DNA of 42,526 bases from Granulosicoccus sp. (lineage in GTDB: Bacteria; Pseudomonadota; Gammaproteobacteria; Granulosicoccales; Granulosicoccaceae): NCBI GenBank assembly GCA_013002205.1, contig JABDKN010000086.1:1-42526 (forward strand). Direction: 5' to 3'. Within the stretch, counting starts at the first letter, position 1; the number at the start of each line of letters is the position of its first letter. Below are positions 1 through 42,526 of the stretch, piece after piece. The position numbers and the translations under genes were made by a program. The notes beneath the pieces were generated by a model. The model was given only the letters and a program-made list of their open reading frames with translations, had not been told where the DNA came from and did no database searches.

Positions 1-365
1 AGGATCTTCTCAAACACAATTGCCTGACCCACTCGTCGATTCAGCATTTCAACGACTGGGAATTCGCCACCAGTGACGGTGTGCGTGTCCAGCGGGTGAA
101 GGGTAATTTCCACACCAACAGTGCCTCCGCACTGCATGAAGCGGTCAAGGCCGGTATCGGAATTGCCCGTCTGGCGACTTACGTGGTCCAGCCCTCACTG
201 GAAGCCGGGCTGGTGATACCGTTGCTCAAGGAACACGCCGTGGACAGCTCGACGATTCAACTGGTCTATCCACATCGGCGGCACCTCAGCAACAAGGTGC
301 GAGTGTTCACTGATTTCATGGTCGGGAAATTCACACCGAACCCACCGTGGGAACGGGCTGGCTGA
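1..365 (+). CDS. LysR-family transcriptional regulator, C-terminal part
   Basis: The frame is open from the left edge and gives about 120 residues before a TGA at 363-365. The N-terminal helix-turn-helix lies outside the window. What remains matches the second half of a LysR effector-binding domain: a segment with SASALHEAVKAGIGIA, then LATYVVQPSLEAGLVIPLL, then a short strand with LVYPHRRHLSNKVRVFTDF, the usual end of this fold (the position where family members often read YP..R.LS.KVRAFIDF). It ends 2 nt before the stop of the convergent glnK, so there is no room for a separate terminator. The target genes cannot be read from here. The family call is firm; the ligand is unknown. Confidence 0.85.
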   Translation, partial: DLLKHNCLTHSSIQHFNDWEFATSDGVRVQRVKGNFHTNSASALHEAVKAGIGIARLATYVVQPSLEAGLVIPLLKEHAVDSSTIQLVYPHRRHLSNKVRVFTDFMVGKFTPNPPWERAG

Positions 366-367
366 CA

Positions 368-709
<342 letters not shown>

Positions 710-742
710 TTAGGCCTTTGTTGACACTGTTGCCGACATCGC

Positions 743-1933
743 TCAGTGCGTAGTCGACGATATCTTGTGTATGCTGATGTCTGCACCATTGAATTCCTCC
801 TCTTCCGACAGGCGAATGCCAATCAGTGCTTTCAGCACCCCGTATACAACAAATCCACCTGCCGTTGCCACTGCTATGCCCAACAGGGTACCAATCGTTT
901 GACTGACAAGGCTGACACCACCGAGGCCACCGAGTGCCTTGGCGCCGAAGATACCGGCAGCAATACCGCCCCACGCACCACATAATCCGTGCAGGGGCCA
1001 CACACCCAGCACGTCGTCCACGCGCAGGCGATTCTGGGCAAACGTGAAAGCACCGACAAACAGCAGCCCTGCCACACCACCGACGATCAGCGATCCGATT
1101 GGATGCATGATATCGGACCCGGCACAGACTGCCACCAGCCCGGCCAGCGGACCGTTATGCAGAAAGCCCGGATCTGCCCGTCCTGCCAGTAGGGCGGCAA
1201 TGGCTCCACCGGCCATGGCCATCAGGGAATTCATCGCCACCAGCCCGCTTACACCTGCCACGCTTTGCGCGGACATGACGTTGAAGCCGAACCATCCGAC
1301 GGTCAGTATCCAGGCGCCCAGTGCCAGGAACGGGATGCTGCTCGGGGCAAACGTGCTTCCTCCGCCGCCCTGTCGGTTGTAGCGCCCCTGGCGCGGACCC
1401 AGCAGAATGACAGCGCCCAGTGCCAGCCATCCGCCCATGGCATGCACGACGATCGATCCTGCGAAATCATGGAAGCTGGCACCGGTCAGGGCTTGCAGCC
1501 AGTCCTGGAAACCCAGGTTGCCATTCCAGACGATCCCTTCAAAAAACGGATAGATGAACGCCACGATGATGATCGATGCCACCAGTTGCGGATAGAAGCG
1601 AGCACGCTCTGCAATGCCGCCGGAGATAATGGCCGGTATGGCGGCCGCGAATGTCAGCAGGAAGAAAAATTTAACCAGCTCATAACCATTATTGATCGCC
1701 AGTTCGGAGGCCGGCGCCAGAAAGTCCAGGCCGTAGGCCAGGGGGTAGCCGATAAAGAAGTACGCAACCGTGCAGACAGCAAAATCCGAAAAGATCTTGA
1801 CCAGGGCATTGACCTGGTTCTTCTCGCGAACGGTGCCCACTTCCAGAAATGCAAAACCCGAGTGCATGAACAGCACCAGGATCGCCCCCAATAGTACGAA
1901 CACGACATCGCTGCCCGCTTGCAATGATTCCAT
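743..1933 (-). CDS. amtB: ammonium transporter AmtB
   Basis: The product is 396 residues, mostly hydrophobic, with the Amt/MEP/Rh pattern of about eleven membrane helices. Ammonium is conducted through a trimer in the inner membrane. Visible family hallmarks are the conserved Asp at 156 in HDFAGS, the twin pore histidines at 164 (VVHAMGGW) and 315 (WPLHGLCGAWGG), and the cytoplasmic tail with EEEEFNGADIS that contacts GlnK. There is no obvious cleavable signal peptide; the protein starts MESLQAGSDVVFVLLG. The message GAGGGTCAG just before ATG is a good ribosome site. An extended -10 element lies about 30 nt upstream. I found no convincing sigma-54 site in the 75-nt gap before it. Confidence 0.96.
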   Translation of the reverse strand: MESLQAGSDVVFVLLGAILVLFMHSGFAFLEVGTVREKNQVNALVKIFSDFAVCTVAYFFIGYPLAYGLDFLAPASELAINNGYELVKFFFLLTFAAAIPAIISGGIAERARFYPQLVASIIIVAFIYPFFEGIVWNGNLGFQDWLQALTGASFHDFAGSIVVHAMGGWLALGAVILLGPRQGRYNRQGGGGSTFAPSSIPFLALGAWILTVGWFGFNVMSAQSVAGVSGLVAMNSLMAMAGGAIAALLAGRADPGFLHNGPLAGLVAVCAGSDIMHPIGSLIVGGVAGLLFVGAFTFAQNRLRVDDVLGVWPLHGLCGAWGGIAAGIFGAKALGGLGGVSLVSQTIGTLLGIAVATAGGFVVYGVLKALIGIRLSEEEEFNGADISIHKISSTTH

Positions 1934-1963
1934 CTGACCCTCTGACAGGTGTAAAAACCTTCA

Positions 1964-1972
1964 ATCATATCA
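1964..1972 (-). promoter_or_regulatory. candidate extended -10 promoter for amtB-glnK
   Basis: Read on the minus strand this is TGATATGAT, i.e. TG-n-TATGAT, an extended -10 with five of six matches to TATAAT. It would start transcription near 1957, giving a leader of about 24 nt. No recognisable -35 hexamer sits 16-18 nt upstream, which extended -10 promoters can tolerate. The site lies in the 75-nt gap between the EAL gene and amtB, so it would allow amtB-glnK to be expressed separately from the genes upstream. Confidence 0.35.
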
Positions 1973-2008
1973 AGCACGCAAGTAAAACGCTTGAGCCGAC
2001 ACCAAGTT

Positions 2009-3298
2009 TCAATGGCCAGGGTGTTTATCTGCAGTAGCAGTAGCGGAGGCAGTGGCCGGGGCATCGACCAGTATCTGCCTCTCCAATGCATGGAGCAGGC
2101 TGATCAGGCGGTCTATCTGCTGGTCGATACCGGCGAGTGCCTGATCCTGGTCGACGGTTGAACTGCGATCATCAAGCTGCTGCAGGAATGCTATACCGCT
2201 GGCGTGCACGAGTCGCAGCGGTGCTTCGATCTGGCGAAAGACCTCATAGTCCAGGAGGCGCTGACCAATACCAAAGTACCAGAGACCCAGTCGGGATCGA
2301 GCCACTTCGGTTTGCAGACCGGGGTCGGCCACGGACTGCAGGGCGATCCCGTCTCCTACCCTGCTGCAAAAAGCCGCGTCGACCAGCGTCTTGCGAAACC
2401 GCAACAGGTTGAGGCTCGCCTGATGGACCCGGCCGATCTGCGACCCTTCGAAATCGTGCTCGATGGCGACGAAGTCCATGAATTCGGATAATGACATGGG
2501 TCGCCCCAGAAAATATCCCTGACCCTCTTCACAGCCGTGCGCAATCAGGAAATTATAGACAGCCGCAGATTCGATTCCCTCGGCAACTGAGGTCATGCCG
2601 AGTTCACGAGCCATGGATATGGCGGATCGCACGACATCCAGATTCTGCCGCGATGTGCCCATACGCTTGACCACGCCCTGATCCAGTTTCAGCGCATCGA
2701 ATGGCAACTGGCTGAGGCGGTCGATTGAGGAGTGCCCTGTCCCGAAATCATCCATGAGGATCCTGATGCCCATCTGCTTGAGCCGGAGCAGATCGTCGTA
2801 GACACGATCGACATTACCCATGACGGCACTTTCAGTTATCTCTATCTGCAGATCCGTCGGCACAATGGTGCCAGCCTTCAGCAACTGCTCGATGCGATTG
2901 CTGATGATGTGTGATGCAAGGTCGTCGGGAGCGACGTTGATCGACAGTGACAGTGAATTGCCGGACTGATCCTCGACCAGCGGCAATGCATGGGTCGGCG
3001 GCCTGCCAGCCGGCCTGTCGGCTGTGCGCAGAGTCCTGCTGGCATCAACCAGCTGATCCAGCAATTGAACTGTCAGGTCATGCAGCAGGCCACTGCTTTG
3101 CACGAGCGGGAGAAATTCATCGGGCGAGAGAACTTCATTGCTGCCGTTGGTCCAGCGTACCAGTGCCTCCGCCCCGATAACATCCCCACTGAGCAAACTC
3201 ACCTTGGGCTGATAGAACAGCACCAGCTTATCATCCCGCATTGCCTGTTCAAGCGCCTCGCGCGTCACTGGCGATTTCATCCAGGGCTGATCGTTCAT
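2009..3298 (-). CDS. EAL-domain cyclic-di-GMP phosphodiesterase with degenerate CZB-like tail
   Basis: This protein has about 430 residues. I start it at ATG 3298; a TTG one codon upstream is possible. The EAL domain (about 15-275) has the key residues: EAL at 45-47, N122, E154, the DD pair 184-185 in DDFGTG, K205, E241 and Q261, so hydrolysis of c-di-GMP to pGpG is expected. There is no GGDEF domain and no membrane segment. Residues about 290-370 resemble the chemoreceptor zinc-binding (CZB) domain: the stretch SRLGLWYFGIG fits the consensus C-R-L-G-K-W-Y and is followed by a PLRLVH segment. Three of the four zinc ligands are replaced (Cys to S336, the first His absent, the third ligand L362); only H366 remains. 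The last 30 residues are Ala/Thr rich. It lies 18 nt downstream of the DUF349 gene. Confidence 0.88.
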   Translation of the reverse strand: MNDQPWMKSPVTREALEQAMRDDKLVLFYQPKVSLLSGDVIGAEALVRWTNGSNEVLSPDEFLPLVQSSGLLHDLTVQLLDQLVDASRTLRTADRPAGRPPTHALPLVEDQSGNSLSLSINVAPDDLASHIISNRIEQLLKAGTIVPTDLQIEITESAVMGNVDRVYDDLLRLKQMGIRILMDDFGTGHSSIDRLSQLPFDALKLDQGVVKRMGTSRQNLDVVRSAISMARELGMTSVAEGIESAAVYNFLIAHGCEEGQGYFLGRPMSLSEFMDFVAIEHDFEGSQIGRVHQASLNLLRFRKTLVDAAFCSRVGDGIALQSVADPGLQTEVARSRLGLWYFGIGQRLLDYEVFRQIEAPLRLVHASGIAFLQQLDDRSSTVDQDQALAGIDQQIDRLISLLHALERQILVDAPATASATATADKHPGH

Positions 3299-3319
3299 CA
3301 ACGCAACTCTGTCACCAGG

Positions 3320-6223
3320 CTAGCGCTGGAAAGCTTTCAGATAACGCGAATTCAGGGCGTCATGAACGGACCGACGGACGGGACCCGTGGTCATCCACTC
3401 CTGCTCGAGTTGCTCGAGCACCTGACGTGAATCACCCAGCCCGGCCGAGGTCATACCTTCCTGTAAATGCTGCAACTGATATTGCATACGTCGTGCTTTG
3501 TCCTCTGCTGGCGTATCGATACCTGCTGCCACTTCCATCCGGATCAGCAAATCACGCCTCAGTGATTCATTGGCTGCATAGTCCGGTTGTGTACCATTGT
3601 TCAGGTGATGCAGCGCAGCATCGCGGCGTTTCTGCAATAGTGTCCCCAGCTCCGGAGATACCCGCGTATCGCTGGCCTCCCAGGCATGCGTCACATCATC
3701 GACCAGGGTGTCGCTGAGCGTATCGGGATGCTCCACTGCCTGCTCGAGTTGCTCGCATAGACCCACCAGGCGCCGCCGCTCTTCCAGCTCGGCCTGAATG
3801 CGTCGACGAGAGGCGTTGTCCTGCACTCGGGAACAGGCATCCAGGGCCTGTCGGAAATCTCGCAGGAGAAATTTCCTGTCGCGTTCCGGAAATTCAGCCA
3901 GGGCCTGAAACTCGGTACTCAGCGACTGCACTTCGGACTCGTCCAGCGAATCACCCCGGGCAAGCTTTTTCAGCTGTTTGATGATGTCCTTGGCCCGGAA
4001 TACGTGCTCCAGACCGGCACGCTGTTTCTGCCGCTCGACCTGGTGCTGATGCTTGAAGATACTGCCCAGGTGCCCATTGAATACCTCCCAGAGGGCTTGA
4101 TCTTCCTTGCGCCGCATGATGCCCACCAGCTTCCAGGTACTCAGCAGGCTCTTGGCCTGATTGGCCGTGTGTTGAGTAATGTCACCACTGGCCAGTGCGG
4201 CCGCCTTGTCGACCAGTATCTCCTTCTCTTTGGTGTTGCGGTCGTACTGTTCGGCCAGCGCTGTCTCAAACGGCTTGAGGGCGTCCGAGAATCGAGCCTC
4301 CAGCGATTTGTCAGGTTTTCTGTCGGGTACCCGGTTGCGCGACCACTCACGCTTGGCATGGTTCACCTGGCGCGCGACAGCCTTCCAGTCCGGCTCTGCA
4401 CCGGGCGCCGCGTCCAGGGTGGCACGGGCAGCTTCCAGCTCATCACACAATCGTGCCTTGGCATCCAGTTTTTCCTGCCGTTCTTTCTGCTTGCTGTCAA
4501 ACCAGGCTTTGCAGGGTTCGTACGCCGCATCACCCGCGCTCTTGAATCGTGTCCAGAGTTCATTGGAAGCACGACTCACACCCATCGCTTTCCAGGCACT
4601 CTGCAGCTCACGCACTTCCCTGGCCAGTTCTTCAGGGGGGGAATTCTTGCCTGGTAGCGCTTCCATGGATACGCACAAGGCTTCCAGCTTGGGTCGCGCA
4701 GCAAAATCCTGCCAGTCGGCCATCTCTGCCAGTTGCTGTTCTGCACGGGTCAACTTGTCATCCAGACTGACACGTTCCTCTGCTTCCATGGCGCCCAGCT
4801 TTTTCTGCAGGCGACGCAACATGCTGTTGGCAGGGCCCCATTTGCCCTCCTTGATGATGCCTGACAACGCAGCGAACTGTCGATGCGTTGCCTTGATCCG
4901 GTCGCTCGATTCCTGTCGGGCCTTGCCCAGACGATCCTGCAGTTGATCCAGATGAGACTGCAACTCCTGCACGTAGGTATGGTCTGACAGATCCATTCCT
5001 GGCAGCAGTCGAGGGATGTCCAGCAACGAGGCAACCCGCCTGATCCGGTTCTGCAGGGCAGTCGGACGAGCCTTGTTGATCTCATAAGGTGGATCGAACA
5101 GTACAGCCACCGAATGAGCATGCGCAAGAACGCTCCTGACATGCGGGGAAGCGGCCAGGGTTTCGTCCCCGTCCACATCGCTCTGCAGTCTTTCCACGCA
5201 GGCCGGCAGTTCTGCAATGGTCGTGGTCGAGAGAACCTCCTGAATGCCCGTCAGCGCCGGGTCTTCCACTTTGGCGACCGGTGCAGCCGCCGGTGTTTCG
5301 ACAACGGCTGAACCGGCCCCGGACGCGGCACCGGATGCGGCCCCGGACGTGGATGTGGCGAGTGCACCTGTCGCAGCCTCCGCACCCGTCTGCGCCGTCG
5401 TCTCCGACGCCTGTGCCGCGAGATAGTCCTGCAAGCGCTGTTCAGCCTCGGCTATGGCCTGGGTGAAAGCCGCGTCCGAGGATGAGCGGTCCTGTGCGTC
5501 CAGGGCATGCCATCGTTCGCGAACCGCCTGCAGCCGACCACCATGCTGCGGTGTCCAGACACCTTCGTTGAGAGCCTGCGCCTGCTTCAGCGTGCTCGTC
5601 ACTGCATGGCGTCTTGCAATCAGTGCAGCTTCTTCGGCGGCGGCCGCGTCCAGTTTATGCTGCAGCTGCTTGGCCACGACCTTGTCCCTGGAGCGCACCG
5701 CACCCAGGGCCGCCCGCATGGAATCGTGCTGGGAAAGTCGCAGGGCGGCAGCCAGGCGCGTATCGTGGAACCGTGACTGCTGCACCACGGTCACCAGCGT
5801 GGCCTCGTCTTCGATTGCCTGCAGTGCTGATTCGCGCTGTCCGGGGATGGCACTGTGCGCGGCGATGGGCATAGCCAGCCGCGCCGCATGTGAGGCCAGC
5901 AATGCCCGCACGGCAATATCGCTGACAGCGCCGTTGCTGAACCTGTCGGCCAGCCGGGCTTCCGCGGCAGATGCCACCGCACTGGCATCATCGCCATTTG
6001 CATCGAGAAGCTCACGCAGCGTATTCAGTTCATCGAGTTTGCCGATGGCGGCGACACGTACGGCCACATCCTCATCATTTCTGGCCAGCTCCGTCAGGGT
6101 CTCCTGAGCATCGGGTGCATCAGGTTCTACGTCATTGACAAACCCAAGTCGAACCTGGGGGTCCTTGTGCTGGTGTGCAGCAGATTTCAGGAAGTTTTTC
6201 ACACTGGATACACGCAAAGACAC
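3320..6223 (-). CDS. DUF349 domain-containing protein
   Basis: This is a large soluble, highly charged protein of up to 967 residues, rich in Ala, Glu, Arg and Gln, with long predicted helices and coiled coils. DUF349 units are visible as W-K-x-x-G followed by LW-x-x-F: WKAMGVSRASNELWTRF (about 545-560), WSRNRVPDRKPDKSLEARF (about 627-645) and WKLVGIMRRKEDQALWEVF (about 694-712). An upstream KWGPANSMLRRL segment is a further degenerate unit. An Ala/Gly/Ser/Thr-rich linker (about 277-312) joins the N-terminal part, which looks HEAT-like (short helices with DEDVAVRVAAIGKL), to the rest. The biochemical role of DUF349 is not established. The start is uncertain: GTG 6223 is the longest, but GTG 6204 gives an N-terminus (MKNFLKSAAHQHKDPQVRL) that looks more like the family. 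It is 33 nt downstream of the glucan synthase gene. Confidence 0.85.
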   Translation of the reverse strand: MSLRVSSVKNFLKSAAHQHKDPQVRLGFVNDVEPDAPDAQETLTELARNDEDVAVRVAAIGKLDELNTLRELLDANGDDASAVASAAEARLADRFSNGAVSDIAVRALLASHAARLAMPIAAHSAIPGQRESALQAIEDEATLVTVVQQSRFHDTRLAAALRLSQHDSMRAALGAVRSRDKVVAKQLQHKLDAAAAEEAALIARRHAVTSTLKQAQALNEGVWTPQHGGRLQAVRERWHALDAQDRSSSDAAFTQAIAEAEQRLQDYLAAQASETTAQTGAEAATGALATSTSGAASGAASGAGSAVVETPAAAPVAKVEDPALTGIQEVLSTTTIAELPACVERLQSDVDGDETLAASPHVRSVLAHAHSVAVLFDPPYEINKARPTALQNRIRRVASLLDIPRLLPGMDLSDHTYVQELQSHLDQLQDRLGKARQESSDRIKATHRQFAALSGIIKEGKWGPANSMLRRLQKKLGAMEAEERVSLDDKLTRAEQQLAEMADWQDFAARPKLEALCVSMEALPGKNSPPEELAREVRELQSAWKAMGVSRASNELWTRFKSAGDAAYEPCKAWFDSKQKERQEKLDAKARLCDELEAARATLDAAPGAEPDWKAVARQVNHAKREWSRNRVPDRKPDKSLEARFSDALKPFETALAEQYDRNTKEKEILVDKAAALASGDITQHTANQAKSLLSTWKLVGIMRRKEDQALWEVFNGHLGSIFKHQHQVERQKQRAGLEHVFRAKDIIKQLKKLARGDSLDESEVQSLSTEFQALAEFPERDRKFLLRDFRQALDACSRVQDNASRRRIQAELEERRRLVGLCEQLEQAVEHPDTLSDTLVDDVTHAWEASDTRVSPELGTLLQKRRDAALHHLNNGTQPDYAANESLRRDLLIRMEVAAGIDTPAEDKARRMQYQLQHLQEGMTSAGLGDSRQVLEQLEQEWMTTGPVRRSVHDALNSRYLKAFQR

Positions 6224-6256
6224 TCAAGGCCGGGTGGCAGTCTGCAGTATAACAAC

Positions 6257-9200
6257 TCAGCTCGTCGGCACGGCCGTGGCAACAGGCACCTGCTGCGCAC
6301 CTGGCCCCAGGCGGATGACCACCCGCCGCTGGCCATGCTCGGGAAAACTGACGATATTACTGTGAACGGGGACACCGTCAACCACGATCATCGCGACACC
6401 CGAGCCTGTCCTTTCAGGATTCTCGATACACAGCGAGATGCTTGAATCTGCAGAACACAAGGTGACCTCGACCATCTCCCAGGCCGCAGGAATCGCAGGT
6501 TCCAGTCGTACGGCGCCAGGCAGGTAATCGATGCCCAGAATCCCATGGACACCCAGCTGCCAGGTCCAGCTGGCAGCGCCGGTATACCAGCTCCACCCGC
6601 CCCGTGCCTCGTGCAGACCACTGCCTCCAATATCTGCGGCGAGTACGTACGGTTCCCTGGCATACCGAATGGCGGACTCACGATCACTGGTGCGATACAC
6701 CGGGCTGATCATGCTGAATACCTCGTGAGCCTTGTCCGCCTTGCCCAGTGCTGCAAACGCCAGCCCCATCCACGCGGCGGCGTGGGTGTACTGGCCTCCG
6801 TTCTCACGAATGCCCGGTGGATAGGCCTTGATGTACCCGGGGTCACGAGGAGTGTCATGGAAAGGCGGCGTCAGCAGCCGCACGATTTGCAGTGTTCGAT
6901 CAATCAGCATTCTGTCGGCTTCCCGGACTGCGCCGAGTACCCTCTGTTCATCCGCAAAACCTGCCAGCACACCCCAGGACTGCGCCAGCAAGTCGATGCG
7001 ACATTCATCGTTGACAATCGATCCCCACGGCTCACCATCGTCATCGAATGCCCTGACAAACCAGCGACCATCCCAGCCATGAGCGTCAATAGCCTGTTTC
7101 AACTGCTCTGCATGGTGCTGCCATCGCCCTGCCAGCGATGTCTCATCGCGCTCGCGAGCAATCGGCATCATCAGGTCGATGGTGGCAATACGGAACCAGG
7201 CCAGCCAGACACTTTCACCACGCCCCAGGTGCCCGATCCGGTCCATCCCATCGTTCCAGTCGCCTGAACCCATCAACGGTAATCCGTGTACACCTGTCCG
7301 CATCCCATGATCGATCGCACGCCGACAATGCTCAAACAGCGTTCCACTCTCACCATGCTCATAGGTGGAGTAACGATCCTCTTCATCATCTTTCAACAGA
7401 GGCGCTCGCAGGAAAGGTGCAGAGACCTCGAGCACCGCTGAATCTCCAGTGGCTTTGACATAGCGGGCGGTCACATAGGCCAGCCATAGAAAGTCGTCGG
7501 AAATTCGCGTTCGTACACCCTTACCTTCGGGTGGGTGCCACCAGTGAAGAACATCGCCCTCTTCGAACTGATGGGCTGCGGCCAGCAGCAACTGGCGACG
7601 TACGCGTTGCGGATCCGATCCGATACACGCCAGTACGTCCTGAAGCTGGTCACGAAATCCGAAAGCACCACCTGCCTGGTAGAAACCGGCACGGGCATGC
7701 AAGCGGGACGAAATGCTCTGGTACTGGAGCCAGCCATTGATCATCAGGTCGAAACCGGCGTCCGGACTACTGACCTGCAGCGAGCCGCAGCTGCGTTTCC
7801 AGAAATCGGCTACAGCGACCAGGCCACTGCGAATCCTCTCTGGCGATTTCCACCGTCGTATCAGCTGTTCTGCATGGGCTCGGTCATTCCCCTCACCCAG
7901 GATGAAGGTAACGTCGAGCGCCGAGTTTTCCGCCATGTCGAGATGCACCTGGTAGGCTGCGCAGCTGTCACCACCCGGGGTGAACCTGCCACCCAGGTCC
8001 GAGCGCAGCAAACCCTCCGGAATACTCGACTCATTCATTTCATCCAGAAAATCCGCACGGTCGCCGCAGACACTGTGCGCAGGCAGGGTGGCCGTGACGA
8101 ATGCCACCCGCGATGCAAATTCGCTGTTCCAGCGATTGCCGGCCAGTATGGCTTCACTGCTGGCATCGTAACCGCAGACCACATGCGTCCTGGACTTACC
8201 GGCCATGGCTTCCATCACCCACTCGGCATAGAAGGTCACCGTAATCCGCCGGCTCTGGCCACTGCGATTGTCGAGTCGTACTGTCACCAGTTTGACCGGA
8301 TCATCGACAGGGACGAACACTTCCTGACACTGCTCCAGACCATGACTGTTGCGCAGCCATTGCGTCCGGCCGAAACCGTGTCGGACCTGCACAGGACACT
8401 CTATCTGCCTGCCTGTCGGGGAAATGGTCCAGAGCTCTCCGCTGACTTCATCACGCAGCCATAGCTGCTCACCCTGGCGGTTGCGGACCGGGTCGTTGGA
8501 CCAGGGAGTCAGGCGATGTTCACCACTGTTCTGTGCCCAGGTACAGCCGAGTCCGGCCTCACTGACAATGGCACCGAACTGCTCGTTCGCCAGGATATTG
8601 CACCAGGGAGCCGGTGTTGAAACTCCCGGTTCCAGGTGTATCACGTAGTCTCCGCCGGATCCGTCGAAACCACCGATACCGTTATCGAACAGCAGTCCTT
8701 CCGGACGGACAACGGATTCGAGCTCAGACGCGGCGACATTGCCGGGTGCCACGAAGTGCGGTGGCCGGGGTGGCGTGCTCAACACATCTGCCAGGCGTTC
8801 ACCCAGGGGTCGGTCCGAATCGAGTACCACGGTGGCGGCCATGAGTATGTTTTCCCGGCTCAGCCGTGACAAATGAGCAACGGCAAGCAGATGCACCCCA
8901 CCTTGCCGCCCGAGCCAATCGCTACCGTGCATATCCCTCAGCAGCTCCATCACTTTCTCGCGCAACGGGTTCTCATAACCGGTTTCGGTGAGCTGGAACA
9001 CGCAAAGGTCGATCTCCAGCCCCCTGATTCTCCAGAGAAACTGCGCGCGCACCAGTCTTTCGAGAAGCTCTGTCCGAGTGACGTCATGGATGCGCAACAG
9101 TACTATCGGCAGATCACCTGAGATACCCACTCGCCAGAGCTCGGACTGTTCAGGCAGTCTCACTTCCGCCAGTGGCGGAACGGCACGCAGTGCTGCGTCC

Positions 9201-12200
9201 GGGTACTGCAGCAATGAGGCCATGAACTGCAACTGTGGTAACTCCGAGTTGTCCAGGCCCAGGCGATGCACTTCCTGGGCAGCAGACCATGGAGCGTCAC
9301 CAATCAGGCGATCGATGGCAGGGCTGGCATATCGTTGCGCCTTGGTCCGAACATCCTGGCGCGACATCCCCACGCTGGTAACGAAGTTCAGGCTGCGAGT
9401 TTCACCCGCCGGTACCGTCACGCTGGCACGTAGTGCCATTATCGGATCCAGTGTCCAACCGCTGGTGCCGGACAGATGCCTGGGCACACCTCCCGGTGCA
9501 AGCGACCTGTCCCGGCGACCGGTCCAGTGATGACGATCCGTCTCCAGCCCCTCGAAACGGATTCCCGGATCATCGCTGACGATCCGATGCAGAAGAACCG
9601 GCGTCGCTCTCTGCGCATGCCGGTGTCGACGTTCGAACGACACGCCCAGCAGCGGCGCTTCCTCCTGGCTGCCGATGAACATCTTGTTGAATGCCGGATG
9701 TCGTTCATCATCAGCAGCGGGCGAGAGCACCACCTCGGCATAACTGGTCAGAGTCAACTGCCGGGTGAACTGCCCTTCATTGACAATGGATACACGCCTG
9801 ATATCCAGATCATCCGATGCAGCGACGATGGCTTCCAGTCGAACCGCCATGTCACCTACATGCTGCACGATCTCGACACCATGCTGAGAATAGGTGGTTC
9901 GGGCTTGTGAACCAGGTCTTGAAACGATCGTCGAGCCGATCCACCAGTCATTGCTCTCTGCAAGATCACTCACATGAATGCGATACCCGGAGTGAGCCCG
10001 TGCCTTGTCGCTGGACACGCGCGTCAACTGGATGCCCTTGTAGCTCAGACCACCACCGCCACACCGAGATACCTGTGCAGACAGTGCGCCGTTACCCAGC
10101 AGATGCATCTGCGGCAGTCCTGCCGAAATGGCGGGATTCCACGCAGTGAGCAGGTCCGGACGAACGGCTGCCTGCCTGTCTGCGCGTGCATCCTCGGCGT
10201 TTGCAAGCTCTTCCGGCGCTCCCCAGGGAATACGCTCCTGAAGCAACAACTCGACAGCCTTGAGCGAAGGCTCCCGAAGCACACGCTGTGGCATGAGGTC
10301 CCTGGCCAGCACGTTGCACATGGCGATTAGGGACATTCCCTGATGATGTGCCATCACGGTGTCAACCGGATGGAACCTGGTCGAGTGAGCCACCCTCGAA
10401 CGGGTGAAGTCCAGTGCATCGATGAATCCGTAGGGACCGAGGCAGCCCAGCGATTCCAGCTCCCGCAAGTTACCCACGGCAGCCTTGGGCCATACTCCCA
10501 GTGCCAGCATGCTGGCGTAGGGAGCGACGACCGAATCGTCCACCAGACCTCGACGTATTCCGAGCCGGGGAATACCAAATGCCTTGTACTGGTAGACCCC
10601 CCGGGCATCTGTGATGGCAAATGCCGATTCGGAAACTCCCCAGGGCAGGTCGAGCCGCTGCGCATAACGCTGCTGTGCAATGACCGCAAGCGATTCACTC
10701 TCGCCGATCAGGGTATCCCGTTTGCCCGGCAGGAACAGCGTCGGCATCAGGTACTCGAACATCGAACCGCTCCATGATTGCAGGACCGGGTGTCCGTCCT
10801 CACGCGCCACTGGACGGCCAAGATGAAACCAGTGTTCCAGTGGCACATCATGTTTGGCGATGGCAAAGAAACTGGCAAGACGTGCTTCGGAGGCCAGCAG
10901 ATCGTAGTGGTTGGAATCGAGCATACTCGTACTGACGTTGTAACCGATGTGGAACAAGCGGCTGCGCTTGTCATAGAGCCAGCTGAAGTCCATGGACCAG
11001 GCTATCGACTCTGCCCGTGAGGCCACCTCACGCAATCGTTTCGACAGAGCGCTCTGGCGCTCTCGGGCGGCGTCGACTGCACGCAGAAAACGCTCTGCCC
11101 AGTCATTGGCAGGACCATCATGGGTCCCTGCAGCCCGAAGGTCATGGCAGGCTCGTCGCAGGGCAAGGTCGGATTCGACGAGCGTTGACAGCGGATAGCC
11201 CTGGCGCAACAGTTCATCGATGACCGCGGACAGCTGTGTGTATTCCGAGGGCATGTCATCGAGCAACGTCAACCATGGAAGCAAGTCATGAACATCGCGA
11301 AACTGAGTGGTCAGCTGATGATCGAATCGTTCCACCCAGACTCGAATCTGTTCTACCTGTTCAACACCTGCAGTGCCCCGGTCGATGAGCTCACGCATCA
11401 GCTGTTGATGGGTCTCGGTCCAGTGAGCCAGAGAATGCGATCGGAAGACATTCCGGTTCGCGATGCCCTCATCACGACACAGTCCTGCCAGGTGGGCGTC
11501 AAGTCTTTCGAGCTGGCCGGACAATTCCGCACTCAGTGACAGCCCGCCTGCCTGTATCGATGTCATGATGAGATGCAGGGTATCGTCCAGTCCTTGCCAG
11601 CGGGATGCCCGCAACAGCGGCGCTGAATCCAGCTCCAGACAGCCCTGCTTCATCGCCACCAGGCTGATCGCAAAGTTACCGTTGTCGACCGTAGACACAT
11701 AACGTGGCTCCAGAGGCACCAGTGTTTCCGTGTCGTACCAGTTCAGAATCTGACCGCGATGCGCCGGCAGGCGCTCGACCGTCTCCAGCAGGTTCTCTGC
11801 ACGCACCACCAGCTCAGGGACGCCGATGAAACCCAGGTCACAGGCAGCCAGTACCGAGTTCAAATACAGGCCGATGTTCGTCGGAGAGGTCCGGTGAGCT
11901 ATGCCAACTTCTGCATGAGACTGGACGTTGTCCGGTGGCAGCCAGTTGTCATCGGGGCCGGCGAAGGTCTCGAAATAGTGCCATGTGGACCGTGCGATAC
12001 GCCGCAGGAACAGTTGATCGTCGGCGTTCAGCGAATCCCGCCGGAAAGCCCTTGGCTCGCTGAGCCAGAAAACCAGTGGCGGAGCCAGGAGCCAGGCCAG
12101 AAGTACGGGTGCAGCAACCGGCAATGCCATCGGGTTGCTCATCAGCAACAGGCCCGCCGTGCCCAGGGCTACCAGCGGGGATACCCAGACCAGCTGTGAC

Positions 12201-14737
12201 AGCATGCTCCTGCACGACGATCCGCTGCGCCGCGAATGGGCTGCGCTGCGCCACTGAAGCAGGTGCCGTCCGGACACATAACGCCGCCACAGAGTCCTGC
12301 CGATCGCATCGATCGATATCAGGGCATCAGGGACGATCACTGTAATGGACACTGCCCATCTGGACGCCTGCTCCCGGAGTGCATGCAGGTAGCCTCTGGC
12401 TGGCAGTCGACTTGACACCAGTACCAGACCGGTCAGTGTTTCATTGGCCAGGTAAGGGGCAAACGCACCCATGGCCAATACTGTCCAGACTATCGGACTA
12501 CCGGGGAACCAGGTCCAGGCACCCAGGATGTACAACAGCAGGACCGGGGGTACGATGCTGCGTCGCAGGTTGTCCACAAGCTTCCAACGATCCATGAATG
12601 AGAAGCGGTTTTGCGACAGTTGACCTGATCCATCGGGCACCTTGCGCCTCAGCCAGGACAATAACTGCCAGTCGCCCCTGATCCAGCGATGACGTCGCTC
12701 GCAGTGTTCCGACCAGGTCTCCGGAAAGCTTTCGTACAGCACGATGGTCGAGGCCAGCGCCACCCGACCGTGCAGGCCCTCGAACAGGTCATGACTGAGT
12801 ATGCGATTTTCGGGTACACGTCCAGCCATACTCTGGTGGAAGCCTTGCAAGTGATAGATTCCCTTTCCCACATAGCTGCCTGATCCGAACCAGTCATGAT
12901 GGAAATCGGAGACCGCATGGGAATAGATATCGATGGCACAATCACCGGAGTACAGCCTGGCAAAGCGTGAACTGGATTCACGTGACTCCAGCGTCTCGAT
13001 TCTGGGTTGGAGAATCGTGTACCCGGACTGCACGGCACCGGATACCGGATCAAATACCGGTTGATTGAGCGGATGCTCGAACATGCTGACCAGAGCAGCA
13101 GCAGTGCCGGGAGGCAGCATGGTGTCGCCGTCCAGACTGATGACGTACTTGACGCCTGTCAACTGATCGACGCTACCCTCTGTGAGGGTGAATGGCTCAC
13201 TGTTGCCCTCTGTCAGAAACGCATTGAATTGCTCGATCTTGCCACGCTTGCGCTCCCAGGCCATCCAGCAAGCTTCACCAGGGTTGTACTCCCGTGATCG
13301 ATGCAGCAGCATGAACCGGTCAGCGTGTGCCGCTTCGAGTCGCTGTCGTGGGTATCGCCTGTTGAGTCGCCTGATGCCTTCCACCAGGGCCTTTTCTATG
13401 TGCTTGTCAAGCGCAAGAGATTCAACGTCGGCATCAACCGGATCAGAGAGCAGGACGTACCGTAGATAGTCTTCGGTATTGGCCAGATACCGTAATTCCA
13501 GTTTTTCGATCAGGCTGTCCACTTCTTCAACGCTGGCAACGATCACGGGCACCGCGACAACGCACAGGAAATTTTCGGCCTCCAGTTGGTGACGATCCAG
13601 AGAATACAGGTGGCGCCTGGCAATCAACTGTGGTGCCCACCAATTAACGAACTGTACGGCGATATCACTGGCCGGTATCACGGACAGCATGAGTACGCCG
13701 ATGACACTCCAGGGCGTGGCTTCCACCGCAGAGAGGTAGAGGAACGGCACGCTCATTCCCATGATCGTAACCAGGCATAACAGCAAGACATACAGGCCAC
13801 TGGCATGACGCTGCGCGAACCTCAGGATCTTTTCACGCCCGGGTGCCTGGAAGCCGAGTTTGCGTTCCAGCCTGTGCACACCGGCATCACTCAGCCAGTA
13901 GCCGACATGCGAGCTTCTATCGCCATCCGCCTCACTGGCGAGCTGCAGTGCCTCTTGTGCCACTTCCTGTTCTGAATACCGGCAATGTCGGGCGAGAGTT
14001 TCAACTGCCCGTCGATATTCGATTCGGGATGTCTGCCGCATCCGGGCGTAGACGCCAGCCGGATCCAGAGCCAGAATACTCTCCACCCCACTCATCTCAT
14101 CCACGAAATCCGGCCAGTTGATCTCTGCGATGATCCGCAGACTGGCAATGGCCCCACTGACCCGTTCAATGGAGCCTTCGCAGGCGTTGTCTTCAACGAT
14201 CCTGTTGCTGGCAAAGGGCATGTACTGATCGGACAACAGGGCGCAAACGCCTTGCACCAGGTTTTCCATGCAGGCAATACGCAGTAATGCAGGTATGGCC
14301 CAGAGCTCAGCCTCTGACAGCGCGGCATGATGTTGATAGGCAGCGGTAAACCGCACCAGCCGTGCACGTGTCAATTGCAGGCGTGTCTTACCGAGCAAAC
14401 CGTGAACGAGCAGGTAGGCGCGTGGCAGATTCTGATAAGTGCTATCGCTGAGCCGTGGCAACCGTCGGAAAAATTCCACGGGAAGATCTTCCGACATGAG
14501 CCGCAAGGCACGAACCACCAGGTAATCATTGTCGAGAATCCAGTTAGCTGCAAGATCGAACCCTGCAGGAGGCTCGGCGCTGATGCGATGAACATCGTCG
14601 AACCATGCCTTTACTTCATCTAGGTGCTGCAGGATATCCGGCCTGGCTGGCGATGCCGCATCCCAGGTGCAGGAAATGGCAATACGCTCGACCTGAGTCT
14701 CCAGTGGAACCTGGGCATCTGGATTGATCGACGCCAT
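6257..14737 (-). CDS. ndvB: cyclic beta-1,2-glucan synthase (GT84 + GH94)
   Basis: The product is 2826 residues, the length class of rhizobial NdvB/ChvB/Cgs. These inner-membrane enzymes build beta-1,2-glucan from UDP-glucose on a protein primer, cyclise it, and trim chain length by phosphorolysis; the product goes to the periplasm. Visible in order: membrane helices about 309-360; a GT84 glycosyltransferase domain with SLDGDT (about 535) and RHRWIRGDWQ (about 684); membrane helices about 726-762 and 844-892; a glucoamylase-like domain (about 1000-1500) with LASEARLASFFAIAK and SWSGSMFEYLMP; and a C-terminal GH94 phosphorylase module with NEQFGAIVSEAGLGCTW (about 2045), GFRDQLQDV (about 2362) and GDWNDGM (about 2493), whose second Asp is the family's catalytic acid. 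All key motifs are present. It starts at ATG, 3 nt after the stress-protein stop. No transporter like NdvA is next to it. Confidence 0.88.
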   Translation of the reverse strand: MASINPDAQVPLETQVERIAISCTWDAASPARPDILQHLDEVKAWFDDVHRISAEPPAGFDLAANWILDNDYLVVRALRLMSEDLPVEFFRRLPRLSDSTYQNLPRAYLLVHGLLGKTRLQLTRARLVRFTAAYQHHAALSEAELWAIPALLRIACMENLVQGVCALLSDQYMPFASNRIVEDNACEGSIERVSGAIASLRIIAEINWPDFVDEMSGVESILALDPAGVYARMRQTSRIEYRRAVETLARHCRYSEQEVAQEALQLASEADGDRSSHVGYWLSDAGVHRLERKLGFQAPGREKILRFAQRHASGLYVLLLCLVTIMGMSVPFLYLSAVEATPWSVIGVLMLSVIPASDIAVQFVNWWAPQLIARRHLYSLDRHQLEAENFLCVVAVPVIVASVEEVDSLIEKLELRYLANTEDYLRYVLLSDPVDADVESLALDKHIEKALVEGIRRLNRRYPRQRLEAAHADRFMLLHRSREYNPGEACWMAWERKRGKIEQFNAFLTEGNSEPFTLTEGSVDQLTGVKYVISLDGDTMLPPGTAAALVSMFEHPLNQPVFDPVSGAVQSGYTILQPRIETLESRESSSRFARLYSGDCAIDIYSHAVSDFHHDWFGSGSYVGKGIYHLQGFHQSMAGRVPENRILSHDLFEGLHGRVALASTIVLYESFPETWSEHCERRHRWIRGDWQLLSWLRRKVPDGSGQLSQNRFSFMDRWKLVDNLRRSIVPPVLLLYILGAWTWFPGSPIVWTVLAMGAFAPYLANETLTGLVLVSSRLPARGYLHALREQASRWAVSITVIVPDALISIDAIGRTLWRRYVSGRHLLQWRSAAHSRRSGSSCRSMLSQLVWVSPLVALGTAGLLLMSNPMALPVAAPVLLAWLLAPPLVFWLSEPRAFRRDSLNADDQLFLRRIARSTWHYFETFAGPDDNWLPPDNVQSHAEVGIAHRTSPTNIGLYLNSVLAACDLGFIGVPELVVRAENLLETVERLPAHRGQILNWYDTETLVPLEPRYVSTVDNGNFAISLVAMKQGCLELDSAPLLRASRWQGLDDTLHLIMTSIQAGGLSLSAELSGQLERLDAHLAGLCRDEGIANRNVFRSHSLAHWTETHQQLMRELIDRGTAGVEQVEQIRVWVERFDHQLTTQFRDVHDLLPWLTLLDDMPSEYTQLSAVIDELLRQGYPLSTLVESDLALRRACHDLRAAGTHDGPANDWAERFLRAVDAARERQSALSKRLREVASRAESIAWSMDFSWLYDKRSRLFHIGYNVSTSMLDSNHYDLLASEARLASFFAIAKHDVPLEHWFHLGRPVAREDGHPVLQSWSGSMFEYLMPTLFLPGKRDTLIGESESLAVIAQQRYAQRLDLPWGVSESAFAITDARGVYQYKAFGIPRLGIRRGLVDDSVVAPYASMLALGVWPKAAVGNLRELESLGCLGPYGFIDALDFTRSRVAHSTRFHPVDTVMAHHQGMSLIAMCNVLARDLMPQRVLREPSLKAVELLLQERIPWGAPEELANAEDARADRQAAVRPDLLTAWNPAISAGLPQMHLLGNGALSAQVSRCGGGGLSYKGIQLTRVSSDKARAHSGYRIHVSDLAESNDWWIGSTIVSRPGSQARTTYSQHGVEIVQHVGDMAVRLEAIVAASDDLDIRRVSIVNEGQFTRQLTLTSYAEVVLSPAADDERHPAFNKMFIGSQEEAPLLGVSFERRHRHAQRATPVLLHRIVSDDPGIRFEGLETDRHHWTGRRDRSLAPGGVPRHLSGTSGWTLDPIMALRASVTVPAGETRSLNFVTSVGMSRQDVRTKAQRYASPAIDRLIGDAPWSAAQEVHRLGLDNSELPQLQFMASLLQYPDAALRAVPPLAEVRLPEQSELWRVGISGDLPIVLLRIHDVTRTELLERLVRAQFLWRIRGLEIDLCVFQLTETGYENPLREKVMELLRDMHGSDWLGRQGGVHLLAVAHLSRLSRENILMAATVVLDSDRPLGERLADVLSTPPRPPHFVAPGNVAASELESVVRPEGLLFDNGIGGFDGSGGDYVIHLEPGVSTPAPWCNILANEQFGAIVSEAGLGCTWAQNSGEHRLTPWSNDPVRNRQGEQLWLRDEVSGELWTISPTGRQIECPVQVRHGFGRTQWLRNSHGLEQCQEVFVPVDDPVKLVTVRLDNRSGQSRRITVTFYAEWVMEAMAGKSRTHVVCGYDASSEAILAGNRWNSEFASRVAFVTATLPAHSVCGDRADFLDEMNESSIPEGLLRSDLGGRFTPGGDSCAAYQVHLDMAENSALDVTFILGEGNDRAHAEQLIRRWKSPERIRSGLVAVADFWKRSCGSLQVSSPDAGFDLMINGWLQYQSISSRLHARAGFYQAGGAFGFRDQLQDVLACIGSDPQRVRRQLLLAAAHQFEEGDVLHWWHPPEGKGVRTRISDDFLWLAYVTARYVKATGDSAVLEVSAPFLRAPLLKDDEEDRYSTYEHGESGTLFEHCRRAIDHGMRTGVHGLPLMGSGDWNDGMDRIGHLGRGESVWLAWFRIATIDLMMPIARERDETSLAGRWQHHAEQLKQAIDAHGWDGRWFVRAFDDDGEPWGSIVNDECRIDLLAQSWGVLAGFADEQRVLGAVREADRMLIDRTLQIVRLLTPPFHDTPRDPGYIKAYPPGIRENGGQYTHAAAWMGLAFAALGKADKAHEVFSMISPVYRTSDRESAIRYAREPYVLAADIGGSGLHEARGGWSWYTGAASWTWQLGVHGILGIDYLPGAVRLEPAIPAAWEMVEVTLCSADSSISLCIENPERTGSGVAMIVVDGVPVHSNIVSFPEHGQRRVVIRLGPGAQQVPVATAVPTS

Positions 14738-14740
14738 GAC

Positions 14741-15772
14741 TCAGGCCATAGTTGAATTTGCCCGGAGTCCGGCTGATGCTTTGACGTCAGAGTACAGGCG
14801 GGCGTCAGTCTTCTCATATTCCCGGCCGATCATCAGCACGGGTACCTGCGCATTCTCGAGGACAAACCGGGCAACGGTGCCGGTAGCAACATCGGCATGA
14901 CCCGTCGTGCCCTGGGAGGCGATCAGCACCAGGTCGGACTGGGTGTCTTTGACGACCTCGATCAGTTTGTGCCTTACATCCCCCCCCTCAAGCACCCTCG
15001 TGGTCATCGGCAATGCCTGGGACTCCACGCGAGAACGGATATTCGCCAGATACTGGCTGGCTACACGGCGATTGCGAAGCATGACTTGCTTGCGCAAGTC
15101 GAGTGCTTCAGGCTCCAGAGGGCCCGTTACAGTCAAACCCGCATCCGGTGTGACATGCACGAAGAGCAGCTCCGCACCGTGAAAACGTGACAGCGCGACA
15201 GCCGCTGGCAGTACTCGTTCGGCACGTGACGATCCATCCAGCATGACCAGAAGCCGCCGGTAACTCGCCGGGCAGTCTGCGCTGACGTTCTCTGGCACGA
15301 GCAGCACAGAACTGCATCCGCTATGCATGAAGCGTCGCAATTCGTCTTCCCGATCCCAGGGAAGTACCTTCTCATGCCTGGCAAAGCAGAAGATCGGTTC
15401 GTGGTCGGGATCGTGGCAACCGCCTATCAATGACGGCAGAAAACGCTGCACGATACGAGTGTCCGTGGGACAGCCAGCGTGCCCATAGCGCGCCTCGAGT
15501 TCAGTCAGTCGTACCTGCGCCTGGCGCTTCTTCAGATCCCACTCCACCGGATCGACCGGTATGCCTGCGGCCTCACCAGCGCCGACGACCTGTACCAGCC
15601 GCACTTTCCTGCCCAGCGCCTGTGCCACGGCCATGGCATGGGGGATGGTTGTCTGCACCTCACTGGTGGAATTGCTCTTGAGCAGCACTACGCCCTCGGA
15701 AGATGCCTCCTCGGCACCGGGGCGAGACTCGTCCTGCCGTGAAACGGTACGATCCAGCAGTTCACCTTGCAT
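14741..15772 (-). CDS. universal stress protein, tandem-domain type
   Basis: This is a soluble protein of 343 residues. The C-terminal half (about 171-317) is a clear UspA fold: it begins YRRLLVMLDGSSRAERVLP and ends with the nucleotide-binding pattern A-x2-G-x9-G-T (residues 285-299, ASQGTTGHADVATGT) followed by VPVLMIG. The N-terminal half (about 27-160) keeps the strand and helix order (VVLLKSNSTSEVQTTIPHAMAVAQALG, in parts) but lacks a recognisable ATP motif, so it looks like a decayed first Usp domain. A GGAG ribosome site lies 7 nt before ATG. It is the first gene of the transcript that continues into the glucan synthase 3 nt downstream, which suggests stress-linked production of periplasmic glucan; that link is inference. 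Confidence 0.88.
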   Translation of the reverse strand: MQGELLDRTVSRQDESRPGAEEASSEGVVLLKSNSTSEVQTTIPHAMAVAQALGRKVRLVQVVGAGEAAGIPVDPVEWDLKKRQAQVRLTELEARYGHAGCPTDTRIVQRFLPSLIGGCHDPDHEPIFCFARHEKVLPWDREDELRRFMHSGCSSVLLVPENVSADCPASYRRLLVMLDGSSRAERVLPAAVALSRFHGAELLFVHVTPDAGLTVTGPLEPEALDLRKQVMLRNRRVASQYLANIRSRVESQALPMTTRVLEGGDVRHKLIEVVKDTQSDLVLIASQGTTGHADVATGTVARFVLENAQVPVLMIGREYEKTDARLYSDVKASAGLRANSTMA

Positions 15773-15839
15773 GTCAGCACTCCGGACACCAATTCACCAT
15801 GGCAGTCATTGATCATGGAAGGAGAGTCGGCAGGAGGAA

Positions 15840-15853
15840 TTGCGCTGGATCAA
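15840..15853 (-). promoter_or_regulatory. weak FNR/ANR-like dyad upstream of the stress-protein gene
   Basis: The sequence is TTGCGCTGGATCAA: one perfect half (ATCAA) and one half matching at three of five positions, spaced by four bases as in FNR-type sites. Its centre is about 74 nt before the usp start. If bound at -41.5, transcription would begin near 15805, and CATGAT at 15812-15817 (minus strand) fits a -10 at four of six positions. An 8-of-10 match is expected by chance many times in a window this size, so the case rests on position only. Confidence 0.25.
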
Positions 15854-15934
15854 TTCGAAGCATTATGTGCAGGAAATCGCACCGAAAACCGGCCCTGCCA
15901 GAGTCCGGTGATCAGGACTTCAACCCGCGTATAT

Positions 15935-15944
15935 ATTGATCAAT
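15935..15944. other. short perfect palindrome in divergent promoter region
   Basis: ATTGATCAAT is a perfect 10-bp palindrome inside the AT-rich stretch TATATATTGATCAATA. It lies in the 230-bp gap between the leftward stress-protein gene and the rightward hydrolase gene, about 60 nt before the hydrolase start. It may be part of the hydrolase promoter or an operator. Nothing else in the gap is convincing. Confidence 0.2.
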
Positions 15945-16002
15945 ACTCGATCAGAAGGCATCATTCAAGGACTGCATATCCCGATGATCTACAAGACACC
16001 TC

Positions 16003-16815
16003 ATGCCACTTCGCGCTTTACACAAGGCAGATGGCCTGCTGCACCAGGTAACCGGAGACGACAACGACGTCAGCGTTCTCTATCTTCCCGGTGTCCATGG
16101 CTGCTGGACGGCCATGGACAAGGCCCGGCCACTGCTGGCCGACTCCTTTCGCCTCATAGAGGTTGCGTATCCGCTCAAGGCGGACTGGTCCCTGCACCAT
16201 TATGCCCAGGCCGTCGGCAAGCTACTCGACTCCGTAGATACCGGGAAGGTACACCTGATCGGTGAGTCCTTCGGTTCGCTCGTGGCCTGGTACTTTGCTG
16301 ACATGTCACCAGATCGTGTAAGTTCACACACGCTGGTCGGCGGTCTCTGCCGGGCTCCGGGCCAGTTCCGCGCGGGTACTGCCAGGGCAGGGCTGACAGC
16401 AATTCCGCCCTTTGCCTTCAACATGATCGTGGACGGTTATGTTGCCCTCAAGAACTTCCAGGGTGAGACCCGACACCTGCATGGGACCAAAGCCTATCCG
16501 GCAGTAAGAGACAGCAGGGGCCAGAAGGCCACGGCGAATCGCATGCACCTGATACAGGGCGTCGATATTCGCCATAAGCTACCCGGTGTCGACTATCCTG
16601 TTCGCTACATAGGCGGTGAGAAAGACCGCGTGGTGCCGGTCAAGCGAGAGATCGATACTCTGCGTCACGCGCTGGCCGACTACAATCTGTTCGACAGCTA
16701 TCTGATACCTGACGCACCGCACGCAATTCTCGCCTCCCACCCCGATACAACCGTGGCACACATCATCCAGTGGATCGATGAGATAGACACATCACCCGGT
16801 GGATCGATAAGATAG
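16003..16815 (+). CDS. alpha/beta-hydrolase fold protein
   Basis: The product is 270 residues with no signal peptide, so probably cytoplasmic. The fold order is clear: an oxyanion-hole loop LPGVHGCW (28-35), nucleophile elbow GESFGS with Ser89, acid Asp208 in GGEKDRVVP, and His240 in PDAPHAIL. The spacing is normal for small esterases, lipases and acyltransferase-like members. The substrate is unknown; neighbours give no strong hint because it is a single gene divergent from the stress-protein operon. The start is ATG 16003 with only a weak ribosome site before it. It converges on the ABC ATPase gene 59 nt away. Confidence 0.85.
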   Translation: MPLRALHKADGLLHQVTGDDNDVSVLYLPGVHGCWTAMDKARPLLADSFRLIEVAYPLKADWSLHHYAQAVGKLLDSVDTGKVHLIGESFGSLVAWYFADMSPDRVSSHTLVGGLCRAPGQFRAGTARAGLTAIPPFAFNMIVDGYVALKNFQGETRHLHGTKAYPAVRDSRGQKATANRMHLIQGVDIRHKLPGVDYPVRYIGGEKDRVVPVKREIDTLRHALADYNLFDSYLIPDAPHAILASHPDTTVAHIIQWIDEIDTSPGGSIR

Positions 16816-16819
16816 AGAA

Positions 16820-16865
16820 GAGTGAGCAAGCTCAACTCGTGTGATGCTGGCAGGCGGGTGTCAGC
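16820..16865. terminator. two tandem hairpins between convergent genes
   Basis: Two short inverted repeats fill the gap between the hydrolase and ABC ATPase stops: GAGTGAGC/GCTCAACTC at 16820-16838 (one bulged A) and GCTGGCA/TGTCAGC at 16846-16865 with a six-base loop and one G-T pair. Neither has a T tract, so a bidirectional intrinsic terminator is only a possibility. Confidence 0.3.
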
Positions 16866-16874
16866 CGTTCATCA

Positions 16875-17663
16875 TCAACCCTGCACGGTGATGGCACCTG
16901 GTCCTGGAATGGCTCCTGCCGGACATTTACCGAGAATGATCATCCCCAGCACCTCATCGGGCGTCACGTCGTCGATGTCAGCCGTTCCGACTATCTGTCC
17001 GTTTTTCAGCACGATGACGCGATCCACCAGGTCGAACACATCGTGCATGTCATGGCTGATGAGAAAGATACTCAGGCCCTGCCCGATAAGCTCCTTGATG
17101 AGATCGGCTACCTGCTTTGCCTCCTGCGGCCCCAAAGCGGCAGTCGGTTCATCCATGATCAGAATACTGGCATTGAAGAGTATCGCCCTTGCGATGGCCA
17201 CCGACTGTCGCTGCCCGCCGGAGAGCGCCCTCACCGGCACCTTGAAACGCTCGAACCGTGGATTGAGCCTGCCCATCACTTCACGAGCCTTCGACTCCAT
17301 CGACAGGTCATCCAGCGTCTTCCAGCGTGTCAGGAGTTCGCGACCCAGAAAGAGATTTCCGGCGGTATCGACATTATCCGCCAGCGCCAGTGTCTGGTAG
17401 ATGGTCTCGATACCATATCTCTTGGCATCGCTCGGGTTATTGATCGTGGCTTTACTGCCATTGATGAAGATCTCTCCCTGATCACGTTTCAATGCACCGG
17501 AGAGTATCTTGATCAGTACGCTCTTTCCCGCACCGTTGTGCCCGACCAGTCCGACGACCTCGCCCTTGTGTAGATCTACCGACACATGATCCACAGCCTT
17601 GATACCACCAAACGCGATCGATACATCCCGCATTTCAACGACTTTTTCGGTGCTCGGTTTCAT
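16875..17663 (-). CDS. ABC transporter ATP-binding protein, monosaccharide-importer (CUT2) type
   Basis: The product is 262 residues with a complete nucleotide-binding domain: Walker A GHNGAGKS (41-48), Q-loop Gln in IYQ (90), signature LSGGQ (147-151), Walker B ILIMDEP (167-173) and switch His204 in SHD. The text around the motifs ([32 protein letters not shown]) is that of FrcA/XylG-like sugar-import ATPases, in single-domain form. It is not of the MacB type. No sugar permease or binding protein is in the window; it is instead the last gene of an operon with a MacA/MacB-like exporter, 43 nt after the permease. The C-terminus is rich in Gly and Pro ([15 protein letters not shown]). It may serve a permease elsewhere or may have been recruited to another role. 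Confidence 0.85.
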
Positions 17664-17666
17664 CAG

Positions 17667-17694
17667 GTTCTATTGTTCCGTGTTCTATTGTTCC
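17667..17694. repeat. two-copy 13-bp direct repeat (15-bp period) before the orphan ATPase start
   Basis: GTTCTATTGTTCC occurs twice, at 17667-17679 and 17682-17694, separated by GT, so the period is 15 bp. On the coding (minus) strand it reads GGAACAATAGAAC twice and ends 3 nt before the ATG of the CUT2-type ATPase. It occupies most of the 43-nt gap after the permease gene. It could be a slippage duplication of the translation start region or a binding site. Confidence 0.8.
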
Positions 17695-17706
17695 AAGGTG
17701 ATCGGC

Positions 17707-18918
17707 TCACTGATAGCGTAGTGCCTCTATCGGATCCATCCGTGCCGCTCGCCTGGCGGGAAAGAATCCGAAGACGATGCCGACACAGGCGGAGAACGCA
17801 AAGGCCAGAAGGACTACGCCAACATCGGGAGTGAACGGAATACGCAGCACGGATGATCCGGCAAACGCCAGCCCCAGCCCCAGGACGATACCCAGCAAAC
17901 CGCCAAAAAGCGACAGGACGACCGCTTCAACGAGAAACTGCACGAGCACCTGCTGCTCGGTGGCACCGACCGCCAGGCGTATCCCTATCTCACGCGTCCT
18001 TTCGGTGACCGATACCAGCATGATATTCATGATGCCGATGCCTCCGACCAGCAGACTCACTGCAGCAACGCCGGACAACAGCCCCGTCAGCACGGTCGTG
18101 ATACCGGTCAGCATGGAAGAAATCTGCTTCATGTCCATGACGCTGAAATTGTCTTCCTCGCCAGGTTGTACATGGCGTCGTTCGCGCATCAACCGCTCGA
18201 TGTCAGCCTTGACCTTCTCGGTCGAGTATCCATCGGCGACAGAGGCATAGATCATGTTCACGTCCTGGGTACCGGATATGCGTCTCTGGAATGCGCGGAT
18301 GGGCAACAGGATCAGGTTATCCTGATCGTTGCCGAAGCTCGACACGCCTTTTTCCTCCAGTACGCCGACGACGCGGCAGGATACCTGCTGCAAGCGAATG
18401 GAGGAGCCCAGTGGATCGCCCGCACCGAACAACGCTTCCCGGGCCGTTTTGCCGAGTAAGCAGGAGGCGGCGCCGGCTCGAAGTTCACTTTCGTGAAACT
18501 CTCTACCCAGCACCAGCTTCCAGTCACTTCCGGACAGATAGCGATTGTCGGTGCCCTGCACCTGGGCGATATGATTCTGGTTACCGACGATGACGGTCAT
18601 ACGTGTGGCCACAGTCGGCGCTGCAACACGCACTCCTCTGATCTGTTGCTCCATGGCATCGGCGTCCTTGAGAAGCAGCGTCGGAGCACTGGATGACCGG
18701 GCGCCTGGCCCGTGTGAAGGCGCCTCGGGCCAGATCATCAGAAGGTTGCTGCCCAGTTTCGATATATCGGCAGTCACCTGGTCGGTAGAACCCTGTCCGA
18801 CAGTCACCATTGCAATGACCGCCGCCACACCTATGACCACACCCAGTACGGTCAGGAAAGAGCGCAGGGCGTTACGCAGTATCGACCTGATCGCCAATCG
18901 CACGGTGTCCATGGACAT
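17707..18918 (-). CDS. MacB/FtsX-type ABC transporter permease
   Basis: The product is about 403 residues with the MacB layout: one N-terminal membrane helix (SFLTVLGVVIGVAAVIAMVTV), a large periplasmic domain, then three C-terminal helices (segments with GIGIMNIMLVSVTERTREIG, LFGGLLGIVLGLGLAFAG and VGIVFGFFPARRAARMDPIE). The sequence before the last helix and the end (EALRYQ) are typical of FtsX permeases. The ATPase is a separate gene, unlike E. coli MacB where it is fused. I choose ATG 18918, which follows the ATPase stop after a single base; an ATG at 18963 would overlap the ATPase by 44 nt. With the adaptor it should form an efflux or lipoprotein-release type pump; the cargo is unknown. 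Confidence 0.92.
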   Translation of the reverse strand: MSMDTVRLAIRSILRNALRSFLTVLGVVIGVAAVIAMVTVGQGSTDQVTADISKLGSNLLMIWPEAPSHGPGARSSSAPTLLLKDADAMEQQIRGVRVAAPTVATRMTVIVGNQNHIAQVQGTDNRYLSGSDWKLVLGREFHESELRAGAASCLLGKTAREALFGAGDPLGSSIRLQQVSCRVVGVLEEKGVSSFGNDQDNLILLPIRAFQRRISGTQDVNMIYASVADGYSTEKVKADIERLMRERRHVQPGEEDNFSVMDMKQISSMLTGITTVLTGLLSGVAAVSLLVGGIGIMNIMLVSVTERTREIGIRLAVGATEQQVLVQFLVEAVVLSLFGGLLGIVLGLGLAFAGSSVLRIPFTPDVGVVLLAFAFSACVGIVFGFFPARRAARMDPIEALRYQ

Positions 18919-18919
18919 G

Positions 18920-19639
18920 TTATGCAGCCCTGCCGTTAGGTGTATCGGTTGAGACCTGGCCATCCATGAACTCTATGACCCTGTGGGCATAGGCAGCCAT
19001 CGCCAGCTCATGAGTCACCATGATCACCGTCATGCCTTCCTCTTCGTTAAGTCTGGTCAATAACTCCATGATCTCCCGGCTTCTGGCGGAATCCAGATTG
19101 CCTGTCGGCTCATCTGCCAGTACCACCGACGGTTCGGTCACAATGGCTCGCGCTATGGCCACACGCTGCTGTTGACCACCGGAAAGCTGGGAGGGAGTGT
19201 GATGCTCGCGACCTTCCAGACCTACTTTTTTCAGCGCATCAAGCGCCAGTTCGTGTCGCTCGGCCCGGGACATACCCAGATAGATCAAGGGAAGCTCTAC
19301 ATTATCCAGTGCGGAAGTCCGGGACAGAAGATTGAAACCCTGGAAGACAAAACCCAGATAGTGTCGCCGCAGCAGTGCGCGCTGATACCTGTCAAGCCCG
19401 GCAACCTCGGCCCCCATGAACAGATATCGACCTGCCGTGGGTGTATCCAGACAACCGATCAGGTTCATGACGGTGGATTTTCCGGAACCGCTGGGGCCCA
19501 TGATGGCGACGAACTCGCTTGTCCCGATACGCAGAGTCACATCACTCAACGCCCGTATTTCCGCAGCGCCGGAACCGTACACACGGTCTATACCTTCCAG
19601 CAGTATCAATGGTAAGTTGCCAGTATCGTCGGCCTGCAT
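18920..19639 (-). CDS. ABC transporter ATP-binding protein, MacB/LolD type
   Basis: The product is 239 residues. Walker A GPSGSGKS (48-55), Q-loop Gln100 in FVFQGFNLL, signature LSGGQQQRVAIARA (152 onward), Walker B VVLADEPTGNLD (172 onward) and switch His210 (VTHE) are all intact. The PTGNLD and FQGFNLL wording is typical of the MacB/LolD/YknY group that powers mechanotransmission permeases with FtsX domains. It sits 2 nt after the adaptor gene stop and 1 nt before the permease start, so the three are translated from one message. Confidence 0.93.
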   Translation of the reverse strand: MQADDTGNLPLILLEGIDRVYGSGAAEIRALSDVTLRIGTSEFVAIMGPSGSGKSTVMNLIGCLDTPTAGRYLFMGAEVAGLDRYQRALLRRHYLGFVFQGFNLLSRTSALDNVELPLIYLGMSRAERHELALDALKKVGLEGREHHTPSQLSGGQQQRVAIARAIVTEPSVVLADEPTGNLDSARSREIMELLTRLNEEEGMTVIMVTHELAMAAYAHRVIEFMDGQVSTDTPNGRAA

Positions 19640-19641
19640 GC

Positions 19642-20904
19642 CTAACGCCGTTCGACCAGGTCTGTAATGACCCGATCCCCTGGCGCAATCTCGCCTTCGA
19701 GTATCTGGGTGATGAATCCGTCGCTCGCTCCCGTCCTGACGGATATCTCCGTGCTCTGACCATCGCGCAGCAGGTACAGCGATCGGTTTCCCTCGCCTGG
19801 TTTACTGTTACCCGAAATTGGAGCGGAGGAAGGTGGCGAACTGAACAGCATGCCAAGTAAACCCGATCCGCCAGCGCTTTCAGCTGTCTCGGGTACGGGA
19901 GGTGAAAATCGCAGCGCGGCATTTGTCACTGTCAGGACCTGCCTGACCTCATTGACCGTGATGATGGCTGTAGCGGTCATCCCGGGTCTGAGCAACAGCT
20001 CCGAGTTATCAATGGACAGTATGGCCGTGTACGTCACCACACCGTTGACGGTCTGTGGCTTGTAGTGGAGTTCGGATATCGTTGCGGGAAAACTGCGATC
20101 CTGGTATGCCTCGACTGTGAACGTTGCCTTGTGGCCAACCGATACCTGCCCGATATCGGCCTCATCGATATCAACGCGCAGCTCCATCTGGCGGAGGTCC
20201 TCAGCAATGGTAAACAGCACGGGCGCCTGCAATGACGAGGCAACGATCTGTCCGACCTCCAGGTTGCTTTCAAGCACTATTCCGCTGGTGGGAGAGCAGA
20301 TACAGGCTTTGTCCAGATCACTTTGATTGATCAGTACATCCGCTTCGGCCACCTGCACTTCTGCCTGTGCACTCTGCAGACTCGCTCGAGCACGGGCCAG
20401 TGCAGCCTTGCTGGCCAGATACGATTCTCGCGACACCAGCTGCTGCTCGAACAGCGTCACACTCCGGTCATACGCCTGACTCATCTCGTCAAGACTGGCC
20501 ATGACCTCCGAGACATGAGCCACCCTGGACGCCAGGATGGCTCTACTGTGTGACAGGGCGGCCGCCAGCTTCGTGGTATCCAGCCGCGCCAGTACCTGCC
20601 CCCGTTCCACTTTGTCATTCTCGCCGACGAGGACCTCCACTACCGTTCCCGACAGCTCACTGGAAATCTGGAACTGGCTGGTTGGTTCCACCGTGCCAGT
20701 CGCCGTGACCGTAACGATGACATCCTGAATACTGGATGACTCCCAGAGGTATTTCTCCTCCGGGCTGACATCGCCCGAACGCTGCCAGTACAACAGCAAT
20801 GCCGTGGCTGCTGCCAGGCACAGTAATGCCATTGTCACGAGCAGGCGTCGATGACCTCCCCGTGCTTCACTGACGATGGTCTGGATATCTTTCCTCTCTC
20901 GCAA
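19642..20904 (-). CDS. MacA-like periplasmic adaptor (HlyD/membrane-fusion family)
   Basis: The product is 420 residues: a short cytoplasmic N-terminus, one membrane helix (about 21-40), a split lipoyl-like half-motif (SSELSGTVVEVLVGENDKVERG), a coiled-coil hairpin (about 110-200, ALSHSRAILASRV and LARARASLQSAQAEVQVAEAD in parts), the second lipoyl half (SPTSGIVLESNLEVGQ) and beta-barrel and membrane-proximal domains (LRPGMTATAIITV). A Gly/Pro/Ser-rich insert lies near 345-375. Such proteins bridge an inner-membrane ABC permease to an outer-membrane channel; no TolC-like gene is in the window. The start is TTG 20904 with a CGGAG sequence about 10 nt upstream; no better start exists before the membrane helix. 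Confidence 0.9.
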   Translation of the reverse strand: MRERKDIQTIVSEARGGHRRLLVTMALLCLAAATALLLYWQRSGDVSPEEKYLWESSSIQDVIVTVTATGTVEPTSQFQISSELSGTVVEVLVGENDKVERGQVLARLDTTKLAAALSHSRAILASRVAHVSEVMASLDEMSQAYDRSVTLFEQQLVSRESYLASKAALARARASLQSAQAEVQVAEADVLINQSDLDKACICSPTSGIVLESNLEVGQIVASSLQAPVLFTIAEDLRQMELRVDIDEADIGQVSVGHKATFTVEAYQDRSFPATISELHYKPQTVNGVVTYTAILSIDNSELLLRPGMTATAIITVNEVRQVLTVTNAALRFSPPVPETAESAGGSGLLGMLFSSPPSSAPISGNSKPGEGNRSLYLLRDGQSTEISVRTGASDGFITQILEGEIAPGDRVITDLVERR

Positions 20905-20977
20905 TTGCCGTATACTCCGCTGCTCTGTCTGCCTTCAAACCCAGTGGGTGAAACGCCCGGTCACCGGCGTCCTCGGT

Positions 20978-21616
20978 TCAGGGATGATGATCACGTGGGC
21001 AGCGTGACAGGAAATAGATATACAACCAGTCGAAACCGGATACCGTTCCCTGCTGCGCAAGCCAGGCATCCTGAAGTTTGTAGGCCTCCCACTCCGGTTC
21101 CTGCAGGCAGTACCAGGTCCTGTTCACACTCTGTACATCGTGTATCAGTTCGTGGAGCAGGATGGACTGATCCATCGTATTGTGCAGATCCCACGGACCG
21201 ACGATATTGATTCTCCTGAGCTGTGAATCGTACGCAGCGTTCAGGTCCGGATCGACGATGATCCGCTCGCCTTCGTACTCGATGCGCTCTCCCACGTTGC
21301 AGAAATTAATATGTGGTGGAGACTGGCGTATCGCGGACACATCATAGTTCGTATTCTCCTGCACCCACAGGAGCAGCTTGTCAATCAGCTCACTTTGCGC
21401 AGCAACGTCGACGACGGAATTCCACGAGACGGCCGCCACCTGCCCGGATGCCCTGACCGTCTCGCTGGATCCACAGGCGTGCAGTAACCCGGCATGCAGA
21501 GCCATCACCAGGATGACCGCCTGAAGCCAGTAGTTCGCAGAGAACACCCGATCGCCCGCCAAGGCTTGTCGCCAACGGTTTCGCCGGATCAGACATTTTA
21601 TTTCCAGTAACGCCAC
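20978..21616 (-). CDS. unknown protein with HELIH zinc-protease-like motif, probable lipoprotein
   Basis: The product is up to 212 residues. A hydrophobic stretch (about 30-47, LQAVILVMALHAGLLHA) ends at Cys48 followed by GSS, which resembles a lipoprotein signal with an imperfect lipobox (LLHAC). The mature part contains LLHELIHDVQ with the HExxH motif at 155-159 and downstream EPEWEAYKLQDAWL, where a Glu could be a third zinc ligand (gluzincin-like). Two further Cys (106, 170) and a late one (206) may form disulphides. I do not recognise a named family with certainty. The longest start is GTG 21616; ATG 21505 would leave too short a signal. It is 73 nt upstream of the adaptor gene on the same strand, so it may belong to that exporter operon. 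Confidence 0.7.
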   Translation of the reverse strand: MALLEIKCLIRRNRWRQALAGDRVFSANYWLQAVILVMALHAGLLHACGSSETVRASGQVAAVSWNSVVDVAAQSELIDKLLLWVQENTNYDVSAIRQSPPHINFCNVGERIEYEGERIIVDPDLNAAYDSQLRRINIVGPWDLHNTMDQSILLHELIHDVQSVNRTWYCLQEPEWEAYKLQDAWLAQQGTVSGFDWLYIYFLSRCPRDHHP

Positions 21617-21694
21617 ACGACCATCATCGCAGCGGAAAATGATTTCGACTTGATCTTCATCAATTCAAGTAGCCGACACTGCGGGCGATACTGA

Positions 21695-21721
21695 TTGGCA
21701 AGGCACCCGGAGTGATAGGAT
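21695..21721 (+). promoter_or_regulatory. candidate promoter for the cytochrome gene
   Basis: TTGGCA (21695-21700, five of six to TTGACA) and TAGGAT (21716-21721, four of six) are separated by 15 bp, shorter than ideal, but the -10 is extended by TG (TGATAGGAT). Transcription would start near 21728, about 35 nt before the chosen start codon. Confidence 0.35.
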
Positions 21722-21750
21722 CAGGCCACATCCGGACCGGTCACGACCAT

Positions 21751-21756
21751 GAGGAT
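21751..21756 (+). promoter_or_regulatory. ribosome binding site that decides the cytochrome start
   Basis: GAGGAT lies about 8 nt before ATG 21764. The upstream ATG at 21749 has no such site and overlaps this one, so the later ATG is preferred. Confidence 0.5.
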
Positions 21757-21763
21757 AAACACA

Positions 21764-22072
21764 ATGCTACGAATCGATTGCCGGGCAGTGCTGTTGTTGC
21801 CGGTGTTTCTGCTGCAGGGATTTCAGGCAAGTCTGGCGGATGCCGATTACGCACGCGGCGAACTGCTGTATGAAAATCATTGCCGGCAGTGTCACGAAGC
21901 CAATGTGCATCAACGTGACAGCAGGCGAGTGACGTCTGCCGACGAACTGAGGATCTGGGTCACTGCCTGGGGCGTCCACGCAGCACCTGAATGGAGCGAC
22001 GACGACATCATGGACGTGGCGCATTATCTCGAGGTGAACTTCTATGACTTTCCGCCAGAGGCGTCTCGTTGA
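21764..22072 (+). CDS. small periplasmic c-type cytochrome
   Basis: The product is about 102 residues from ATG 21764. A signal peptide is clear (MLRIDCRAVLLLPVFLLQ, then QASLADA with a likely cleavage before DADYARG). One haem site CRQCH follows the ARGELLYENH helix typical of class I cytochromes. The next part (VHQRDSRRVTSADELRIWV) and the C-terminal helix with DDDIMDVAHYLEVNFYDFP match a group of small single-haem proteobacterial cytochromes; the distal ligand is not obvious, the only Met being in DDDIMDVAHYL. It probably carries electrons in the periplasm, but its partner is not in the window. It is a single gene between two leftward blocks and converges on the carrier-protein gene. Confidence 0.88.
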   Translation: MLRIDCRAVLLLPVFLLQGFQASLADADYARGELLYENHCRQCHEANVHQRDSRRVTSADELRIWVTAWGVHAAPEWSDDDIMDVAHYLEVNFYDFPPEASR

Positions 22073-22142
22073 GCCAGGCTGCGTCGCGGTGCAACGCCCG
22101 CCCGGTTTACCAGTCCCTGCCCGGCTTCTGCGTCTTCCTCGC

Positions 22143-22388
22143 TCATTCGATGACCTCGTCGAGATAGCTGCACAACGCATTGTAACTGCTCATTCGCGGG
22201 TAGTCCGCTTCGGGCATCGGTACACCGAATCGCTTGCCCAGGGCAGTCACCAGGTGCAGAAAATCCATGGAGTCCATGTCGAATTCTTCGCGCAGGTCCT
22301 CATCTGCATCGATGCTCTCAAACTCGATATCCGGTGCAATCCGGTGCAGCTCCTCCTGCACGGCACGCTGTGTCGCGTTCATGTTCAC
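22143..22388 (-). CDS. acyl carrier protein
   Basis: The product is 81 residues, acidic, with the 4'-phosphopantetheine attachment serine at 40 in DMDSMDFLHLV, followed by a helix and a short C-terminal helix (YNALCSYLDEVIE). This is the standard carrier-protein fold. It is not in a fatty-acid cluster; it is the last gene of the acetyl-CoA synthetase/E1/E2 operon, so it probably has a dedicated role there. The start may be GTG 22388, which overlaps the E2 stop (GTGA) and has GGGGG just upstream, or ATG 22382, two codons later. Which acyl group it carries is unknown. Confidence 0.9.
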   Translation of the reverse strand: MNMNATQRAVQEELHRIAPDIEFESIDADEDLREEFDMDSMDFLHLVTALGKRFGVPMPEADYPRMSSYNALCSYLDEVIE

Positions 22389-23650
22389 AAGTCCCCCGGG
22401 GATTCGATATTTTGTCGTATATGGCGAAGAAACAGCGCACCTCGATGACCATCACTGACCCGATGGTCAGCTGCCAGTGTCATGTCCATCAACAACCTGG
22501 CCTCGAGGACACCGCCTTCACCAACCCAGGGACGCAGTGTCGGAGTACCGAAACCAACAATGGCCACCTGCGGTGGATAAATGACACCATACAGGCTCTG
22601 CACGCCCCGCTCGCCAAGACTCGAGACAGTGATGGTAGGGTCTGCCAGCTCACTGGCACGAAACCGGCCACCGCGTACCCGCTGGATAAGATCACGCATG
22701 CGAATCATGACACCGTCGATGTCCAGCTCATGGGTATCGTGGATCGCGGGCGCAACCAGCCCTCCACCTCGAAGATTGATGGCCATGCCGGCATGCACGC
22801 TGGCAGCCGGGCTGAAGACCCCGTTGTCGAACGTTCCGTTGAACTCGGGATACTTGACGCATGCCGTGGCAACCGCCTTGAGCAGCAAGGCACCCAGCAA
22901 TATACGTTGCGATGGATCGCGCTCACTGTTGAGTGTCGCAAGCCACTGGTCTGCGCAACTGATGTCCAGCGTCTGCGACAGGTAATAGTGTGGTATCTCT
23001 CGTTTGGATCGCGCCATCGCAGCCGCAATGGCACTGCGCATCTCTGACGTTGCTGTTTTGAGGGTCGTCGACTCTGCTGCCGTCCCGACGGTGCCATCCT
23101 GCAACCGCGACGCAGAATCCGCCAATGACGATCCTCGTTCATCACGTTGCGCGCCTGAGCGGACATCGCGCAGGACAATGGCCCCCTGCGGGCCGGATCC
23201 TGAGACCCGGGTAATGTCGATATCCAGCTCCGCCGCAAGTTTTCGCGCGGCCGGGCTGATTTTCTGTCTGCCTCCTTCTGCTCCTCCCCGAGCCGCATCC
23301 TGCGTCAACCCGCCGGCCACATCGACGGTCACGGGCTCCCTGGGTGAACTGATCTCCCCGGAAGCCTGAGTGGGCGCAGTAGTTGCCCGGTCCGGTGCCG
23401 ACTTCACGCCTGAGTCCGGCGTCTGGATGATTGCCAGAGGAGTACCTACAGGTACAGGTTTGCCAATATCCACCAGATGGGATTCGAGCACACCATCGTC
23501 GTAGGCTTCAATCTCGATGGCCCCTTTCTGGGTCTCCACGACAGCGACGATATCTCCGCGACTGACGGTATCACCCGGCTTCTTCTGCCATTCGATCAAG
23601 GTACCGGTTTCCATATCCGAACCCAGCGATGGCATGAGAAACTCAGCCAT
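22385..23650 (-). CDS. 2-oxo acid dehydrogenase E2 component (dihydrolipoamide acyltransferase)
   Basis: The product is 421 residues in the E2 order. The N-terminal lipoyl domain (1-76) carries the lipoate-accepting Lys42 in [10 protein letters not shown] Pro/Thr/Ala-rich linker leads to a peripheral-subunit binding domain (about 131-168, [19 protein letters not shown] then [11 protein letters not shown]). The catalytic domain (about 200-421) ends with the active-site motif DHRVSDG containing His396 and Asp400. It transfers an acyl group, most likely acetyl, from lipoate to CoA. It overlaps the E1 gene by 8 nt and the carrier-protein gene by 4 nt. No dihydrolipoamide dehydrogenase (E3) gene is in the window, so E3 must come from elsewhere. 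Confidence 0.92.
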
Positions 23651-25676
23651 GAGCCGGCGCCCCGTCCTTGCCGAACAGCTTGTGTACCGCTGCCACTATG
23701 CCCGCTACCTGGGGTATGGCGGCTTCTTCCAGATGCTGTGCATACGGCACCGGCACCTCTTCACTGCAGACACGTACCAGTGGCGCATCGAGTTCGAAGA
23801 AGCTGTCCTCAGCCAGGCGCATACCGATCTCGGCAGCAAGGCTGCCGCTGCGCCAGCCTTCATCGACCAGTACCGCCCGGTGAGTCCTGGCTACCGATGC
23901 CTTCACCGTATCCATGTCCAGGGGACGAAGACTACGTAAGTCGATAACCTCGGCATCGATACCTTCACCTGCAAGCGTCTCGGCTGCCTGCATCACCTTG
24001 TGCAGAGACCCGCCGTAGGTGATCAGTGAAACATCCTCTCCGTCCCTGCGAATTGCCGCAGCTTCGATGTTGACGGCTCCCGCATTCGACGGCAGCGTGC
24101 CCGTGCTGTTGTACAGCATCACGTTTTCGAAGATCAGCACGGGATCCGGATCCTGCAATGCCGCCAGCAGCATGCCTCGCGCATCCTCGATCGTTGCCGG
24201 CGTCAGTATGCGAAGTCCCGGAATGTGTGCATACCACCCTTCGAGACTATGAGAGTGCTGCGCGGCAAGCTGTTTGCCGGCACCGGTGGCCATGCGGATG
24301 ACCACGGGCACGCCGAACTGATTGTTGGACATGTGGCGCAGGGTGGCTGCCGTATTGAGTATCTGATCCAGCGCCAGCAAGGAAAAATTCACCGTCATCA
24401 CTTCGACAATGGGACGCATACCTGCAATCGCAGCACCGATGCCTGCTCCGGTAAAACCGGATTCGGACAGGGGTGTATCACGTATGCGCTCGGGACCGAA
24501 TTCATCCATCAGGCCTTTGCTGACCGCATAACATCCACCGTAGGCACCGACGTCCTCACCCATCAGGAAGACCCGTTCATCCTGGATCATGGCATCACGG
24601 ATGGCTGACCTGACAGCTTCCCTGTAGCTGATTTCCGACGGTGTGCCGGCGGATTCGTCGCCCGTCGCAGACGCCACAGCCGGTGGGGTGCTCTGCTCGG
24701 CCGTCACATAGCGTGTCAGGTGATCCAGTGCCTCGAGTGTGCCGGATTCGGCAAATTCCACAGCCTCGTCAATTTCCCGCTGTATCGTCGCTTCGATCCT
24801 CTGCAGCTCATCAGCGTGCAGCATTCCGGTTTCTTCGAGCCAGCTCTGGAACCGGAGTATGGGGCCGTGCTCACGCCAGGCAGCCACCTCCTCTTTCTGC
24901 CTGTACAGTTGTGCATCAAACATGGAATGGGGGCGGAATCGGTAGGTCCGACACTCCAGGAAACAGGGTCCTCCACCTTCCCGAATCTGTGACAGCGCAT
25001 CCCGCGCAGCAACTTCGACGGACACGACATCCATGCCGTCCACGACATGGCTCTGCATGCCATAGGTAGCGGCACGCGACGCAATGTCGGTCCGGGCTTC
25101 CGATCGATCAAGCGCGGTACCCATCGCATAGCCGTTGTTCTCGCAGATGAACAACACCGGCAGCTGCCACAACGCGGCCAGATTCATGCTTTCGTGAAAC
25201 TCTCCCTCTGCCACAGCACCTTCTCCGAAGAAACAGGCGGTCACACGCTTTTCCGAGCGCATCCGGTCGGCCAGCGCAAGCCCGACAGCCAGCGGCAGAC
25301 CACCGCCGACGATAGCGTTACCACCGTAGAAGTTATGCTCTGCACTGAACAGATGCATCGAGCCACCGCGACCGCCTGCGCAGCCTTCGGCCTTGCCATA
25401 CATTTCCGCCATGACACTCTGCATGGTCAGTCCACGCACAAGCGCATGCGCGTGTTCCCTGTAGGTCGCCACCAGTCGATCGTGCGGTTCGAGTACCGGG
25501 ATGGTGCCGACCGCAACGGCCTCCTCACCATCGTAGAGATGCAGGAACCCGCGTATCTTCTGCCGGGTGTACATCTCTGCGCACTTGTCCTCGAACTGCC
25601 GGATACGCATCATCGATGACAACAATTCGAGTGCATGCGCATGATCGAGCCGGGGTTTCCTGGTCGGTGCAGTCAT
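23643..25676 (-). CDS. 2-oxo acid dehydrogenase E1, alpha and beta subunits fused
   Basis: The product is 677 residues. The first 320 or so are an E1-alpha subunit with the thiamine-diphosphate motif from GEG (151-153) to ENN (179-181) and the phosphorylation-loop region [13 protein letters not shown] linker rich in Ala, Ser and Thr (about 325-348) leads to an E1-beta subunit starting [14 protein letters not shown], with the conserved GEDV (373-376), [14 protein letters not shown], and the C-terminal transketolase-like domain ([14 protein letters not shown]). The alpha and beta chains are usually separate genes; a single fused chain is an odd feature. Pyruvate, or acetoin as in AcoAB, are the plausible substrates; the sequence alone does not decide. 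Its ATG overlaps the acetyl-CoA synthetase stop (ATGA). Confidence 0.92.
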
Positions 25677-27424
25677 TTTTCATCACTCTCGAGCGTTGAT
25701 ATATCGCCCACCGGCAAACCCAGTTCGCGGGCCTTGAGCAGGCGTCTCATGATTTTGCCACTGCGCGTCTTCGGCAGATTCTCCCGAAAGACTATTTCCT
25801 TGGGCGCCACGGCCGGCCCCAGGCGCTTGCGCGCATGGCCCAGCAGGTCAAGCATCAGTTGATCATCGGCCGTGTACCCGGTCTTCAGCTCGACGAAGGC
25901 CTTGACGATTTCACCCACCATCTCGTCCGGCAGACCTATGACCGCCGCCTCGGCAACGGCTTCGTGTTCCATCAATGCGCTTTCCACTTCGAACGGCCCG
26001 ATGAGATGACCGGCGCTCTTGATCACATCATCACTGCGGCCGACGAACCAGAAATAGTCATCCTCATCACGCATGGCCAGGTCCCCACTCAGGTACCAGC
26101 CGTCGGCAAAGCATTTCCGGTAGCGCTCCTGTTCATCCAGATAACCTCGCATCATGGACGGCCATCCACTGCGTAATGCCAGCTCACCCACGGCACCCGG
26201 TTTCGTCAACTCCCGCACACCCTGCCCGGTTTTTTCCACTATGCCAGCCTGTATTCCCGGCAATGGCTTGCCCATGGAACCGGGCTTGACCGTCATGGAT
26301 GCGTAGTTGGCAATCATGATGCCGCCGGTTTCTGTCTGCCACCAGTTGTCATGGAACGGCATGCCAAATACCCGGTTACTCCAGACTACCGCCTCAGGAT
26401 TCAATGGTTCGCCGACACTGGCCATGAAACGCAACGACGACAGATCGTACTCTGCGGCGATCGAATCACCGGATTTCATCAGCATGCGAATTGCCGTGGG
26501 TGCGGTGTACCAGACATTGACTGATTCCTCCTGGAGGATGCGATACCAGGCAAGGGCGTCGAATTCACCCTCGTTGACGATCATGGTGACGCCATTGGTC
26601 AGGGGAGCAATGATTCCATAGGATGTACCAGTGACCCAACCGGGATCCGCCGTACACCAGTACGTATCGCCCTGCTTCAGATCCAGCACATACTTTCCCG
26701 TGATGTTGTGCGCCACCACCGCCTCGTGGACATGAATCGCACCCTTTGGCTTGCCCGTCGTGCCGCTGGTGAAATGCAGCAGGGCCATATCTTCCGGATC
26801 AGTCGCCACTGTTTGAAAACTGGCGGATGCCTGCTCCATCATTGCGCCATAGTTCATGGTGTCCTCAGACGGAGAATCATCGTCGATCAACAGGATATGC
26901 GTCAGGCCAGGCAGCGATTTGCGGATACCGGCAACCTTGCGACGATAGAGTGCCCGGGTCGTCACCAGTACCTTTGCATGACCAATATCCATCCTGGACC
27001 TGACAGGCTCAGGCCCAAAGGCTGAAAACAGGGGACAATAGACGCACCCCGCCTTCAGAGTACCGAGAACGGTGACGTACAGTTCCGGTACCCGTCCCAG
27101 CAGCGTATAGACACGATCCCCCCTGGTAACCCCCAGCGTGTGCAGGACATTGGCGAAACGGCTACTGAGCTGCGCCAGGGCGGCGTAGGTAAAATCCTTG
27201 CGCTGCGCATCCCTGGCAATCCAGCGCAAGGCGATAGTGTCAGACATGCCGTGTTGCACATGCCGATCCACTGCCTCGTAGGCGATGTTGAGCTTGCCCT
27301 CCGGAAGCCCATCGAGCAACTGTCGTGCACTGTCCCATGAGAATTGCCGAACTGCGCTCTGGTAGTCCGGCATGTTGAACACACCAGGTTCTGTACCGGA
27401 CTTTTCTATGGCGGGCGAATCCAT
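25673..27424 (-). CDS. acetyl-CoA synthetase (acetate-CoA ligase), AcsA-like
   Basis: The product is 583 residues of the AMP-forming acyl-CoA synthetase family; length and motifs fit Bacillus AcsA-type acetate-CoA ligase. Visible motifs are the P-loop [10 protein letters not shown] (219-228), WWQTETGG (361-368), the adenylate-binding SGDLA with Asp448, the hinge region [20 protein letters not shown] and the catalytic Lys557 in RSGKIMRR, which is also the site acetylated for control in this family. Propionate or other short acids cannot be excluded. A GGGAG ribosome site lies 9 nt before the ATG. It is the first gene of the operon, under a perfect FNR-type site about 100 nt upstream. Confidence 0.9.
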
Positions 27425-27519
27425 CAGACAGTCTCCCGAAACGGATACGTTAGTCTTTCATCCTGCGTTCACGCTGGATGCGTTTCTTCTTACGCTGCGC
27501 CAAACACGCCCACCCTGCA

Positions 27520-27533
27520 TTGATCGGAATCAA
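27520..27533 (-). promoter_or_regulatory. perfect FNR/ANR-type binding site
   Basis: TTGATCGGAATCAA matches the FNR/ANR/DNR consensus TTGAT-N4-ATCAA at all ten positions, and the dyad extends one base each side (A...T). It lies in the 176-nt gap between the GT4 gene end and the acetyl-CoA synthetase start, with its centre about 102 nt upstream of the latter. Bound at -41.5 it would activate a start near 27485, leaving a 60-nt leader, though the expected -10 place (near 27492-27499) is not a good match. About 0.04 such sites are expected by chance in a random 42.5-kb sequence. The other 150 nt of the gap shows only a GC-rich potential hairpin near 27545-27585 and no convincing gene. Confidence 0.65.
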
Positions 27534-27600
27534 TCAGATTCGTGATCGTCGCCCTCCAGCGTGCTGCGGGGGTGGGCGGTCGCCTACGGTGTTCGCGCAT

Positions 27601-28881
27601 TCAGCCTTCGCTTGTATCCAGGGCATCGATGGCGGAACGGGCCGTGCTCTTGACCAGTTCCCACTCGCTTTCGACGACCGCTACCGCTTCGGACCAGACC
27701 GAATAATCGTCCTGTCGCTCGGGCAGATGCCGGCGCAGCAGGCCGGCGTACAGCGCCAGCGCCGTACTGGCCGTTTTCTCCATGGAAAAGCGCTCTGCGG
27801 TCTGCCTGGCACCCTGCTGCAGCTGCGCGTAGCCTGCAGCATTCAGCGCAGCGATCGATGCAAGCGCGTCGGCAAAATCCCGCACCACCGCACCGGGTAG
27901 CAGGTGCCCGTTTACGCCATCGTCAAGCACCTCTCTAACCCCGGATGCGTCGATGGCAACCACTGGCACACCGGATGCCATGGCTTCGGTCAATACCATC
28001 CCCTGGGTTTCCGAGGTGGATGCAAATGCGAACACGTCCATCGCATGATAGGCATCGGCCAGTTCGTCTTCGTCGACGACGCCCGGTAGATGCAGATATT
28101 CGGACAGGCCCGCCGTGTCGAACTGGCTCAGTACGAACTGCTCCAGAGGCCCACTGCCGTATATCAGGCAGTGTACTGGTCGAGACATCGCCGCGGAACA
28201 CATGCAGGCTATGATCGACTCTATGAGGAACGGAAGATTCTTCTCCCTGGTCAGTCGCCCGAGGTGACCGATGACGAACGCATCATCCGGAATACCCAGC
28301 GATTGCCTGGTGTTGCTGCGCTCACCTTTTGCAAACGCGTCCGGGTCCACACCGGTCGGTACCACGTTGACTGGCGAGGTGACACCTCTGTTGCGAATTA
28401 TCGTCTGGATGCTCTGGCTGGGCACGAATACCTGATCACACAGGTTTGCATAGTTGGTTGCCAGGTTCTTGACGAAACGCTTGAGCAATGGCGAGTCGCC
28501 GGGCACATTGTGAGTGTAGTCTTCGTACCGCGTGTGATGGGTAAACACCAGGGGCAGCTTGAGCGTATGTGCAACCCGCATGGCCGTACCGCCGACGAGA
28601 AAGGGATGGTGCGAGTGCACGACCTGTGGCCTGAAACGTTCAACGGCCCTGTTCAGGCGATGAGGAATCGGGAGTGCCACGGAAAAATCCGTATGATTGA
28701 AATGACGCACGGCAGGAATGCGCACGACATTCGGCTCAGCTTCCGGCATCCCATCGAATTCCGGCGCGATGACCATGACGTGATGACCCAACTCGCGATA
28801 TCGATGGGAAAAACGCTCGATCGAACGTGCAACACCTCCGACGTGCGGTGTAAACGTGTTGGTCATCATCAGGATGTTCAT
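27601..28881 (-). CDS. glycosyltransferase family 4 protein
   Basis: The product is about 426 residues with the GT-B fold. The N-terminus MNILMMTNTFTPHVGGVARS has the glycine-rich loop; HSHHPFLVGGTAM and the following HTRYEDYTH segment are typical of GT4 diacylglycerol or phospholipid glucosyltransferases; the C-terminal half has VVPTGVD, GHLGRLTREKN and the E-x7-E motif in ETQGMVLTE (about 290-298). It probably adds a sugar from an NDP-sugar to a lipid or glycan acceptor at the inner face of the membrane. I choose ATG 28881, which overlaps the preceding stop (ATGA), over a TTG at 28899. It is the last gene after the glycosidase-like and acyltransferase genes. Confidence 0.88.
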   Translation of the reverse strand: MNILMMTNTFTPHVGGVARSIERFSHRYRELGHHVMVIAPEFDGMPEAEPNVVRIPAVRHFNHTDFSVALPIPHRLNRAVERFRPQVVHSHHPFLVGGTAMRVAHTLKLPLVFTHHTRYEDYTHNVPGDSPLLKRFVKNLATNYANLCDQVFVPSQSIQTIIRNRGVTSPVNVVPTGVDPDAFAKGERSNTRQSLGIPDDAFVIGHLGRLTREKNLPFLIESIIACMCSAAMSRPVHCLIYGSGPLEQFVLSQFDTAGLSEYLHLPGVVDEDELADAYHAMDVFAFASTSETQGMVLTEAMASGVPVVAIDASGVREVLDDGVNGHLLPGAVVRDFADALASIAALNAAGYAQLQQGARQTAERFSMEKTASTALALYAGLLRRHLPERQDDYSVWSEAVAVVESEWELVKSTARSAIDALDTSEG

Positions 28882-31160
28882 CCGGCAATCCTTGTACAAA
28901 TCACCGAGCCGGAATCACCGGCTTCATGGATGACCACCGGTTCATGACCGTACAGGCGAACTTCGAGTGTTGGTGCCTTGCCATGCCAGCGTGCCTCCCA
29001 CTTCACTTCCCTGCCGGAATCGCCCGCGTTTGCAGGCAGGATGACGATACGACTATCGCCAAACAATGTAGGTACCATACCCAACGACAACTCTGTTCCG
29101 GCATCCAGCCACTGCGGCAGAATGCCCGAAGCCAGAATCAGTGATTCCGACTCTTCACGCACGAAGCAGTTACGCAACATGGAAATCCACTCGGCTGCAG
29201 CCCAGGCGTGATGACCGTCTCCCATGCACCCGCCTCCGGTGTTCGGATGCACAGCTTCGGGCCAGTGTCCTGCAGGCGATGCAATGTGTGCAACTTCATT
29301 CAACAGCGCTGCAAAGCGCTCATCGCCCGAGCGTAACAGAGCCTGTGCGACATGCAGTGTCAGGTAGGCGTTGACCCCCGAGTGAATCATGTCCTGAAAG
29401 AAACCATCTTCGTGGAAACAGTTCTTCAGCAGGTATTCAAGCGTTCCCAGCAAGCGTTCATCATCCGGCGCACATAGCTGCAAGGGGTAGGCAACCACCA
29501 CGGAGCCTATGGCACCTGCGTCCAGCCGACGCGTGGGAGCAGCTGGAATGGCCAGCCTGCCATCGGTATGCGACAGTTTCTGCAGACTCCTCTCGATTGC
29601 CGCACTAAACAGCATCGCCTGCTCTTCATGATGCTCTGCCAGCTCCTCCTTACCCAGCACCGCGGCAAGTCTTGCGGCGCTGTGCAAACCAGCCAGCGCC
29701 CAATAATTGTCCCAGTAGTAGTGATCATTGGGTCCCAGGTGCTCCGCACTGAAGCCTGCCGGCAACAGGCCTTCATGCGGCTGGCCGCCATAATCCGGTA
29801 ACCGCTTGCGCTGGATCCATTCCGCAGCCTTGCTCAGTGATGACCACAGCTGGGAATCCGGTAACTCCCCTGTCATCTGCGAAAATCGGTCTGCCAGCCA
29901 GAGTACCTCGCCATTGGCATCCCACTCACCTTCCTGTGAGTGGTAATAGCCGGAGTGTGATTGCCGTTCGGGAAAACGGTTGATCAGATGCCTTGCCCGA
30001 TCGATCAGACCGGCAGACAGCAGTCCATGACCGATGAACACGGCATCACGATACCAGTACCTCTTGTACGTGAACGGACCTGCGTGGCAGTCATCCGGTG
30101 TGCACAGAACCAGTGTGCGAACCGCTGCGTCATACAGTGATTTCAACCGCGCATCAGGGAGTTCAAGTTGCGCCTGCTGCTCCAGTGCGGTAACCCAGGC
30201 CTGGGTCGGCCAGGGCGTACGCGGTGACACAGGCCGGCGTTCCGGCGGTGCAGGCTTGACAGGGATGTCCAGGCTGATGCTCCGCGAGGTGCTTGAGGCG
30301 ACCTTGAATGAGGCAGCGGCGGTCACCAGCCCGACGGGGCACCGACAACTGTCCGCCTGTATTCGATCACGCAGGTGAACGAATACATCGCCTTCATGAT
30401 AGCGCGAGGCATGATGTTCATCAGGCGCCTGATCGAACACTACCGTGTTTTCATCGTTGACCGTCCAGGTGCGGGTAGGTTCGTCGAACTGGACATGCTC
30501 GATGAAACTCACGCCCTCCGGATTAGCCGGTCGCAGAGCAACCACGAGCCAGCCGGCATTATCCATCGAACATCGGGCAGTCAGGCGAATCCGGTCACCG
30601 TGTTCGCCGGCAACCATCCGGCAGCCTGTCTCGAGTTGCATACCATTGTCGTCCGTGCGCGTCATGACAGTATGCTCCTCGTCCATGACCTGCCACTGAT
30701 CGGCCCCGGTGACACGACAAGGCAGCAGCGTCTGTCCGTTTTCATCGATACACCAGACATCGATGGACCAGCTGTCCCAGAACGGAGTGAGTAGTCCACG
30801 CGGATCGATGATCGGCAGGGCTTTGCGCCCGGGAAGCCCGACGGCTGTCCAGTTGCGATGTGTCAGATTGATGTGTGTCAGTGAGAATGCGCGTGGCACG
30901 AAGGACACATCAGCCGGGTTGAACTGCCGCTCGACCCAATACGGCCAGACCCAGTCCAGATTGTGTTGAAGTACCCGGCTATTGAGCAGGCCGCGCGCGT
31001 GAAACACCGCACCGGCGCGCAGCAATTCGACAGGTTCGGATACCTCTGAGGGCTGAGCGAACCGTTGTAATCGCGCATACAGGGTCAGGGGGTCGAGAAA
31101 ACCGTGCGACCGTGCCAGCCTTGTGACTACATACCGCCATGGAAACCATTTTTGCATCAT
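28878..31160 (-). CDS. six-hairpin glycosidase-like protein (amylo-glucosidase superfamily)
   Basis: The product is 760 residues with no signal peptide (MMQKWFPWRYVVTRLARSHG). The first 330 residues are beta-rich with many Trp, like the N-terminal sandwich domains of such enzymes; the rest shows the alternating helix pattern of an (alpha/alpha)6 barrel. Conserved-looking stretches are YKRYWYRDAVFIGHGL (about 366-380), DANGEVLWLADRF (about 413-425) and DHYYWDNYWALAG (about 476-488), where Asp and Glu residues could be catalytic as in GH15 and related glucosidases. I cannot assign a numbered GH family. It starts at the first of two ATG codons, 37 nt downstream of the acyltransferase, and its stop overlaps the GT4 start, so it likely works on the same glycan. 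Confidence 0.8.
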   Translation of the reverse strand: MMQKWFPWRYVVTRLARSHGFLDPLTLYARLQRFAQPSEVSEPVELLRAGAVFHARGLLNSRVLQHNLDWVWPYWVERQFNPADVSFVPRAFSLTHINLTHRNWTAVGLPGRKALPIIDPRGLLTPFWDSWSIDVWCIDENGQTLLPCRVTGADQWQVMDEEHTVMTRTDDNGMQLETGCRMVAGEHGDRIRLTARCSMDNAGWLVVALRPANPEGVSFIEHVQFDEPTRTWTVNDENTVVFDQAPDEHHASRYHEGDVFVHLRDRIQADSCRCPVGLVTAAASFKVASSTSRSISLDIPVKPAPPERRPVSPRTPWPTQAWVTALEQQAQLELPDARLKSLYDAAVRTLVLCTPDDCHAGPFTYKRYWYRDAVFIGHGLLSAGLIDRARHLINRFPERQSHSGYYHSQEGEWDANGEVLWLADRFSQMTGELPDSQLWSSLSKAAEWIQRKRLPDYGGQPHEGLLPAGFSAEHLGPNDHYYWDNYWALAGLHSAARLAAVLGKEELAEHHEEQAMLFSAAIERSLQKLSHTDGRLAIPAAPTRRLDAGAIGSVVVAYPLQLCAPDDERLLGTLEYLLKNCFHEDGFFQDMIHSGVNAYLTLHVAQALLRSGDERFAALLNEVAHIASPAGHWPEAVHPNTGGGCMGDGHHAWAAAEWISMLRNCFVREESESLILASGILPQWLDAGTELSLGMVPTLFGDSRIVILPANAGDSGREVKWEARWHGKAPTLEVRLYGHEPVVIHEAGDSGSVICTRIAG

Positions 31161-31197
31161 GATAACGGGCTATCCTGAATTCTCTGCGGAGTACAAA

Positions 31198-31821
31198 CTA
31201 GACGTGAGCCGTTGCTGCCAGTCCCAGTGCTTCCAGCTCATCGTGTACACGACTCTGCCAGCGTGCCATATCCTGCGGCAAAAGTTGCACGGGGATTTCC
31301 ATCGGCTCGCCGATCACCAGGCAGACCCTGGAAAACGGCAACGGTAACTCGTATTGGTCCCAGCGCGACCCGATGACAAAGTTGGGATGGGAGGCCACAG
31401 AGGCTGGAACCAGCCGGTGACCACATTCGGATGCAAGTTGAATCGCGCCCTGGTGTACATGATGTTGCGGACCGAGGGGCCCATCGACGGCAATCGCCGC
31501 CGCTGCATGCTGGTGCAGGGCCTGACGCATCCTGTCCAGCGACTGCTCGCGGCCATGGTCTTTCAGTTGCACCGCTGAGAAACCGAATCGCTCGAGAACG
31601 TCGCGTATCAAGTCACCTCGTCGAGACTGCGAGGTGAATACACAGGCTTTGCGATTGCGCAGCAGGGGTAACAGGGCAAAATACTTCCCATGCCAGAAAA
31701 CCAACATCAGTTTTTCCCCGGCTACCAGGCGTCGATCGAGTTTCACGAGACCAATGCATTGCTTTCGCCAGCTCAGGCACAACAACCTGAGTACCAGCGC
31801 CCTGAGAAAACCGGTATTCAA
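31198..31821 (-). CDS. DUF374 / lysophospholipid-acyltransferase-like protein
   Basis: The product is about 207 residues from TTG 31821. A hydrophobic N-terminal segment (LRALVLRLLCLSW) anchors it to the membrane. It has the DUF374 signatures FWHGKYFALLPLL (His44 in place of the acyltransferase HxxxxD histidine) and AVDGPLGP (family form TPDGPRGP), with QSRRGDLIRDVLERFGF between. Members are LPLAT-like and often act on lipid A or other glycolipids. I prefer TTG 31821 because GGAG sits 6 nt before it; TTG 31884 would add 21 residues without a ribosome site. It is the first gene of the leftward operon with the glycosidase-like and GT4 genes. It acts at the inner membrane; the acyl acceptor is unknown. 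Confidence 0.82.
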   Translation of the reverse strand: MNTGFLRALVLRLLCLSWRKQCIGLVKLDRRLVAGEKLMLVFWHGKYFALLPLLRNRKACVFTSQSRRGDLIRDVLERFGFSAVQLKDHGREQSLDRMRQALHQHAAAAIAVDGPLGPQHHVHQGAIQLASECGHRLVPASVASHPNFVIGSRWDQYELPLPFSRVCLVIGEPMEIPVQLLPQDMARWQSRVHDELEALGLAATAHV

Positions 31822-31833
31822 ACCCCTCTCCGC
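31822..31833 (-). promoter_or_regulatory. ribosome binding site supporting the TTG start of the acyltransferase
   Basis: On the minus strand GCGGAGAGGGGT precedes TTG 31821; GGAG is 6 nt from the start codon. The alternative TTG 31884 has only GGAA two bases away. Confidence 0.5.
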
Positions 31834-31899
31834 TTGATCGATGAAGCTGGTGGGACTGTAGCCCCAGGACAGACCACCCTGCAAGCTTCCGGCGCAGAC

Positions 31900-31913
31900 T
31901 TGATCCTGCTCAA
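31900..31913. promoter_or_regulatory. near-perfect FNR/ANR-like dyad in the acyltransferase/MoxR divergent region
   Basis: TTGATCCTGCTCAA matches TTGAT-N4-ATCAA at nine of ten positions. It is about 85 nt upstream of the preferred acyltransferase start and 152 nt upstream of moxR. About one such match is expected by chance in a window this size, though far fewer in intergenic DNA alone. No clear -10 lies where it would be needed (31872-31877). Confidence 0.3.
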
Positions 31914-32058
31914 TCCGGATGCTCCGGTCTCACCGGTTCTGAGAGATTGTCCGCAAAACCGACAGCCGCGCACCCGCTGTACGCCCGGAGTTCCGACACC
32001 GGCACAGGCTTGCCGGGCATCGGCCGTTACAGGTGAATCACTGACATCAACGAGCGAC

Positions 32059-33021
32059 ATGAACCAGCCTGCATCTGCCGCCGCCGATGGTCACGCCCTG
32101 GCCGACGTGACGACAATCGACAACATAACGACGACTCTGCCTGCGGTTTTGCAGCAGCTGGAAGAGGTCCTCATGGGCAAGCGGGAACAGACCACGATGG
32201 CTCTGGCCTGCCTGCTGGCTCGAGGTCACCTGCTGATCGAGGATGTTCCCGGCGTGGGCAAAACCACACTGGCCCATGCGCTGGGTGCCACCCTGGGACT
32301 GGCGTGGACCCGCGTGCAGTTCACCAGCGACCTGTTGCCTGCCGATGTCGTGGGGGTGACGATATTCGATTCCGGGAATCACGCGTTCCAGTTCAAACCC
32401 GGACCGGTCTTCACCGCCATTCTGCTGGCCGACGAGATCAATCGTGCGCCACCCAGGGCGCAGAGTGCCCTACTGGAGGCCATGGAAGAGCGTCAGGTGA
32501 CGGTCGATGGTGTCTCACACGCACTGGATGATGATTTTTTCGTCATCGCAACCCAGAACCCGATGGATCAACTGGGTGCATTCCCACTGCCCGAGTCTCA
32601 GCTTGATCGCTTTCTCGTCGGCATCGAGATAGGTTATCCGGATACGGCCACCGAGCGGGCACTTCTGGAACGCGGTGACCAGCGGACAGAGATCGCGGCA
32701 CTGGAACCACTGCTGGATGTGCGCCAGCTGCAGCGTTGGCGCAGTCAATGCGCACAGGTATATATCAGTCCTCCCATTTTCGACTACATCCAGGCTCTGC
32801 TGCAGGCCACACGCCAATCCTCGACCGGCCTGAGTCCACGTGCCGGCCTGAGCCTGGTACGACTGTGCCGGGCATTTGCCTTTCTCCACAATCGCAGTCA
32901 TGTACTGCCCGAAGATGTACGTGATGTCTTTCCAGCGCTGGCAGGTCACCGATTGACAGGACATGTAAGCAGTGGGCAAATGCGCGCGCGAGAATTGCTG
33001 GAACAGGTCGTCATGCCCTAG
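32059..33021 (+). CDS. MoxR-family AAA+ ATPase
   Basis: The product is 320 residues: Walker A EDVPGVGKTT (61-70), Walker B LLADEINRAPP with the following sensor segment IATQNPMDQLG, and an arginine finger region near SQLDRFLVGIEIGYP. The MoxR-specific insert ALLEAMEERQVTVDG is present. MoxR proteins act as chaperone-like ATPases beside DUF58 and von Willebrand-factor proteins, here with DUF58 and a transglutaminase gene. The frame is open for 123 codons upstream, but that part runs antisense to the acyltransferase and has no ribosome site, so I start at ATG 32059 where MoxR homology begins (VLQQLEEVLMGKREQ). Confidence 0.93.
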   Translation: MNQPASAAADGHALADVTTIDNITTTLPAVLQQLEEVLMGKREQTTMALACLLARGHLLIEDVPGVGKTTLAHALGATLGLAWTRVQFTSDLLPADVVGVTIFDSGNHAFQFKPGPVFTAILLADEINRAPPRAQSALLEAMEERQVTVDGVSHALDDDFFVIATQNPMDQLGAFPLPESQLDRFLVGIEIGYPDTATERALLERGDQRTEIAALEPLLDVRQLQRWRSQCAQVYISPPIFDYIQALLQATRQSSTGLSPRAGLSLVRLCRAFAFLHNRSHVLPEDVRDVFPALAGHRLTGHVSSGQMRARELLEQVVMP

Positions 33022-33042
33022 CCTGCCATCCGCCATCCATCG

Positions 33043-33999
33043 ATGACAATCTTCAGCAGCAAGTTCCGGCAACGGATATTCCGCCATCGGGCAGAGGACC
33101 TGCTGCCCCATGTCGTGACTCACCAGCGCGTCTACATCGTGCCCACCAGGCGCGGCGCAGCGTTTCTGCTCTCTTTGCTGTTGATGCTGGTTGCGGCCAT
33201 CAACTACTCACTGTCACTTGGTTACGCACTGTGTTTTCTGCTGACCGGACTGTTTGCCGCCACACTGCTGCATACCTACCGGAATCTGGCCGGCTTACAG
33301 CTTATCGGCATTCACTGCAGCGACGGATTCGCCGGCGATTCGATGGCCGTCACTCTGAGGCTTGCCAACCCTGCCGCACAGGTACGGCATGGCATCCGCA
33401 TCAGTACGGAAGATGGAATCACCACCACCGTGCGCATCAAAGCCGGGCAGGACGAGGTAGCCAATCTGGCCTTGCCGGTCAGCACGCGCGGCGTGCATTG
33501 GCTTGGCAGGCTGACCTTGCAGAGCGACTGGCCACTGGGTCTGTGGACCAGCTGGAGTTATCTGCATGCGCCCGTCAAGGCCCTGGTCTACCCCATGCCC
33601 GAGCGCAATCCGCCACCTTTGCCAGCGACGCAGCAGCAGTGCTCCGGGCCCGGTGCGCAGCCGGATCGCCAGGGTGATGTGGCAGGCCTCAGGCACTATG
33701 TCGCTGGAGACAGTATCGGCTCCATAGCCTGGAAAAGTGCTGCGCGCGGTCAGGGACTGCAGGTACGCCTCTTCGATACCGACAGTGGCCCTTCACAAAC
33801 CGAGTTGAGCCTGCAGCACACCGGAATGAGGCACCCGGAAGAACAGCTCTCCCGGCTGTGCGCCTGGGTATTGAGCGCAGAACGCAGTGGCACCGACTAC
33901 AGTTTGCAACTCCCCGGTGAACACTGTACAGCCGGGCACGGTCATGAACAGCGGCTTCGCGCATTGCGCGCATTGGCCCTGCATGGCAATGCGACATGA
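33043..33999 (+). CDS. DUF58 domain-containing membrane protein
   Basis: The product is 318 residues with two close membrane helices near the N-terminus (about 37-54 and 58-78, GAAFLLSLLLMLVAAINYS and LGYALCFLLTGLFAATLL). The soluble part carries the DUF58 core: RHYVAGDSIGSIAWKSAAR, the usual R-x-Y-x-x-GD-x-x-x-x-I-x-W-x-x-x-AR. The C-terminal domain resembles a degenerate von Willebrand factor A fold. It starts 21 nt after moxR and its stop overlaps the transglutaminase start (ATGA). In the moxR operons, DUF58 and MoxR proteins are thought to work together; the exact job is unknown. Confidence 0.9.
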   Translation: MTIFSSKFRQRIFRHRAEDLLPHVVTHQRVYIVPTRRGAAFLLSLLLMLVAAINYSLSLGYALCFLLTGLFAATLLHTYRNLAGLQLIGIHCSDGFAGDSMAVTLRLANPAAQVRHGIRISTEDGITTTVRIKAGQDEVANLALPVSTRGVHWLGRLTLQSDWPLGLWTSWSYLHAPVKALVYPMPERNPPPLPATQQQCSGPGAQPDRQGDVAGLRHYVAGDSIGSIAWKSAARGQGLQVRLFDTDSGPSQTELSLQHTGMRHPEEQLSRLCAWVLSAERSGTDYSLQLPGEHCTAGHGHEQRLRALRALALHGNAT

Positions 34000-36131
34000 A
34001 GCCTCAGCGCATTCGTTCACTGCGTGTCCTGCGCAGGCTCCTGCCTGACATGGGCCAGATGCCTCGCGCATCGCTGGATGCACGAACGCTTTATGCCCTG
34101 GCAACCCTGTTACTGCTGGTACAGATTCCGCATCTGCTGCACCTGCCTGCCTGGGTCAGTCTCAGCGCGGCGACATTGGTCGGACTACGCCTCATGCTGT
34201 TGCGCAAACCGGATGTTCGCTGGCTGACACCACTGCTCTCGCCCATCAGCCTGACCCTGATGGCGACCGCCAGTGCGGTGTTCATCAAACTGGACTTTGG
34301 CTACTTCATCGGTCGTGATCCGTCGGTTGCATTTCTGTATATCCTCGTGGCAGCCAAGTTTGCCGAGATCAGGAGACCCAGCGACGCCACCTTGTTGCTC
34401 TGCCTGGCTGCGTTTCTGCTGCTGACCCAGTACTTCTATTCGCAGACGATTCTGGCTGCGCTCATCACCCTGCCGGCCGTGCTGGCGCTCGCCTATGCAT
34501 TGGCGATTCTGCGGGATCCGGCGAACCCGGCGCGCACCCCCGAACAACTGAAACTGGCCGGTGTCCTGTTACTGCAGGGTTTACCACTGGCTGCCTTGCT
34601 GTTTGCTGTATTCCCTCGCCTGCCAGGTCCATTGTGGTCTTTGCCCGAAGATGCAATGGCCAGGACCGGACTGTCCGATTCCATGTCACCCGGCTCCATC
34701 GGACAGCTCTCGCAGTCCGACGAAGTGGCGTTTCGCGTTGAATTCGATGGCCCGGTACCGTCTCCCGATCAGCGTTACTGGCGAGGTCCCGTACTCTCTG
34801 AATTTGATGGTCGCCACTGGTCGGCCAGTCCATTGAGACTGGAGACCACACCCAGTTTCCGGGGAAATCCGGACAGCATCGTCGACTACACCGTGATGCT
34901 GCAACCTCATCAGCAGCGCTGGCTGTTCGCACTGGATGCCGCCGTCTCACTACCCCGATCCTTTGACGCCGCCGCCGACGGAACCGGCAACCCGGCGGCA
35001 GGCGGGCAAACAGAAAACGGCAGCAACCCGAACGCGGCGCGACGACAATCCAGGGTCATCGGCCGTCTGATGAGCGATGGCCAGATGATCTCCGGCAAAC
35101 CTGTCTCCCAGGTACTGCGCTACCGACAGAGCTCGGTTCTGCTGGATTCGATTCGGCCCGCCCGTCGTCCATCTGATGAGACCCTGTTCCTTCCCGGCAG
35201 GAATACCCGTACGATAGCCTTTGCCAATGAACTGCGGCAATCGCTGGACAGCGATCTGGCCTATGCACAGGCCATTCTGGATCACTTCCATCGGGAACCG
35301 TTCCACTACACGCTGCGCCCACAACTGCTCGGCGATACACCGGTCGATGAGTTTCTGTTCGATACTCGCGCCGGTTTCTGCGAACATTATGCGGCCGCAT
35401 TCGTCGTGCTGATGCGCGGTGCCGGCATTCCTGCACGGGTCGTCACGGGCTACCTGGGTGGCGAGATGAACAGGGATTACATGATCGTCCGTCAATCCGA
35501 TGCGCATGCGTGGACCGAAGCTTTCATCGAAGGCACCTGGCGACGCTTCGACCCGACCGGTGCCGTTGCCCCTTCGCGCGTGGAACAGGGTCTTGCCGCC
35601 GCACTGCCCGGGGAGTCATTTGTCCCGCGCCTCTCCAGGCGGCAGGCAGGCTGGATCCGCGACGCGCAACTGCGTTGGGATGCACTGAATCACGGCTGGC
35701 AACGCCTGGTGGTTGATTTCGACAATGATTCGCAGGATAAGCTATGGGACCGTCTGGGCCTGGCAACGCCCGCGTTATGGCAGATTACCGTGATCGTGCT
35801 GTTGCTGGCGGCCACCTGGTGTGCAGTGGTACTGGGACTGCCGGGGATGGGCCGCAGCAAACCCCCGCCGATTGAACGCCTGTGGCAACGGCTCTGCCGT
35901 GTACTGGGAACGCATCGGCTGGCGCGTGCGGCGAACGAGTCAACGAGTGAGTACCGGGCACGGGCCTGTGCACGATGGCCAGGCCAGGCGACCCGCCTGG
36001 AAGGATTGTTCCGCGATTTCGACTCCCTGCGTTTTCAGCCACTGGAAGTCGACCGCCAGCTCGCCCGGTTGCGTGGCGTACGACGCGAACTGCGACGTCT
36101 CGAATGGGCGCTGTTGCTGCAGTCCCGGTGA
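33996..36131 (+). CDS. TgpA-type membrane transglutaminase (DUF3488/transglutaminase-like)
   Basis: The product is 711 residues: about six membrane helices in the first 200 residues (for example YALATLLLLVQIPHLLHL and ITLPAVLALAYALAIL), a large periplasmic domain, a transglutaminase-like domain with the triad in GFCEHYAAAF (Cys about 462), SDAHAW (His about 502) and FDPTGA (Asp about 518), one more helix (WQITVIVLLLAATWCAVVLG) and a C-terminal cytoplasmic tail. This layout is that of Pseudomonas TgpA, where the domain faces the periplasm. The three catalytic residues are intact. It is the third gene of the MoxR/DUF58/TgpA set. Confidence 0.93.
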   Translation: MKPQRIRSLRVLRRLLPDMGQMPRASLDARTLYALATLLLLVQIPHLLHLPAWVSLSAATLVGLRLMLLRKPDVRWLTPLLSPISLTLMATASAVFIKLDFGYFIGRDPSVAFLYILVAAKFAEIRRPSDATLLLCLAAFLLLTQYFYSQTILAALITLPAVLALAYALAILRDPANPARTPEQLKLAGVLLLQGLPLAALLFAVFPRLPGPLWSLPEDAMARTGLSDSMSPGSIGQLSQSDEVAFRVEFDGPVPSPDQRYWRGPVLSEFDGRHWSASPLRLETTPSFRGNPDSIVDYTVMLQPHQQRWLFALDAAVSLPRSFDAAADGTGNPAAGGQTENGSNPNAARRQSRVIGRLMSDGQMISGKPVSQVLRYRQSSVLLDSIRPARRPSDETLFLPGRNTRTIAFANELRQSLDSDLAYAQAILDHFHREPFHYTLRPQLLGDTPVDEFLFDTRAGFCEHYAAAFVVLMRGAGIPARVVTGYLGGEMNRDYMIVRQSDAHAWTEAFIEGTWRRFDPTGAVAPSRVEQGLAAALPGESFVPRLSRRQAGWIRDAQLRWDALNHGWQRLVVDFDNDSQDKLWDRLGLATPALWQITVIVLLLAATWCAVVLGLPGMGRSKPPPIERLWQRLCRVLGTHRLARAANESTSEYRARACARWPGQATRLEGLFRDFDSLRFQPLEVDRQLARLRGVRRELRRLEWALLLQSR

Positions 36132-36158
36132 CGCCGTGATCCACACTGGTATCCGGAT

Positions 36159-38093
36159 ATGCCGGCTACCGACTGCTCAGCGATGGTAACTAACATAGGC
36201 CATTTCAACAGCACCCTGCACAGGTCGCTAAATGACGGTATGCAGCCTAGCGATCCTCCCTCCGTGCGCCCGGGAACCATCCAGCCATTCGATATCGAGG
36301 TGTTGAAGACGCAGCAGGCCGGTCTGCGCCATCAGGGGCGATTGCACTGGATGCACTGGTGCATCATCAGCCTGTCACTGGTGATCACGGTATTCGCGTG
36401 GAAAACCTCGGAGAACGCGTTGAACAAGGAAGACGCGATTCGCTTCGAACGTGAGGCCGAGCGTGTCGTCGACCTGATGCGCGAACGCATCAGGCACTAC
36501 GAAGATGCGTTGCTTTCCGGCGTGGCCGCCATGCAGTCACATGGCGGCGACATGAGCAGAGCCGAGTGGCGTCTCTACAGTGAGCAGCTGGATCTGAACA
36601 ATCGATATCCGGGCATCAATGGCATTGGCGTCATCCACTACGTCGATACCCTGGACATGACAGATTTTCTGGCTGCTGTCCGCAGGGATCAGCCGGACTT
36701 CACCATTCACCCTGAACATATCTACGACCTGTCGTTGCCGATCACCTATATCGAACCGCAGGTACAGAACGCGGCTGCAATGGGTCTGGATATCGCCTTC
36801 GAGACGAACCGGCGAACCGCAGCCCTGTATGCCCGTATCTCGGGTACCACGCAGATCAGTGGTCCCATCCAGCTGGTGCAGGATGAAACCAGGACCCCGG
36901 GGTTCCTGTTCTATGCCCCCTATTACAACCTCGACCATCGCCAATCGACAGGCGATGATGCGGAAGGTCTCGAAGAGAGTTTCCGCGGCCTGATCTATGC
37001 CCCGCTCGTCGTTCGCAATCTGGTCAAGGGAGTTCTGGAGGCTGAGAATAGACTGGTCAGCCTGGCCATCAGTGATGAGGACAGCGTGCTGTTCGAAGAG
37101 AAGGTGGAGACATCGACCGACTATGTTCCGCGCACGCTGGAAGAGAATGTGCCCATGCATGGCCGGACCTGGAAATTCAGGATCTCCAGTAAACCCGAGT
37201 TTGAGAATGTCGCGGAAATCAACCAGCCGATCGTCGTACTGATGAGCGGCCTGGGCCTGGACGCCATGCTGTTCGTACTGTTCTGGATGATGAGTCACTC
37301 CAACCGGCAGGTCCTGTCCCTGGCAGAGGAGATGACCGAGAACCTGTCCGCCCAGGCAGTCCAACTGAGCGAGAACAACCGTGATCTGGAGAGTTTTGCC
37401 CATATCGTCTCGCATGACCTCAAGACGCCCATCCGCAACATTCACAGCCTCGCTGACATACTCGAAGAAGACCTGGCGGAGTACATGACCAGCAATGATG
37501 CCTGCCACGAGATTCAGGGTAGTCTGGACAATCTCAGGGCGCAGGCTACGCGCAGCCAGAGCCTGATATCCGGCATTCTCGAATACTCGATTCTGGACGC
37601 CACCGACTCACCGACCTCACAGGTCGATACCCGCGCCACGATTGCAGAGATCGCGGACCAGCTGAGTCTGCCTGCCGAGCGAATCACGATGAGCGGTAGT
37701 TTTCCGGTACTACGGACCAACAAGACGCGCTTTGACCAGGTCCTGGCCAACCTGATGGACAATGCGATCAAATACAACCCGGTCAAGGAGAGCGCGTCGG
37801 TGGGGATCACTGTACGCCAGGAGGGTGACTTCTACCTGTTTACTGTCAGCGACAATGGCCCTGGCATCGAAAGGCGTTTTCACGAACGGGTATTCCAGCC
37901 ATTCACGACCCTCGAGGCCGTTACCGATATCCACAGCAGTGGTATCGGCCTGTCCATCGTGCAGCGTGCCGTCGAACGCCAGGGCGGATACGTGCGAATC
38001 GTGGCCAGTGAGGGTCCGGGCACCGTCTTCGAATTCAGCTGGCCCTGCGAGGCACCGCACTGCGCACCTGAACAGGTGGCACGCTGTGCATGA
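36159..38093 (+). CDS. CHASE-domain sensor histidine kinase
   Basis: The product is up to 644 residues. A membrane helix (about 64-84, WCIISLSLVITVFAWK) and a second one (about 358-380, VVLMSGLGLDAMLFVLFWMM) bracket a periplasmic CHASE domain, recognisable from RYPGINGIGVIHYVD and ARISGTTQISGPIQLVQDE. The kinase core follows: HisKA with HIVSHDLKTPIRN (phospho-His about 418) and HATPase with LANLMDNAIKYN, VSDNGPGIE and SGIGLSIVQRAVERQGG. It probably senses a small extracellular molecule. Starts are uncertain: ATG 36159, 36183 or 36240; none has a strong ribosome site. The last gives a cytoplasmic N-terminus of only 35 residues. It is followed by its response regulator. Confidence 0.92.
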   Translation: MPATDCSAMVTNIGHFNSTLHRSLNDGMQPSDPPSVRPGTIQPFDIEVLKTQQAGLRHQGRLHWMHWCIISLSLVITVFAWKTSENALNKEDAIRFEREAERVVDLMRERIRHYEDALLSGVAAMQSHGGDMSRAEWRLYSEQLDLNNRYPGINGIGVIHYVDTLDMTDFLAAVRRDQPDFTIHPEHIYDLSLPITYIEPQVQNAAAMGLDIAFETNRRTAALYARISGTTQISGPIQLVQDETRTPGFLFYAPYYNLDHRQSTGDDAEGLEESFRGLIYAPLVVRNLVKGVLEAENRLVSLAISDEDSVLFEEKVETSTDYVPRTLEENVPMHGRTWKFRISSKPEFENVAEINQPIVVLMSGLGLDAMLFVLFWMMSHSNRQVLSLAEEMTENLSAQAVQLSENNRDLESFAHIVSHDLKTPIRNIHSLADILEEDLAEYMTSNDACHEIQGSLDNLRAQATRSQSLISGILEYSILDATDSPTSQVDTRATIAEIADQLSLPAERITMSGSFPVLRTNKTRFDQVLANLMDNAIKYNPVKESASVGITVRQEGDFYLFTVSDNGPGIERRFHERVFQPFTTLEAVTDIHSSGIGLSIVQRAVERQGGYVRIVASEGPGTVFEFSWPCEAPHCAPEQVARCA

Positions 38094-38100
38094 TGCCACT

Positions 38101-38511
38101 ATGAAACTGCTGCTGGTCGAGGACAATGATCTCGATGTATTCATGCTGCAACGCCTGCTGCGGCGCATGTCGCTGGACCTGCCCATCATCCGGGCGGCAA
38201 ACGGCGAGGAAGCCCTCGCCATTCTTCGTCCCCCGGGTTCGGAACCTGCGCTGCGCCCGCCGTTCATCATGATCCTGGATATCAACATGCCCAGGATGAA
38301 CGGCTTCGAGCTGCTCGATGAACTGGGCGACGACGACATCCTCTCGCAGGTTCCGGTCTACGTCGTCTCCACATCGACCCGTCCCCAGGACAGGGAACGG
38401 GCCATGCAATACCGGATTCGCGACTACGTGGTCAAACCGATCACCGAAACCGTGCTGCGTGAAATGCTTGATCTGCCTGGGGACGACACAGGGTGTACCG
38501 CCGATGCCTGA
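38101..38511 (+). CDS. single-domain response regulator (Rcp1/CheY-like)
   Basis: The product is 136 residues: acidic pocket E7/D8, phosphoacceptor Asp60 in MILDINMP, Ser90/Thr91 in VVSTST and Lys112 in VVKPI. There is no output domain, so it acts by protein contact, as in Rcp1-like regulators that pair with phytochrome-type kinases; the ARNG-like MPRMNGFELL text is typical. It starts 7 nt after the kinase stop, so the two are co-translated partners. It could also be read from GTG 38086, but ATG 38101 is better. It ends 8 nt before the stop of the convergent dehydratase-like gene. Confidence 0.92.
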   Translation: MKLLLVEDNDLDVFMLQRLLRRMSLDLPIIRAANGEEALAILRPPGSEPALRPPFIMILDINMPRMNGFELLDELGDDDILSQVPVYVVSTSTRPQDRERAMQYRIRDYVVKPITETVLREMLDLPGDDTGCTADA

Positions 38512-38519
38512 CTGAACCG

Positions 38520-39704
38520 CTATACCGGATCCTCCTGCATCGACAGGTGCAGGCGGGTATCCGTATAGGGATGCGCACGCGCGACGTCTTCGTCCAGTTC
38601 CACACCGATACCGGGGGTAGTGGGCGGTATGACATAGCCATTCTCCCAGCGCATCGGCGTCTTCAATATCCGCGCATGAAACCCACCCCAGGTCTCGATG
38701 CTTTCCAGAATCAGGAAATTGGGTGAACAGGTGGCGAGCTGCACATTGGCCGCCCCTTCCACCGGCCCGCAATACAAGTGTGGTGCGATCTGCGCATAGT
38801 AGGTTTCGGCCAGGCTGGCAATCTTCTTGGCTTCCAGCAAACCGCCTACCCGTCCCAGCGCCATCTGCAGGATGGAGGCCGCCTGCTCCTCGAGTACCCT
38901 GGCGAACTCGTATTTCGTGGTCAGGCGTTCGCCGGTGGCTATCGGGATGGATGTCTGCCTGGCAACACGCGCCATCTCTTTCGGGTTCTCCGGCGGTGTG
39001 GGTTCCTCGAACCACAGCGGATCACTGGACTCGAGTCTCCTTGCCAGCCGGATGGCACCCGCTGTCGTAAACTGTCCATGCGTGCCGAAGAGCAGATCCG
39101 CGCGCTTGCCTACCGCCTTTCTGAGCGTTTTTACGAATCGCTCCGAACGGTCCAGCTCCTGCAGAGATGGCTGCCGTCCATCGTAGACGGTATAGGGTCC
39201 AGCCGGATCGAACTTCAGGGCAGTGAACCCTATGTCGATGTATTCCAGCGCACGTTCGGCGGCCAGATCAGGATCCGCGTACACCGACTCATCCTCACCT
39301 TCCCGGGGATAGATGTAGGTGTAACTGCGCAGTCGCTCATGCACCCGGCCACCGAGCAGTTCATAAACCGGTTTGCTCACAGCTTTGCCGACGATATCCC
39401 AGCAGGCCGTTTCCAGTCCACTCAAAACGCTCATCAACGAAACATCCGGTCGCAGAGTGTAACCTCGGCCGTAGACACGGCGCCACAGTCGCTCGATATG
39501 AAACGGATCGGAATCCTGCACGTGATGAGCGAATACATCCTCGATCATCAGCTGAACCACATGCGGGCTGAACGTGGCGGTATACACTTCACCGATACCG
39601 CTGATGCCCGTGTCCGTCGTCAGCTTGAGGAAGATAAAGTATCGACCACCGTAATGAGGCGGCGGATTGCCCACGACGAATGTCTCAAGGGTCTGTATTC
39701 TCAT
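38520..39704 (-). CDS. mandelate racemase/enolase-superfamily sugar-acid dehydratase-like protein
   Basis: The product is 394 residues: N-terminal capping domain, then a TIM barrel with Lys164 in TALKFDPAGPY, the strand LLFGTHGQF, Glu234 in WFEEPTPPE, Glu259 in ATGERL and His309 in APHLYCGP. The protein resembles the D-galactonate dehydratase-like members. In the usual strand-3 site (DgoD VDFHGR) the first metal ligand is Asp; here the equivalent position is Gly207 (FGTHG). I think this form is shared by a subgroup, so it may not be a loss. Its substrate is unknown; there is no sugar operon around it. It starts at ATG and is divergent from the unknown membrane protein, 53 nt away. Confidence 0.85.
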   Translation of the reverse strand: MRIQTLETFVVGNPPPHYGGRYFIFLKLTTDTGISGIGEVYTATFSPHVVQLMIEDVFAHHVQDSDPFHIERLWRRVYGRGYTLRPDVSLMSVLSGLETACWDIVGKAVSKPVYELLGGRVHERLRSYTYIYPREGEDESVYADPDLAAERALEYIDIGFTALKFDPAGPYTVYDGRQPSLQELDRSERFVKTLRKAVGKRADLLFGTHGQFTTAGAIRLARRLESSDPLWFEEPTPPENPKEMARVARQTSIPIATGERLTTKYEFARVLEEQAASILQMALGRVGGLLEAKKIASLAETYYAQIAPHLYCGPVEGAANVQLATCSPNFLILESIETWGGFHARILKTPMRWENGYVIPPTTPGIGVELDEDVARAHPYTDTRLHLSMQEDPV

Positions 39705-39757
39705 TATTCAACTTGCTCCGGCGCACGTGGACAGGCGAACAGAGCACATTGCACCAT

Positions 39758-41041
39758 ATGCCGCAGAACAGTACAAAGACAAGCGCAGAAGGCCGCCGCG
39801 TACAAGCCGCAGTGACGGATGATCTTGCCGCTGGTCGTGAACAGAACCCTGGGCTGCCGATCGAGATCGGTCTGATCCTGGCGGGCCGCTTCACGTTGCC
39901 GGAGCGGCGCATTCTCCAGGACGTGGAATTGCGCTTCACACAATCACTGCGAAGCTGCCTGCCACAGTTCGACTGGCGGGTCTCGGTCAGCCGCAGGCGT
40001 GACATGGGTGAAGGTGGACGTGAGGAGTCCACTGAACTGCTACGCCAGGCTACCGAGGAGCGGGACCTGTATCGCTGGGACTTCGCAATCGTGCTGATCG
40101 GCGACGAGTTATTGCCTCACTATCGCTCGTTTGCACTGGCCGTATTGTCCCGTCCCCTGGATGCGGCGGTGATATCCACCGCCCGCCTCATTCCGGACAG
40201 GGAGGGCCCGGGTGCCGACGATGACCAGCCTGGGGAGGCGCAGGTGGTGCAGCGTATCACCACCTTGCTGCTGCGTGTCACCGCGCACCTGGGAGGATTG
40301 AAATCCAGCCGCGATCCGCACAGCCTGTTGTATCGGCCTGGCTCGCCATCCGACCTTAACCTGATGACCCGCCTGAGCCCGGAAGAGCGTGCCGAATTGA
40401 TCGACAATCTGCGCGAGGTTGCAGACCTGAGACTCGAAGAATCCAGCGCTGCCAAAGAGCCGGCCTGGCGCTTTCTGTTACGTGCCAGTGTCATCAACCG
40501 TGAACAGATAGGGCAGACCATCCTGGCAGCACGACCGTGGCAGTTTCCACGGCGCCTGAGTCGCCTGACCACCGCCGCTGTGTCAACGGTGGCGGTACTC
40601 CTGATGAGCGCCGAGAGCTGGGATCTCGGATTGTCCCAGAACTGGACAGGCCTGAGCCTGCTCAGCGTGCTGATCCTGATGTTGACCACGCTCTACATCA
40701 GTGCCCGGCAGCATCTGCTGCTCAGCCGCAGCAGTCATCACCGTGAGCAGATTGCCGTCAGTCGCGTATCGGCCATCGGAATCGTTCTCAGCGGACTGGC
40801 GCTGACATGGAGTTTCATGTTCGTGCTGGCCCTGCTGGCCAACACCCTGCTCTTTCCCGCTGAACTCATCGGCAGGTGGATCACTATCGATTCCGCGACT
40901 GTCAGCCGGATCACGCCGTCCAGCTATGTCAAGATGGCCACGTTCTGTGCCTCGGTGGGTCTGTTGATCGGCTCCCTGGGTGCCAGCTTCGAAGAGCAGA
41001 CACATTTCCAGCACGTCGTCTTCGTGGACGACGAATTGTGA
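39758..41041 (+). CDS. unknown protein with soluble N-domain and four C-terminal membrane helices
   Basis: I do not recognise the family. From ATG 39758 the protein has 427 residues. The N-terminal soluble part (1-260) is charged; it contains EIGLILAGRFTLPERRILQDVE, RWDFAIVLIGDELLPHYRSFALAVLSRPLDAAVIST and RLSPEERAELIDNLREVADLRLEES in parts. Four hydrophobic helices follow at about 270-287, 297-313, 335-365 and 392-410, and a short tail ends VVFVDDEL. No catalytic motif is visible. The upstream ATG at 39680 overlaps the divergent dehydratase gene and lacks support. It lies 54 nt before the membrane-anchored EEP-family gene on the same strand, so the two may work together. Confidence 0.75.
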   Translation: MPQNSTKTSAEGRRVQAAVTDDLAAGREQNPGLPIEIGLILAGRFTLPERRILQDVELRFTQSLRSCLPQFDWRVSVSRRRDMGEGGREESTELLRQATEERDLYRWDFAIVLIGDELLPHYRSFALAVLSRPLDAAVISTARLIPDREGPGADDDQPGEAQVVQRITTLLLRVTAHLGGLKSSRDPHSLLYRPGSPSDLNLMTRLSPEERAELIDNLREVADLRLEESSAAKEPAWRFLLRASVINREQIGQTILAARPWQFPRRLSRLTTAAVSTVAVLLMSAESWDLGLSQNWTGLSLLSVLILMLTTLYISARQHLLLSRSSHHREQIAVSRVSAIGIVLSGLALTWSFMFVLALLANTLLFPAELIGRWITIDSATVSRITPSSYVKMATFCASVGLLIGSLGASFEEQTHFQHVVFVDDEL

Positions 41042-41095
41042 TTCACATGCCTGTCAGAGTACAGTAGGAACACCTCTGCAATCATCTGAAGAACG

Positions 41096-42190
41096 GTGTC
41101 CCTATTCCTGTCAGTTTTCGCTCTGGCCCTGGTGCTGGCTACCCTGCTGCCGCTGTCGATCCGTCGGGCGTGGTGGATACGATCCATGGATTTTCCACGG
41201 CTGCAGCTTGCCATCCTGGCTGGTCTGTGGCTGCTGATCTGGGTACTCGTTCCGCATGCCGGCGGGTTCTGGACCAGCGCGTCTGCCCTGCTCGTACTGG
41301 CCGTCCTGGTCTACCAGTGTTACTGGATATATCCCTACACCGGCCTGCATCGCCGGGAGGTGGAAAACCGTGTCATCAGGCCGGGGGATACACGCCCCAC
41401 CCTCAGGATGCTCAACAGCAATGTGCTGATGACCAATCGCAACAGTGAACCGTTATTGTCACTGATCAGGCAACATCAGCCTGATATCGTCATCACGCTG
41501 GAATCCGATCAGTGGTGGCAGGACAAGCTGGATACTCTCGATGGCTACATTCACCGGATACGCTGCCCGCTGGACAATCTGTATGGCATGCACGTGTATT
41601 CCAGGCTGCCATTGACCGAGAGTCGTATCGACTACCTGGTCGAGGATGACAAACCGTCGATGAGTGCCCTGGTCAACCTGGACAGCGACCACCAGATCCA
41701 GTTGCACGTGGTACATCCGGCACCTCCGGCCCCGGGAGAAAATGATGAATCCACGGAGCGTGACGTTGAACTGCTGATGCTGGCAAAGGCTCTGGAGGAG
41801 CGAAACAACCGCATCATCGTCGCTGGCGACCTGAATGATGTCGCCTGGTCGGCCACGACTCGACTGTTCCGGCAATTGAGCGGTCTGCTCGACCTGCGCG
41901 TCGGACGTGGATTGTTCAATACCTTTCACGCGGAGCACTGGTATGCACGCTGGCCGCTGGATCATATATTCGTCTCCAGCCACTTCGAGGTCGTGGACAT
42001 CCGGCGACTTCCGTATATCGGTTCCGATCATTTTCCGCTGCTGGTCGAACTGGGCATGACAGACGATACGCAGAGCGACAATGCAGTGGTGGAGGAGGAA
42101 GTCGACGAGGAACGTCTGGAGAGCATCCTGCAATCCAGCACAGCCGAGAATGCCCAGGCACCGGTGGTGCAGCTCGATGGCGGACAATGA
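41096..42190 (+). CDS. membrane-anchored endonuclease/exonuclease/phosphatase (EEP) family protein
   Basis: The product is 364 residues: three N-terminal membrane helices (about 4-20, 36-52, 60-77), then an EEP domain with MLNSNV (105-110), the metal ligand Glu136 in TLESD, His207 in VVHPAP, GDLNDVAWS (244-252), LDHIFVS (288-294) and the catalytic SDHFPL (310-315). The C-terminal 40 residues are Glu/Ala/Gln-rich. All active-site motifs are present. These enzymes cleave nucleic acids, inositol phosphates or sphingomyelin; orientation and substrate are unknown, but the domain would sit outside or in the periplasm depending on the helices. GTG 41096 is the start, with GAAGAACG just upstream. Confidence 0.88.
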   Translation: MSLFLSVFALALVLATLLPLSIRRAWWIRSMDFPRLQLAILAGLWLLIWVLVPHAGGFWTSASALLVLAVLVYQCYWIYPYTGLHRREVENRVIRPGDTRPTLRMLNSNVLMTNRNSEPLLSLIRQHQPDIVITLESDQWWQDKLDTLDGYIHRIRCPLDNLYGMHVYSRLPLTESRIDYLVEDDKPSMSALVNLDSDHQIQLHVVHPAPPAPGENDESTERDVELLMLAKALEERNNRIIVAGDLNDVAWSATTRLFRQLSGLLDLRVGRGLFNTFHAEHWYARWPLDHIFVSSHFEVVDIRRLPYIGSDHFPLLVELGMTDDTQSDNAVVEEEVDEERLESILQSSTAENAQAPVVQLDGGQ

Positions 42191-42194
42191 AGCG

Positions 42195-42526
42195 CTACTG
42201 ATTACTCCCCATGTCGACGATATCGACGAACGCATCACTGGACTTGATGGTCCAGACCACGCCCAGTGCAAAGCCGGTTGAGGATGTGGTTTCATACAGG
42301 GCACTGGCCCGGTTGCGCGCACCTTGATAAAAGCCGGTGAAAACACCGATAAACACACGTACGCTGCGCAGCGGACGCAGGCCGACACCTGCCAGCCACC
42401 TGGTTTCCAGGTAGCCGCCTGAGGCATCATAGAGCGGACGCTGCTCGTTTACGTACGCCGGGTCAACCTGATAGAAATAGTCCTGCAACCGTTCGTCGGC
42501 AAACGTGACGTCGACAGCCGACAGCA
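42195..42526 (-). CDS. MipA/OmpV family outer-membrane protein, C-terminal part
   Basis: The frame is open to the right edge of the window and encodes about 110 residues. The sequence (FADERLQDYFYQVDPAYV, RPLYDASGGYLETR, VFIGVFTGFYQGARN, GFALGVVWTI) is the end of the MipA/OmpV family: a beta-barrel with alternating aromatics. The family signature YFYxVDPAY is at the start of the visible part. It is a scaffold for murein hydrolases or an outer-membrane porin-like protein. The C-terminus is Asp/Met-rich and ends in SNQ rather than the terminal Phe typical of many barrels, an unusual end. It is convergent with the EEP-family gene, 4 nt apart. Confidence 0.8.
   Translation of the reverse strand, partial: LSAVDVTFADERLQDYFYQVDPAYVNEQRPLYDASGGYLETRWLAGVGLRPLRSVRVFIGVFTGFYQGARNRASALYETTSSTGFALGVVWTIKSSDAFVDIVDMGSNQ

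Follow-up and report, generated by a model that had tools for sequence, protein, structure and literature searches.

A perfect FNR-type dyad upstream of a probably transferred acsA–pyruvate dehydrogenase–acyl carrier protein operon in Granulosicoccus sp., read as a candidate low-oxygen switch

Contig JABDKN010000086.1 of Granulosicoccus sp. (assembly GCA_013002205.1), analysed here over 42,526 nucleotides and called the window throughout, carries on its minus strand four tightly packed genes for acetyl-CoA metabolism, preceded by a short intergenic gap that contains a ten-position match to the recognition sequence of FNR and ANR. The features at the centre of this study are:

27520–27533: FNR-type dyad, TTGATCGGAATCAA, reading TTGATTCCGATCAA on the minus strand; 10 of 10 positions of TTGAT-N4-ATCAA
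25673–27424, minus strand: acsA, acetate--CoA ligase, 583 aa (NF003313, 923.9 bits, cut-off 729; Pfam AMP-binding)
23643–25676, minus strand: fused pyruvate dehydrogenase E1 alpha-beta, 677 aa; 4-nt overlap with acsA
22385–23650, minus strand: E2 dihydrolipoamide acyltransferase, 421 aa; lipoyl, E3-binding and catalytic domains with VETQKG and DHRVSDG motifs
22143–22388, minus strand: acyl carrier protein (ACP), 81 aa (PF00550, 35.2 bits, cut-off 20.8); FDMDSMDF attachment motif

The fused E1 scores above cut-off with two models (TIGR03182, 438.9 bits against 393.85; NF006667, 396.8 bits against 321), and the E2 reaches the cut-off of no listed NCBIfam model. Because each gene shares 4 to 8 bases with the next, the start of the ACP gene lying across the stop of the E2 gene, the arrangement acsA–E1–E2–ACP is likely to be read as a single transcript. 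There is no E3 among these four genes, so E1, E2 and E3 do not occur together in the operon; elsewhere in the genome, three lipoamide dehydrogenases (E3) exceed the TIGR01350 cut-off and two AceE-type pyruvate dehydrogenases exceed theirs. With both enzymes encoded elsewhere, we infer that the operon specifies an additional pyruvate dehydrogenase complex that must borrow its E3.

The dyad lies between acsA and a codirectional upstream glycosyltransferase open reading frame (ORF; 27601–28899, minus strand), its centre 102.5 nt from the acsA start codon. A first-pass annotation of the window had described a perfect dyad in a 176-nt gap, and both statements hold: all ten fixed positions agree with the consensus, and the gap (27425–27600) measures 176 nt. 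We rejected a plus-strand ORF (27478–27900) as the target of the dyad, 300 of its 423 nt being antisense to the glycosyltransferase ORF. On its other side the glycosyltransferase adjoins a 760-aa ORF (28878–31160) with no Pfam match at 1e-3; by eye, ORFs with similar starts adjoin the glycosyltransferase at two further loci (L170 and L171). The minus strand of the window also holds a very long ORF of 2826 aa (6257–14737).

Perfect dyads are rare by chance in sequence of this composition. Shuffling the window with its dinucleotides preserved gives 0.03 expected sites and an independent-base estimate gives 0.012, in reasonable agreement with the value of about 0.04 offered previously; the window contains two, a number reached in none of 100 shuffles. 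The earlier description of a perfect site was therefore right as far as it went, and left unmentioned the second, at 21650–21663, to which we return below. Genome-wide we count 17 perfect dyads in 4.46 Mb, compared with 0 for the reversed motif, 3 for TGATT-N4-AATCA and 0 for its reverse, and 0 for TTTGA-N4-TCAAA and 0 for its reverse. Two pairs (on contigs C118/C213 and C281/C299) look by eye like near-identical copies, so that about 15 dyads are distinct. Their neighbours include an FNR gene, another Crp/Fnr regulator (contig C144), two c-type cytochromes, a HiPIP, ccmC, a hybrid histidine kinase and a YgaP-like gene; some of the remaining dyads are within ORFs or lack an evident target. That the acsA-proximal dyad is simply a chance match in an intergenic gap is very improbable: at the window's base composition a genome this large should contain about 1.3 perfect sites, but the genome-wide excess, together with the enrichment and conserved spacing in orthologues described below, speaks against it.

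The C144 regulator, which has its perfect dyad 71.5 nt upstream, shares its locus (about 43651–51976 and onwards; L125, L163 and L165) with the second AceE gene, a lipoamide dehydrogenase and downstream ORFs that we take, from sequence likeness, to be thiolase-like and acetoacetyl-CoA-reductase-like. Here too, acetyl-CoA/PHB-like genes lie close to an FNR-type site.

Close relatives offer little for comparison at the acsA operon. At E 1e-180, a close acsA homologue occurs in the source genome only, among 48 family genomes, 28 of which are at least 90% complete; the order-level search covers the same 48 genomes. At E 1e-100, 43 of the 48 (own included) have a homologue, the other 42 being paralogues of 38–42% identity, which made footprinting with close relatives of no use. 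Since the operon's acsA is missing from the 47 other family genomes, conservation of the dyad was judged on distant orthologues only. In a class-wide sample of 369 genomes, at least 17 (own included) carry a close homologue; in a named collection, the best 80 of 150 relatives are 63–74% identical and are labelled Alphaproteobacteria (58), Gammaproteobacteria (15) and Betaproteobacteria (5). Plasmid records with a homologue at E 1e-150 number 32, Rhodococcus and Streptomyces among them. The gene order acsA, E1, E2, ACP recurs in all four annotated plasmid regions examined (L139–L142); crude ORF picking at 81 loci, the window included, recovered an E2 cluster at 57 and an ACP cluster at 44, counts from which some ORFs were lost to antisense ones, the window's own ACP included. 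On a Sulfitobacter plasmid (L139, 1–10339), the region upstream of the operon holds an F0F1-type ATP synthase cluster and, within about 5 kb, genes for FabI, a bifunctional enoyl-CoA hydratase/phosphate acetyltransferase and an acetate/propionate kinase.

In the acsA tree the window falls in a 39-row set (local support 98), of which 37 rows are labelled Alphaproteobacteria and the remaining two, as read from the tree drawing, are the window and the Sulfitobacter plasmid. This placement, with the absence from relatives, suggests horizontal transfer, and the operon was probably acquired in that way. The same observations (37 alphaproteobacterial rows of 39; no homologue in 47 family genomes at E 1e-180) would suit a dyad that is an inert leftover of the imported operon, as would the weak –10 element described below. 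We regard such a relic as quite improbable: none of the ten positions has decayed, even though the closest homologue, among the best 80 of 150, is just 74% identical at the protein level, and the host possesses a fitting FNR.

Upstream of orthologous acsA genes the dyad is retained well beyond chance. We scored 78 of the 80 named-collection loci (L080 and L118 were dropped, having less than 200 nt upstream), taking the best dyad in –200 to –1. Four loci have a perfect dyad, 30 a dyad with at most one mismatch and 48 one with at most two, whereas 100 dinucleotide-shuffle sets of the same loci give means of 0, 0.51 and 5.63 and maxima of 0, 3 and 11. Nineteen palindromes with a permuted half-site reach at most 4 of 78 at one mismatch and 7 of 78 at two; dyads with other spacers (2, 3 and 5–8 nt) are found at two mismatches in 4 to 16 of 78 loci, the 16 belonging to the 7-nt spacer; and a control 200-nt stretch within acsA gives 2 of 78. 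Upstream regions of other selected ORFs at the same loci are likewise enriched (72 of 385), and part of the signal may therefore belong to the neighbourhood.

Half of the same-class loci (8 of 16) have a dyad with at most two mismatches, a set that includes the near-relatives L146/L150, L147/L148 and L151/L152 and so represents fewer than 16 independent cases. Three of the four plasmid loci also have one, bringing the total over all rows (78, 16, 4 plasmid and the window) to 60 of 99. Presence of the dyad follows the tree, changing 18 times compared with 31.1 for shuffled labels, with none of 500 shuffles as low, and L055, the row nearest to the window by tree path, carries two perfect dyads, at –207 and –84. 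In –200 to –1 and at two mismatches or fewer, 30 of 78 named-collection and 8 of 16 same-class loci have no dyad, and the group of Vibrio, Oceanisphaera, Zobellella and Psychromonas has none at any of 11 scorable loci, so that a whole clade stands outside the pattern. L041, at 74% the most identical among the best 80 of 150, and L051 have none in this range; a wider range brings in two-mismatch sites for L041 (–214) and for L107 of the Vibrionaceae (–332), and a perfect site for L051 (–310). The first-pass annotation had named a lack of conservation in orthologues as the finding that would tell against the site; what we see is 48 of 78, against a shuffle maximum of 11 of 78, and 8 of 16 same-class loci. 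Judged from these upstream sequences, FNR control of the operon appears to be common yet not universal.

The spacing downstream of the dyad is informative about its putative mode of action. At the offset seen in orthologues, the window offers the following predicted elements:

27492–27497, minus strand: predicted –10 element, CAGCGT, 23 nt after the dyad; weak
27485, minus strand: predicted transcription start if the dyad centre lies at –41.5, leaving a 5′ leader of about 61 nt

With 48 dyad-bearing loci aligned on the dyad, TAnnnT occurs at offset 22 in 14 and at offset 23 in 6, and at every other offset from 6 to 50 in at most 2 of 48. A –10 at offset 22–23 would set the dyad some 41.5 nt upstream of the transcription start, which is where class II activators bind. 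Same-class loci, which lie outside this count, are similar: by eye, 6 of 8 dyad loci (L143, L144, L145, L146, L149 and L150; not L153 or L155) have a hexamer with A at position 2 and T at position 6 at offsets 22–24. The window's hexamer stands at the right offset but is weak, agreeing with TATAAT only at positions 2 and 6, as the earlier remark on a poor –10 region had it; it differs only in its first base from the TAGCGT found at offset 23 in L066 and L097. Distance to the start codon, by contrast with spacing to the –10, was rejected as a conserved feature: in 48 of 49 listed loci (window included) the dyad centre falls anywhere between –51 and –143, with one at –192. The proposed check, whether orthologues keep the dyad at the same distance, thus finds its presence kept, if patchily, together with its spacing to the –10, and not its distance to the coding sequence.

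FNR sites that overlap a core promoter can repress, and a sigma-70 consensus scan of 27380–27720 placed no promoter, so FNR might act at the acsA promoter as a repressor rather than an activator. We consider this quite improbable, since the spacing of dyad to –10 in the orthologues is that of activating class II sites; the lack of a sigma-70 match is unsurprising because the promoter would be activator-dependent. The single terminator-like site in the same scan is on the plus strand, opposite to that of the operon.

The genome encodes a regulator suited to the site. PF00325 matches lie at six places, and five of the proteins were read. The one on contig C187 has C-x2-C-x5-C near its N terminus, a further cysteine and an ETVSR recognition helix, uniting the residues expected of an iron–sulfur FNR with the matching DNA-reading motif; it scores 233.9 bits with NF008365 (Fnr; cut-off 228), and its best PDB matches are FNR-type regulators. 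Its own gene is preceded by a perfect dyad centred 60.5 nt before the start; when a divergent ORF is read at its greatest length, this dyad also lies just within it. The subfamily of this FNR and the AceE type of the other pyruvate dehydrogenases suggest a gammaproteobacterial host. A second protein, on contig C2 (L007), has ETVSR and no N-terminal cysteine cluster; its best NCBIfam models, FixK and FnrL, are both below cut-off, and by its recognition helix this FixK-like protein could bind the same box. It is accordingly possible, if rather unlikely, that the site is functional and that its activator is another Crp/Fnr protein with the same helix, such as this one, responding to nitric oxide or to a relay. 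The number of PF00325 matches leaves room for such an actor, and FixK shares the TTGAT-N4-ATCAA consensus in the available parts of PMC5596199; the dyad upstream of the FNR gene, in turn, is what would be expected of a direct FNR circuit.

On the balance of this evidence we favour, with a probability of roughly 80%, the reading that the dyad at 27520–27533 serves as operator in a class II promoter, activated by FNR, from which acsA–pdhAB–E2–ACP is transcribed when oxygen is low. When oxygen falls, the FNR-type protein would assemble its iron–sulfur cluster and dimerize, and the dimer would bind the dyad centred near –41.5 and recruit RNA polymerase to the weak –10 at 27492–27497. Expression of the operon would give the cell a further pyruvate dehydrogenase core, along with acetate--CoA ligase and an ACP dedicated to it, E3 being supplied by another complex, and would so add to the supply of acetyl-CoA under microaerobic or anoxic conditions. 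The earlier suggestion of oxygen- or nitric-oxide-responsive control of acetyl supply gains support from the orthologue dyads, the kept –10 spacing and the FNR gene, all of them features of sequence.

The second perfect dyad sets the operon in a wider context:

21650–21663: FNR-type dyad, TTGATCTTCATCAA, 107.5 nt before a plus-strand c-type cytochrome gene
21764–22072, plus strand: small c-type cytochrome, 102 aa, with CxxCH (PF13442, 27.3 bits, cut-off 27)

This dyad also stands 40.5 nt before a minus-strand DUF6647 ORF; the cytochrome is its probable target, to judge by the relatives. Three of 48 family genomes, own included, have the cytochrome; in the two relatives a perfect dyad precedes its ORF, with the centre 88.5 nt from the ATG in one and 68.5 nt in the other. 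Both relatives are also among the 4 of 48 genomes (own included) with homologues of the glycosyltransferase that lies upstream of the acsA operon. By sequence, ORFs next to one copy each of the glycosyltransferase and the cytochrome look universal stress protein-like. Such ORFs, with FNR-type dyads nearby, are seen at the relatives' loci L160 and L170, and the window has a universal stress family protein of its own (14741–15772). Taken together, these features suggest an accessory low-oxygen island.

The proposed promoter geometry is that of class II FNR-activated promoters in E. coli (FNR) and Pseudomonas (ANR). As in those systems, the dyad is followed, at the spacing kept in orthologues, by a predicted –10, and the candidate FNR has the cysteines and ETVSR; unlike them, the window has a weak –10, a start that is predicted, and an accessory acetyl-CoA operon as target. 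The same TTGAT-N4-ATCAA consensus is given for the FnrL/Dnr regulon of Dinoroseobacter shibae in the accessible parts of PMC5398030, and universal stress proteins and cytochrome oxidase genes are FnrL/FNR targets there and in the corresponding parts of PMC2908626. The box type and the universal stress-like ORFs near the relatives' dyads thus resemble the D. shibae FnrL/Dnr and core alphaproteobacterial FNR regulons as those parts describe them; none of the terms acetyl-CoA, pyruvate dehydrogenase and acyl carrier appears in the main text of either source. On Sinorhizobium meliloti pSymA, a FixK/Fnr motif is linked to PHB metabolism and nitrogen-utilisation genes (PMC5596199, in part), a likeness in that an Fnr/FixK box is tied to carbon-storage genes; the parts of that source at hand do not name an acsA–pdh–ACP operon, and 'pyruvate' is absent from its main text. 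The portions seen of PMC10888616 and PMC6201568 concern other pyruvate dehydrogenase genes. Across the literature covered, supplements aside and with subscription journals sparsely represented, we found no acsA–pdhAB–E2–ACP operon described as an FNR or FixK target, and the operon is apparently an undescribed target of a well-known FNR switch.

A more specific notion, to which we give little weight and which we think unlikely as a whole, is that we are dealing with a transferable acetyl module for low oxygen, switched by FNR, in which E2 would pass acetyl units to its own ACP, besides or instead of CoA, to feed a reductive electron sink of the fatty-acid or PHB kind. It draws on the ACP that follows E2 in 4 of 4 plasmid operons and on the FabI and associated genes upstream of one.

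In their textbook forms, pyruvate dehydrogenase and acetyl-CoA synthetase are chiefly enzymes of aerobic metabolism. A cassette that joins both to an ACP, is scattered across Proteobacteria and often has an FNR-type promoter in front would amount to a separate route to acetyl-CoA at low oxygen. This prediction could be tested simply in marine Rhodobacteraceae and rhizobia, and it hints at the purpose of a little-described cassette.
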